Below, one piece after another: positions 1 through 43,709 of a DNA stretch of 43,709 nucleotides (position 1 is its first letter; each line of letters begins with the position of its first letter). The position numbers and the translations under genes were made by a program. The notes below the pieces were generated by a model that saw only the letters and a list, made by a program, of their open reading frames with translations, made no database searches and had not been told where the DNA came from. Source of the stretch: Clostridia bacterium (GTDB taxonomy: Bacteria; Bacillota; Clostridia; Oscillospirales; CAG-272); assembly GCA_017461475.1 (NCBI GenBank), contig JAFTXX010000053.1:1-43709 (forward strand), written 5' to 3'.

Positions 1-105
1 GAAAAATTAGAAGAATATATTCATTACTACAATAACGATAGAATTTCCTTAAAACTAAAAGGAATGAGTCCGGTAGAATACCGAACTCATTCTCAATCAA
101 TTTAA
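1..105 (+). CDS. IS3-family transposase OrfB, C-terminal fragment (cut by window edge)
   Basis: Frame 1 reads from the first base to a TAA at 103-105 and gives 34 residues containing YIHYYNNDRIS followed by LKGMSPVEYR. This is the conserved C-terminus of the DDE integrase domain (rve) of IS3/IS150-group transposases, where the Tyr-Asn-x-x-Arg and Met-(S/T)-Pro-x-x-(Y/F)-R residues end the protein. The start and the catalytic triad lie outside the window, so integrity of the whole transposase cannot be judged. The stop is followed within 35 bases by the apparent right end of the element. Family assignment is firm despite the short length; the subgroup is inferred. Confidence 0.85.
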   Translation, partial: EKLEEYIHYYNNDRISLKLKGMSPVEYRTHSQSI

Positions 106-140
106 TATTAATTTTTGTCTAAACTTTGGGGTTCACTTCA
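1..140 (+). mobile_element. Right end of an IS3-family insertion sequence
   Basis: After the transposase stop at 105 comes an AT-rich stretch and then a segment reading GTCTAAACTTTGGGG and ending in CACTTCA at 140. Its reverse complement begins TGAAGTGAACCCC, which fits the terminal inverted repeats of IS150-like elements (TG...CA ends). The sequence just outside (141-147) is TGAAGTG, so the junction at 134-147 is itself a perfect palindrome. The IS ends 17 bases from the stop codon of the neighbouring minus-strand phosphoesterase gene. The exact boundary is inferred from the end motif; the left end is not in the window. Confidence 0.7.
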
Positions 141-157
141 TGAAGTGGGTGCAAATT

Positions 158-859
158 TTATTCAACGTAAAATTCTTTCATATCGTCGAGTCTGAGACAG
201 CCGAGGGGAAGACCGAAGGATGAGCCGCAGTTTATGGCAATTGTGCCGTTGAGGTTCCATATCTTACCCTTCGACGAGGGGTTTATCTCAACCGTGGGGG
301 TGTGGCCTACTACAAGCGTTTTGTCTTCAAAGTAAATCTTTGACCAATCGGGCGCTTCGCAGATGAGTTCTTCCGCGTCGTAGTCGTCAAGGTCGCGCGA
401 CTTTGAGAAGTTGTCAAGTCCTGCGTGTACAAGGACATAGTCTTTGCCGCCGACTTCGATTTCCTCATAGGGCATAAACTCTTCAAGGTATTCAATTACC
501 CATTCGCGGTCGTCTTTGTCAAGTTCGCGGAAAGCGCGCACCGTCTCCTGACCGCCGCTTTTGCCCCATTTCATAAAGTTCTGCATAGTTTCCGCGTCAA
601 ACTTTGCAATTGCCTTTTCGCTGATGTCGCCGACAAGTTTTGAAAGGAGAGGGAGCGCCATATATTCGTGCTCGCCGATAATGGGGTATACATTGGGGCG
701 CGAGGACATGTCAAGGAGAATTTTAAAAGAGTCTTCGCCGTAGTCAATGACGTTGCCGAGAACAAAAAGCACGTCGCGGTCCTCGTCAAGCTTTATCAAA
801 TCGAGCATTTTCATATAACGCTCGTAGTCACCGTGTATGTCTGAGATAACATATGTCAT
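158..859 (-). CDS. PP2A/ApaH-like serine/threonine metallophosphoesterase with altered metal-site motifs
   Basis: A 233-residue calcineurin-like phosphoesterase of the bacterial PrpE/ApaH/PPP type, which would hydrolyse phosphoester or nucleotide substrates in the cytoplasm. Motifs in order from the chosen ATG: SDIHGDY (D7, H9), then LGNVIDYG where the family has GDxxDRG (N36 for D, Y40 for R), GEHE where the family has GNHE (E63 for N), then VHAGLD and VVGHTPT near the C-terminus. The ATG at 859 is chosen because the family begins just before the SDIHGD strand. Its Shine-Dalgarno (AAAGGA) is weak and distant, while an in-frame TTG at 982 has a strong GGAGG; that extension (41 basic residues) runs over three palindromes and is probably not protein. 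No terminator is visible before the IS. Substrate unknown. Confidence 0.8.
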   Translation of the reverse strand: MTYVISDIHGDYERYMKMLDLIKLDEDRDVLFVLGNVIDYGEDSFKILLDMSSRPNVYPIIGEHEYMALPLLSKLVGDISEKAIAKFDAETMQNFMKWGKSGGQETVRAFRELDKDDREWVIEYLEEFMPYEEIEVGGKDYVLVHAGLDNFSKSRDLDDYDAEELICEAPDWSKIYFEDKTLVVGHTPTVEINPSSKGKIWNLNGTIAINCGSSFGLPLGCLRLDDMKEFYVE

Positions 860-1000
860 AATTATGTTAATTCCTTTCTGAGAAGCGCGAATTTTTTGCC
901 GTTTTCGGTCTATACCGAAATTTGCGCCCGCCTTATGGCGCAAAAGGCACAAAAGTCGCCGTTTGAAAGATTTATCTTTCAAACTTGCACCTCCGTTTTT
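860..1000 (-). other. Hairpin-rich leader upstream of the phosphoesterase
   Basis: Three perfect short palindromes lie in tandem: TTTCGGT/ACCGAAA at 903-920, TTTGCGCC/GGCGCAAA at 921-944, and an 11-bp-arm palindrome GTTTGAAAGAT/ATCTTTCAAAC at 961-984. Each starts with TTT and ends with AAA. Read on the minus strand, a strong GGAGGTG ribosome site precedes them, followed by an in-frame TTG. The structure suggests an mRNA hairpin string inserted between an old ribosome site and the gene, or an operator for the last palindrome. Function not established. Confidence 0.6.
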
Positions 1001-1075
1001 TGCCTTTTAATTTTACCATAACCGCCGGTCGAAAACAAGCATAAATTGCAGGAATACTGCAAAAATATATGTAAG

Positions 1076-1280
1076 GTAAATTAATGTTTATGTTACAAAC
1101 ATCTCCGCCCGAGATCCTTCGCTTGCGCTCAAGGATGACAAGGGCGGATGTAGCAAAGTGCTAAAAAAGCCTTATTTTATTGCATTGCAACAACCCCCCG
1201 CTTGTCATCCTCGAACGGAGCGTAGCGAAGTGAAGGATCTTGCGGGGAGATGTTTGCTTCTTCGCTAAACATCAATTTAC
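1076..1280. repeat. Composite palindromic intergenic repeat, copy A
   Basis: About 205 bp bounded by GTAAATTAATGTTTA on the left and the near inverted copy TAAACATCAATTTAC on the right. Inside, the left arm carries CCGCCCGAGATCCTTCG then GGATGACAAGGGCGG, and the right arm carries GCTTGTCATCCTCGAACG then GAAGGATCTTGCGGGGAG, so the whole element folds on itself and each arm can also fold alone. It fills the gap 983-1317 with the terminator at 1288-1313. The same element recurs at 4741, 11807, 15769, 19256 and 41845. Confidence 0.9.
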
Positions 1281-1287
1281 AAAAACA

Positions 1288-1313
1288 AAAACCGAGTTTG
1301 AAAACTCGGTTTT
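1288..1313 (-). terminator. Intrinsic terminator after the DUF4830 gene
   Basis: Stem ACCGAGTTT/AAACTCGGT (1291-1299 with 1302-1310) flanked by A/T runs that extend the pairing. On the minus strand it sits just after the stop codon at 1318-1320 and is followed by a T-rich tract, as expected of a Rho-independent terminator. Confidence 0.85.
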
Positions 1314-1317
1314 GTTT

Positions 1318-1797
1318 TTATCCTTTTTTCAGTCCGTGGGCAAAGCCGTTCGGGTCGGCGGAGCAGATGTCGGCGCCGATGATTTTGTTTTTGTAGACCA
1401 GCAAATTTGCATAGACCGTTTCGCCGTAGCCGTCGTAGTTTGTCACCTTGTATGTATAGCGCGTGACGGTCTTGCCCTTGTAGCGGCCGAGGTCAAGCCC
1501 CACGCCTTTTTGCATTTCGTTGTACGCGGCAAAAACCTTGTCAAACGTGTCGGGTATCACCACTTCTACGCTCTCAAGCGGGGTCTCGTCTACCGTGTAG
1601 CCGAACTGCGAGAGAAAGGACGCACGGTCGCTGTCGGTCTTCACTTTGTCAAAGCGTATCGTCTCGCTCGCGGCGGTCTCAACTTCCGCGCTTTCGTTTG
1701 ACGGGATGAAAATAAACAGCATCACAATGGCAAAAACCGCAAGCGCGGCAATACATATCAACTTTATCGTGTTCATGCGGATTGAACGAACAAACAT
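1318..1797 (-). CDS. DUF4830 membrane-anchored protein
   Basis: A 159-residue protein with a short basic N-terminus, one hydrophobic segment at about residues 9-31 (LICIAALAVFAIVMLFIFIP) and an extracytoplasmic domain. The domain shows the DUF4830 pattern as I recall it: FLSQFGYTVDETP, EVVIPDTFDKVFAAYNEMQK, RYTYKVTNY, ANLLVYKNKIIGADICS, and a final Gly-Phe-x-His-Gly. DUF4830 has no known function. It would be a single-span membrane protein or be released by cleavage. The first ATG is used because GGAGGA lies 7 bases upstream; the second Met (1776) lacks a good ribosome site. Single gene with its own terminator. Confidence 0.85.
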   Translation of the reverse strand: MFVRSIRMNTIKLICIAALAVFAIVMLFIFIPSNESAEVETAASETIRFDKVKTDSDRASFLSQFGYTVDETPLESVEVVIPDTFDKVFAAYNEMQKGVGLDLGRYKGKTVTRYTYKVTNYDGYGETVYANLLVYKNKIIGADICSADPNGFAHGLKKG

Positions 1798-1848
1798 AAA
1801 AAATCCTCCTTTAAGCCTTTGCTAAAGCATATGGCAGGGAGGATGTTT

Positions 1849-2718
1849 TTATTCTATTATACCTAAATATTTTTGCTTTAACATCACGGGGTGGTATGAC
1901 TCCTTCGAGCGGCGAAGTCCCTCATTGCCGTCGTCTTCCTCGCGGTTGATGTATTTTACATCGGGGTAGGCGTTTGCCTCGAGCGTCACAAGGAGAGGGT
2001 ACACGCCGCGGTAGGCGGGCAGACCTTTTTCAATGTGAATCATCAGCGTGTCGCCGACGCGTTCCATCACCGCAAAGCCGATAATTTCGTTTCCGACGCG
2101 CAAAACGCGTGCGTCAACGGGGAGCTTCGTTATCATCGGAATGAGCCGTCTGCACGCAAGCGACTCCTTTTTTGCAGAGTCGGTGAGGTCGCCGACCTCA
2201 GCCTCGTATCGGTCAAAAAACGCGATGATTTCGGCTTCTTCCTCGGCTTTGTAGGGCAGGAAAGTGTAGTCGGAAAACTGTTTCAAAAACGCGTTCAAGT
2301 GGTTTTTCTGCGAGTGATATTTTTTACCCTTGAAACTTCGGAGCGCGTCCGCATCGTAGATGTAGTCAGCCGCGCCGTCCTCGCCCTCATACGAAAATTT
2401 TTCACCAAAGGCATTTTTCAACGCTTGGGTTTCGGTATCAGTCATTGAGCAAAGGTACAGCGGCGTGCCGAAACGCTCAATTAGCGACTGTATGCGGCTC
2501 AGGTAGTCGCCGTCGCGCTCTCTCAGGGCAAAATACGTGTGCCCCTCATAGTGCTCGGCGATGCAGAACCGCTCAAAGTCGACGGCTTCGGTGCCGAGCG
2601 TGTCTTTCCACATAAAAATGTTGCCGACGCTGTTGTCGCATATTTCGGCGGTGACATCTGTGTCGAGGAGGGCATAGAGCGCGCCTGCGTCGGATGTGTC
2701 AATAAGTTTTTTTATCAT
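1849..2718 (-). CDS. DUF2156 (phosphatidylglycerol lysyltransferase C-terminal-like) acyltransferase-fold protein
   Basis: 289 residues of the GNAT-fold DUF2156 family, related to the catalytic domain of MprF aminoacyl-PG synthases but without membrane segments. The hallmarks are [18 protein letters not shown] near residues 129-146 (family GKK..KRN.(I/L)N.F) and [20 protein letters not shown] near residues 258-277 (family iNrEdDlGdeGLRkaKlSYkP). Cytoplasmic soluble members are common in Clostridia; most have no proven substrate, and aminoacyl or acyl transfer is an inference from the fold. The start codon overlaps the stop of rnhA in an ATGA arrangement, implying translational coupling. Confidence 0.85.
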
Positions 2719-3155
2719 ACGGAAAATTTTTCAGCCTCTTTCACCGCAAGGGCGTCACAGCGTTCGTTGTACGGGTGCCCCGCGTGTCCTTTTATCCAGT
2801 TGAATGTGACAGTGTGCACTTCGAGCAGTTCAAGCAGTCTTTCCCACAGGTCAATGTTAAGCGCCTGCTTGCCGTCGGATTTCTTCCATCCCTTTGCGCG
2901 CCAGCCGTACACCCATTTTTTCGTAACCGCGTCAACGAGGTACTTTGAGTCGGAAGTAAGCGTCACCTCACACGGCTCTTTGAGCGCGGAGAGCGCGGCT
3001 ATTGCACCCATCAGCTCCATGCGGTTGTTGGTGGTCATTGCCTCGCCGCCCGAAAACTCCTTTTCGTGCCCTGCGTAGACAAGCACAGCCCCGTATCCGC
3101 CCGCACCCGGGTTGCCCTTGCATGCTCCGTCAGTATAAATTTCAACCTTTCTCAT
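2715..3155 (-). CDS. rnhA: Ribonuclease HI
   Basis: 146 residues, the normal size for bacterial RNase HI, which cuts the RNA strand of RNA-DNA hybrids. All four catalytic carboxylates are visible: D9 in [12 protein letters not shown]47 in [10 protein letters not shown]69 in LTSDSKYL and D134 in [11 protein letters not shown], with the metal-release His124 in [13 protein letters not shown]. The start at 3155 ([10 protein letters not shown]) is chosen over an upstream in-frame codon because it matches the family N-terminus and has GGGAG just before it. It overlaps the downstream DUF2156 gene by 4 bases, so the two form an operon. Confidence 0.96.
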
Positions 3156-3262
3156 CTCGCTCCCTCGCTTTCCGATATATTGTAACACTAATGTTAGTTT
3201 AAGGCAAGAGGAAAATGTGAAGGAAATTGATGTATAACATTGTTTACTAACCCCGCAAAACT

Positions 3263-3327
3263 GTAGGGGCGATTAGTAATCGCCCGTTTTCACTACGGTT
3301 CGGCGGGCGATTACTAATCGCCCCTAC
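3263..3327. repeat. GTAGGGGCGATTA palindrome, copy 1
   Basis: A 65-bp inverted repeat: GTAGGGGCGATTAGTAATCG at the left pairs with CGATTACTAATCGCCCCTAC at the right, and the core of each arm (GGGCGATTA-G-TAATCGCCC) is itself a perfect palindrome. It lies in the 301-bp gap between rnhA and the GHL10 gene; apart from a weak promoter-like TTTCAA-17-TATACT (3373-3401) nothing else is evident there. A second copy is at 37050. Confidence 0.88.
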
Positions 3328-3456
3328 GATGTCGGTGAACAGCCGTTTACTTCACCTAACCATTATTTTACCTTTCAAATTCCGACAAAATATGATATAC
3401 TAAATGCAAACACATGCGCATACATTTGAAACGGACAAACATTCGGGAGTGAAAAC

Positions 3457-4749
3457 ATGACAGACCTCAAAATCAAAATATTAATATTTGCCGCTGCGGT
3501 GCTGCTTGTTTTATCTGCGGTGATTCCGCTTGCGGCGGCTTTTGCGCCTGCCGCTGACCTTGTGCCGCCGCAGGCGGCAGTGGCGGACGAGCCGTCCGCA
3601 GACATTGCGGCGGCGGAGGAAATGCGTGCACTTTGGATTGCCACCGTCAACAATATAAACTTCCCGTCAAAAAAGGGGCTTTCAAGAGAAAAACTCGCCG
3701 CCGAGCTTGACGGCATCGTGGACTTTGCCGCCGAAAACGGCTTCAACGCAATAATGTTTCAGGTGCGCCCCACCGCGGATGCGCTTTACGACTCGAATTT
3801 GTTTCCCGCGTCAAAATTTGTTTCGGGCGAGTGTGGCAAAGCGGCTGATGACGGCTTTGACTGCCTCGGATATCTGCTTGAAGCCGCACACGCAAAGTCA
3901 ATCGCCGTCCACGCATGGGTAAATCCGCTACGCGTCACAAGCGGCAACACTACATACCCGCAGACCGACATCGCGGCGCTCCCAGAAAGCTCGCCCGCAC
4001 GCCAGCATGAGGAATGCGTCGTCGCTTACGCCGACGGGAAGCTGTACTTCGACGCTGGACAGCCATATGTGCGCTCTCTTGTCGCCGCGGGGGTTAAGGA
4101 AATTTGCGAAAAATACGATGTTGACGGAATTATTTTTGACGATTATTTCTATCCTTATCCGTCAGACGGCGCGGCTTTTGACGATGCGGCAACTTATGCC
4201 GAATACGGTGATGGCATGACACTTGCGGATTTCCGCCGTGACAGCGTAAACCAACTTGTAAAGCTTTGCTACGAGACAGTAAAGTCGGTTGATGAAACCG
4301 TTCAGTTCGGCGTTTCACCTTTCGGAATCTGGCAAAACTCCGACGGCAAAAACGGCGGCAGTGCGACGCGTGGGCTCGAAGCCTATGATTCCATCTATTG
4401 CGACGCGCTCGCATGGGCGCGCGGGGGATATGTCGACTACCTCGCGCCGCAGATTTACTGGTCGTTTGACACCAAGGCAGCGCCGTTTGACACGCTTGCC
4501 GAGTGGTGGAACGAGGCTCTCCGCGGCACCGGCGTGAAATATTACATCAGTTACGGCGTATACCGCTACGCCGACGGCGCAATGGAAAGCGGCGAGGTTT
4601 CGCGCCAAGTGGAATTTGCGCGCGGGCTCGACAACTGCCGCGGCGGCATGTACTACGGCTACGCCGCGCTCAAAGCAAACTCGGACGGCGTAACCGACGA
4701 GCTCGCCGAAGCATTTGAAAAGAGTGTTATATATTTGGAAGTAAATTAA
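3457..4749 (+). CDS. GHL10-family (DUF187) secreted glycoside hydrolase-like protein
   Basis: 430 residues with an N-terminal hydrophobic signal segment (residues about 6-30) followed by a TIM-barrel-like GHL10 domain. Recognisable landmarks are EEMRALWIATVNNINFPS at the domain start, FQVRPTADALY, AVHAWVNPLRV, FDAGQPYVRSL, the acidic strand DGIIFDDYFYP (D228, D229), FGVSPFGIW and YLAPQIYWSFD. Family members are extracytoplasmic enzymes linked to cell-wall or exopolysaccharide hydrolysis; the substrate here is unknown. GGGAG sits 7 bases before the ATG. The last codons GTA-AAT-TAA coincide exactly with the terminal sequence of repeat copy B, so the repeat supplies the end of the gene. Confidence 0.87.
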   Translation: MTDLKIKILIFAAAVLLVLSAVIPLAAAFAPAADLVPPQAAVADEPSADIAAAEEMRALWIATVNNINFPSKKGLSREKLAAELDGIVDFAAENGFNAIMFQVRPTADALYDSNLFPASKFVSGECGKAADDGFDCLGYLLEAAHAKSIAVHAWVNPLRVTSGNTTYPQTDIAALPESSPARQHEECVVAYADGKLYFDAGQPYVRSLVAAGVKEICEKYDVDGIIFDDYFYPYPSDGAAFDDAATYAEYGDGMTLADFRRDSVNQLVKLCYETVKSVDETVQFGVSPFGIWQNSDGKNGGSATRGLEAYDSIYCDALAWARGGYVDYLAPQIYWSFDTKAAPFDTLAEWWNEALRGTGVKYYISYGVYRYADGAMESGEVSRQVEFARGLDNCRGGMYYGYAALKANSDGVTDELAEAFEKSVIYLEVN

Positions 4750-4943
4750 TGTTTAGAGTTTAAGCAAACATCTCCCCGCGAGATCCTTCACTTCGCTACG
4801 CTACGTTCGAGGATGACAAGCGGGGGTTGTTACAGTGTGTAAATAAAGGCTTTTTCAGCACTTTGCTTAAACCCGCCCTTGTCATCCTTGAGCGTCAGCG
4901 TTGCGATCTCGGGCGGAGATGGTAGTTACATAAACACTAATTC
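4741..4943. repeat. Composite palindromic intergenic repeat, copy B (overlaps a stop codon)
   Basis: Same element as copy A in the opposite orientation: left end GTAAATTAATGTTTA, arm CTCCCCGCGAGATCCTTC, GAGGATGACAAGCGGGGG, central CTTTTTCAGCACTTTGC, then CCCGCCCTTGTCATCCTTG, GATCTCGGGCGGAGATG and a degenerate right end TAAACACTAATT. The first nine bases encode the last two residues and stop of the GHL10 gene. The rest of the gap to 5055 holds the promoter of the next gene. Confidence 0.9.
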
Positions 4944-4991
4944 CTTCCCAACATTACACATCCATGTTTGCGGATTTGTTGTGGTATTTTC

Positions 4992-5020
4992 TTGACACAA
5001 ACCACCACATATGGTATATT
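4992..5020 (+). promoter_or_regulatory. Sigma-A promoter of the SLH protein gene
   Basis: TTGACA at 4992-4997, a 17-bp spacer, and TATATT at 5015-5020. The predicted start of transcription is around 5027, leaving a leader of roughly 30 bases that contains the ACGGAGG ribosome site at 5043-5049. A TGTGGT...ACCACC inverted repeat brackets the -35 box and could be an operator, though this is weak. Confidence 0.85.
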
Positions 5021-5055
5021 TATGGTGTATAAGTATATCCAAACGGAGGTTTGTT

Positions 5056-6831
5056 ATGAAAAGAATTTTAACTTTTGCGGCGCTGGTTTGCACTTTGCTT
5101 GCGGTTTTGGCTGTGAGCGTTTCGTCTGCGTGCGACCATAACTGGGTGCTTGACCTCACAAAGTGTACTTCGCCTACGTGTACGGCAGAGGGCTCAAACG
5201 CATACTACTGCTCGCGTTGCTCCCAGACGAAGTCCGAGACTGTTGACGCACTTGGTCACGACTATGTGACTGTATCGGGAAAAGAAGCGACATGCACTGC
5301 CGACAGCACCGTAACTGAGAAATGCTCTGTCTGCGGCGACGAGCGCAAGGATGACACCAAGGCGCTCGGCCACACCTACGAGGAGACAAAGCGCACCGAG
5401 GCGACCTGCTCAAAAGAAGGCTCCGTTACTTATAAATGCTCTGTCTGCAAGGAGACCAAGACCGAAAGTCTTGCCACTGTAGACCATGATTACACAAAGT
5501 TTATCAGCTCATCTGCAACTTGCACCACCAAGGGACAGAGTACATACCAGTGCTCGATGTGCTCGGCTGTAACACTGGTGAACGTGGCAAAGCTCGGCCA
5601 TGACCTCAAGACCACGGGCGGACCTACTTGCACCGAGAGCGGCAAATACACCTACACCTGCACCCGTTGCGACTACACAAAGACATCGACTACTCAAAAG
5701 GCGCTCGGTCACGATGTGCCCGAAGACCTTGACGATTGGAAAGTGGTCACAAAGGCTACATGTGAGCAGGAGGGCAAGCTCCGCGCAAAATGTGAGCGCT
5801 GTAAAAAGTATGTCTACGAGGAAGTTGAAAAACTTGACCATGACTACGGCGACACGCTTTACATCACAAAAATTCCCACGTCTTCCTCGACCGGTAAGTA
5901 TGTAAAAATTTGCGAAAACTGCGGTACCGAGGTTTCAAAAACCATCGCAAAGGGTACGACCAACCTCGGCGACTACACAATAGCACCCGTAAAAGCGTCT
6001 GTCGCGTCCGGCGATGTTGAACGCGGAACAAAAGTAGAGTTTTCCTGCGACCTCGAAAACGTAAAAATTTACTATGCGCTCGGCGGCAAGAGCCCGCTTT
6101 CGTCAAGCTACCGCAAGACCTACAACGGCGCTATTGAGATAACTAAATCTACCGTTATCAAGGTTTACGCTGTTTACAGCGGAAGCGCCGATGTTGATAT
6201 CGCGCCGTCCGACGTTGCGTCCTACACGTACCTTGTTGACAACGATTCGCCGCTTGTGTACCTCGAAGAGGAGGCTTACCTCGGCGGTTACATGCCGCTT
6301 GCCAAGGACAAGAAGTTCCGCCCCGACGATAAGGCTACCCGCTATGAAGTTATCGAAGCGATGGATTATCTGTTCGGCTCATGGGCAGACGACGCAGAGG
6401 TGTACTTCACCGACGTTGATAAGGCGCATAAGGATGTCGTTGCAAAATTTGTAGGCGCAGAGCTTCTCAATGGCTATGAGGACCTCACTTTCCGCGGCGA
6501 GAACAACATCAAGCGCAGTGAGCTCTGCAAAGTGCTCGCGCTTGCGCTCGGACTTGACGTGGATTACAAATCCGGCGCAACATTCTCCGATGTTGAGATA
6601 ACCCACTGGGCATATCCCTATATCTCGGCGCTCACCGAGGCGGGATATCTTGCCGGCGACCCCGACGGCACTTTCCGCCCCGAGGACAACATCACCCGCG
6701 CCGAGCTCGCCGTAGTGCTCAACCGCATTGCGAATGTAGAACTCACCGAGGGTGTTGAAATTGCCGACATGGACGGCGAACACTGGGCATACAACTATGT
6801 CTGCTCCGCGGTAAAAAAGAGCGAAGAGTAA
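5056..6831 (+). CDS. Secreted S-layer-homology protein with Cys/His repeats
   Basis: 591 residues. A signal peptide (about 1-25) is followed by about seven tandem repeats (26-300) of roughly 38-45 residues with the pattern (G/D)H(D/T)Y...ATC(T/S)xxG..xYxCSxC, each giving three Cys and one His. Next comes a chitobiase/hexosaminidase C-terminal-like beta domain (about 305-392, with VKIYYALGG and STVIKVYAV), then SLH motifs at about 400-440, 450-500 and 508-560 (FSDVEITHWAYPYISAL, GDPDGTFRPEDNITRAELA) and a partial fourth. SLH domains bind pyruvylated wall polymers, so the protein should sit on the cell surface. The Cys-His repeats may bind zinc or form disulfides; their role is unknown. The ATG at 5056 is used because of ACGGAGG. 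Confidence 0.9.
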   Translation: MKRILTFAALVCTLLAVLAVSVSSACDHNWVLDLTKCTSPTCTAEGSNAYYCSRCSQTKSETVDALGHDYVTVSGKEATCTADSTVTEKCSVCGDERKDDTKALGHTYEETKRTEATCSKEGSVTYKCSVCKETKTESLATVDHDYTKFISSSATCTTKGQSTYQCSMCSAVTLVNVAKLGHDLKTTGGPTCTESGKYTYTCTRCDYTKTSTTQKALGHDVPEDLDDWKVVTKATCEQEGKLRAKCERCKKYVYEEVEKLDHDYGDTLYITKIPTSSSTGKYVKICENCGTEVSKTIAKGTTNLGDYTIAPVKASVASGDVERGTKVEFSCDLENVKIYYALGGKSPLSSSYRKTYNGAIEITKSTVIKVYAVYSGSADVDIAPSDVASYTYLVDNDSPLVYLEEEAYLGGYMPLAKDKKFRPDDKATRYEVIEAMDYLFGSWADDAEVYFTDVDKAHKDVVAKFVGAELLNGYEDLTFRGENNIKRSELCKVLALALGLDVDYKSGATFSDVEITHWAYPYISALTEAGYLAGDPDGTFRPEDNITRAELAVVLNRIANVELTEGVEIADMDGEHWAYNYVCSAVKKSEE

Positions 6832-6844
6832 TTGTGAGTGAGTG

Positions 6845-6888
6845 AAAAATAACCCACGACCGATATTCGGTCGTGGGTTTTATTTTTT
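6845..6888. terminator. Bidirectional intrinsic terminator between convergent genes
   Basis: A 13-bp perfect stem AACCCACGACCGA/TCGGTCGTGGGTT (6851-6863 with 6867-6879) around a 3-base loop, with A-rich sequence on the left and TTTTATTTTTT on the right. It serves the SLH gene on the plus strand and the GH43 gene on the minus strand. Confidence 0.92.
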
Positions 6889-9800
6889 CAGTTCACTATT
6901 TCTTTGATTATGCGGAGCAGGTCCAATGTTGTGATGCTGCAGTCGTTTGAGATATCTGCGGCAGCTTTGTCTATCTCTACCGTGTTGCCTGCGATGTGCT
7001 TTATCGTGCGGATAACATCAACGAGAGAAATTTTTCCGTCGCCGTTTGCATCGCCGTAGAGGATGAGCTCTGCATCGGCGAATATTATCGCGTCGGCGTT
7101 TTCGTAGGCGGCGGTGAGTATATATTCGCCGCTGTCAGTTACTGAGAGTTCCTCTGCGGGGACGATGTAGTCACCGTGCACGGTGTAGAAATAGAGTTTC
7201 TTTGTATCAGTATCGGCGGGGAGCAGAATCTGCGAGCCTACACTGTCCGCAACGCGCACAAGGAGATTAAATGAGATGTCTTCGCCCGCACGTGCGCTTA
7301 CATTGTCGTAAATATTGCCGCATGTCGAAATTTCAAACTTATATGCTGCTTTGGCGGTGGTCACTGTTGCTGAGGCGGAATATTCACCGTAAAGAGTGCC
7401 TGCCAATGCACGCACGCGGTATGTGTATTCGGTGGAACTTTCGGCGGTCGTGTCTGTGTATTCGGAGTCGGCATCGGCGGCGATAACATCCCAGACGGTG
7501 CCGTCGGCGGTGCGTGAATACTCGTAGGAGTCTGCGCCGCCCGTTACGGCGGCAACAAGCGTTACAGTGCCGTCGTCATTTGCTGTCGCGGTGAGAGTGG
7601 GTGCTGCGGGGTAGGTGTACACGCCTTGTCCGCCCGTTGCGACATACTGATATGCGCCCGCGCGGTCGATGTAATATGCGTGCATGATATAGCGGTGAAA
7701 GGAACCGCTTTCAAGCTTTGAGTGTGTGTAGCTTACGGTATCGGTGTCATGAAGCTCGGTAAGGCGCGTATACTCGTTTCCGCTCGGCTCTTTGTAATAT
7801 ACGCGGTAGCCGTGGGTGCCGTCGATCTTGCTCCATTTGAGAGTGACAGAGTCGGTTGCAGAGGTCAGCGTAAAAGCGGGAGTCTTTGCAAAGGTCACGC
7901 TTTTTACATCGTACGCACCGCAGATGAGGCACTGACGCGCGACTTCGGTCACTTCGCCGTTTGTGTAGGTGTAGTAAACCGAATATAGATGTTCGCCGCT
8001 TGCATGGTAGTCGGCGGTGTCGACCGAAATGGTCTGGAGCTCGTCAAGCGCAATAGGCGTGCCGAAGCTCGGGTAGGATACCGAAACGCCGTTTACGCTT
8101 TTGGTTGTAAATGAGAAAGGTTTGAGATATGTGCTTCTCTCCGCCCACCAGGTTGAGCCTTCGGGAACTTCGGTTGAGGAATTTGCATGATAGTACATCC
8201 ACCATGCGCCGTCCTCGTCCTGCACAAACGAGCCATGACCCGTGCCGTAGATGCCGTTGCCTGAGGAGAAAAGCGAGGTCGGACTCTTGTACCAACTGTC
8301 GGCGCTCAGCGGGTTTGTACCCGTTAGGGTAAGTGCGCCGTAGCAGTAATACTGCGTCCAGGAACCGCTTGCCGAATAGATGATATGAGTTGTGCCGTCG
8401 GGCGCGGTGAGGACCTGCGGGCCTTCGTTAACATCGGGAGTATCGTGTGTTTCCCAGTCGTATTCGGGTTTGGAAAGCAGTACGCGCTCGCTTGAAATTG
8501 TATACGGGTTTGACATCTGTGCAATGTAGATGTCCTGACGGACATCGGTGTCGCCTTCCCAGCCTGACCATACAAAGTAGAGTTTGCCGTCAAGCACCAT
8601 TACGGTGCCGTCTATCGCCCACTTGTTTGTTGAGTCGGATATCTTACCTACCATTTCGTAGTCGCTGAGGGCATTTTCGGGTTCGGTGGCACGGAGAACG
8701 TACATGCGGTGGTTTGCGTTTGCGCCGTCATCGGCGGCAACATAGATGTACCAGCCCGCGTTATCCTTGCCGACGGTGTCAGCGTCAAAATAGTGAAGTT
8801 CGGGTGCCCAATAGTCGTGCTGAGCGCCCTCAATATCGGTCATGGATGCGTTGAATACCTGGCGGCGCTGAGTGGAAAGTTCGCCGAAAGGCAGATTTTC
8901 ATGCACTGCAATCTTTACACCCGCGTACGATACGCCGTCAATTGTCGTACCCGAGGAATAGCAGTAGTAATAAAGTCCGTCTTTTTCAATTACATACGGG
9001 TCTGCGAGCGTACCGATGGGGTTGGCAAAGGATGCGCTTTCCTCGGCGGCGCTTGATGTGGAAGTAACTTCGCTCTTGAGCGGGAAGCCCTTGATAATGT
9101 CGCTTGAAAGCACATCGGGGTCGTATTTGAGAAGAACGCTGCCGACGACACCGTAGCCGACGAAGTCAGAGTTGAATTTGCCGCCCGTAACTACTACGGT
9201 TGCGTCGCCGAGTGGCATTTTTGTAAGTGCGGTAGTCTCAACCGAACTTTCCGCAAGGCGGAAACGTGCGTTGAACGTGCCGCCCGTGATGCGTATAAGA
9301 ACGTTTGCGGTGAAGTCCGCGTCGGTGATGTAAGATGTGTCAGAGGGCATGGTGCCGAGGCGACGGATGCCAAGGACAGCACCGTTAAAAGTACCGCCCG
9401 AAATCTCCATGTAAACTCTGCCGGTGTGAACGTTCATGCCGGTTGCGGTGACGTAATTTTCAAATGTACCGCCCTTTATGATAACCGAAACATCGCCCGA
9501 GAGGTTGGAAACGGGGTTAGACGAGGAAGTGCGGCGGTGACCACCGTAAATGCCGTACCATGTGCCGCTGTAAACGTGGATGGAGTAGTCGTCTGAGAGG
9601 GAAGAACCGCTAAGCGTGCCGGGGTTGTTCCATCCTGCGATAAGCACGGGGTAGTTGAAGGTGTCAAGTCCCGAGTCGTTGGTTACGTTTACATCGTAGC
9701 CGAAGCCGAAGTTGTGGCAGCGGCCCGAAATTGCAACGCCCGAGGCTGTCATGGAGAGGTTGATGTTTTCAAAAAACGTGTCGTTGCTGAACGCCATGCC

Positions 9801-10160
9801 CGCGCCTATAACCATTTTTGCGCTGTTCGTCTTGCGGTAGTCAACGCCGCCGTATACGGATGTGTAAACCACGGTGCCACCTATATCCGCGGGCGCATAA
9901 CTTGACGAAACGGCGACACTGCCCGAGACAACAATGGTACCGCCGCCGACTTTGCGGAGATATGCGTTTGCTTTGGAGAGGGTCTTCAGCGCCGCATCGG
10001 CGGAAGTACCAGCGTTTGTATCGGCGCCGTTTGTGTTGTCAACAAAGTAAACCGCGTCGGTACCCGGGGTAAAGGATACATCCTCGGCACCTGCCGCCAC
10101 TGTCATTGCAAAAATACTCAGAATGAGTATAAAAGCGAGAAATAATTTTTTATTCTTCAT
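6888..10160 (-). CDS. Large secreted beta-helix / GH43 / FN3 / dockerin protein
   Basis: 1090 residues. Signal peptide (1-25); a parallel beta-helix-like region (about 33-365) with repeated GGTF turns; a GH43 five-bladed propeller (about 375-705) with the expected triad: D387 in LADPYVIEKDG, D517 in KWAIDGTVM and E579 in VNEGPQVL, plus WAPELHYF and GTGHGSFVQDEDGAWWMYYHA-like strands; two fibronectin III-like domains (about 755-850 and 852-936); an unrecognised beta domain (940-1033); and a C-terminal type I dockerin made of GDANGDGKISLVDVIRTIK and the weaker DISNDCSITTLDLLRIIK. GH43 enzymes act on arabinoxylan, arabinan or similar glycans. The dockerin predicts attachment to a cohesin scaffold. 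AGGAGGA lies 6 bases before the ATG. Transcribed alone, convergent with the SLH gene. The precise substrate is not deducible. Confidence 0.9.
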   Translation of the reverse strand: MKNKKLFLAFILILSIFAMTVAAGAEDVSFTPGTDAVYFVDNTNGADTNAGTSADAALKTLSKANAYLRKVGGGTIVVSGSVAVSSSYAPADIGGTVVYTSVYGGVDYRKTNSAKMVIGAGMAFSNDTFFENINLSMTASGVAISGRCHNFGFGYDVNVTNDSGLDTFNYPVLIAGWNNPGTLSGSSLSDDYSIHVYSGTWYGIYGGHRRTSSSNPVSNLSGDVSVIIKGGTFENYVTATGMNVHTGRVYMEISGGTFNGAVLGIRRLGTMPSDTSYITDADFTANVLIRITGGTFNARFRLAESSVETTALTKMPLGDATVVVTGGKFNSDFVGYGVVGSVLLKYDPDVLSSDIIKGFPLKSEVTSTSSAAEESASFANPIGTLADPYVIEKDGLYYYCYSSGTTIDGVSYAGVKIAVHENLPFGELSTQRRQVFNASMTDIEGAQHDYWAPELHYFDADTVGKDNAGWYIYVAADDGANANHRMYVLRATEPENALSDYEMVGKISDSTNKWAIDGTVMVLDGKLYFVWSGWEGDTDVRQDIYIAQMSNPYTISSERVLLSKPEYDWETHDTPDVNEGPQVLTAPDGTTHIIYSASGSWTQYYCYGALTLTGTNPLSADSWYKSPTSLFSSGNGIYGTGHGSFVQDEDGAWWMYYHANSSTEVPEGSTWWAERSTYLKPFSFTTKSVNGVSVSYPSFGTPIALDELQTISVDTADYHASGEHLYSVYYTYTNGEVTEVARQCLICGAYDVKSVTFAKTPAFTLTSATDSVTLKWSKIDGTHGYRVYYKEPSGNEYTRLTELHDTDTVSYTHSKLESGSFHRYIMHAYYIDRAGAYQYVATGGQGVYTYPAAPTLTATANDDGTVTLVAAVTGGADSYEYSRTADGTVWDVIAADADSEYTDTTAESSTEYTYRVRALAGTLYGEYSASATVTTAKAAYKFEISTCGNIYDNVSARAGEDISFNLLVRVADSVGSQILLPADTDTKKLYFYTVHGDYIVPAEELSVTDSGEYILTAAYENADAIIFADAELILYGDANGDGKISLVDVIRTIKHIAGNTVEIDKAAADISNDCSITTLDLLRIIKEIVN

Positions 10161-10278
10161 AAAATCCTCCTGAAATTTGTTCTATATATTAATAATAGTA
10201 AAAAAATAATGTCAAATCAATACAAAAAATCATCGTATCTGCTGCATTTTTTGTACCTATCGACAAGAGGCATGGCGT

Positions 10279-10305
10279 AAAACAAAACAACGCCGTCGGG
10301 CGTTG
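10279..10305 (-). terminator. Intrinsic terminator after DUF1294
   Basis: CAACGCC (10288-10294) pairs with GGCGTTG (10299-10305); on the minus strand this is followed by TTTTGTTTT. It starts a few bases beyond the DUF1294 stop codon. Confidence 0.75.
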
Positions 10306-10311
10306 CTTGTT

Positions 10312-10608
10312 TTATCTTATCATATAAATGCCGCCGCAGAGGAGGGCTGTCCACAAAAGCGTAAGTATTCCTATTTTTAAAAGCAGACCGTCGTGGGCTT
10401 TCGTTTTGTGGTGTATAAGCAACATGCAGAGCAGAGTGCCTATACCGCCGCCGAGAATTGAAAAGCGCACAAATGTGCGCTCGGGCACGCGGCGCACACT
10501 GCCGCGCTTGCGGCGGCTGATGTGCTTGTCATAGAGGACGACCGCCGCCGCGATAAGATTTATGGCGGCGAGGTAGCAAAGCGAAATTATAAATATCTGT
10601 TCTTTCAT
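10312..10608 (-). CDS. DUF1294 small membrane protein
   Basis: 98 residues with three predicted membrane segments (about 6-26, 46-66 and 78-96). The DUF1294 core is clear: a DK (VLYDKHISRR) followed by RRVPERTFVRFSILGGGIG and then HHKTKAHDG, matching the family pattern DK..A....RRIPE..L...A..GG..G......F.HKT....F. The function of the family is unknown. The gene overlaps tmcAL by 4 bases, so it is cotranslated with a tRNA-modification gene; I infer no functional link from this alone. Confidence 0.87.
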   Translation of the reverse strand: MKEQIFIISLCYLAAINLIAAAVVLYDKHISRRKRGSVRRVPERTFVRFSILGGGIGTLLCMLLIHHKTKAHDGLLLKIGILTLLWTALLCGGIYMIR

Positions 10609-11750
10609 TTTATTATAGGTGATTTTAAAAGGAAGTTGTACCGACCCTCAAAGCAGAGGGCAAAGGCGCGCTCCGCCAATAAATTTTTGTCGTACTGGGC
10701 AAAAGCCTCGGGTGTCATTTTTTCAAAGCTTGAGGGTTTTGTGATTACCTCGATGTCTTTTATCTGTCTGATAACAGCTCTGCCGCGTGTATTTGCTCCG
10801 AATATTCGGGTGATATATACGGGGGCGTCCAGGTCTTCGCGCGTAACGTCAAACAGGGCATAGAGTATAAGACGCGATATCTCGGAGACGGTGCAGTGCT
10901 TTGCCGCGGAGAGTTTTTTGAGCTCAGCGACGCTTTTGACTCTTGCCGCCGCCATTCCGATATGTCTCAGAAGTCCGTCGCTTGAATATGCTATGTCGCT
11001 TTGCAGGGGAACGGACAGTTTCAGCAGTATCGCGCTTGACAGCTTTTCAATGTCAGCGCCGAAAAGACCGTCGTCGTATGCTTTTTTGTATACTTTTTCT
11101 GCCACGGGCGGCACTTTGCCGCGCAGTGCATCAATGCCGTGCTCGGCGATGTCCTGCCTTATCGAAGTTGCCGATGGGAAACCGCCCTCTCCGCTTTTGA
11201 AATCGCCGACGCGTTTTATTGTGTAAGGCTCTATGGAATACCCGCCGCTTTTTATAGCGCGCATATATTCATATGCGAGTATGTCGTTGGGACCGCTTGC
11301 GAGCTCTTCGCCGTAGAGTTCTTTATATACCTTGTCAAAGGTGCGAGTTTTGCTGACGGCACGGCTTTCTCTTTCCACCGCGTCGCGCAGTTCTTCGCTG
11401 TCAAGCCGCGCAATAGTGGTTTTCAGCGTTTCGATGCTGCCGCACTCACTTCCGAAAGCGAGCATGTCCGCACCTATCTTTGCGGCAATTTCAACGCCCG
11501 CACGGGTAAAAGTGCCCGCGGGCGCGCTTGAAAAAGGGAACGGCAGTTCAAGCACGAGGTCAGCACCGCACTCCAGTGCCGCTTCCGCGCGCACATACGG
11601 TGTTGTGATATACGGTTCGCCGCGCTGTGAAAATATACCGCCCATTATCGCGGTAACCGTGGCGTCGGGGAACGCACGGCGTATCTCACTCAGTTGGTAT
11701 TCGTGTCCCATGTGAAACGGGTTGTATTCGGTTATAACAGCAATATGCAC
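10605..11750 (-). CDS. tmcAL: tRNA(Met) cytidine acetate ligase
   Basis: About 381 residues of the TmcAL (YlbM) family, which activates acetate with ATP to make N4-acetylcytidine at the wobble position of elongator tRNA-Met. The N-terminus has the nucleotidyltransferase signature ITEYNPFHMGHEYQL (HxGH-type) and IMGGIFSQRGEP; later come ELPFPFSSAP, PNDILAYEY and a C-terminal helical part. The GTG at 11750 is preferred over the in-frame GTG at 11759 because GAGAGG abuts the latter but is about 6 bases from the former, and the family usually starts 5-7 residues before YNPFH. It overlaps DUF1294 downstream. Confidence 0.92.
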   Translation of the reverse strand: MHIAVITEYNPFHMGHEYQLSEIRRAFPDATVTAIMGGIFSQRGEPYITTPYVRAEAALECGADLVLELPFPFSSAPAGTFTRAGVEIAAKIGADMLAFGSECGSIETLKTTIARLDSEELRDAVERESRAVSKTRTFDKVYKELYGEELASGPNDILAYEYMRAIKSGGYSIEPYTIKRVGDFKSGEGGFPSATSIRQDIAEHGIDALRGKVPPVAEKVYKKAYDDGLFGADIEKLSSAILLKLSVPLQSDIAYSSDGLLRHIGMAAARVKSVAELKKLSAAKHCTVSEISRLILYALFDVTREDLDAPVYITRIFGANTRGRAVIRQIKDIEVITKPSSFEKMTPEAFAQYDKNLLAERAFALCFEGRYNFLLKSPIIK

Positions 11751-11806
11751 GGTGTTCACCTCTCAGTCGGTATTAGTATAACACAAAAGTGTGTGAAATG
11801 GTAGGA

Positions 11807-12010
11807 GAAATTAATGTTTAGCGGAGTAGGCAAACATCTCCCCGCAAGATCCTTCACTTTGCTGCGCTCCGTTCGAGGATGACAAGCAGGGGAAGTTACA
11901 GTGCGTAAGCAAAAGCTTTTTTAGCACTATGCTTAACCCCGCCCTTGTCATCCTTGAGCGTAAGCGTTGCGATCTCGGGCGGCGATGTTTGTAGCATAAA
12001 CATCAGCTTG
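11807..12010. repeat. Composite palindromic intergenic repeat, copy C
   Basis: Same orientation as copy B: AAATTAATGTTTA at the left end, CTCCCCGCAAGATCCTTCAC, GAGGATGACAAGCAGGGG, then CCCGCCCTTGTCATCCTTG, GATCTCGGGCGGCGATG and TAAACATCAG at the right. It fills most of the 305-bp gap between the start of tmcAL and the end of the sialidase remnant. Confidence 0.9.
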
Positions 12011-12025
12011 CCTTCAAAACCGAAA

Positions 12026-12050
12026 AAGCACCGAGATTTGCTCGGTGCTT
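12026..12050 (-). terminator. Intrinsic terminator after the dockerin-sialidase remnant
   Basis: AAGCACCGAG/CTCGGTGCTT with a 5-base loop, followed on the minus strand by TTTCGGTTTT and lying just past the stop codon at 12056-12058. Confidence 0.88.
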
Positions 12051-12055
12051 TTGGC

Positions 12056-13423
12056 TTATTTGATTGATGTTACTCTGTCAAGCGTACTTCTTTCTATGGT
12101 TTCGCCGCTATGCTCTTTGATGTAATCTTCGGTGAAAATGCCGTGGTATACTCTGCCGTAGTTGTAACGGTCGCGGTCGAATACGACGTGAATCTGTTCA
12201 ACGCCGTCGACGGTGACGGTGGACACATCGGGGTATGTGGTGTAGGATGTGTACAGTGTAATTGAATATGGCCATGTTTTGCCGTCGTCATATGAGAGTG
12301 CCGCGGTCATCATTGTGCGTCCGCTCTCGGCATTGTAGACCATGAACAGCGCGCCGCTTTCAAGGCGTGTGATATGTATGTGCGGTTGGAAAACAGCGAC
12401 GCGCCCGCCTTTGTCTCACGCAATGTGCAGCCTTCGCCCGCTTCGAGCACGGCAAGACTGTCAAGGAATTTAAGGTCGGCAAACTCATTGTCGCTCAGCA
12501 TATCCTCTTTGAAACTTACGGTGTCAAAGTCGTCTCGGGTGAAGTTGTTATCCTTGTCGAGTACAAGCCATGTGTTTGGCATATCGTAGGACACGCCCTC
12601 GTCACTGCCGTAAACATAGTAATTTGTACTGTCCGCGCTGTCGGTATTGCGGAGGGAAAGGAGCATGCGGGTCTTGCCGAAGGCATACCCCTCGGGCATA
12701 CGGAGAAAGTCGTAGCTTGCAAACAAACTTACCTTATATCCGTCGTAAGTTTTTTCATAGGTGTAGTAAAAGGTGTCGTTCTCGGCGGATGGGTCGGCAA
12801 CCTCGTCCGAAGTCACCGCGGCAAAGCCGCCGTCCGCGTCGGAGTAGCGGCAGAGTTTATAGTTGCCGCCGGCGTCGCACTGGAAGTACACTGCAAAACG
12901 GTCGCCGCGCATAATTGAGTTTGCCGCCTGCAGATGAACGGTAACATTGTCGTTGCTGCCTACGCTGCCCGAACTTGTGTAAATAACGGGGTCGACTACG
13001 GTTGCGTAAACCTTGATACCGCCCGTGACATATTCGGCAGAGTATGTCGCCGTTGCGGTGCCGGTAGCACTAAGCGATATGCTTAGTTCTTTTTCGCAGA
13101 AATCTTCAATATATGATATCGGATAGTATTCGCGAATAGGGGTCTTTATGGGGTCTGTCATGCCTGTCACCACTTTCATAATGCGCAATGCGTCTGAAAT
13201 GCTTATTTTTCCGTTACCGTCCGCGTCCGACACGACAGTGTCTTTGACGTCTTTGTCGAGAATCTCTCTCAGAAACAGAAGTACGTCGCTTATGTCATAG
13301 TCGCCGTCCCCCGTTCATGTCGCCGCGATATGTGTAAACATAGCCGTCGTCCTCGGGCGTTACAGCCGAAACGCTTATACATGCAAAAAGCATGACGAGC
13401 AAAAATAAAAACGATTTTTTCAT
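12056..13423 (-). pseudogene. Broken secreted dockerin-CBM-like-sialidase gene
   Basis: The start is the ATG at 13423 with GGAGG 5 bases upstream. The first frame gives a signal peptide (MKKSFLFLLVMLFACISVSA) and the opening of a dockerin (YTYRGDMNG), then ends early after a five-base C run at 13308-13312 (G on the coding strand). Removing one base restores DMNGDGDYDISDVLLFLREI joined to SDADGNGKISISDALRIMK, a full N-terminal type I dockerin. The frame continues to about 12360 through a beta-sandwich domain resembling CBM9/DOMON. A second frame break near 12345-12400 joins it to a sialidase/BNR tail (HITRLESGALFMVYN, LSYDDGKTWP, HVVFDRDRY, FTEDYI). Only about 110 residues of sialidase remain, so most of that catalytic domain has been deleted. 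Sequencing error could explain the first break but not the missing domain. Confidence 0.8.
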
Positions 13424-13542
13424 ACACACCTCCGTAAAGTATCTGTAAATTAATTATAAATTTACACTGATTTGAAAACAACATGAAATATCATCAAAAG
13501 CCGCGAAAAAACAACGGTATTCTTAGAATTTCGTTAAAAATG

Positions 13543-13571
13543 TAGACATCGCGAAAAAACAGTGCTACAAT
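13543..13571 (+). promoter_or_regulatory. Sigma-A promoter of the araC-type gene
   Basis: TAGACA at 13543-13548, 17-bp spacer, TACAAT at 13566-13571, with the start codon only 17 bases further on. It lies in the 165-bp divergent region shared with the dockerin-sialidase remnant. Confidence 0.7.
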
Positions 13572-13588
13572 AAACGCGAGGTGAGACT

Positions 13589-14425
13589 ATGTACAGCGAC
13601 ATTCCCATGCTTCGCGCGGAAGAAAAGATACCCGATAAAACGGGCATCACGATACGCACTCTGAATAAACAGAGCGGTTCCCGCTGCGGGATACATTGGC
13701 ACGATTATTACACGCTCGATATCATCCTTGCGGGAAACGGCACGCATTATATCAACAGTACCGCGTACAAAATAGAGCGCGGCGGTATATTTCTTATCCG
13801 CCCGTCGGACATTCACTACATCGACGGCTCGGAGGATTTTCATGGATTTTTTATACGGTTTACCGAGCAGGCGATACCCGAGAAATACCGCGGTATAGTG
13901 CATAACTGCCGCAACACAATGCAGGTGGGCGAAAAAGAACTCGACGCACTGCGTGTTTACTGCGAGGCGGTTCAGAGCGGCAACGTGCGGTTGGCAGAGG
14001 GGTGTGCGTCACCGTGGGAGAGCGACATAATAGCGCACAATTTTTCACTTTTGCTGCTTGCCCTTGCAAGCGATACGCCTGTCGACGGAACCGACTTAAA
14101 AAGCGATGAAAAAATCACAACGCTTATGCACTATCTCGATATACATTTCCGCGAAAACATCACCGTGGAAAAGGCGGCGGCCATTGCAAATGTTTCACCG
14201 TCGTATTTCCCCGCGTATTTCCGCAAAAATGTCGGCACATCGTACATGGAGCATCTGCTTTCGCTGCGTATAAATTACGCCTGCGCGCTGCTCGGCAGCG
14301 GATTTTCAATTACGGACAGTTGCTTTTCAAGCGGCTTCGGCTCGCTCTCGCATTTCAACAGCATATTCAAACGCAAAATGGGTATAACTCCCAGTAAATA
14401 CAAAAAACAACAGATGAACCCGTAA
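13589..14425 (+). CDS. AraC-family transcriptional regulator with cupin sensor domain
   Basis: 278 residues. An N-terminal cupin-like sensing domain (about 15-100: HWHDYYTLDIILAGNGTHYI, GGIFLIRPSDIHYI) is followed by a C-terminal double helix-turn-helix (about 175-273: ENITVEKAAAIANVSPSYFP, YMEHLLSLRINYACALL, SGFGSLSHFNSIFKRKMGITP). This is the XylS/AraC architecture used to activate carbohydrate-use genes on binding a sugar or related ligand. It is divergent from the dockerin-sialidase remnant, which suggests that gene or the nearby GH43 gene as a target; this is inference. GAGGTGA lies 5 bases before the ATG. Confidence 0.93.
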   Translation: MYSDIPMLRAEEKIPDKTGITIRTLNKQSGSRCGIHWHDYYTLDIILAGNGTHYINSTAYKIERGGIFLIRPSDIHYIDGSEDFHGFFIRFTEQAIPEKYRGIVHNCRNTMQVGEKELDALRVYCEAVQSGNVRLAEGCASPWESDIIAHNFSLLLLALASDTPVDGTDLKSDEKITTLMHYLDIHFRENITVEKAAAIANVSPSYFPAYFRKNVGTSYMEHLLSLRINYACALLGSGFSITDSCFSSGFGSLSHFNSIFKRKMGITPSKYKKQQMNP

Positions 14426-14441
14426 AATTTTTGTATTTTTG

Positions 14442-14470
14442 TTGAAATTACGGAAAACAGCGTGTATAAT
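14442..14470 (+). promoter_or_regulatory. Sigma-A promoter of ackA
   Basis: TTGAAA at 14442-14447, a 17-bp spacer and a consensus TATAAT at 14465-14470, about 41 bases before the ackA start. Confidence 0.88.
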
Positions 14471-14511
14471 TAAATAGTTAATAAAAAAATATCTTTCGGA
14501 GGATACATAAA

Positions 14512-15714
14512 ATGAATGTACTTGTTGTAAACGCAGGTTCCAGCTCGCTCAAGTATCAGCTTTTTGACACTACCGCAGGCGTTGTTCGCGCTAAGGGTCT
14601 TTGCGAGAGAATCGGCATCGACGGCAAAATCAAGCACACAAATCTTGAAACCGGCGCGGTTTATGAAAAGGAAATCGCAATGGCTAACCACACTGTTGCA
14701 ACCAAAATCGTTATTGACGCTCTTACCAGCGCCGAGTACGGCAGTGTTAAGGACATGGCTGAAATTGAGGCAGTAGGTCACAGAGTTGTGCACGGCGGTG
14801 CATACTTCTCCGAGTCCGTGCTCGTTACTCCCGAGGTTATGGAAAAGCTCGAGCTCTGCCGCGACCTCGCTCCTCTCCACACCCCCGCTCACATCATGGG
14901 TATTGAGGGCTGCACCGAGGCTATGCCCGGCACTCCTCAGGTTCTCGTATTTGACACCGCTTTCCACACCGCAACCATGCCCGAGCATGTTTATACATAC
15001 CCGCTCGAGTATGAGTTCTGCCAGAAGTACGCGGTTCGCCGTTACGGCGCACACGGCACTTCTCACCGCTATGTAGCAGGCGAGTGCGCAAAGCTTCTCG
15101 GCGGCGCTGAGGGCACAAAAATCGTTACCTGCCACCTCGGAAACGGCTCGTCCATTTCCGCAGTTAAGGACGGCAAGGTTCTCGACACTTCCATGGGCTT
15201 CACTCCTCTCGCAGGTATCGAGATGGGCACCCGCTGCGGTGACATCGACCCCGCAATCGTTCCTTATATTATGACTAAGACCGGTATGACCCCTGATGAA
15301 GTTAATAACTACATGAACAAGAAGTGCGGCTTCCTCGGCGTTTCGGGCGTATCTTCCGACTGCCGCGACGTTGCAAGCGCAGCTAAGGAAGGCAATCATC
15401 GCGCACAGCTCGCTCTCGATATCGTTGTATACGAAATTCAGAAGTTCATCGGCGCTTACACCGTTGCAATGGGCGGTCTCGACGCTGTAGTATTCACCGC
15501 AGGTATCGGCGAAAACGACTGCGGCATGCGTGAAAGAGTTTGCGCAGGTCTCGAATTCCTCGGCGTTGATTTCGACAAGGAAAAGAACCAGGGCCGCTAC
15601 AGCGAAGCAACCGAGCTCACAAAGCCCGGTTCCAAGGTAAAGGTATTTATGATTCCTACAAATGAGGAACTTGTTATTGCAAAAGATACCGAAGCTATTG
15701 TTAATGCTCTGTAA
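14512..15714 (+). CDS. ackA: Acetate kinase
   Basis: 400 residues, standard length. It interconverts acetyl phosphate and acetate with ATP formation, the last step of fermentative acetate production. Signature regions: VLVVNAGSSSLKYQLFD at the N-terminus, VGHRVVHGGAYFSE, PLHTPAHIMGIEG, VFDTAFHTATMPEHVY, RRYGAHGTSHRYV, HLGNGSSISAVKDGK and GFTPLAGIEMGTRCGDIDP. GGAGG is well placed before the ATG. Codon use is strongly biased, consistent with high expression. It has its own promoter and terminator and no phosphotransacetylase gene beside it in this window, so pta must be elsewhere or replaced. Confidence 0.98.
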   Translation: MNVLVVNAGSSSLKYQLFDTTAGVVRAKGLCERIGIDGKIKHTNLETGAVYEKEIAMANHTVATKIVIDALTSAEYGSVKDMAEIEAVGHRVVHGGAYFSESVLVTPEVMEKLELCRDLAPLHTPAHIMGIEGCTEAMPGTPQVLVFDTAFHTATMPEHVYTYPLEYEFCQKYAVRRYGAHGTSHRYVAGECAKLLGGAEGTKIVTCHLGNGSSISAVKDGKVLDTSMGFTPLAGIEMGTRCGDIDPAIVPYIMTKTGMTPDEVNNYMNKKCGFLGVSGVSSDCRDVASAAKEGNHRAQLALDIVVYEIQKFIGAYTVAMGGLDAVVFTAGIGENDCGMRERVCAGLEFLGVDFDKEKNQGRYSEATELTKPGSKVKVFMIPTNEELVIAKDTEAIVNAL

Positions 15715-15728
15715 GACAAAAATATGGA

Positions 15729-15753
15729 AGCGCCCCCGCGGGGGCGCTTTTTA
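15729..15753 (+). terminator. Intrinsic terminator of ackA
   Basis: A perfect GC-rich palindrome AGCGCCCCCG/CGGGGGCGCT at 15729-15748 followed by a run of T, 14 bases after the ackA stop. Confidence 0.93.
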
Positions 15754-15768
15754 CTTTGCTGAATTGTG

Positions 15769-16060
15769 GTAAATTAATGTTTATGTTACTGCCATCTCCG
15801 CCCGAGATCCTTCGCGCTGCGACTCGCACTGATTTAACCGCCGCAAAACGCGGCGGATGATGCGGCGGAACTAAAGTTTTCTTACGCAGGTAGTCAGAGC
15901 CGCATGGCTCAAGGATGACAAGGGCGGGATTTAGCAAAGTGCTAAAAAAGCCTTGTTTTATCGCATTGTAACAACCCCCGCTTGTCATCCTCGAACGGAG
16001 CGCAGCGAAGTGAAGGATCTCGCGGGGAGATGTTTGCTACGCCGCTAAACATTAATTTAC
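15769..16060. repeat. Composite palindromic intergenic repeat, copy D (long form)
   Basis: Same orientation as copy A with ends GTAAATTAATGTTTA and TAAACATTAATTTAC, but about 292 bp because roughly 95 bp (about 15815-15909) are inserted in the loop of the left arm, between GATCCTTCGCG and CTCAAGGATGACAAG. The insert contains its own hairpin CCGCCGC/GCGGCGG. Copy E carries the same insert. It fills most of the 589-bp gap between ackA and the ABC importer. Confidence 0.92.
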
Positions 16061-16189
16061 CTTTCCTATCCAAATTGTTTTGCGCACCTTTGACTAAATA
16101 ATTCTCACATTTTTGTGCATAAACATACAACCGACTGGGCATAAAACGCATATTTTTGACATTTTAGTGAAAAAATAATCAAATGTGAC

Positions 16190-16218
16190 TTGACAATGTT
16201 ACCGCGATAAATTATAAT
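16190..16218 (+). promoter_or_regulatory. Sigma-A promoter of the TrpXYZ-like ABC operon
   Basis: Perfect TTGACA (16190-16195), 17-bp spacer, perfect TATAAT (16213-16218). The roughly 80-base leader contains two small palindromes, CCGC/GCGG near 16255-16270 and GGAAATATTTCC near 16276-16288, but no T-box or attenuator that I can recognise. Confidence 0.92.
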
Positions 16219-16303
16219 GTTAGACATAGCAATACTATTTGCTCTCACTTCTGCCCGCGAAATTTGCGGACCGAGGGAAATATTTCCATAGAGGTGTAGT
16301 AAA

Positions 16304-17308
16304 ATGAAAAAACTCACAGCAATTCTTCTCACAGTATTCCTCGTACTTGCATGCGTAGGATGCTCCGGCGATCCCGCCGTTACCACAGCCGGCAATGATG
16401 ATGTTGCCGCTACAGACGCCACCGGCGATGTTGTCGATACCAAGGTTTATAACATCGGTATCGTTCAGCTCGTTCAGCATGACGCTCTTGACCAGGCGAC
16501 CGAAGGCTTCCAGGCAGCTCTTATTGAAAAGCTCGGCGAAGCTAACGTTAAATTCGATTATCAGAACGCTTCCGGCGATGTTGCAACCTGTTCCACCATC
16601 GTTGATAAGTTCGTTACCAATAAGGTAGACCTTATCATGGCTAATGCTACTCCCGCTGTTCAGGCAGCGAAGGAAGCTACCGATACTATCCCTGTAGTAG
16701 GTACTTCCGTTACCGACTATGCTGCATCCGGTCTCATTGCTTCTAACGACGCTCCCGGCGGCAACATTACAGGCGCATCCGATATGAACGCTGTTTCTAA
16801 CCAGATGGAGCTTATCAAGCACTTTGCTCCCGATGCTAAGACCATCGGTATCATTTATTGCTCCGCTGAGGACAACTCCAAGCTTCAGTTTGAGGAAGCA
16901 AAGGGTGTATTCGAGGCAGAAGGCTATACCGTTACCGGTTATGCTGTTGCAGATGTAAACGAGCTTATGGCTGTTGTTGACGCAGCGGTTGCTGACAACG
17001 ATGCTATCTATGAGCCCACCGATAACCTTGTTGCTGCTAACATGGAAGTTATCAAGAATGCAGCAGTTCCTGCAGGCAAGGTAGTTATCTGCGGCGAAGA
17101 GTCTATGTGCAAGGCCGGCGGCGTTGCTTCTTACAGCGTTAACTACTACGATGTAGGATACGAAGCAGGTCTCATGGCTTATGAAATTCTCGTAAACGGT
17201 GCAAACCCCGCTGAAATGCCTATCAAGATTTTCACAGCTGAAGAGCTTACCCTCATCCAGAACGAGGAAGTTATGGCTGAGATGGGCATTACTCCTATCG
17301 CTGAGTAA
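16304..17308 (+). CDS. ABC transporter substrate-binding lipoprotein (TrpX-like)
   Basis: 334 residues of the ABC_sub_bind family. The N-terminus is a lipoprotein signal with cysteines at 17 and 20 (VFLVLACVGCSG), so the mature protein would be lipid-anchored outside the membrane. The two-lobed periplasmic-binding-protein-like fold is indicated by YNIGIVQLVQHDALDQATEGF, DLIMANATPAVQAAKEAT, PVVGTSVTDYAASG, TIGIIYCSAEDNS and DAIYEPTDNLVAANM. In Streptococcus and Clostridia this family pairs with a two-gene permease/ATPase set and imports tryptophan or other aromatic ligands; the ligand here is unproven. AGAGGTG lies upstream of the ATG. Codon bias indicates high expression. Confidence 0.9.
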   Translation: MKKLTAILLTVFLVLACVGCSGDPAVTTAGNDDVAATDATGDVVDTKVYNIGIVQLVQHDALDQATEGFQAALIEKLGEANVKFDYQNASGDVATCSTIVDKFVTNKVDLIMANATPAVQAAKEATDTIPVVGTSVTDYAASGLIASNDAPGGNITGASDMNAVSNQMELIKHFAPDAKTIGIIYCSAEDNSKLQFEEAKGVFEAEGYTVTGYAVADVNELMAVVDAAVADNDAIYEPTDNLVAANMEVIKNAAVPAGKVVICGEESMCKAGGVASYSVNYYDVGYEAGLMAYEILVNGANPAEMPIKIFTAEELTLIQNEEVMAEMGITPIAE

Positions 17309-17326
17309 TTTTAATGCTTATAAGTG

Positions 17327-17361
17327 ATTCATAAGGGGCAAAACGCCCCTTATGAATTTTT
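17327..17361 (+). terminator. Stem-loop between binding-protein and permease genes
   Basis: A 13-bp perfect stem ATTCATAAGGGGC/GCCCCTTATGAAT (17327-17339 with 17345-17357) plus TTTTTG. Placed inside the operon, it looks like a partial terminator and 3'-end stabiliser giving more binding protein than permease, a common arrangement in ABC import operons. Confidence 0.85.
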
Positions 17362-17379
17362 GTATGTAATGAGGTTTTT

Positions 17380-18348
17380 ATGGATTTTTTGATTTCTATG
17401 TATAACAGTCTGCCCGGTGTTGCAGCAGAGGGATTGTTTTACGGCATTTTTGCACTCGGCGTATATATAACATATAAAATACTCGATGTTGCGGACCTTA
17501 CCGTAGACGCGTCTATTGTTACCGGCTGTGCTGTTACGGTTATTTGTATAAAATACGGTATTCATCCGCTTGCCGCTGTATTTATCGCGTTCCTTGCGGG
17601 AATGATAGCGGGTGCGCTCACCGGCTTTTTCCATACTGTTTTGAAAATTCCCGCAATTCTTGCGGGCATCCTTTCGCAGTTTTCGCTGTATACTATCAAT
17701 ATGATAATTATGGGACTCCAGACGCATCTCGAGAAGAATGTTTCAAACAAGGCTCTTATTCCCATGTCGCCTACCGCATATGCAAGCGTTTCGGATTTCC
17801 CGCTTATCGTTTCTTCACGCGATAAGACATCTGCGATGATCGTAGGTCTTATTTTTGTTGTTGCTATAATCGCGCTCTTGTACTGGTTCTTCGGAACCGA
17901 GTTCGGATGTTCTTTGCGTGCAACAGGTGCAAATCCCAAGATGGCACGTGCGCAGGGTATCAACACTAATTTTACTACCGTATTCGGTCTTATGTTTTCA
18001 AACGGCTTTGTCGCTCTTGCGGGTGGACTCCTTGCCCAGTTTACCGGCGGTTCAAACATCACGTTCGGTGCCGGCGCTATCGTTATAGGACTTGCATCCG
18101 TGGTTATCGGTGAAGTTTTGCATAACGCTATTTTCAAGAAAGGGTCGAATTTTGCTGTCAAACTCGTGTTTGTAGTACTCGGTTCTGTAATTTATTCGCT
18201 TATCAAGCGCTTTGTTATTAACGTCGGCCTTGATACGAACTTCTTGAAGCTTATTTCCGCTGTTATAGTTGCCGCGTTCCTTTCGGCGCCTAATTTCAAG
18301 AAAAACAAAGCTCCCAAGAAAAAGAAGGAGGTAAAGACAGATGCTTGA
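17380..18348 (+). CDS. ABC transporter permease (TrpY-like)
   Basis: 322 residues of the branched-chain-type inner-membrane permease fold (BPD_transp_2), with about eight hydrophobic segments. Typical landmarks include GLFYGIFALGVYITYKILDV, DLTVDASIVTGCAV, FFGTEFGCSLRATGANPKMA and GFVALAGGLLAQFTGG. A strongly basic C-terminal tail (KKNKAPKKKKE) faces the cytoplasm. The start is the first ATG after the intra-operon stem-loop, with TAATGAGG upstream. It overlaps the ATPase gene by 8 bases. Together with the preceding lipoprotein and the following ATPase it forms a TrpXYZ-like importer; the ligand is inferred only from family. Confidence 0.9.
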   Translation: MDFLISMYNSLPGVAAEGLFYGIFALGVYITYKILDVADLTVDASIVTGCAVTVICIKYGIHPLAAVFIAFLAGMIAGALTGFFHTVLKIPAILAGILSQFSLYTINMIIMGLQTHLEKNVSNKALIPMSPTAYASVSDFPLIVSSRDKTSAMIVGLIFVVAIIALLYWFFGTEFGCSLRATGANPKMARAQGINTNFTTVFGLMFSNGFVALAGGLLAQFTGGSNITFGAGAIVIGLASVVIGEVLHNAIFKKGSNFAVKLVFVVLGSVIYSLIKRFVINVGLDTNFLKLISAVIVAAFLSAPNFKKNKAPKKKKEVKTDA

Positions 18349-19132
18349 ACTTAAAAACATCTCTAAAACCTTCTATCCCGGCACCGTAAACGAGCGCGTC
18401 GCGCTTAACGATGTTTCGCTTACGCTTAACGACGGCGACTTTGTTACCATTATCGGCGGCAACGGCGCGGGTAAATCCACACTTCTCAACATGGTTTCGG
18501 GTACGCTTCCTGTTGACGATGGACAAGTTATCATTGACGGTGTGGATATTACAAACTATCCCGAGTACAAGCGCGCAAAGTTCCTTGGACGTGTGTTCCA
18601 GGATCCTATGACTGGTACTGCCGCAAGCATGGGCATTGACGAAAACCTCGCGCTTGCGCTTCGTCGCGGCAAAACTCGCGGTCTCGGCTGGGGAATTACT
18701 AAGAAAGAGAGAGCCGACTTTGTCGCAAAACTTGCAGAGTTCGGTCTCGGACTTGAGAGCCGCATTACCGCTAAAGTGGGTCTGCTTTCGGGCGGTCAGC
18801 GTCAGGTTCTGACGCTCCTTATGGCAACTCTCAAAGAGCCGAAACTCCTGCTCCTCGACGAGCACACCGCGGCGCTTGACCCCAAGACCGCAAAACTCGT
18901 ACTTGAAGCTACCGACAAAATCGTCAAGAAAAACAACCTTACAACAATGATGATCACCCACAACATGAATGACGCAATTGCCTACGGTAACCGCCTCATT
19001 ATGATGATGGATGGCAAGATAATTTACGATGTCCGCGGCGAGGAGAAAAAGAATCTCACCGTGCCCGACCTTCTTGCCAAGTTCGGTAAAGGATTTGCCA
19101 ATGACCGCATGATGCTCAGCGGCAATGAATAA
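18341..19132 (+). CDS. ABC transporter ATP-binding protein (TrpZ-like)
   Basis: 263 residues, a single ABC ATPase domain. Walker A is GGNGAGKST (residues about 39-47), the signature is LLSGGQRQ, Walker B is LLLLDEHTAALD and the switch His is in MMITHNMNDA. GAAGGAGG lies just before the ATG and inside the end of the permease gene, implying coupled translation. It powers the importer encoded by the two genes upstream. Ends 9 bases before a strong terminator. Confidence 0.94.
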   Translation: MLELKNISKTFYPGTVNERVALNDVSLTLNDGDFVTIIGGNGAGKSTLLNMVSGTLPVDDGQVIIDGVDITNYPEYKRAKFLGRVFQDPMTGTAASMGIDENLALALRRGKTRGLGWGITKKERADFVAKLAEFGLGLESRITAKVGLLSGGQRQVLTLLMATLKEPKLLLLDEHTAALDPKTAKLVLEATDKIVKKNNLTTMMITHNMNDAIAYGNRLIMMMDGKIIYDVRGEEKKNLTVPDLLAKFGKGFANDRMMLSGNE

Positions 19133-19141
19133 TAATGAAAG

Positions 19142-19169
19142 AAACCGCACCCGTTTGGGTGCGGTTTTT
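19142..19169 (+). terminator. Intrinsic terminator of the ABC importer operon
   Basis: AAACCGCACCC/GGGTGCGGTTT with a 4-base loop, followed by a T run. Confidence 0.93.
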
Positions 19170-19255
19170 GCACAAAAATGTGAAACACCAACGGTTGTTG
19201 GTATCTTGCCTTACAATGATATGATATTATCAAAGCAACTCCCATTGTCGCCAAA

Positions 19256-19550
19256 CAAATTAATGTTTAGAGTTTAAGCAAACATCTCCCCGCAAGATCC
19301 TTCACTGCGCCTGCGGCTCCGTTCGAGGATGACAAGCGGGGGGTTGTTGCAATGCGATAAAATAAGGATTTTTTAGCACTTTGCTTAAACCCGCCCTTGT
19401 CATCCTTGAGCAATGCGGCTCTGACTACCTGCGTAAGAAAACTTTAGTTCCGCCGCATCATCCGCCGCGTTTTGCGGCGGTTAAATCAGTGCGAGCCGCA
19501 GCGCGAAGGATCTCGGGCGGAGATGTCAGTAACATAAACATTAATTTACC
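19256..19550. repeat. Composite palindromic intergenic repeat, copy E (long form)
   Basis: Same orientation as copy B. Its right half contains, in reverse complement, the roughly 95-bp insert seen in copy D (about 19410-19504), differing at only a few bases. The right end is TAAACATTAATTTACC. The 582-bp gap between the ABC ATPase and the ilv leader otherwise holds the terminator at 19142, an AT-rich stretch and the ilv promoter. Confidence 0.92.
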
Positions 19551-19643
19551 ACCCCCTGCCGTTTTGTGCGGACTTTACAAAATTACGTTGCATAAATTTG
19601 CAATTTTTTGATTTAAAACTTGCAAAAAAATGCATTAGAGGTA

Positions 19644-19672
19644 TTGACAAGGGGGCTGTATAATGATATAAT
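19644..19672 (+). promoter_or_regulatory. Sigma-A promoter of the ilv-leu operon
   Basis: Perfect TTGACA at 19644-19649, a 17-bp spacer and perfect TATAAT at 19667-19672. Transcription should start near 19679, giving a leader of about 260 bases before ilvB. An overlapping second TATAAT at 19659 is too close to the -35 box to be the main -10. Confidence 0.93.
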
Positions 19673-19714
19673 AATCAAAAATCAGCCGTTAGGCACGATT
19701 TAGAGGTAAAAACC

Positions 19715-19816
19715 ATGCATTTCGCTTATGCTCTCAACAGCATAGTCCTTATCAGCATTATTCTTGTGCTACTCGTGAAGAACACACAGGATAATGCTAA
19801 AAGTTATGCCATTTGA
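19715..19816 (+). CDS. Branched-chain leader peptide (ilv attenuator)
   Basis: A 33-codon ORF with AGAGGT 8 bases before its ATG, ending in TGA at 19814-19816. Residues 9-21 read SIVLISIILVLLV: twelve of thirteen are Ile, Leu or Val if the two Ser are discounted as one start residue and one interruption. No homologue is recognised and none is needed; the composition, the position 36 bases after the predicted transcription start and the terminator downstream identify it as a regulatory leader peptide. Ribosome stalling on the Ile/Leu/Val codons (19742-19777) would report low charged branched-chain tRNA. An alternative reading, a small membrane peptide, is possible because of the hydrophobic run but does not explain the RNA pairings. 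Confidence 0.85.
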   Translation: MHFAYALNSIVLISIILVLLVKNTQDNAKSYAI

Positions 19817-19921
19817 CGCTTAGGTGATTGAATTTTATCGGGTGTGATATGTACACCTGAAATATCAATGATTATGCAAGCCTTGTGGACTAAACTTTTA
19901 GTTCACAAGGTTTTTGTTTTT
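19763..19921 (+). promoter_or_regulatory. Transcription attenuator of the ilv-leu operon
   Basis: Four mutually exclusive segments can be aligned by hand. Segment 1 CTTGTG (19763-19768) lies in the Leu-Val codons of the leader peptide; segment 2 CACACAGG (19783-19790) is just downstream; segment 3 CCTTGTG (19881-19887) and segment 4 CACAAGG (19904-19910) are the base of the terminator stem. Segment 2 pairs with 1 or with 3 (one bulged C), and 3 pairs with 4. A ribosome stalled on segment 1 would free segment 2 to pair with 3 and prevent termination. A separate hairpin TCGGGTGT/ACACCTGA (19838-19860) lies between. No T-box motif is present. Confidence 0.75.
19881..19921 (+). terminator. Attenuator terminator hairpin before ilvB
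   Basis: A 14-bp stem CCTTGTGGACTAAA/TTTAGTTCACAAGG with a single G-U pair and a minimal loop, followed by TTTTTGTTTTT. It ends just before the AAGGAGGA ribosome site of ilvB, so readthrough is needed for operon expression. Confidence 0.9.
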
Positions 19922-19941
19922 CAAGGAGGAATTTCGGTATT

Positions 19942-21645
19942 ATGATGATGACCGGAGCAAAGATTTTGATGGAATGTCTTGTTGAGCAGGGCGTTGACAC
20001 CATCTTCGGTTACCCCGGCGGTACCATACTTAATGTATACGACGAGCTGTATGCTTACGGCGACAAGGTTAAGCACGTGCTTACCTCGCATGAGCAGGGC
20101 GCGGCGCACGCGGCTGACGGTTACGCGCGCAGCACGGGCAAGGTCGGCGTATGCTTTGCAACTTCGGGTCCCGGTGCGACAAACCTTGTTACGGGTATCG
20201 CAACCGCAAACATGGACTCCTCGCCCGTAGTTTTCATCTCCTGCAATGTAGGTGAAACCCTTATCGGCAAGGACTCTTTCCAGGAGGTAGACATCACGGG
20301 CATCACGATGCCTATCACCAAGTGTAACTATCTCGTACGAGACGTAAACAAGCTCGCCGATGTCGTTCGTGAGGCATTTGCAATTGCCCGCAGCGGACGT
20401 CCCGGCCCTGTGTTTATTGACATACTAAAGAATGTAACCGCTGACAAGGCAGAGTTTGAACCCCTGCCGAGAAGTGAGCACTTCTCAAACGGCTCGCTGA
20501 AAGATCTTATGCAGCGTTCTTCGCAGAACTTCCAGCCCCCGAAACCCGATGACAAGGATATCGACACTCTTATCGACATGATCAAGGAGTCGAAAAAGCC
20601 TATGCTTATCTGTGGCGGCGGCGTAGTTCGCGGACGTGCGCAGGACGAGTTTACCGCTTTTGCGGAGAAAATTGACGCGCCCGTTGCAATTACCCTTATG
20701 GGTGGCGGCGGTATCAGAGGCCGCAACCCGCTTGCCACCGGCATGGTCGGTATGCACGGCACAAAGGCGTCGAATATCGCGTGCAACGAGTGCGACTTGC
20801 TTATCGCTGTAGGCTGCCGTTTCTCCGATCGCGTTGCGCTTGACCCTAAGAGTTTTGCAAGTCAGGCAAAAATCGTTCAGATCGACATCGACCGCGCGGA
20901 GATAAACAAGAATGTAAAGACAGCACACCACATCATCGGCGACGCAAAGCGCGTGCTTGCAACCCTCAATGAGCGTTTCGAGCAGCAGCACCACGATGAG
21001 TGGAAAGAATATGTGTTCTCCTATCCGAGAGAGACACAGTACGACGAGTGCGAGGACTCGCTCACACCTAAGCAGATCCTCAGCGCAATTGCCGAGCTTT
21101 GCCCGCAGGACACAATTGTTGCAACCGATGTAGGTCAGCACCAGATGTGGGCAATACAGCATTTCCGCTTTGACTATCCGGGTCAGCTCCTCACCTCGGG
21201 CGGTTTCGGCACGATGGGCTTCGGCCTCGGCGCGGCAATAGGCGCTAAGGTCGGCAACCCCGAAAAGACCGTTATACATATCACGGGCGACGGCTCTTTC
21301 AGAATGAACTGCAACGAGCTTGCAACCGAGGAACATTACGACATCCCCGTAATTACCTTCATATTTAATAATAAGACGCTCGGCATGGTTCGCCAGTGGC
21401 AGACGCTTATCTATGACAAGCATTATTCGCAGACAACACTTACCCACGGTCCCGACTTTGTAAAGCTTGCAGAGGCATACGGACTTCGCGGTCAGCGTGT
21501 TTGCACCGAGGAAGCGCTCAGAGCCGCTATCAAGGACGCGCTTGAGTACGGTCACGGATACGTTATCGACTGTGTAATTGATACCGACGAGATGGTTCGT
21601 CCCATGGTCGGCGGCGGCAGCCATATAACCAAGTTTATCGTATAA
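19942..21645 (+). CDS. ilvB: Acetolactate synthase, large (catalytic) subunit
   Basis: 567 residues, standard length. This thiamine-diphosphate enzyme condenses two pyruvates, or pyruvate with 2-oxobutyrate, in the first common step of Val/Leu and Ile synthesis. The N-terminal PYR domain has FGYPGGTILNVYDEL and the catalytic Glu in TSHEQGAAHAADGYAR; the middle domain has the FAD-site region; the C-terminal PP domain has the ThDP motif GDGSFRMNCNELATEE ending in FNN, and MVRQWQTLIYDKHYSQT. The first of three consecutive Met codons is taken; AAGGAGGA lies about 12 bases upstream, so the second or third Met is also possible. First gene of the operon. Confidence 0.97.
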   Translation: MMMTGAKILMECLVEQGVDTIFGYPGGTILNVYDELYAYGDKVKHVLTSHEQGAAHAADGYARSTGKVGVCFATSGPGATNLVTGIATANMDSSPVVFISCNVGETLIGKDSFQEVDITGITMPITKCNYLVRDVNKLADVVREAFAIARSGRPGPVFIDILKNVTADKAEFEPLPRSEHFSNGSLKDLMQRSSQNFQPPKPDDKDIDTLIDMIKESKKPMLICGGGVVRGRAQDEFTAFAEKIDAPVAITLMGGGGIRGRNPLATGMVGMHGTKASNIACNECDLLIAVGCRFSDRVALDPKSFASQAKIVQIDIDRAEINKNVKTAHHIIGDAKRVLATLNERFEQQHHDEWKEYVFSYPRETQYDECEDSLTPKQILSAIAELCPQDTIVATDVGQHQMWAIQHFRFDYPGQLLTSGGFGTMGFGLGAAIGAKVGNPEKTVIHITGDGSFRMNCNELATEEHYDIPVITFIFNNKTLGMVRQWQTLIYDKHYSQTTLTHGPDFVKLAEAYGLRGQRVCTEEALRAAIKDALEYGHGYVIDCVIDTDEMVRPMVGGGSHITKFIV

Positions 21646-21658
21646 TGGGGGTAGAAAC

Positions 21659-23210
<1,552 letters not shown>

Positions 23211-23215
23211 TTTTC

Positions 23216-23365
23216 GCAAATTGCCAAACGGCAATTTGCTACCGACACACGCCGCATGGCGTATATCACTTGCCCATAGGGCAAATATCACGCGCCTATA
23301 GGCGCATATCACAAATCGCAGAGCGATTTATATCACTGTAAGGATATGCATCGCATATCCTTACA
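23216..23365 (+). repeat. Tandem hairpin array punctuated by ATATCAC heptamers (ilvC-ilvD spacer)
   Basis: Six perfect hairpins in 150 bases: GCAAATTGCC/GGCAATTTGC (23216-23239), ACGCC/GGCGT (23249-23262), TTGCCC/GGGCAA (23270-23284), GCGCCTA/TAGGCGC (23292-23305), AAATCGC/GCGATTT (23313-23329) and TGTAAGGATATGC/GCATATCCTTACA (23337-23365). The last five are separated by exact copies of ATATCAC at 23263, 23285, 23306 and 23330. The stems differ in sequence while the heptamer is invariant. It lies within the operon, just before the ilvD ribosome site, with no T run that would make it a terminator. Confidence 0.9.
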
Positions 23366-23391
23366 CGATTCCTTTGGAGGGTTTTTGTTTT

Positions 23392-25056
23392 ATGAATTCG
23401 GAAAACATCAAGCACGGTATTGAACGTGCGCCTAACAGAAGCTTGCTTTTTGCTCTCGGACTTACCGAGGAGGAGATGAACCGTCCTATCGTCGGTATCG
23501 TTTCTTCCTATAATGAAATCGTTCCCGGTCACATGCACCTAGACAAGATCACCGAGGCTGTAAAGGCAGGAGTTCGCCTTGCGGGCGGCACACCTATCAT
23601 GTTCCCCGCAATCGCAGTTTGCGACGGTATCGCAATGGGACATGTCGGAATGAAGTATTCGCTTGTTACCCGTGACCTAATTGCCGATTCCACCGAGGCT
23701 ATGGTTATGGCGCATCAGTTCGACGGTCTTGTTATGATTCCTAACTGCGACAAAAACGTTCCGGGTCTTCTCATGGCGTCTGCAAGACTTAATATCCCGA
23801 CAATTTTCTGTTCGGGCGGTCCTATGCTTGCAGGTCACCTTGAGGATGGTCGCCGTACCTGCCTCAGCCATATGTTTGAGGCTGTCGGCGCTTATCATGC
23901 AGGCAATCTCGACGAGTGCGGCGTGAGGGACTACGAAGAAAACGCTTGTCCCTCATGCGGCTCTTGCTCGGGTATGTACACCGCAAACTCGATGAACTGT
24001 CTTACCGAGGCTATCGGTATGGCGCTGTCGGGCAACGGTACCATTCCCGCTCCGCTTTCTGCAAGACTCAGACTTGCAAAGCACGCGGGCATGCAGATAA
24101 TGGAGCTTATCAAAAAGGATATCCGTCCCCGCGATATTATGACCGAGGCGGCTTTCCACAATGCCGAAACTGTCGACATGGCACTCGGTTGCTCCACAAA
24201 TACAATGCTTCACCTTCCCGCAATTGCGCATGAGGCGGGCATTGAGATAAGCCTTGATATGTCTAACGAAATCAGCAGAAAGACTCCCAATCTCTGTCAC
24301 CTCGCACCTGCGGGCGACACCTTTATGGAAGACCTTGAGAGAGCCGGCGGAGTTTATGCCGTTATGAAGGAGCTCACAAAGAAGAATCTGCTTGACACTT
24401 CGGTTATGACCGTAACAGGCAAGACCATGGAGGAAAATCTCTGTGGCGTTACAAACAAGAACCCCGAGATCATCCGTCCCATTGACAATCCCTTTTCAAA
24501 CTTCGGCGGTATCGCTGTGCTTAAAGGCAACCTTGCGCCGAACGGCTGTGTTGTAAAGCAGTCTGCTGTCGCACCCGAAATGATGCAGCATACAGGCCCC
24601 GCAAGAGTATTTGATTCCGAGGAAGATGCAATTGCTTCTATCTACGCGGGCAACATCAAGGCGGGCGACGTTGTGGTTATCCGCTACGAAGGACCTCGTG
24701 GCGGCCCCGGTATGCGTGAAATGCTCAACCCCACATCCGCAATCTGCGGCATGGGCCTCGGCGAGAGCGTTGCGCTTATCACCGACGGACGTTTCAGCGG
24801 TGCAACCCGCGGCGCGGCTATAGGACATGTAAGTCCCGAGGCTGCTGCAGGCGGCAACATTGCGCTTGTCGAAGAGGGAGACACAATTTCCATTGACATT
24901 ACAAATTGTAAGATAACACTTGAAGTAACCGACGAAGTTTTAGCCGAGCGCAGAGCGAATTGGACAGCCCCCGCACCCAAGGTGACCACAGGCTACGCCG
25001 CACGCTATGCAAAGCTCGTGACTTCTGCCGACCGCGGCGCGGTACTGGAAGTTTAA
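23392..25056 (+). CDS. ilvD: Dihydroxy-acid dehydratase
   Basis: 554 residues, normal length. This iron-sulfur enzyme dehydrates dihydroxyisovalerate and dihydroxymethylvalerate to the 2-oxo acids. The three cluster cysteines are in [33 protein letters not shown] and further in the chain near [12 protein letters not shown]; the C-terminus has [20 protein letters not shown]. The ATG at 23392 (MNSENIKHG) is chosen over one 18 bases upstream because it matches the family and has GGAGGG about 11 bases before it. It is separated from ilvC by 181 bases that are almost entirely hairpins. Confidence 0.97.
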
Positions 25057-25065
25057 GGAGAAAAA

Positions 25066-26595
<1,530 letters not shown>

Positions 26596-26597
26596 CC

Positions 26598-27863
26598 ATG
26601 GGTATGACAATGACACAAAAGATCCTCGCGGCTCACGCAGGTCTCGACTCTGTTAAAGCAGGCGACCTCATAGAAGCAAAGCTGGATCTGGTACTCGGCA
26701 ACGACGTTACCACCCCCGTTGCAGTCAAGGTTTTTGACGACGCGGGTTTCACAAAGGTGTTTGACAAGGACAGAATCGCAATTGTCCTCGACCACTACAC
26801 CCCTTGCAAGGACATCAAGTCCGCAGAACTCTGCGCAACCGCACGCGAGTTTGCAAAGAGATTTAACATTACTCACCTTTATGACGTAGGATGCGTAGGC
26901 ATTGAGCACGCGCTCCTCCCCGAGAAAGGTCTTGTCGGCCCCGGCGACTGCATTATCGGCGCAGACTCTCACACCTGTACATACGGTGCGCTCGGCGCAT
27001 TCTCCACAGGTGTAGGTTCCACTGACATGGCGGCAGGTATGGCGGCAGGCGAGAACTGGTTCAAGGTTCCCTCCGCTATCAAGGTAAACCTTGTCGGCAA
27101 ACTTCAGAAGTATGTCAGCGGCAAGGACGTTATCCTCCACCTCATCGGCCTTATCGGCGTTGACGGTGCGCTTTACAAGTCCATTGAGTTTGCAGGCGAA
27201 GGCGTTGCGGAACTTTCCATGGACGACCGCTTCACCATTGCAAACATGGCAATCGAAGCAGGCGGCAAAAACGGCATTTTCCCCGTAGACGAAAAGACTA
27301 TGGAGTATGTAAAAGACCGTTTCCAGCGTGAAGTCAAGATTTTCGAGGCTGACGCTGATGCAGAGTACGAGAGCGAAGTTACCATTGACCTCTCCACTCT
27401 TAAACCTACCGTTTCTCTCCCTCACCTTCCTTCCAACACAAAGACCATTGACGAAGTCAAGGGTATGCACATCGACCAGTGCGTAATCGGCTCCTGCACA
27501 AACGGACGTATCTCCGACCTTCGTGCGGCTGCTGAAATTATGAAGGGCAGAACCGTTGCCCCCGGCGTTCGCTGCATCGTTATCCCCGCAACCCAGGAAG
27601 TTTATATGCAGTCTATCAAGGAAGGTCTCACCGAGATCTTCATAAGTGCCGGATGTGCGGTTTCCACACCTACATGCGGCCCTTGCCTCGGCGGTCACAT
27701 GGGCGTTATGAGCGCGGGCGAGCGCGCGGTTGCCACAACCAACCGTAACTTCGTCGGTAGAATGGGTCACGTAAAGAGCGAAGTTGTGCTTGCAAGCCCT
27801 GCAATTGCGGCGGCAAGCGCAATCAAGGGATGCATGGCATCGCCCGAAGATTTGGAGGGTTAA
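26598..27863 (+). CDS. leuC: 3-isopropylmalate dehydratase, large subunit
   Basis: 421 residues, the short archaeal/clostridial type of the aconitase-like large subunit, which holds a 4Fe-4S cluster. Cluster cysteines are in [13 protein letters not shown] and in [14 protein letters not shown]; other landmarks are [37 protein letters not shown] and the C-terminal [10 protein letters not shown]. It works with LeuD to convert 2-isopropylmalate to 3-isopropylmalate. The first ATG (CACAGGAG upstream) is used; it begins two bases after the leuA stop. Confidence 0.96.
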
Positions 27864-27866
27864 AAA

Positions 27867-28355
27867 ATGGCACAAGGAACAGTTTTTAAATACGGTGACA
27901 ATGTAGACACCGACGTAATTATCCCCGCAAGATACCTCAATGCACCGTCTCCCGAGGATCTCGCAAAGCACTGCATGGAAGACATCGACATCGACTTTGT
28001 CAAAAACGTTAAGGCTGGCGACATCATGGTCGGCGGCGCAAACTTCGGCTGCGGTTCTTCCCGCGAGCACGCGCCCATCGCTATCCGCGCAAGCGGCATT
28101 TCCTGCGTTATCGCAAAGAGTTTCGCGCGTATTTTCTACCGCAATGCGATAAACATCGGCTTCCCGATTCTTGAGTGTCCTGAGGCTGTTGACAAGATCA
28201 ATGCAGGCGACACCGTTTCGGTTGATTTTGCAACAGGTGTCATCACCGACGAGACCACGGGCGAGACCTTTAAGGCAATGGCTTTCCCCGCGTTCATCAA
28301 CGGCATTATCGAAGCGGGCGGACTTCTTCCTTATATTAAAGCAAAGCAAAACTAA
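27867..28355 (+). CDS. leuD: 3-isopropylmalate dehydratase, small subunit
   Basis: 162 residues, the short small-subunit form that partners a 420-residue LeuC. Motifs: [15 protein letters not shown] at the N-terminus and [18 protein letters not shown] at the swivel-domain active site. Three bases separate it from leuC, and GGAGG of its ribosome site lies in the last leuC codons. Confidence 0.96.
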
Positions 28356-28367
28356 GGAGTTATAACA

Positions 28368-29441
28368 ATGGAATTCAATATAGCATTGGTAAAGGGTGAC
28401 GGTATCGGCCCCGAGATAGTTGACGGCGCTGTTGAGGTGCTCAAAGTTATCGGTGAAAAGTACGGTCACAAGTTCAATTTCAAGGAATATCTTGCAGGCG
28501 GCTGCGCAATCGACGCAACAGGTGAACCTCTTCCCGCTGAGACGGTTGAGGGATGCAAGAACAGCGACAGCGTTCTTCTCGGCGCTGTAGGCGGACCCAA
28601 GTGGGACACTCTCCCCGGTAACATCCGCCCCGAAAAGGCGCTGCTCGGACTCAGAGCGGCTCTCGGCCTTTTCACAAATCTTCGCCCTGCGAAAATCTAT
28701 CCTGCACTCGCAGGTGCTTGCACTCTCCGCCCCGATATTATCGAGCGCGGATTTGACCTTGTTATCGTTCGCGAGCTTACCGGCGGTATCTACTTCGGCG
28801 AGCGCGGCAGACGCGAGGGCAAGTACGGCCCCGAGGCTTATGACACCGAGGCTTACAGCGTAATGGAGATTGAGCGTATCGCCCGCGTTGCATTCGAGAC
28901 CGCTATGAAGCGCCGCAAGAATGTCATTTCCATTGACAAGGCAAACGTTCTCGAGACCTCTCGCCTTTGGAGAGAGACAGTACACCGCATTGCCGAGGAG
29001 TATCCCGAGGTTGAGTGCACCGATATGCTCGTTGATAACGCAGCAATGCAGCTCGTTCGCGACCCCTCCCGCTTTGACGTTGTCGTAACTTCCAATATGT
29101 TCGGCGACATCCTCTCCGACGAGGCTTCGCAGATCACAGGCTCCATCGGACTTCTCGCATCTTCCTCTCTCGGCGAGGGCAAGTGCGGTCTTTACGAGCC
29201 TATCCACGGCTCCGCACCCGACATCGCGGGACAGAATAAGGCAAACCCCATTGCCACCATTCTTTCCGCTGCAATGATGCTCCGTTACTCCTTCGGTCTC
29301 ACCAAAGAGGCTGACGCGATTGAAAAGGCAGTTAACGAAACTCTCGAAGCAGGCGTTCGCACAGCGGACATCGTAGGCGACAGCGGCGCAACTCCCGTAA
29401 CCTGCACCGGCATGACCGCAGAAATTATCTCTCGTCTCTAA
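28368..29441 (+). CDS. leuB: 3-isopropylmalate dehydrogenase
   Basis: 357 residues. It oxidises and decarboxylates 3-isopropylmalate with NAD+ to the leucine 2-oxo acid. The family pattern is clear: [89 protein letters not shown] and [21 protein letters not shown] (substrate, Mg and NAD sites). AAGGAG lies 7 bases before the ATG; 12 bases separate it from leuD. Confidence 0.97.
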
Positions 29442-29468
29442 TTTTTAAAGATAGTAAGGTGACTTAAA

Positions 29469-30533
29469 ATGTTGGATATCAAGATCCAAAAAACAACTGC
29501 TCCCAAGGCAAAGCCTGAGGGCCCTCTCGGCTTTGGTAAAATCTTTACCGACCACATGTTCATTATGAATTACACCGAGGGCAAAGGCTGGCACGATGCC
29601 CGCATCGTACCCTACGGCGACCTCACCCTTTCTCCCGCATCCATGGTGTTCCACTACGGTCAGGAGATGTTTGAGGGACTTAAAGCATACCGCGGCGAGG
29701 ACGGCAAGACCTATCTTTTCCGCCCCGATATGAATGCAAAGCGTACCAACGCAACAAACGAGCGTCTCTGCATCCCGCAGCTTCCCGAAGAGGATTTTGT
29801 GCAGGCTGTAAAGGCAATCGTTAAGATAGACGAGGACTGGGTTCCCACCGAAAAGGGCACTTCTCTCTACGTTCGTCCTTTCATTATTGCAACCGACGAC
29901 TTCCTCGGCGTTGCTCCCTCCAAGACCTATCTTTTCATCATTATTCTTTCTCCCTCGGGTGCTTACTACGCAAGCGGCCTTGAACCCGTAGGCATCTGGA
30001 TCGAGGACGACTATGTCCGCGCCGTAAAGGGCGGTATGGGCTTTGCAAAGACAGGCGGCAACTACGCGGCTTCTCTTGCGGCTCAGGTAAAGGCTCATGA
30101 CGCGGGTTATTCTCAGGTGCTTTGGCTTGACGGCGTTGAAAGAAAGTACATTGAGGAAGTCGGCGCTATGAACATCTTCTTCAAGATCGACGGCGAAATT
30201 GTTACTCCTATGCTCAACGGCTCGATTCTCCCCGGCATCACCCGCAACTCCGTTCTCACGCTCTGCCGCGATTGGGGTTACAAGGTTTCCGAGAGAAAGA
30301 TTTCGGTTGACGAACTTCTTGAGGCGCAGGCAAACGGCAAGCTCGAAGAAGTATTTGGCACCGGTACCGCGGCTGTAATTTCTCCCGTAGGTAAACTCCG
30401 CTACAAAGACGATGTTATGACCATCGGCGACGGCTCAATAGGCCCCGTAAGCCAGAGACTTTACGACACCGTAACAGGCATCCAGCTCGGCAAGCTCGAA
30501 GACAAATTCGGCTGGAGACAGGAAGTAAAATAA
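29469..30533 (+). CDS. ilvE: Branched-chain amino acid aminotransferase
   Basis: 354 residues, class IV PLP aminotransferase of the longer BCAT type (LGFGKIFTDHMF, MVFHYGQEMFEGLKAYRG, LYVRPFIIATDDFLGV, KGGMGFAKTGGNYAASL). The Schiff-base Lys is in LDGVERKYIEEVGAMNIFF and the phosphate-binding C-terminal region includes GTGTAAVISPVG. It makes Leu, Ile and Val from their 2-oxo acids with glutamate. It is 27 bases from leuB. The palindromic element following it may end or modulate the message before the DUF815 gene. Confidence 0.97.
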   Translation: MLDIKIQKTTAPKAKPEGPLGFGKIFTDHMFIMNYTEGKGWHDARIVPYGDLTLSPASMVFHYGQEMFEGLKAYRGEDGKTYLFRPDMNAKRTNATNERLCIPQLPEEDFVQAVKAIVKIDEDWVPTEKGTSLYVRPFIIATDDFLGVAPSKTYLFIIILSPSGAYYASGLEPVGIWIEDDYVRAVKGGMGFAKTGGNYAASLAAQVKAHDAGYSQVLWLDGVERKYIEEVGAMNIFFKIDGEIVTPMLNGSILPGITRNSVLTLCRDWGYKVSERKISVDELLEAQANGKLEEVFGTGTAAVISPVGKLRYKDDVMTIGDGSIGPVSQRLYDTVTGIQLGKLEDKFGWRQEVK

Positions 30534-30535
30534 AA

Positions 30536-30712
30536 ATACATCTCCCACGAGATCCAAACGGCTTTGCCGTTTGCCCTACGGGTTTCGACTGCGTCCGTCC
30601 GCTGTCATCCTGAGCGTAGCGTAGCGAAGTCGAAGTTTTGCGTTAGCAAAACCGCGATAGCGGGATCTCGGACGGACTCCGCTCAAGATGACACGTGGGA
30701 TTTTGCAAAAGT
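30536..30712. repeat. Nested palindromic element between ilvE and the DUF815 gene
   Basis: Outer complementary words TCCCACG (about 30543) and CGTGGGA (about 30694), GAGATCC and GGATCTC, GTCCGTCC and GGACGGAC, and GTCATCCTGAGCG and CGCTCAAGATGAC bracket three small hairpins: AAACGGC/GCCGTTT (30556-30572), TTTTGC/GCAAAA (30636-30651) and CCGC/GCGG (30652-30663). It shares the GAGATCC and GTCATCCT words with the six larger repeats but is a distinct, diverged member. It fills the 195-bp gap. Confidence 0.8.
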
Positions 30713-30728
30713 AAAAAGGAACACCATT

Positions 30729-32033
30729 ATGCTAAACGAAGTATCAAAACTGCTGATATACAGCGACCTCGGAGGGGACAGTATACTCGAAAACCTCGCG
30801 AGAGCCATTGCGTCGGATGACGGCAAAGACAAAAAAATACGCAATATCTACACCGAAGTCAAGCGAATACTTGACCTTGCCACATCTTACGGATTTGATA
30901 CTAACCTTTGGCAGAACTACCTCACTTTTGTGCTCATCACTAACGAAAACTCCTTTTCGCTCACCTGTGAGCGAAAAGGAGCAAGTGAGGGCGGCAGCGT
31001 AAACATCCTCGCAAAGCAGGATTTTAAAATTTTCAAAAAGCTGTTCCACTATGACTTTGCTCCGCTTGAAAAGGAGCTTGGCATCGACTGTTTTTCGGTA
31101 ATTACAAATTACCATGCAATCGCAAAGCGTGAGCAGATATACAACAAGACCGTCAGCGGCTGGGTTCGCGCACTCAGCGCAAAGATTGCCGCCGCTAAGG
31201 ACGAAAACGAGGTGTTTGACCTCGTCACCGAGCACTATCGCACCTGCGGTGTCGGTATGCTTGGCATGAACCGCGCGTTTCGCATAAGGGGCAGCGGAGC
31301 GGAACTTGAATTTTGCCCCATCAACAACGCAAGCAGCGTTCGCCTTTCCGACATTGTAGGCTACGAGTCGCAAAAGAAGGAACTCGCCGAAAATACGGGC
31401 ACTTTTGCAAAGGGCGGCAAGGGCAACAACGCGCTTCTTTACGGTGACAGCGGCACGGGTAAGTCCACCAGCATCAAAGCGGTTCTCAACGAATACTTTG
31501 AGGACGGACTTCGCATGATTGAGATTTACAAGCACCAGTTCCGCGACCTTTCCACCGTTATTTCACTTATCAAAAACCGAAATTACCGTTTCATCATTTA
31601 CATAGACGACCTTTCCTTTGAGGATCAGGAGATTGAGTACAAGTTCCTCAAAGCGGTAATTGAAGGCGGCGTTGAGGAGCGTCCCGACAACATCCTCATT
31701 TACGCAACGTCAAACCGCCGCCACCTTATAAAAGAGACATGGAACGACCGAAACGACATGGAGTTCAAAGGTGAGATCCACCACTCCGACACGGTCGAGG
31801 AAAAACTCTCGCTTTCCTGCCGATTCGGCGTGCAGATAAACTATTCAAGCCCTGCATACGAGGAGTATCTGAACATCGTTCGCGAGCTTGCAAAGCGTGA
31901 GAATATAGACATGGACGACGAAGAACTGTGCCTGCTTGCAAAGCGCTGGGAGATCCGCCACGGCGGCGTCAGCGGACGTGCGGCGCGCCAGTTTGTAGAT
32001 TATCTTGCCGGAAAAGGCGACGGAGAAAACTAA
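30729..32033 (+). CDS. DUF815 AAA-type ATPase
   Basis: 434 residues of the DUF815 family of AAA+ ATPases. Residues 1-200 form an uncharacterised N-terminal region; the ATPase has Walker A GDSGTGKS (239-246), Walker B FIIYIDDLS (about 288-296), a sensor region YATSNRRHLIKETW and a C-terminal helical lid with FVDYLAGKG. The biochemical function of the family is not established. The ATG at 30729 has AAGGA 8 bases upstream; an in-frame start at 30564 is rejected because its extra 55 codons translate the palindromic repeat. The stop codon abuts the ATG of ilvA, implying tight coupling. Its place inside a branched-chain amino acid cluster is unusual. Confidence 0.9.
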   Translation: MLNEVSKLLIYSDLGGDSILENLARAIASDDGKDKKIRNIYTEVKRILDLATSYGFDTNLWQNYLTFVLITNENSFSLTCERKGASEGGSVNILAKQDFKIFKKLFHYDFAPLEKELGIDCFSVITNYHAIAKREQIYNKTVSGWVRALSAKIAAAKDENEVFDLVTEHYRTCGVGMLGMNRAFRIRGSGAELEFCPINNASSVRLSDIVGYESQKKELAENTGTFAKGGKGNNALLYGDSGTGKSTSIKAVLNEYFEDGLRMIEIYKHQFRDLSTVISLIKNRNYRFIIYIDDLSFEDQEIEYKFLKAVIEGGVEERPDNILIYATSNRRHLIKETWNDRNDMEFKGEIHHSDTVEEKLSLSCRFGVQINYSSPAYEEYLNIVRELAKRENIDMDDEELCLLAKRWEIRHGGVSGRAARQFVDYLAGKGDGEN

Positions 32034-33230
32034 ATGCTAACACTTGACAAAGTATATCAAGCGGCGTATGTGCTTAAAGAAGCGGCGCGCAAAACCGACC
32101 TTATCTATTCGCAGAAACTTTCCGGTAAGTCGGAAATCTATCTCAAGACAGAAAACCTGCAGGTGACGGGCAGCTTCAAACTGCGCGGTGCTTATTATAA
32201 GATAAGCCAGCTAACCGATGAGCAGAAAAAGGCGGGTATTATCGCTTGCAGCGCGGGCAACCACGCGCAGGGCGTTGCGCTTGCCGCAACCAAAATGGGC
32301 ATAAAGAGCGTTGTTTGTATGCCGGACGGTGCACCGATAAGCAAGGTAGAGGCTACTAAGGCGCTCGGTGCCGAGGTCGTTCTTGTACCCGGTGCATATG
32401 ACGACGCGTATGCGCACGCGTGCAAACTGCGTGACGAGACCGGCGCAACCATGATTCACCCGTTTGACGACGACGAGGTTATCGCGGGTCAGGGAACCAT
32501 AGGTCTTGAGATTCTGGAACAGCTTCCCGATGTTGAGGCGGTTATCGTTCCCATCGGCGGCGGCGGACTTATCGCAGGCGTTGCCTATGCAGTAAAGCAG
32601 CTCCGCTCTGATGTCAAGGTTTACGGCGTGCAGGCTGAGCGCGCTCCCTCTATGGCGGAGAGCCGCAAGTGCGGCGAAGCTATCACGCTTCCCAAGGTTT
32701 CCACTTTTGCCGACGGTATCGCGGTAAAGCACCCCGGCGACATCACTTTTGCGATGAATATGCAGTATGTTGACGATGTTGTCACTGTTTCCGAGGATGA
32801 AATCGCAACCGCAATATTGGCACTCATTGAAAAGCAGAAACTTATTGCAGAGGGCGCGGGCGCTGTCAGCGTTGCGGCGGCTATGTTCGGAAAATTGCCT
32901 ATTGAGGGCAAAAAGACCGTCTGCCTTGTTTCGGGCGGTAACATCGACGTTAACATTCTCTCGCGAGTTATCACCCGCGGTCTCGTTACCACAGGCAGAA
33001 CCACCAATCTCCAGATCGCGCTTGAGGACAAACCCGGTCAGCTGCTCGGTGTAAGTACAATTATTTCCAAACTCGGCGGCAACGTTGTCAGCGTTCACCA
33101 TGAGCGTTCGGACGCAAACATGGCGGTTGCAAGTTGTATCTTACATATCGGTATGGAAACGCGCGACTTCGAGCATATTGATGAAATCAAGAACGCGCTT
33201 AAAGACGCGGGATTTCAAATTATTGAATGA
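32034..33230 (+). CDS. ilvA: Threonine ammonia-lyase (threonine dehydratase)
   Basis: 398 residues: a PLP fold type II catalytic domain plus one C-terminal ACT-like domain. The PLP Lys is in VTGSFKLRGAYYK, the phosphate loop is VPIGGGGLIAG, and NHAQGVAL and SGGNIDVN are conserved. The ACT domain begins near residue 322 (TNLQIALEDKPGQLLGVSTI). It converts threonine to 2-oxobutyrate, the entry to isoleucine. This short, single-ACT form is common in Clostridia and may be biosynthetic or catabolic; the operon context favours biosynthesis. It starts directly after the DUF815 stop codon. Confidence 0.95.
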   Translation: MLTLDKVYQAAYVLKEAARKTDLIYSQKLSGKSEIYLKTENLQVTGSFKLRGAYYKISQLTDEQKKAGIIACSAGNHAQGVALAATKMGIKSVVCMPDGAPISKVEATKALGAEVVLVPGAYDDAYAHACKLRDETGATMIHPFDDDEVIAGQGTIGLEILEQLPDVEAVIVPIGGGGLIAGVAYAVKQLRSDVKVYGVQAERAPSMAESRKCGEAITLPKVSTFADGIAVKHPGDITFAMNMQYVDDVVTVSEDEIATAILALIEKQKLIAEGAGAVSVAAAMFGKLPIEGKKTVCLVSGGNIDVNILSRVITRGLVTTGRTTNLQIALEDKPGQLLGVSTIISKLGGNVVSVHHERSDANMAVASCILHIGMETRDFEHIDEIKNALKDAGFQIIE

Positions 33231-33241
33231 GGTAAACAAAA

Positions 33242-33616
33242 ATGATTAAGAAGATTTCCACAGATAAAGCCCCCGCGGCTATAGGCCCCTATTCGCAGGC
33301 TCTTGATACCGGCAATATGCTTTTCATCTCGGGTCAGATTCCGATTGACCCTGCCACAGGCACAATGCCCGAAACCGTAGAGGAGCAGGCAAAGCAGGTG
33401 CTTACCAATATAAAAAATATCCTTGCCGAAGCAGGTCTTACAATGAACGATGTTGTAAAGACAAGCGTGTTCCTCTCCGACCTCGGCGACTTTGCCAAGG
33501 TAAACGAGGTTTACGCATCCTTCTTTGCGGAACCCTATCCCGCGCGTTCCTGCGTGCAGGTAGCCGCAATCCCGAAGGGCGCAAAAGTTGAGATTGAAAC
33601 TATTGCGGTAAAGTAA
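33242..33616 (+). CDS. ridA: RidA-family 2-iminobutanoate/2-iminopropanoate deaminase
   Basis: 124 residues of the YjgF/YER057c/UK114 family with AIGPYSQAL, LFISGQIPIDPATG, TNIKNILAEAGL and PYPARSCVQVAAIPKGAKVEIE, including the catalytic Arg in the last motif. RidA hydrolyses the reactive enamine/imine intermediate released by IlvA, protecting PLP enzymes such as IlvE. It lies 11 bases after ilvA with a GAGGT ribosome site. Last gene of the cluster; no clear terminator follows in the 113 bases before the next gene. Confidence 0.97.
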   Translation: MIKKISTDKAPAAIGPYSQALDTGNMLFISGQIPIDPATGTMPETVEEQAKQVLTNIKNILAEAGLTMNDVVKTSVFLSDLGDFAKVNEVYASFFAEPYPARSCVQVAAIPKGAKVEIETIAVK

Positions 33617-33729
33617 AATGAAAGCAGAGGGACTTTTGTTGTCGAACTAACCTCTAACAAAATATTTCATTTACACTTTTGTATTATTATGCTATCATAT
33701 AAGCAGAAACACCATGGGAGGTATGGCTT

Positions 33730-34506
33730 ATGAAAAAGAAGTTTGCATTGGTACTTGTTTGTGTCGTGGCGGTTATTGCGATAATCGCTGTCGCTTGGAT
33801 AATGCGGGAAAAAGAACAGCCTATAGATCCGCATTTTCCAAAAGAGGTTGACACCGTTCCGAGCGGCTTTTCTCACATTGACAGTGTACTTGAAGAATAC
33901 GACCTCAACTATGTTTTCTGGGAAACGCAGATATCCATCCTTGATAAAGCAAATGTGTGCATATACCAAACTGATACTTCTGACAGTTTATTTATTGTAG
34001 AATGTGACGGTGAATACTATATAAATGAAAGTATCATTGAAAATACGGCGGATATCAATGTTACGGAACTTGCCGTGACTACAGTGCCTGTTGAGACTAC
34101 GGAACGGGTCAAAGAGGAACTCACGGTCGAGCCTTCTTCTGTTGAAACTGTGGATGCACTTCCCGCGGGCACTGAAGCGGCACTGCTTGAGGGCGGCCCC
34201 GTTGGTGGACTTCCGCGCTTTTATACTTTTGATGAAGGACTTACCTATTATGTAAGTGAACTCGGAAACTACGACGACCTCACTTCGAGAAAGTTTTCGG
34301 AATGCAAACTTTCACTTCCGAAAGGATATGAAAACGGAAAAATCGTTATGCTTTCGGGCGGCGGAGGAAGCGGTGAAGCTTTTATCGAGGTTGAAGCATT
34401 GCGCGGCGGAGAAACGGTATACCTCGAATACTATTTTTACTGTGACAATATTGCAACTCCATTGCGCGTGAGCGAACTTGACTATTGCCCGTTGGACATA
34501 AGATAA
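33730..34506 (+). CDS. Uncharacterised single-span membrane-anchored protein
   Basis: 258 residues that I do not recognise. Residues 5-25 form a hydrophobic anchor after a KKK start. An acidic extracytoplasmic part (about 26-110) is followed by a Thr/Val/Glu-rich linker (about 111-150) and a C-terminal beta-rich domain with FYTFDEGLTYYVSELG, a Gly run (LSGGGGSGEAFIEVEAL) and VYLEYYFYCDN. GGGAGG lies 9 bases before the ATG; a nearer ATG at 33724 is in another frame. It stands alone between ridA and the beta-helix protein gene. It is likely exported and held at the membrane; function unknown. Confidence 0.8.
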   Translation: MKKKFALVLVCVVAVIAIIAVAWIMREKEQPIDPHFPKEVDTVPSGFSHIDSVLEEYDLNYVFWETQISILDKANVCIYQTDTSDSLFIVECDGEYYINESIIENTADINVTELAVTTVPVETTERVKEELTVEPSSVETVDALPAGTEAALLEGGPVGGLPRFYTFDEGLTYYVSELGNYDDLTSRKFSECKLSLPKGYENGKIVMLSGGGGSGEAFIEVEALRGGETVYLEYYFYCDNIATPLRVSELDYCPLDIR

Positions 34507-34567
34507 ATATTTGCAAAAAACTATCCTCGGTGTTAAAATATCTTGTGAATTATGCACACTTTTTGCC

Positions 34568-34596
34568 TTGCGTGAAACTTTGGTTTCATATATAAT
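34568..34596 (+). promoter_or_regulatory. Probable promoter of the beta-helix surface protein gene
   Basis: TTGCGT at 34568-34573, a 17-bp spacer and consensus TATAAT at 34591-34596, about 40 bases before the start codon. The -35 box is weak. Confidence 0.6.
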
Positions 34597-34635
34597 AAAT
34601 GTGTAAAATATTTCTAGATTTTCAAGGAGGATGTT

Positions 34636-36981
34636 ATGAAAAGATTCTTACTTCCGATTGTAGTGCTTGCGCTTGCACTTTCACTTTGCTTCAGCGTGGC
34701 GGCACTTGATACGGTTTATGTAAGCGACAGCGGAACCGGCGACGGCTCCACCGCTGAGACTGCTACAAACGACCTGTATGCTGCTATTTCGGCAGTGGCA
34801 AACGGCGGCACGGTCGTTATCACCGACACCTACACGTTAACCGAGCCTTTCACCGAGCCGATACATGACGCGGTTGTAACCATCACCGGCGGCAATTTTG
34901 TATTCAATAACGCAAAGACCAGCCGTTATTTTCTTAACGGTCCTACTACTTTTGAGAAGGTATCTTTTTCTATCGGTTCTGCCAACACTGCAAAGTCGGG
35001 CATGATCCTCGCGCGCTTTTTCCCGATAGTGATGGGAGAAGGCATCAGCAGTTCCGGCTTTACTTTCTACATTGTCGGCGGCTATCAGGACCCGACAAGC
35101 GAGGCTGAAAAAAATCTTGATTCTTCCATTACCGTAAACAGCGGTACTTATACCACTCTTGTTGGTTTCTCGCGCGGCAGCGGCACGACCACTTTCCGCG
35201 GCACTTCCAACATCACCGTAAACGGCGGCACTGTCAAGAATGTTTACGGCGCATCGCTCAACGGCTCCTATTCGGGCAGTGCAAACATTACAATTAACGG
35301 CGGTACCGTTACCTCGGTTTACACGGGCGGTGACTCCACCCGCAGACTTAACGGAAACGCAACCGTTACCGTAAACGGCGGTTCAGTTACCAACCTCAAC
35401 ATCAATAACGTAATGGGTCATACCGATGTTAACTACCTCGGAGGCAACATCGGAAGCATGTCGAAGTCGGTTGCTGAGGCTATTACGCATGAAGTCACCG
35501 ACGGCACAGCGTCACTTGTGGTTCGCAAGGGTCTTGCGGCACACGAGTTTATAGACATTTTCGACAGTGCAACATATGAGGACGGCTCCAACATTTCTTC
35601 CGCGGCAGACGCGGCAGTAGCGGTATTTACCGTGCTTGACAAGGTTCCCAAGGAGACAAATGTCACCGCGGCAAAGGTTTATGTTTCAAATGCCGGCAGC
35701 GGCGACGGACTTACCGCCGAGACTGCGCTCAGCGACCTCAAGACCGCGTTCCAGATGCTTGAAGGCATTGACGGTACAATAGTTCTTGTAAACGACTATC
35801 CGCTTGACGAAGGTTCTTTCTACGAGCCTGAGCATGACAATACCATTGTTATCACATCCTACGACGGCGAGCGCTATTTTGACGGCGGACTTTACTTCTG
35901 CGGTGCAAAACTCAACCGTTACTATCTCAGCGGCAACACTATTATTGAAAACACCGAGATTTCGCTCACTTCCGCGCCTCTTTTCATCTGCCGCTGGCAT
36001 GACATCACTTTCGGTACCGGAATGGAGATGCCCGCAAACAAACTCTATGTTGTAGGCGGCTACCAGTTCGGAACGACAGACCCCGTTGAACTTGAAGCAA
36101 ACGGTTCGATAACCGTGAAGAGCGGTTCTTATTACTGCCTTATCGGTTACTCAAGAGGTACTGTTACCCCCGCATATGAATTCAAAGGCACACAGACACT
36201 CAATATCCTCGGCGATGCGTCCGTTGCCCGTATTTACGGCGGCGTAGCGCAGGCAAACTCGGGCGATGCCGTGGTTATCAACATCGACGGCGGCACGGTT
36301 GCCGACTTTATTCAGGTCGGCGGCGACCAGTCCAATCATTCCAATACCGCTACCGTTAATATGAAGAGCGGGTATGTAAAGCAGATTGATATGAGAAATC
36401 TGCTTGTTTCCGCTACGGTAAACTGGACGGGCGGCGAGATTGAAAGTTTCGCATGCGACAACTGCATTTACAACGGCGTTCGCAATGAAGAGGCGTACGC
36501 GGCGGCAAATGAGTACAAGGACACGACTTATACTCTCAACTACTCGGGCGTTACCCCCACAGCCGAAATGCTTACATTCTTCACCGCGGTTAATGAATCC
36601 GCCGCAACTTCAACCGAAGTCAAGATGACAATAGGTCAGAACGTCGGTTACATCAACGGCGAGGCAAAGACGCTTGACGCCGCGCCCATTATCCGCGACA
36701 GCCGCACGATGCTCCCAGTACGTTTTGTAGCAGAAGCGTTCGGTGCCGAGATAGGCTGGGACGGTGCAACATCCACAGCGACTGTCAAGACCGCTGATGT
36801 TACCATTGAAATTACCATAGGTTCGACCACTGCAAAGGTAAACGGCGAGACCGTCACCCTCGACGCGCCCGCGTTTATCGAAAACAGCCGCACATACATG
36901 CCCGTGCGCTTTGTAGCTGAAAACCTCGGCGCAACCGTTGCGTGGGACGGTGCTACTTCGACAGCTACGCTGACGAAGTAG
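34636..36981 (+). CDS. Secreted duplicated beta-helix protein with copper-amine-oxidase-N-like tail
   Basis: 781 residues. Signal peptide (1-23) is followed by two tandem modules of about 310 residues, each opening with VYVS(D/N)xGxGDGxTAETA (residues 27 and 348) and containing repeated GGTV/GGSV turns of a right-handed beta-helix, with matching landmarks YVVGGYQ or YIVGGYQ and VGFSRG or IGYSRG. The C-terminus has two copper-amine-oxidase N-terminal-like motifs, RTMLPVRFVAEAFGAEIGWD (690-709) and RTYMPVRFVAENLGATVAWD (752-771), which in Clostridia are cell-surface attachment or adhesion modules rather than enzymes. The module opening resembles the N-terminal beta-helix of the GH43 protein in this window. 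AAGGAGGA precedes the ATG. No catalytic residues are evident; likely a surface carbohydrate-binding or structural protein. Confidence 0.85.
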   Translation: MKRFLLPIVVLALALSLCFSVAALDTVYVSDSGTGDGSTAETATNDLYAAISAVANGGTVVITDTYTLTEPFTEPIHDAVVTITGGNFVFNNAKTSRYFLNGPTTFEKVSFSIGSANTAKSGMILARFFPIVMGEGISSSGFTFYIVGGYQDPTSEAEKNLDSSITVNSGTYTTLVGFSRGSGTTTFRGTSNITVNGGTVKNVYGASLNGSYSGSANITINGGTVTSVYTGGDSTRRLNGNATVTVNGGSVTNLNINNVMGHTDVNYLGGNIGSMSKSVAEAITHEVTDGTASLVVRKGLAAHEFIDIFDSATYEDGSNISSAADAAVAVFTVLDKVPKETNVTAAKVYVSNAGSGDGLTAETALSDLKTAFQMLEGIDGTIVLVNDYPLDEGSFYEPEHDNTIVITSYDGERYFDGGLYFCGAKLNRYYLSGNTIIENTEISLTSAPLFICRWHDITFGTGMEMPANKLYVVGGYQFGTTDPVELEANGSITVKSGSYYCLIGYSRGTVTPAYEFKGTQTLNILGDASVARIYGGVAQANSGDAVVINIDGGTVADFIQVGGDQSNHSNTATVNMKSGYVKQIDMRNLLVSATVNWTGGEIESFACDNCIYNGVRNEEAYAAANEYKDTTYTLNYSGVTPTAEMLTFFTAVNESAATSTEVKMTIGQNVGYINGEAKTLDAAPIIRDSRTMLPVRFVAEAFGAEIGWDGATSTATVKTADVTIEITIGSTTAKVNGETVTLDAPAFIENSRTYMPVRFVAENLGATVAWDGATSTATLTK

Positions 36982-36995
36982 CAGTGATAATATTA

Positions 36996-37026
36996 AAAAA
37001 AGGAACTTCACGTGAGTTCCTTTTTT
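36996..37026. terminator. Intrinsic terminator after the beta-helix protein gene
   Basis: AAAAAAGGAACT/AGTTCCTTTTTT with a 7-base loop, 14 bases after the stop; symmetric A and T runs make it usable in both directions. Confidence 0.92.
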
Positions 37027-37049
37027 ATGTGAGTAACGGTGACGCACAA

Positions 37050-37124
37050 GTAGGGGCGATTATTAATCGCCCGCTTGTACGACATCTAATCTTTGCTTTT
37101 CGGGCGATTACTAATCGCCCCTAC
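37050..37124. repeat. GTAGGGGCGATTA palindrome, copy 2
   Basis: Same ends and arms as the copy at 3263: GTAGGGGCGATTATTAATCG on the left, CGATTACTAATCGCCCCTAC on the right, with a different spacer. It sits between the terminator at 36996 and the end of the minus-strand DUF6062 gene. Confidence 0.88.
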
Positions 37125-37140
37125 GGGTTTGCGGACGGTT

Positions 37141-37845
37141 TTACTTTTTCATTGTGTGCAAATCGCTGCGGAGGAATTTTATTGCGCGCTCTACCGCGTC
37201 TTTTGAGTTCTTCCACGGTTCGTCTTCGTAGCGGTAGTCGAACTTTTTGCAGAACCATGATACATCTTCATTAAGTTCGGCGTAGTAGTTTTCCTCGATG
37301 GTTTTAGCCGCCTTTTCAAAATCTGGGTAGATTTTTTTCGGCATCTTTGCCTTGGCGTACTCCATCATGCGCGAGTAGTGCGGCAGGCAAAAATAGGGCT
37401 GCGCGGCAAACTTTTTGCGGAACTCCGCGTCCTCAACGTAGAGGAGTACCGCGGTGTCAAGCATATGACCGAAGTGAAATTCGATTTTTTCGCAGACGTA
37501 GCAGGTCTTTGTCATTTCGGAAAGTTTTTTTGTGCCGTCTTTGCCGATGGACGCAAGTCCTTTGGGGAATGCGGCGGAGCGGTTTTCGCCGAGGTGGCTT
37601 TCGAGAATGAGGGCGAGACCGAGACGGTTTTTGTAGCCGAACATTATGTCAAAATGCTCCTTGCAAAAGCCTTTTTTGTTGGTTTCAATGCGGATATTGG
37701 GTTCCATCATCGCCGCACCGAGGACGGAGTCGATTTCGTTAAATTCAAGTTTGTTATACAGTGCGCAGAAAGGGCATCCGCAAGCCTTGTCGGCGGCGGA
37801 CGCGTCGAATGCTTCGTTGACGGGAATGGTATATATTTTTTCCAC
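37141..37845 (-). CDS. DUF6062 Cys-rich protein
   Basis: About 234 residues. It has four clusters of Cys/His: CGCPFC near the N-terminus, GFCKEHFD, CYVCEKIEFHFGHM and YFCLPHYSRM, spaced as in a metal-binding or redox protein. I recognise the DUF6062 family from IYTIPVNEAF followed by CPFC and the CxxC/CxxH pattern; no function is known. The GTG at 37845 is preferred to the ATG at 37860 because a GGAGG (inside codons 2-3 of the longer form) lies 8 bases before it and the family starts with (K)EKIYTIPVN. It is divergent from the OGG1-type glycosylase with about 80 bases between starts. Confidence 0.8.
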   Translation of the reverse strand: MEKIYTIPVNEAFDASAADKACGCPFCALYNKLEFNEIDSVLGAAMMEPNIRIETNKKGFCKEHFDIMFGYKNRLGLALILESHLGENRSAAFPKGLASIGKDGTKKLSEMTKTCYVCEKIEFHFGHMLDTAVLLYVEDAEFRKKFAAQPYFCLPHYSRMMEYAKAKMPKKIYPDFEKAAKTIEENYYAELNEDVSWFCKKFDYRYEDEPWKNSKDAVERAIKFLRSDLHTMKK

Positions 37846-37925
37846 TTGGACATCCTCCATTGATTTTGAGCGGTATTTGTGATAACATTATTATAATATA
37901 TTTTTTCGGCAAAGGGAAGAAGAAT

Positions 37926-38789
37926 ATGCAAATTAATGATAACGGCGCGGGTGGATTTTATATTTACGCGCCCGATTATGACATAGAGCGCACATTTACC
38001 TGCGGACAGTGTTTCCGCTTTTCAAAGGCGCATGACAGTGAGTATAAGTGCGAGTACCGCGGCGTTGCATACGGAAGATTCATGCGATTTGCAAGCGACG
38101 CGGACGGTAACGTACACATCTTCGGCGCGCCGCGCGACGAGGTAGAGGGCGTGTGGATTCACTATCTTTCGCTTGACCGAGACTATGACGCGATAAAAAA
38201 GCAGGTGCTTTGCGACTTTGGCGGGCACCCGTTTATGAAAAGTGCGATTGAACAGACGGGCGGACTTCGGATTCTCGCGCAGGAGCGTTTTGAAACGCTC
38301 TGCTCATTTATAATTTCGCAGAATAACAACATCCCGCGCATTACAAAACTCATAGAAACGCTGTCTGAAAAGTACGGCGAAGCAATTGAAACTGAGTACG
38401 GCACAAAGTATGCCTTTCCCACTCCCGCGTCCCTTGCGGCGGTCAGCGAGGAAGAGCTTATGTCGCTTAAACTCGGCTATCGCGCAAAGTACATCGCCGA
38501 CGCGGCAAAACGCGTGAGTGACGGTGTGCTTGTGCTTGAAAAACTCAATGCGCAAAACGCGCGTGAGGAATTGCTTAAGGTCCTCGGTATCGGAGAGAAG
38601 GTGGCGTGTTGCATAAGACTTTTCTCGGTTGAAGATTTTTCATCTTTTCCCGTGGATGTATGGGTAAAACGCATCATAGCGTCGCGCTTTGACGGCAAAC
38701 TCGACCCCGCAAAAGCGGGTGCGTACGGCGGAGTTGCACAGCAATATCTTTTCTGCTACGAGCGGGAGCTTGTTCAGGCAGGTGCATAA
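37926..38789 (+). CDS. 8-oxoguanine DNA glycosylase/AP lyase (OGG1 type)
   Basis: 287 residues. An N-terminal OGG_N domain (TFTCGQCFRFSKAHDSEYKC) and a helix-hairpin-helix GPD domain with LGIGEKVACCI, carrying the catalytic Lys (K225), and FPVDVWVKR carrying the catalytic Asp (D244). ISQNNNIPRI matches the conserved ISxNNxIxRI segment. It removes 8-oxoG opposite C and cuts the abasic site in base-excision repair. The ATG at 37926 with AGGGAAGAAG upstream is used rather than the in-frame ATG at 37860. Downstream lies a 241-base AT-rich stretch before the ABC gene with no recognised feature. Confidence 0.94.
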   Translation: MQINDNGAGGFYIYAPDYDIERTFTCGQCFRFSKAHDSEYKCEYRGVAYGRFMRFASDADGNVHIFGAPRDEVEGVWIHYLSLDRDYDAIKKQVLCDFGGHPFMKSAIEQTGGLRILAQERFETLCSFIISQNNNIPRITKLIETLSEKYGEAIETEYGTKYAFPTPASLAAVSEEELMSLKLGYRAKYIADAAKRVSDGVLVLEKLNAQNAREELLKVLGIGEKVACCIRLFSVEDFSSFPVDVWVKRIIASRFDGKLDPAKAGAYGGVAQQYLFCYERELVQAGA

Positions 38790-39030
38790 AAATGCAGGAA
38801 ATCCTTCAAATATTTACTTTTTGTTGTTCTATTTTGCAAAAATTAAACCTGTTATTTTGTATAGTTTTACAAAAAAATCGGCGCATTACCCAAAATTGCA
38901 AAAAAGCGGTTCCAATTTTAATAATTGCATGCTATTCTATGCGTAGAAATATTCGCCTACCAACCATATTAGAATGTCTGTTTTCGCAGCCGCTCATTTG
39001 CGGCACGGGTGCAGGCAGGAGGACAAGATT

Positions 39031-41319
39031 TTGAACATTGACGGTATTCTTATAAACAAGGAATTACCTGCCGAGCTTTTTGACAAGCTCAAAAAAACAT
39101 GCGCCGAGGTTTGCGAAGAGGGAGAAAATCTGCTCTTTGCAATCGTCGGCGATTTGACTTTAGCGGCAAAATACGACCTGAGCGTTTTAGCCGTTACCGA
39201 AAAGCGGAGCATGTCGCTTGACGCTGACATGAACATTCTGCACACGGTCATGCACGCTGACGCGGAAAACGCCGTTGTCAAAAGAATGTACGGCAACGCC
39301 AGACTTACGCTTGTAAAAAAGAGCGGGGAAAAACTTGTGCTGTTCCGCTTTACATACGCCGTTGCAACGCTTTGCGAAATGGCGGCTTCGTACATCAAAA
39401 AGATGTCTAAAGACGAGGACAAGGAGCACGCGTATGACGCGGTTGCCGCGGGGTACGAAAAGGCTATGCTGTTTTGCCCCAAGTGCGGCAGACGGCTTTT
39501 GTACGCGGGCGCGGAGTGTATTGCCTGCCAGTCGAAACGGCGCATATGGGGAAAACTTATCCCGTTTGCAAAGCCTGAGCTTTCAAATCTTCTCTTTTGC
39601 ATGTTCCTTTCGCTTATCACTACGGGAATTTCCATGCTGCTCCCGACAATGACGGCAAATCTCGTTGACAAGGTTATTCCGAGCGGCGATATGAATATGC
39701 TCCTTGAGGTTGTTTTTGTGCTTCTAGGCGCGTATATTATACAGCTTCTGCTCGGAATTGTCCGCAGCTACCGCCTCCGCGTGAGCGCGGCTAATATCGT
39801 TACGTCACTGCGCAACAATTTGTTTGCCAAGACGCAGAGGCTCAGCATGCGTTTTTACGATAAGACCACCACCGGCTCTGTAATCAACCGCGTTAACGGC
39901 GACTCGCTCACCATTGAGCAGTTTATGATTCGACTGTCGCAGGAAGTTGTCGTGCAGGTGTTTACCCTTATCGGCATTGCCGGCATAATGATGGCTAACA
40001 ACTTTAAACTTGCGCTTATTACTCTTATTCCGATTCCGTTTATCGTTGTCGGTACGCGTATTTTCGGCAAGATGATTTTGCCTTACCACCGCAAGGTATG
40101 GCGTCGTTGGGCATCGGTTGTTTCTAATCTAACCGATACGCTTCCGGGTGTGCGCGTGGTTAAATCCTTCTCGGCGGAGAACCGCAGCAGCGGCAAATTC
40201 AGTCATTACACAAACGAGTGGTTGCAGATTGACCGCCGCAGCGCGCGCATTTCCACAGCGTTCCCCGTTATCGTGCAGTTCTTCGTCCACCTCGGTCAGC
40301 TTCTTATATGGGGTATCGGCGGCGCGTGGGTAATCTTCTCAAATGGAGGCGAGACCGCCGCCATAGGCGGGGTTACTCTCGGTACGCTCGTCGCGTTCGT
40401 TTCGTATGCGTCGATGTTTTATAATCCCGTAAACTTTTTTGCAAACTTTAACGACTCTTACCAAAGTGCGCTTGCATCTGCGGAACGCGTACTTGATATA
40501 CTTGACGCCGAGGACGAGCCCGACCGCGGCAATGGCAACTGCCCCGAGATGCACGGCAGAATAGAGTTTAAGAATGTCAATTTTTCTTACGACCGCACAA
40601 AGATGACCCTTTCGGGTATCAACCTCACCATCGAGGAGGGCGACATAGTCGGCATCGTGGGCACTACGGGCTCGGGCAAATCGACGCTTATCAATCTGCT
40701 TATGCGTTTCTACGACGACTATGAGGGCGAGATTTTGGTGGACGGCGTTAACATTCGCGACATTGACCTTACGTACTTCCGCCGTCAGATTGGCTTTGTA
40801 CAGCAGGATTCGATGATGTTCCGCGATACGGTTTACAACAACATCGCGTTCAGCACCCCCGAGGCAAAGGTTGAGGACGTGTTTGCCGCCGCCGATGTTG
40901 CAAACGCACATGAGTTTATCGCGCGTCTGCCCGACGGTTACGACACCATGCTCGGCGAGAGAGGCGTGGGACTTTCGGGCGGCGAGCGTCAGCGAGTTTC
41001 GATTGCAAGAACCGTGCTGATGAATCCCCGCATGCTTGTATTTGACGAGGCAACCGCATCGGTTGACTCCGAGACCGAAAGCCTTATTCAAGGTGCCATT
41101 GAGGGACTTATAAAGGGGCGTACAACGATTATGATAGCGCACCGACTCTCAACTTTGCGCAAGGCTAATAAGATTGTAGTGCTTGACAAGGGCAAGATAC
41201 TCGAAATGGGCACGCCTGAGGAACTTCTCGCGGCAAAGGGCAAATACTACAAGCTCGTGCAAATTCAAACCATGGCAGAGCAGGCGGAAGCCGATAAAAA
41301 GGAAGAGGGGTTTGAATAA
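39031..41319 (+). CDS. ABC exporter-type transporter with zinc-ribbon N-terminal domain (DUF1854-linked)
   Basis: 762 residues starting at TTG 39031, chosen because AGGAGG lies 7 bases upstream; an ATG at 38974 has no ribosome site. Residues 1-140 are an uncharacterised mixed domain that may recognise ligand, followed by a zinc ribbon CPKC...CIAC (C149, C152, C163, C166). A six-segment type 1 exporter membrane domain (about 180-475) and an ATPase domain follow, with Walker A GTTGSGKS (544-551), signature LSGGERQ (648-654) and Walker B LVFDE (669-673). It is fused in one chain and would act as a homodimer. The stop overlaps the DUF1854 start (TAATG). Homologues paired with DUF1854 are annotated in other bacteria beside cyanophycin genes, but none are here. 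Substrate unknown. Confidence 0.88.
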   Translation: MNIDGILINKELPAELFDKLKKTCAEVCEEGENLLFAIVGDLTLAAKYDLSVLAVTEKRSMSLDADMNILHTVMHADAENAVVKRMYGNARLTLVKKSGEKLVLFRFTYAVATLCEMAASYIKKMSKDEDKEHAYDAVAAGYEKAMLFCPKCGRRLLYAGAECIACQSKRRIWGKLIPFAKPELSNLLFCMFLSLITTGISMLLPTMTANLVDKVIPSGDMNMLLEVVFVLLGAYIIQLLLGIVRSYRLRVSAANIVTSLRNNLFAKTQRLSMRFYDKTTTGSVINRVNGDSLTIEQFMIRLSQEVVVQVFTLIGIAGIMMANNFKLALITLIPIPFIVVGTRIFGKMILPYHRKVWRRWASVVSNLTDTLPGVRVVKSFSAENRSSGKFSHYTNEWLQIDRRSARISTAFPVIVQFFVHLGQLLIWGIGGAWVIFSNGGETAAIGGVTLGTLVAFVSYASMFYNPVNFFANFNDSYQSALASAERVLDILDAEDEPDRGNGNCPEMHGRIEFKNVNFSYDRTKMTLSGINLTIEEGDIVGIVGTTGSGKSTLINLLMRFYDDYEGEILVDGVNIRDIDLTYFRRQIGFVQQDSMMFRDTVYNNIAFSTPEAKVEDVFAAADVANAHEFIARLPDGYDTMLGERGVGLSGGERQRVSIARTVLMNPRMLVFDEATASVDSETESLIQGAIEGLIKGRTTIMIAHRLSTLRKANKIVVLDKGKILEMGTPEELLAAKGKYYKLVQIQTMAEQAEADKKEEGFE

Positions 41320-41804
41320 TGGCAAGAAACTATATTGACGGCGGCGTAAGATTTGAGCGCCACGATTTTGTAACGGTAGATATGATAGCCGAGGACGGCA
41401 AACGCACCGAGGAACTCGAGCCGCGCCGCCTTTTCCCCGTGAACGATGAGGATAATTACATCTCGCTTCTTGATGCCGACGGAAAAGAACACGGAATTAT
41501 ACGCTCGCTTTCTTCGCTTGATAAAAAGAGCCGAGATTTGCTCCGCGAGGTGCTTGAGGAATACTATGTCGTACCCAAAATCACCGAGGTTATCGAGGTA
41601 TACGAAAAGGGAAGTATCAACCGCTGGACGGTAATTACCGACCGCGGTCAATGCTCTTTCCACATAAAAACGCGGTACACAGATATCAAAATCTACCCGA
41701 ACGGCAGGGTTTTAGTCCGCGACACCAACGATAACCGCTACGAAATCCCCGATGTGTCAAAGCTCAATAAAGCAAGCATGCATCAACTTAATTCGCAGAT
41801 ATAA
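41319..41804 (+). CDS. DUF1854 protein partner of the ABC transporter
   Basis: 161 residues, nearly all of it the DUF1854 domain: RRLFPVNDEDNYISLLDADG, EHGIIRSLSSLDKKSRDLL, LEEYYVVPKITEVIEVYEKG, WTVITDRGQCSFHIKTRYTD and DTNDNRYEIPDVSKLNKAS. There is no signal peptide or membrane segment, so it should be cytoplasmic and could bind the transporter or its cargo. Its ATG shares one base with the stop of the ABC gene, so expression is coupled. The family has no biochemical assignment; in proteobacteria it is named only for its association with cyanophycin genes. A terminator follows, so this pair, with or without the upstream glycosylase gene, is the transcription unit. Confidence 0.92.
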   Translation: MARNYIDGGVRFERHDFVTVDMIAEDGKRTEELEPRRLFPVNDEDNYISLLDADGKEHGIIRSLSSLDKKSRDLLREVLEEYYVVPKITEVIEVYEKGSINRWTVITDRGQCSFHIKTRYTDIKIYPNGRVLVRDTNDNRYEIPDVSKLNKASMHQLNSQI

Positions 41805-41811
41805 GAAAAAG

Positions 41812-41841
41812 CAGGAACTTTTCAAAGGTTCCTGTTTTTTT
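41812..41841 (+). terminator. Intrinsic terminator after DUF1854
   Basis: CAGGAAC (41812-41818) pairs with GTTCCTG (41828-41834), followed by seven T. Confidence 0.9.
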
Positions 41842-41844
41842 GAT

Positions 41845-42050
41845 GTAAATTATTGTTTAGTGTTCAAATAAACATCTCCCCGCAAGATCCTTCACTCCGC
41901 TACGCTCCGTTCGAGGATGACAAGCGGGGGTTGTCGCAGTGCGATAAAATAAGCCTTTTTCAGCACTCTGCTCAAACCCGCCCTTGTCATCCTTGAGCGT
42001 AAGCGAAGGATCTCGGGCGGAGATGGCAGTAACATAAACATTTATTTACC
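41845..42050. repeat. Composite palindromic intergenic repeat, copy F
   Basis: Orientation as copy B: GTAAATTATTGTTTA at the left, CTCCCCGCAAGATCCTTCAC, GAGGATGACAAGCGGGGG, CCCGCCCTTGTCATCCTTG, GATCTCGGGCGGAGATG and TAAACATTTATTTACC at the right. It lies between two terminators of convergent genes and fills the 307-bp gap. Confidence 0.92.
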
Positions 42051-42080
42051 GACACATTACCCATTACATCAAAATAAAAA

Positions 42081-42102
42081 ACCGAAGCCTTGAGGCTTCG
42101 GT
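42081..42102 (-). terminator. Intrinsic terminator after the AbrB-like gene
   Basis: A perfect 10-bp stem ACCGAAGCCT/AGGCTTCGGT with a 2-base center; on the minus strand it is followed by TTTTTATTTT, just past the stop at 42112. Confidence 0.9.
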
Positions 42103-42111
42103 AATTTAATC

Positions 42112-42357
42112 TTACATTGCGCCGAGCTTTTCGCGGCAGGCTTTGCAGATGTTTTTGTTTTCGTAATCGGCAAGGTTATCTTTGCCGCCGCAGAAGATGC
42201 AGGTGGGTTCGTACTTTTTAAGCACGATGTTGTTATTTTCGTCAACGAAAATTTCAATGTCGTCACCTGTTGCAATTCCTCTGGTCTTACGAAGCTCAAT
42301 AGGGAGCACGATTCTGCCGAGCGCGTCGATTTTTCTTACAATTCCTGTAGAAATCAT
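42112..42357 (-). CDS. AbrB/SpoVT-family transition-state regulator with C-terminal zinc finger
   Basis: 81 residues. The N-terminal swapped-hairpin DNA-binding domain (STGIVRKIDALGRIVLPIELRK) is typical of AbrB/Abh/SpoVT; the C-terminus is a CIFCGG...ICKAC zinc-finger-like tail instead of the usual dimerisation helix. Such proteins repress stationary-phase and sporulation genes during growth. AGGAGGA lies about 9 bases before the ATG. It is the last of three minus-strand genes with spoVS and ymdB upstream; the 118-base AT-rich gap suggests it has its own promoter. Confidence 0.93.
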   Translation of the reverse strand: MISTGIVRKIDALGRIVLPIELRKTRGIATGDDIEIFVDENNNIVLKKYEPTCIFCGGKDNLADYENKNICKACREKLGAM

Positions 42358-42475
42358 AATAACACATTCCTCCTAAAAATATAACATTAATTTCTATGCA
42401 CTACTATATTATGGCAATATTCTACCATTTATTTTGGCAATTGTCAAGCACTTTTTGTAAAAATATAGAATAATA

Positions 42476-42742
42476 TTATACTTTTTGGGATGTTATTTTA
42501 AATCTGATAGCAGTACGCTCTTCGCCGTCAATTTCAATCTCCTCAAAAGAGGGCTGCGCGTAGATTGCAACGCCTGTGGGGGCGAGGAAACCGGTTGCTA
42601 TGGCGATAGCTTTTACGGACTGATTTACAGCGCCTGCGCCGATTGCCTGGATTTCTGCTTCGCTGTCGTCGCGGATAGCGGCCGCAAGTGCGCCTGCCAC
42701 GGAGTTTGCACTGGATTTGGAAGAAACTTTCAGAGTGTTCAT
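42476..42742 (-). CDS. spoVS: Stage V sporulation protein S
   Basis: 88 residues, the usual size of SpoVS, a small Alba-related protein needed for normal septation and spore coat assembly in Bacillus. The sequence opens with MNTLKVSSKSSANSVAGALA and contains IQAIGAGAVNQSVKAIAIA, the conserved core. The ATG at 42742 (AAAGGAAA upstream) is used; a longer in-frame ORF begins at 42793 inside an inverted repeat. It follows ymdB in the same order as in Bacillus subtilis, where rny-ymdB-spoVS are neighbours. Confidence 0.96.
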   Translation of the reverse strand: MNTLKVSSKSSANSVAGALAAAIRDDSEAEIQAIGAGAVNQSVKAIAIATGFLAPTGVAIYAQPSFEEIEIDGEERTAIRFKITSQKV

Positions 42743-42758
42743 ATTATTTTCCTTTCTG

Positions 42759-42793
42759 ATGTATACTGATTTTGTATTGTAATCAGTATACAT
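42759..42793 (-). promoter_or_regulatory. Perfect inverted repeat in the spoVS leader/promoter
   Basis: ATGTATACTGAT (42759-42770) and ATCAGTATACAT (42782-42793) form 12-bp perfect arms around an 11-base spacer. On the minus strand a TTGACA overlaps the outer arm and TACAAA lies in the spacer, so the repeat brackets a possible promoter and ends 16 bases before the spoVS start. It could be an operator or an mRNA hairpin. Confidence 0.7.
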
Positions 42794-42838
42794 GTCAAAT
42801 GTGACAGGAAAATGAACGATATTTAAAATTTTGGTAAA

Positions 42839-43597
42839 TTAAAGGCGAACTATAGATTTTGCTTTTCCACCGTCGACTTCGATTATTGCGCCCGAAAGTT
42901 TTATGGGACCGTTTGCCACGGTGAATTTTTGGGGCAAACCCGTGGTGAAGCGCTTGAGAATGACATTTTTATCAGTGCCGAGCACGCCGCCGGTGGGACC
43001 GCACATGCCGAGGTCGGTGATATATGCCGTGCCGCCGTTGAGCACACATTCGTCAGCGGTCTGCACATGGGTGTGCGTGCCGAATACCGCCGCGACTCTG
43101 CCGTCAAGGTAGTAACCGAGAGCCTGCTTTTCGGCGGTTGCTTCGGCATGAAAGTCCACAATTGCAAAGTCGTAGCGACCCTCGTTGCGGTTCAGCGCGC
43201 GGTCAACGGCTTCAAAGGGACTCCCCGAGTAATCCATGCTCATCATGCCGAGCAGGTTTATAACGAGTACATTATAGCCGTTGCACTCAAAGACAGTCTC
43301 GCCGCTGCCCGGAGCCATGGATGAAACGTTGAGCGGGCGGAGCAGATATTTGCAGTCGTCAAGCATGGTATAAAGCGCGCGGTTGTGAAAGATGTGGTTG
43401 CCGCCTGTGATAACATCAACGCCGCCGTCAAGCAATGTTTTGGCGTCGTCGGGTGAGAGACCCATGATGTCGGTTGCGTTTTCGCCGTTGGCGATAACCA
43501 TGTCAACGCCTTTTTCCTTGCGCAATGACCAAAGATTTTTCGAGAGATATTCAACAGTCTTCCGCCCGACAATGTCGCCGAGAAGTAGAATTTTCAT
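42839..43597 (-). CDS. ymdB: YmdB-family metallophosphoesterase (cyclic nucleotide phosphodiesterase)
   Basis: 252 residues of the TIGR00282 family. Metal-binding motifs in order: LLLGDIVGR (Asp), VIANGENA (Asn/Glu), VITGGNHIFHN (Asn-His), VDFHAEATAEK (His) and FGTHTHVQTADE (His-x-His). In Bacillus subtilis YmdB is a dinuclear-iron 2',3'-cyclic phosphodiesterase that influences biofilm and motility. No good ribosome site precedes the ATG at 43597, but the family starts here (MKILLLGDI). An rny gene would be expected upstream, beyond the repeat at the window edge. Confidence 0.95.
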   Translation of the reverse strand: MKILLLGDIVGRKTVEYLSKNLWSLRKEKGVDMVIANGENATDIMGLSPDDAKTLLDGGVDVITGGNHIFHNRALYTMLDDCKYLLRPLNVSSMAPGSGETVFECNGYNVLVINLLGMMSMDYSGSPFEAVDRALNRNEGRYDFAIVDFHAEATAEKQALGYYLDGRVAAVFGTHTHVQTADECVLNGGTAYITDLGMCGPTGGVLGTDKNVILKRFTTGLPQKFTVANGPIKLSGAIIEVDGGKAKSIVRL

Positions 43598-43642
43598 TGT
43601 GTGTAAAAGTTGTTTAGCGGAGTGACAATACCAATCAAATCC

Positions 43643-43709
43643 GTAGGGGTCGACGTCCTCGACGACCCTTTTAACTGCGGCTCATGCGGGTCGTCGAGGA
43701 CGTCGACCC
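43643..43709. repeat. GTAGGGGTCGACGTCC palindrome (cut by window edge)
   Basis: The left arm GTAGGGGTCGACGTCCTCGA pairs with the right arm TCGTCGAGGACGTCGACCC, which reaches the end of the window. It is similar in size and in its GTAGGGG start to the palindromes at 3263 and 37050 but has a different arm sequence, so it is a related type rather than another copy. Confidence 0.8.

Follow-up and report, generated by a model that had tools for sequence, protein, structure and literature searches.

The ilv-leu operon in the 43,709-nt stretch of Clostridia DNA analyzed here (the window) is very probably controlled by a ribosome-mediated transcription attenuator with a predicted response to amino acids. 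A leader ORF with its run of regulatory codons, three covarying RNA helices and their association with the operon genes emerge from sequence comparison. All features lie on the forward strand. A sigma-70 type promoter, TTGACA-17-TATAAT (19644..19672), was assigned by consensus match alone, agreeing at 12 of 12 positions. Downstream we read a Shine-Dalgarno-like AGAGGT (19702..19707), separated by a 7 nt spacer from the ATG at 19715, and a leader ORF of 33 codons plus TGA (MHFAYALNSIVLISIILVLLVKNTQDNAKSYAI; 19715..19816). An intrinsic terminator hairpin (19878..19913; 16 pairs and -20.7 kcal/mol upon folding) is followed by a T-rich tail and by the ribosome-binding site of ilvB, AAGGAGG (19923..19929), with 28 nt between the end of the hairpin and the ilvB start. 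The region from 19679 to 19941 folds with a z-score of -4.7, and 0 of 200 shuffled sequences were as stable. The promoter, the leader ORF and the terminator with its T run were all found where the original prediction had placed them, as were the four short motifs from which it had derived its pairings.

The regulated genes are arranged in the order ilvB-ilvN-ilvC-ilvD-leuA-leuC-leuD-leuB, spanning 19942-29441. The first, ilvB (19942..21645), encodes the large subunit of acetolactate synthase (TIGR00118, 696 bits; cutoff 538), and each of the remaining seven (21659..29441) scored over its NCBIfam cutoff. To compare loci, we scanned named genomes with IlvB, which yielded at least 80 loci, or 81 with the window. 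By inspection for a leader ORF with a run of Ile/Leu/Val (ILV) codons and the same downstream motifs, 57 of the 81 IlvB loci among those listed carry the element; within the genus, the region is held by 5 of 6 genomes, including the genome of the window. We analyzed 56 loci, whose selection relied in part on an ILV filter and in part on visual inspection, and did not count L060, in which the leader is located at a much greater distance upstream. Alignment A1 comprises 41 of the 56 loci; sequences nearly identical to others and the most divergent ones were left out.

Codons 10-21 of the leader ORF (IVLISIILVLLV; 19742..19777) constitute the putative regulatory run. Eleven of these 12 codons specify Ile, Leu or Val, and no other among 58,427 stop-free 12-codon stretches in the six frames of the window reached 11 or more. 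Around segment 1 of the RNA (defined below), the 56 loci contain on average 8.11 ILV codons per 12 in the ORF frame, and the averages for the alternative frames are 2.41 and 0.41; the in-frame figures benefit from the fact that an ILV-rich ORF was among the grounds for selecting loci. Stop codons occur there in 0 of 56 loci in the ORF frame and in 42 and 15 in the others. Ser or Gly fills most of the column that is tied to the GC of the stem, and the neighboring residues swap among Ile, Leu and Val. The rare Leu codon CTA, which is codon 19 in the window, makes up 23% of Leu codons in the leaders (68 of 293) compared to 1% in the corresponding ilvB genes (25 of 2241); the Fisher value for this difference is a guide only, because the rows are related. 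CTA is present in 39 of 56 leaders, with 38 of the 68 occurrences at two codon positions of the run, and accounts for 8 of 547 Leu codons in 16 genes of the window. As a control, leader frame +1 holds 45 CTA, which by eye resemble the GCTAAA of segment 2, and frame +2 holds none. The Salmonella leu attenuator uses CUA codons as well, and their replacement by CUG lowered the sensitivity of the system (PMC1183508). The leader ORF of the window looks translated, presumably also in vivo.

We next describe the pairings between four RNA segments, designated 1:2, 2:3 and 3:4. In 1:2, an inner strand of segment 1, GCATTATTCT (19755..19764, within the Ser-Ile-Ile-Leu codons), pairs with AGGATAATGC of segment 2 (19788..19797), with 87.8% of cells paired. 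An outer strand, GCATA (19740..19744), pairs with 19805-19809; this outer helix is weaker (68% of cells paired), with double changes in 5 of 5 pairs. The antiterminator, 2:3, is formed by CTAAAAGTT of segment 2 (19797..19805) and AACTTTTAG (19893..19901), the latter comprising the terminator loop and the top of the 3' arm. The terminator hairpin itself represents 3:4. Antiterminator and terminator share 19893-19901 and are thus mutually exclusive. The pairings 1:2 and 2:3 have only bases 19797 and 19805 in common, and inner 1:2 and 2:3 a single base.

Support for these pairings was obtained from swap tests, in which the pairing energy of each segment with its own partner was compared with that obtained when partners were permuted among the 56 loci, using distinct segment pairs whose limits were alignment columns defined on the window sequence. 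For none of the three helices was any permutation as good as the own pairing. For 2:3 (47 distinct pairs of 56), the own mean was -11.49 versus -7.70 kcal/mol upon permutation (sd 0.33; z -11.6; 0 of 2000 permutations), for inner 1:2 z was -6.2 (n=51), for extended 1:2 -7.0 (n=53) and for the lower terminator stem of 3:4 -10.2 (n=44), a design in which related rows favor positive results because permutation breaks kinship. The 2:3 pairing was also recovered in 19 loci that are not part of the alignment (-12.37 versus -7.34 kcal/mol; z -8.1; 0 of 5000), a result favored by the choice of segments by eye after the pairing had been seen. An inner antiterminator helix, TTTGCA:TGCAAA, gave a weak z of -2.7 and is poor in the window. 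Segment 2 varies among loci (window, GCTAAAAGTTATGCC; L030, GCTGAAAGTTATGCC; L016, GCCAAAAGTGATGCC; L015, GTTAATGTT; L063, GCTAAATGTT), and the terminator apex changes alongside it from AACTTTTAG in the window to AACTTTCAG, AACTTTTGG, AACATTAAC and AACGTTTAGC, respectively.

Covariation was analyzed in the 41 aligned sequences, in which 81.2% (1:2), 85.6% (2:3) and 87.2% (3:4) of cells were paired. The covariation scores of 0.313, 0.204 and 0.481 exceeded all 500 shuffles in each case, and registers with a slid partner, which retain kinship, reached at most 0.161, 0.101 and 0.178, respectively. Double changes were seen in 15 of 16 pairs of the terminator. For 2:3, six pairs changed on both sides; 38 of 500 shuffles reached this number, one register with a slid partner gave seven, and the number of pair types was ordinary (240 of 500 shuffles as high); thus, two of five covariation measures for this helix are within the range of shuffles. 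The 3:4 pairing had been predicted correctly from the window alone, and for 1:2 the part examined and found to be conserved is the core GCATTATTCT:AGGATAATGC, next to which the CTTGTG:CACACAGG part of the original prediction is a candidate. Alignment of the leaders of relatives showed a conserved ILV codon run together with covariation of 1:2, 2:3 (in the corrected pairing given above) and 3:4, supporting, at the level of sequence, the original prediction that stalling on Ile, Leu or Val codons prevents termination.

To explore how ribosome position may affect these structures, we folded partial transcripts with the bases covered by the ribosome masked and recorded the mean pair probability of 2:3. 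With transcripts ending at 19901 or 19905, 2:3 had a probability of 0.96-0.97 at all seven A-site positions tried from I10 to K22. With the end at 19905, this value fell to 0.02 with Q25 in the A site and to 0 at A28, Y31 and the stop codon. Without a ribosome, 1:2 formed with a probability of 0.92; 2:3 had 0.33 in the transcript ending at 19901 and dropped to 0.00 in the one ending at 19905, in which the upper terminator was already present. When the A site was at Y5 or L7, masking the outer 1:2 helix, inner 1:2 (0.90-0.92) was populated alongside 2:3 (0.58-0.78) until 19905. The outer helix therefore seems to protect segment 2, since inner 1:2 and 2:3 coexist once it is masked. At 19908, 2:3 with ribosomes stalled at L17 and L19 was down to 0.38-0.40, and from 19911 on the terminator was favored at equilibrium in every ribosome state. 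Over the 56 loci, the median for 2:3 was 0.94 with a stalled ribosome and 0.00 both at the stop codon and without a ribosome. Values above 0.5 were obtained in 40 of 56 loci in the stalled state (16 were at 0.5 or below), in 7 without a ribosome and in 0 at the stop codon. In 54 of 56 loci 2:3 was highest when the ribosome was stalled, L015 and L047 showing the opposite direction. That the structure of partial transcripts depends on the position of the ribosome is thus a computed result.

These data are consistent with the following mechanism. A shortage of charged tRNA for Ile, Leu or Val would cause the ribosome to stall within codons 10-21 and mask segment 1. Segment 2 (CTAAAAGTT), left free, would pair with the nascent terminator apex (AACTTTTAG) before the polymerase completes the 3' arm, so that the terminator could not close and transcription would proceed into ilvB. 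Because equilibrium favors the full-length terminator in all states, antitermination would have to be kinetic, with segment 2 capturing the loop and the initial bases of the 3' arm during their emergence from the polymerase. With ample amino acids, the ribosome would reach the stop codon and mask segment 2, allowing the terminator to form. Without a ribosome, the full 1:2 hairpin, for which the outer helix matters, would disfavor 2:3, and the terminator would again form. Codons for all three amino acids are found inside the effective zone, and sensing of all three is therefore likely.

Other readings of the locus were weighed against the attenuator just described. The original prediction had proposed the same kind of attenuator with the layout of the enterobacterial his and ilv attenuators, in which segment 3 is the 5' arm of the terminator. 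Its antiterminator, CACACAGG (19783-19790) with CCTTGTG (19881-19887), can form in the window sequence with one bulge. In relatives, this pairing is without support: the own mean was -3.11 versus -3.43 kcal/mol upon swapping (z +1.5, n=50), and 1865 of 2000 permutations were as good or better, as opposed to 0 of 2000 for CTAAAAGTT:AACTTTTAG. We consider it highly improbable as the antiterminator. The layout is unlike that of the enterobacterial his and ilv attenuators, because 19797-19805 pairs with 19893-19901. In 49 of 56 loci, most of the paired terminator bases belong to the loop and 3' arm (totals of 142 bases in the 5' arm, 272 in the loop and 165 in the 3' arm).

A leader that senses tRNA or a metabolite, as a T-box or riboswitch would, with the ORF being incidental, is conceivable in that T-boxes do precede ilv in some relatives (six loci over the gathering score) and one occurs elsewhere in the genome of the window. 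The ORF frame, rich in ILV codons and enriched in the rare Leu codon CTA, argues against this. Moreover, Rfam 15 contained no family that matched the locus at gathering score; the sole match at that score in the window was Gut-1, located elsewhere. A low-threshold scan of 19550-20000 returned nine sub-gathering matches, all to unrelated families (microRNAs, a snoRNA, an lncRNA, an Aggregatibacter sRNA and SL1), and the best of these, mir-308 (E 0.0078), was the only one below E 1 and was taken as chance. The T-box family RF00230 was without a match at the locus in both scans, in agreement with the original prediction that no T-box is visible. We regard a sensor of this type as extremely unlikely. 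The peptide of 33 residues is hydrophobic and has its own sequence resembling a ribosome-binding site, as would suit a functional small membrane protein followed by an ordinary intergenic terminator. However, of the three helices with covariation, 1:2 and 2:3 involve bases within the ORF, the RNA of segment 2 remains alike in 14 of 56 loci (e.g. L019 and L021) in which the ORF ends before, or at most 9 nt past, the start of the segment, and the residues swap among Ile, Leu and Val. On these grounds the small-protein reading, which we judge very unlikely, was rejected.

The distribution of the attenuator was investigated with a covariance model, R1, built from the 41 rows of A1. R1 matched 53 of the 81 listed loci, 41 of which are the rows used to build it, at E <=0.001 on the expected strand. 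It was then run on 196 genomes of the family, 394 of the order, 391 of the class and 398 of the phylum, in overlapping sets and with strict filters. Genomes with a match at E <=0.001 numbered 23, 34, 10 and 11, respectively. R1 scored at least 40 bits at 25 loci, many of which had served for training or are nearly identical to loci that had. In all 25, the element immediately precedes ilvB (23), leuA (1) or a LeuA-like gene with 32% identity (1). Ten of the 25 are neither training rows nor near copies (L097-L102, L117-L119 and L135), with two groups of sister species among them, and in eight of these ten IlvB is 48-52% identical to that of the window. L116 is related to L015, one of the training rows.

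Of 38 fetched matches below 40 bits, eight precede ilvB or LeuA-like genes and 30 are without a nearby gene for any of the eight operon proteins; four further matches in the order, below 30 bits, are outside these 38. Weak R1 matches without operon genes are probably chance terminators. When 24 loci were screened for an ILV-rich ORF with a motif resembling a ribosome-binding site, 18 of 20 loci before ilvB- or leuA-type genes passed; this filter is unspecific, because two of four loci without such genes passed too. Occurrence of the element is patchy, with 173 of the 196 sampled family genomes lacking an R1 match. In L051, L070, L071 and L085, ilvB follows what by eye is a leuB-like end, and for L051 R1 found the element before leuA on a contig of equal length (L119). 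Other families of the class contain weaker relatives of the element (L135, L136 and L140), which likewise have ILV-rich leaders and precede LeuA-like genes of 25-32% identity.

T-boxes were labeled by a motif regular expression, which marked ten loci for the tree. The Rfam gathering score was passed by 6 of 10 ilv loci so labeled and by 0 of 10 other loci scanned; the label of L066 is unsure, because this locus also has a weak R1 match (26.1 bits). In the genome of the window, which is ~76% complete, the sole T-box match over the cut-off (L087, 1501-1742) precedes an ORF whose sequence looks by eye like TrpB; T-boxes are therefore not absent from this genome. We also built a quick tree from 81 IlvB rows, without bootstrap. 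On it, the attenuator label changes 7 times compared to a shuffled mean of 20.9, and well-supported branches force at least three of these changes; the T-box label changes 3 times compared to 9.6, with at least two forced. These changes indicate that the type of control has changed along the gene tree. We lean somewhat towards a single old branched-chain amino acid (BCAA) attenuator RNA family, in which the apex is captured at the last moment, that occurs in several families of Clostridia, mostly before ilvB and in some before leuA, and that has been exchanged with T-box control.

Two kinds of repeats were observed in the window. Just upstream of the promoter lies an interspersed repeat (19255-19545), with at least 102 matching pieces in the same genome among the 40 of 163 candidate stretches that were scored. 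Many of its copies match only parts 3-157 and 249-291, and it contains internal inverted repeats; further copies in the window are found near 1080-1278, 4743-4941, 15773-16058 and 41847-42045. This repeat resembles a short mobile element without coding capacity. The Gut-1 match (RF01706; 23250-23350) is located in the gap between ilvC and ilvD, within short hairpins spaced by ATATCAC. Given at least 33 Gut-1 matches in the genome, 21 of them over the cut-off, it looks here like a dispersed hairpin repeat and not like one RNA gene.

An independent use of ribosome-stalling attenuation had been put forward as notable, which overstated its novelty, since ilv leader attenuators are known in Listeria (PMC5864092) and Staphylococcus (PMC5794164). 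The ribosome-mediated ilv attenuator of Listeria monocytogenes was shown with mutants, and that of Staphylococcus is supported by suppressor mutants and reporters. A review describes the mechanism as common for the ilv operon of Gram-positive bacteria, with predictions for Lactococcus and Streptococcus (PMC6123439). Histidine leader-peptide attenuators have been predicted in C. difficile (PMC9413887, PMC4833913) and His leaders reported in bacilli (PMC2965389). In the literature searched, mostly papers readable without subscription, we found no report of a BCAA or ilv leader-peptide attenuator in Clostridia. The element is apparently a conserved, uncatalogued RNA family. The new aspects are the family itself, to which Rfam offers no match, its distribution in Clostridia and the antiterminator that straddles the terminator apex; the kind of attenuator is already known. 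If the response to amino acids is as the anatomy predicts, ilv attenuation, experimentally supported in Bacilli, would extend to mostly uncultured Clostridia, as a defined RNA family open to automatic annotation. The same operon would be under a leader peptide or a T-box depending on lineage, allowing the exchange of sensing systems to be studied. With the apex-straddling antiterminator, the latest moment at which antitermination can still be achieved could be tested sharply and at low cost.

Comparison with known systems places the element among several relatives by mechanism or target. Listeria Rli60 (PMC5864092), compared by layout, is alike in having a leader ORF with BCAA codons and mutually exclusive terminator and antiterminator structures at an ilv-leu operon in Bacillota; it differs in that its leader has 13 residues, precedes ilvD and is found in Bacilli. 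The ilvD leader of Staphylococcus aureus (PMC5794164) likewise has a BCAA-rich leader peptide and a terminator before ilv-leu. In contrast, its peptide has 26 residues, and its proposed antiterminator binds the U tail of the terminator, leaving the hairpin intact. The Clostridioides His attenuators (PMC9413887, PMC4833913) share predicted leader-peptide attenuation in Clostridia and differ in operon and codons, which are those for histidine. The ilv T-box leaders of Bacillota (RF00230) control the same target operon in related lineages (six loci), whereas the locus in the window is without a T-box match. With the enterobacterial ilv, leu and his attenuators in general the element shares the four-segment logic with regulatory codons in segment 1. 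The antiterminator of those systems, however, uses the 5' arm of the terminator, whereas that described here uses mainly the loop and the top of the 3' arm. Use of the rare Leu codon CUA is a further feature in common with the leu attenuator (PMC1183508).
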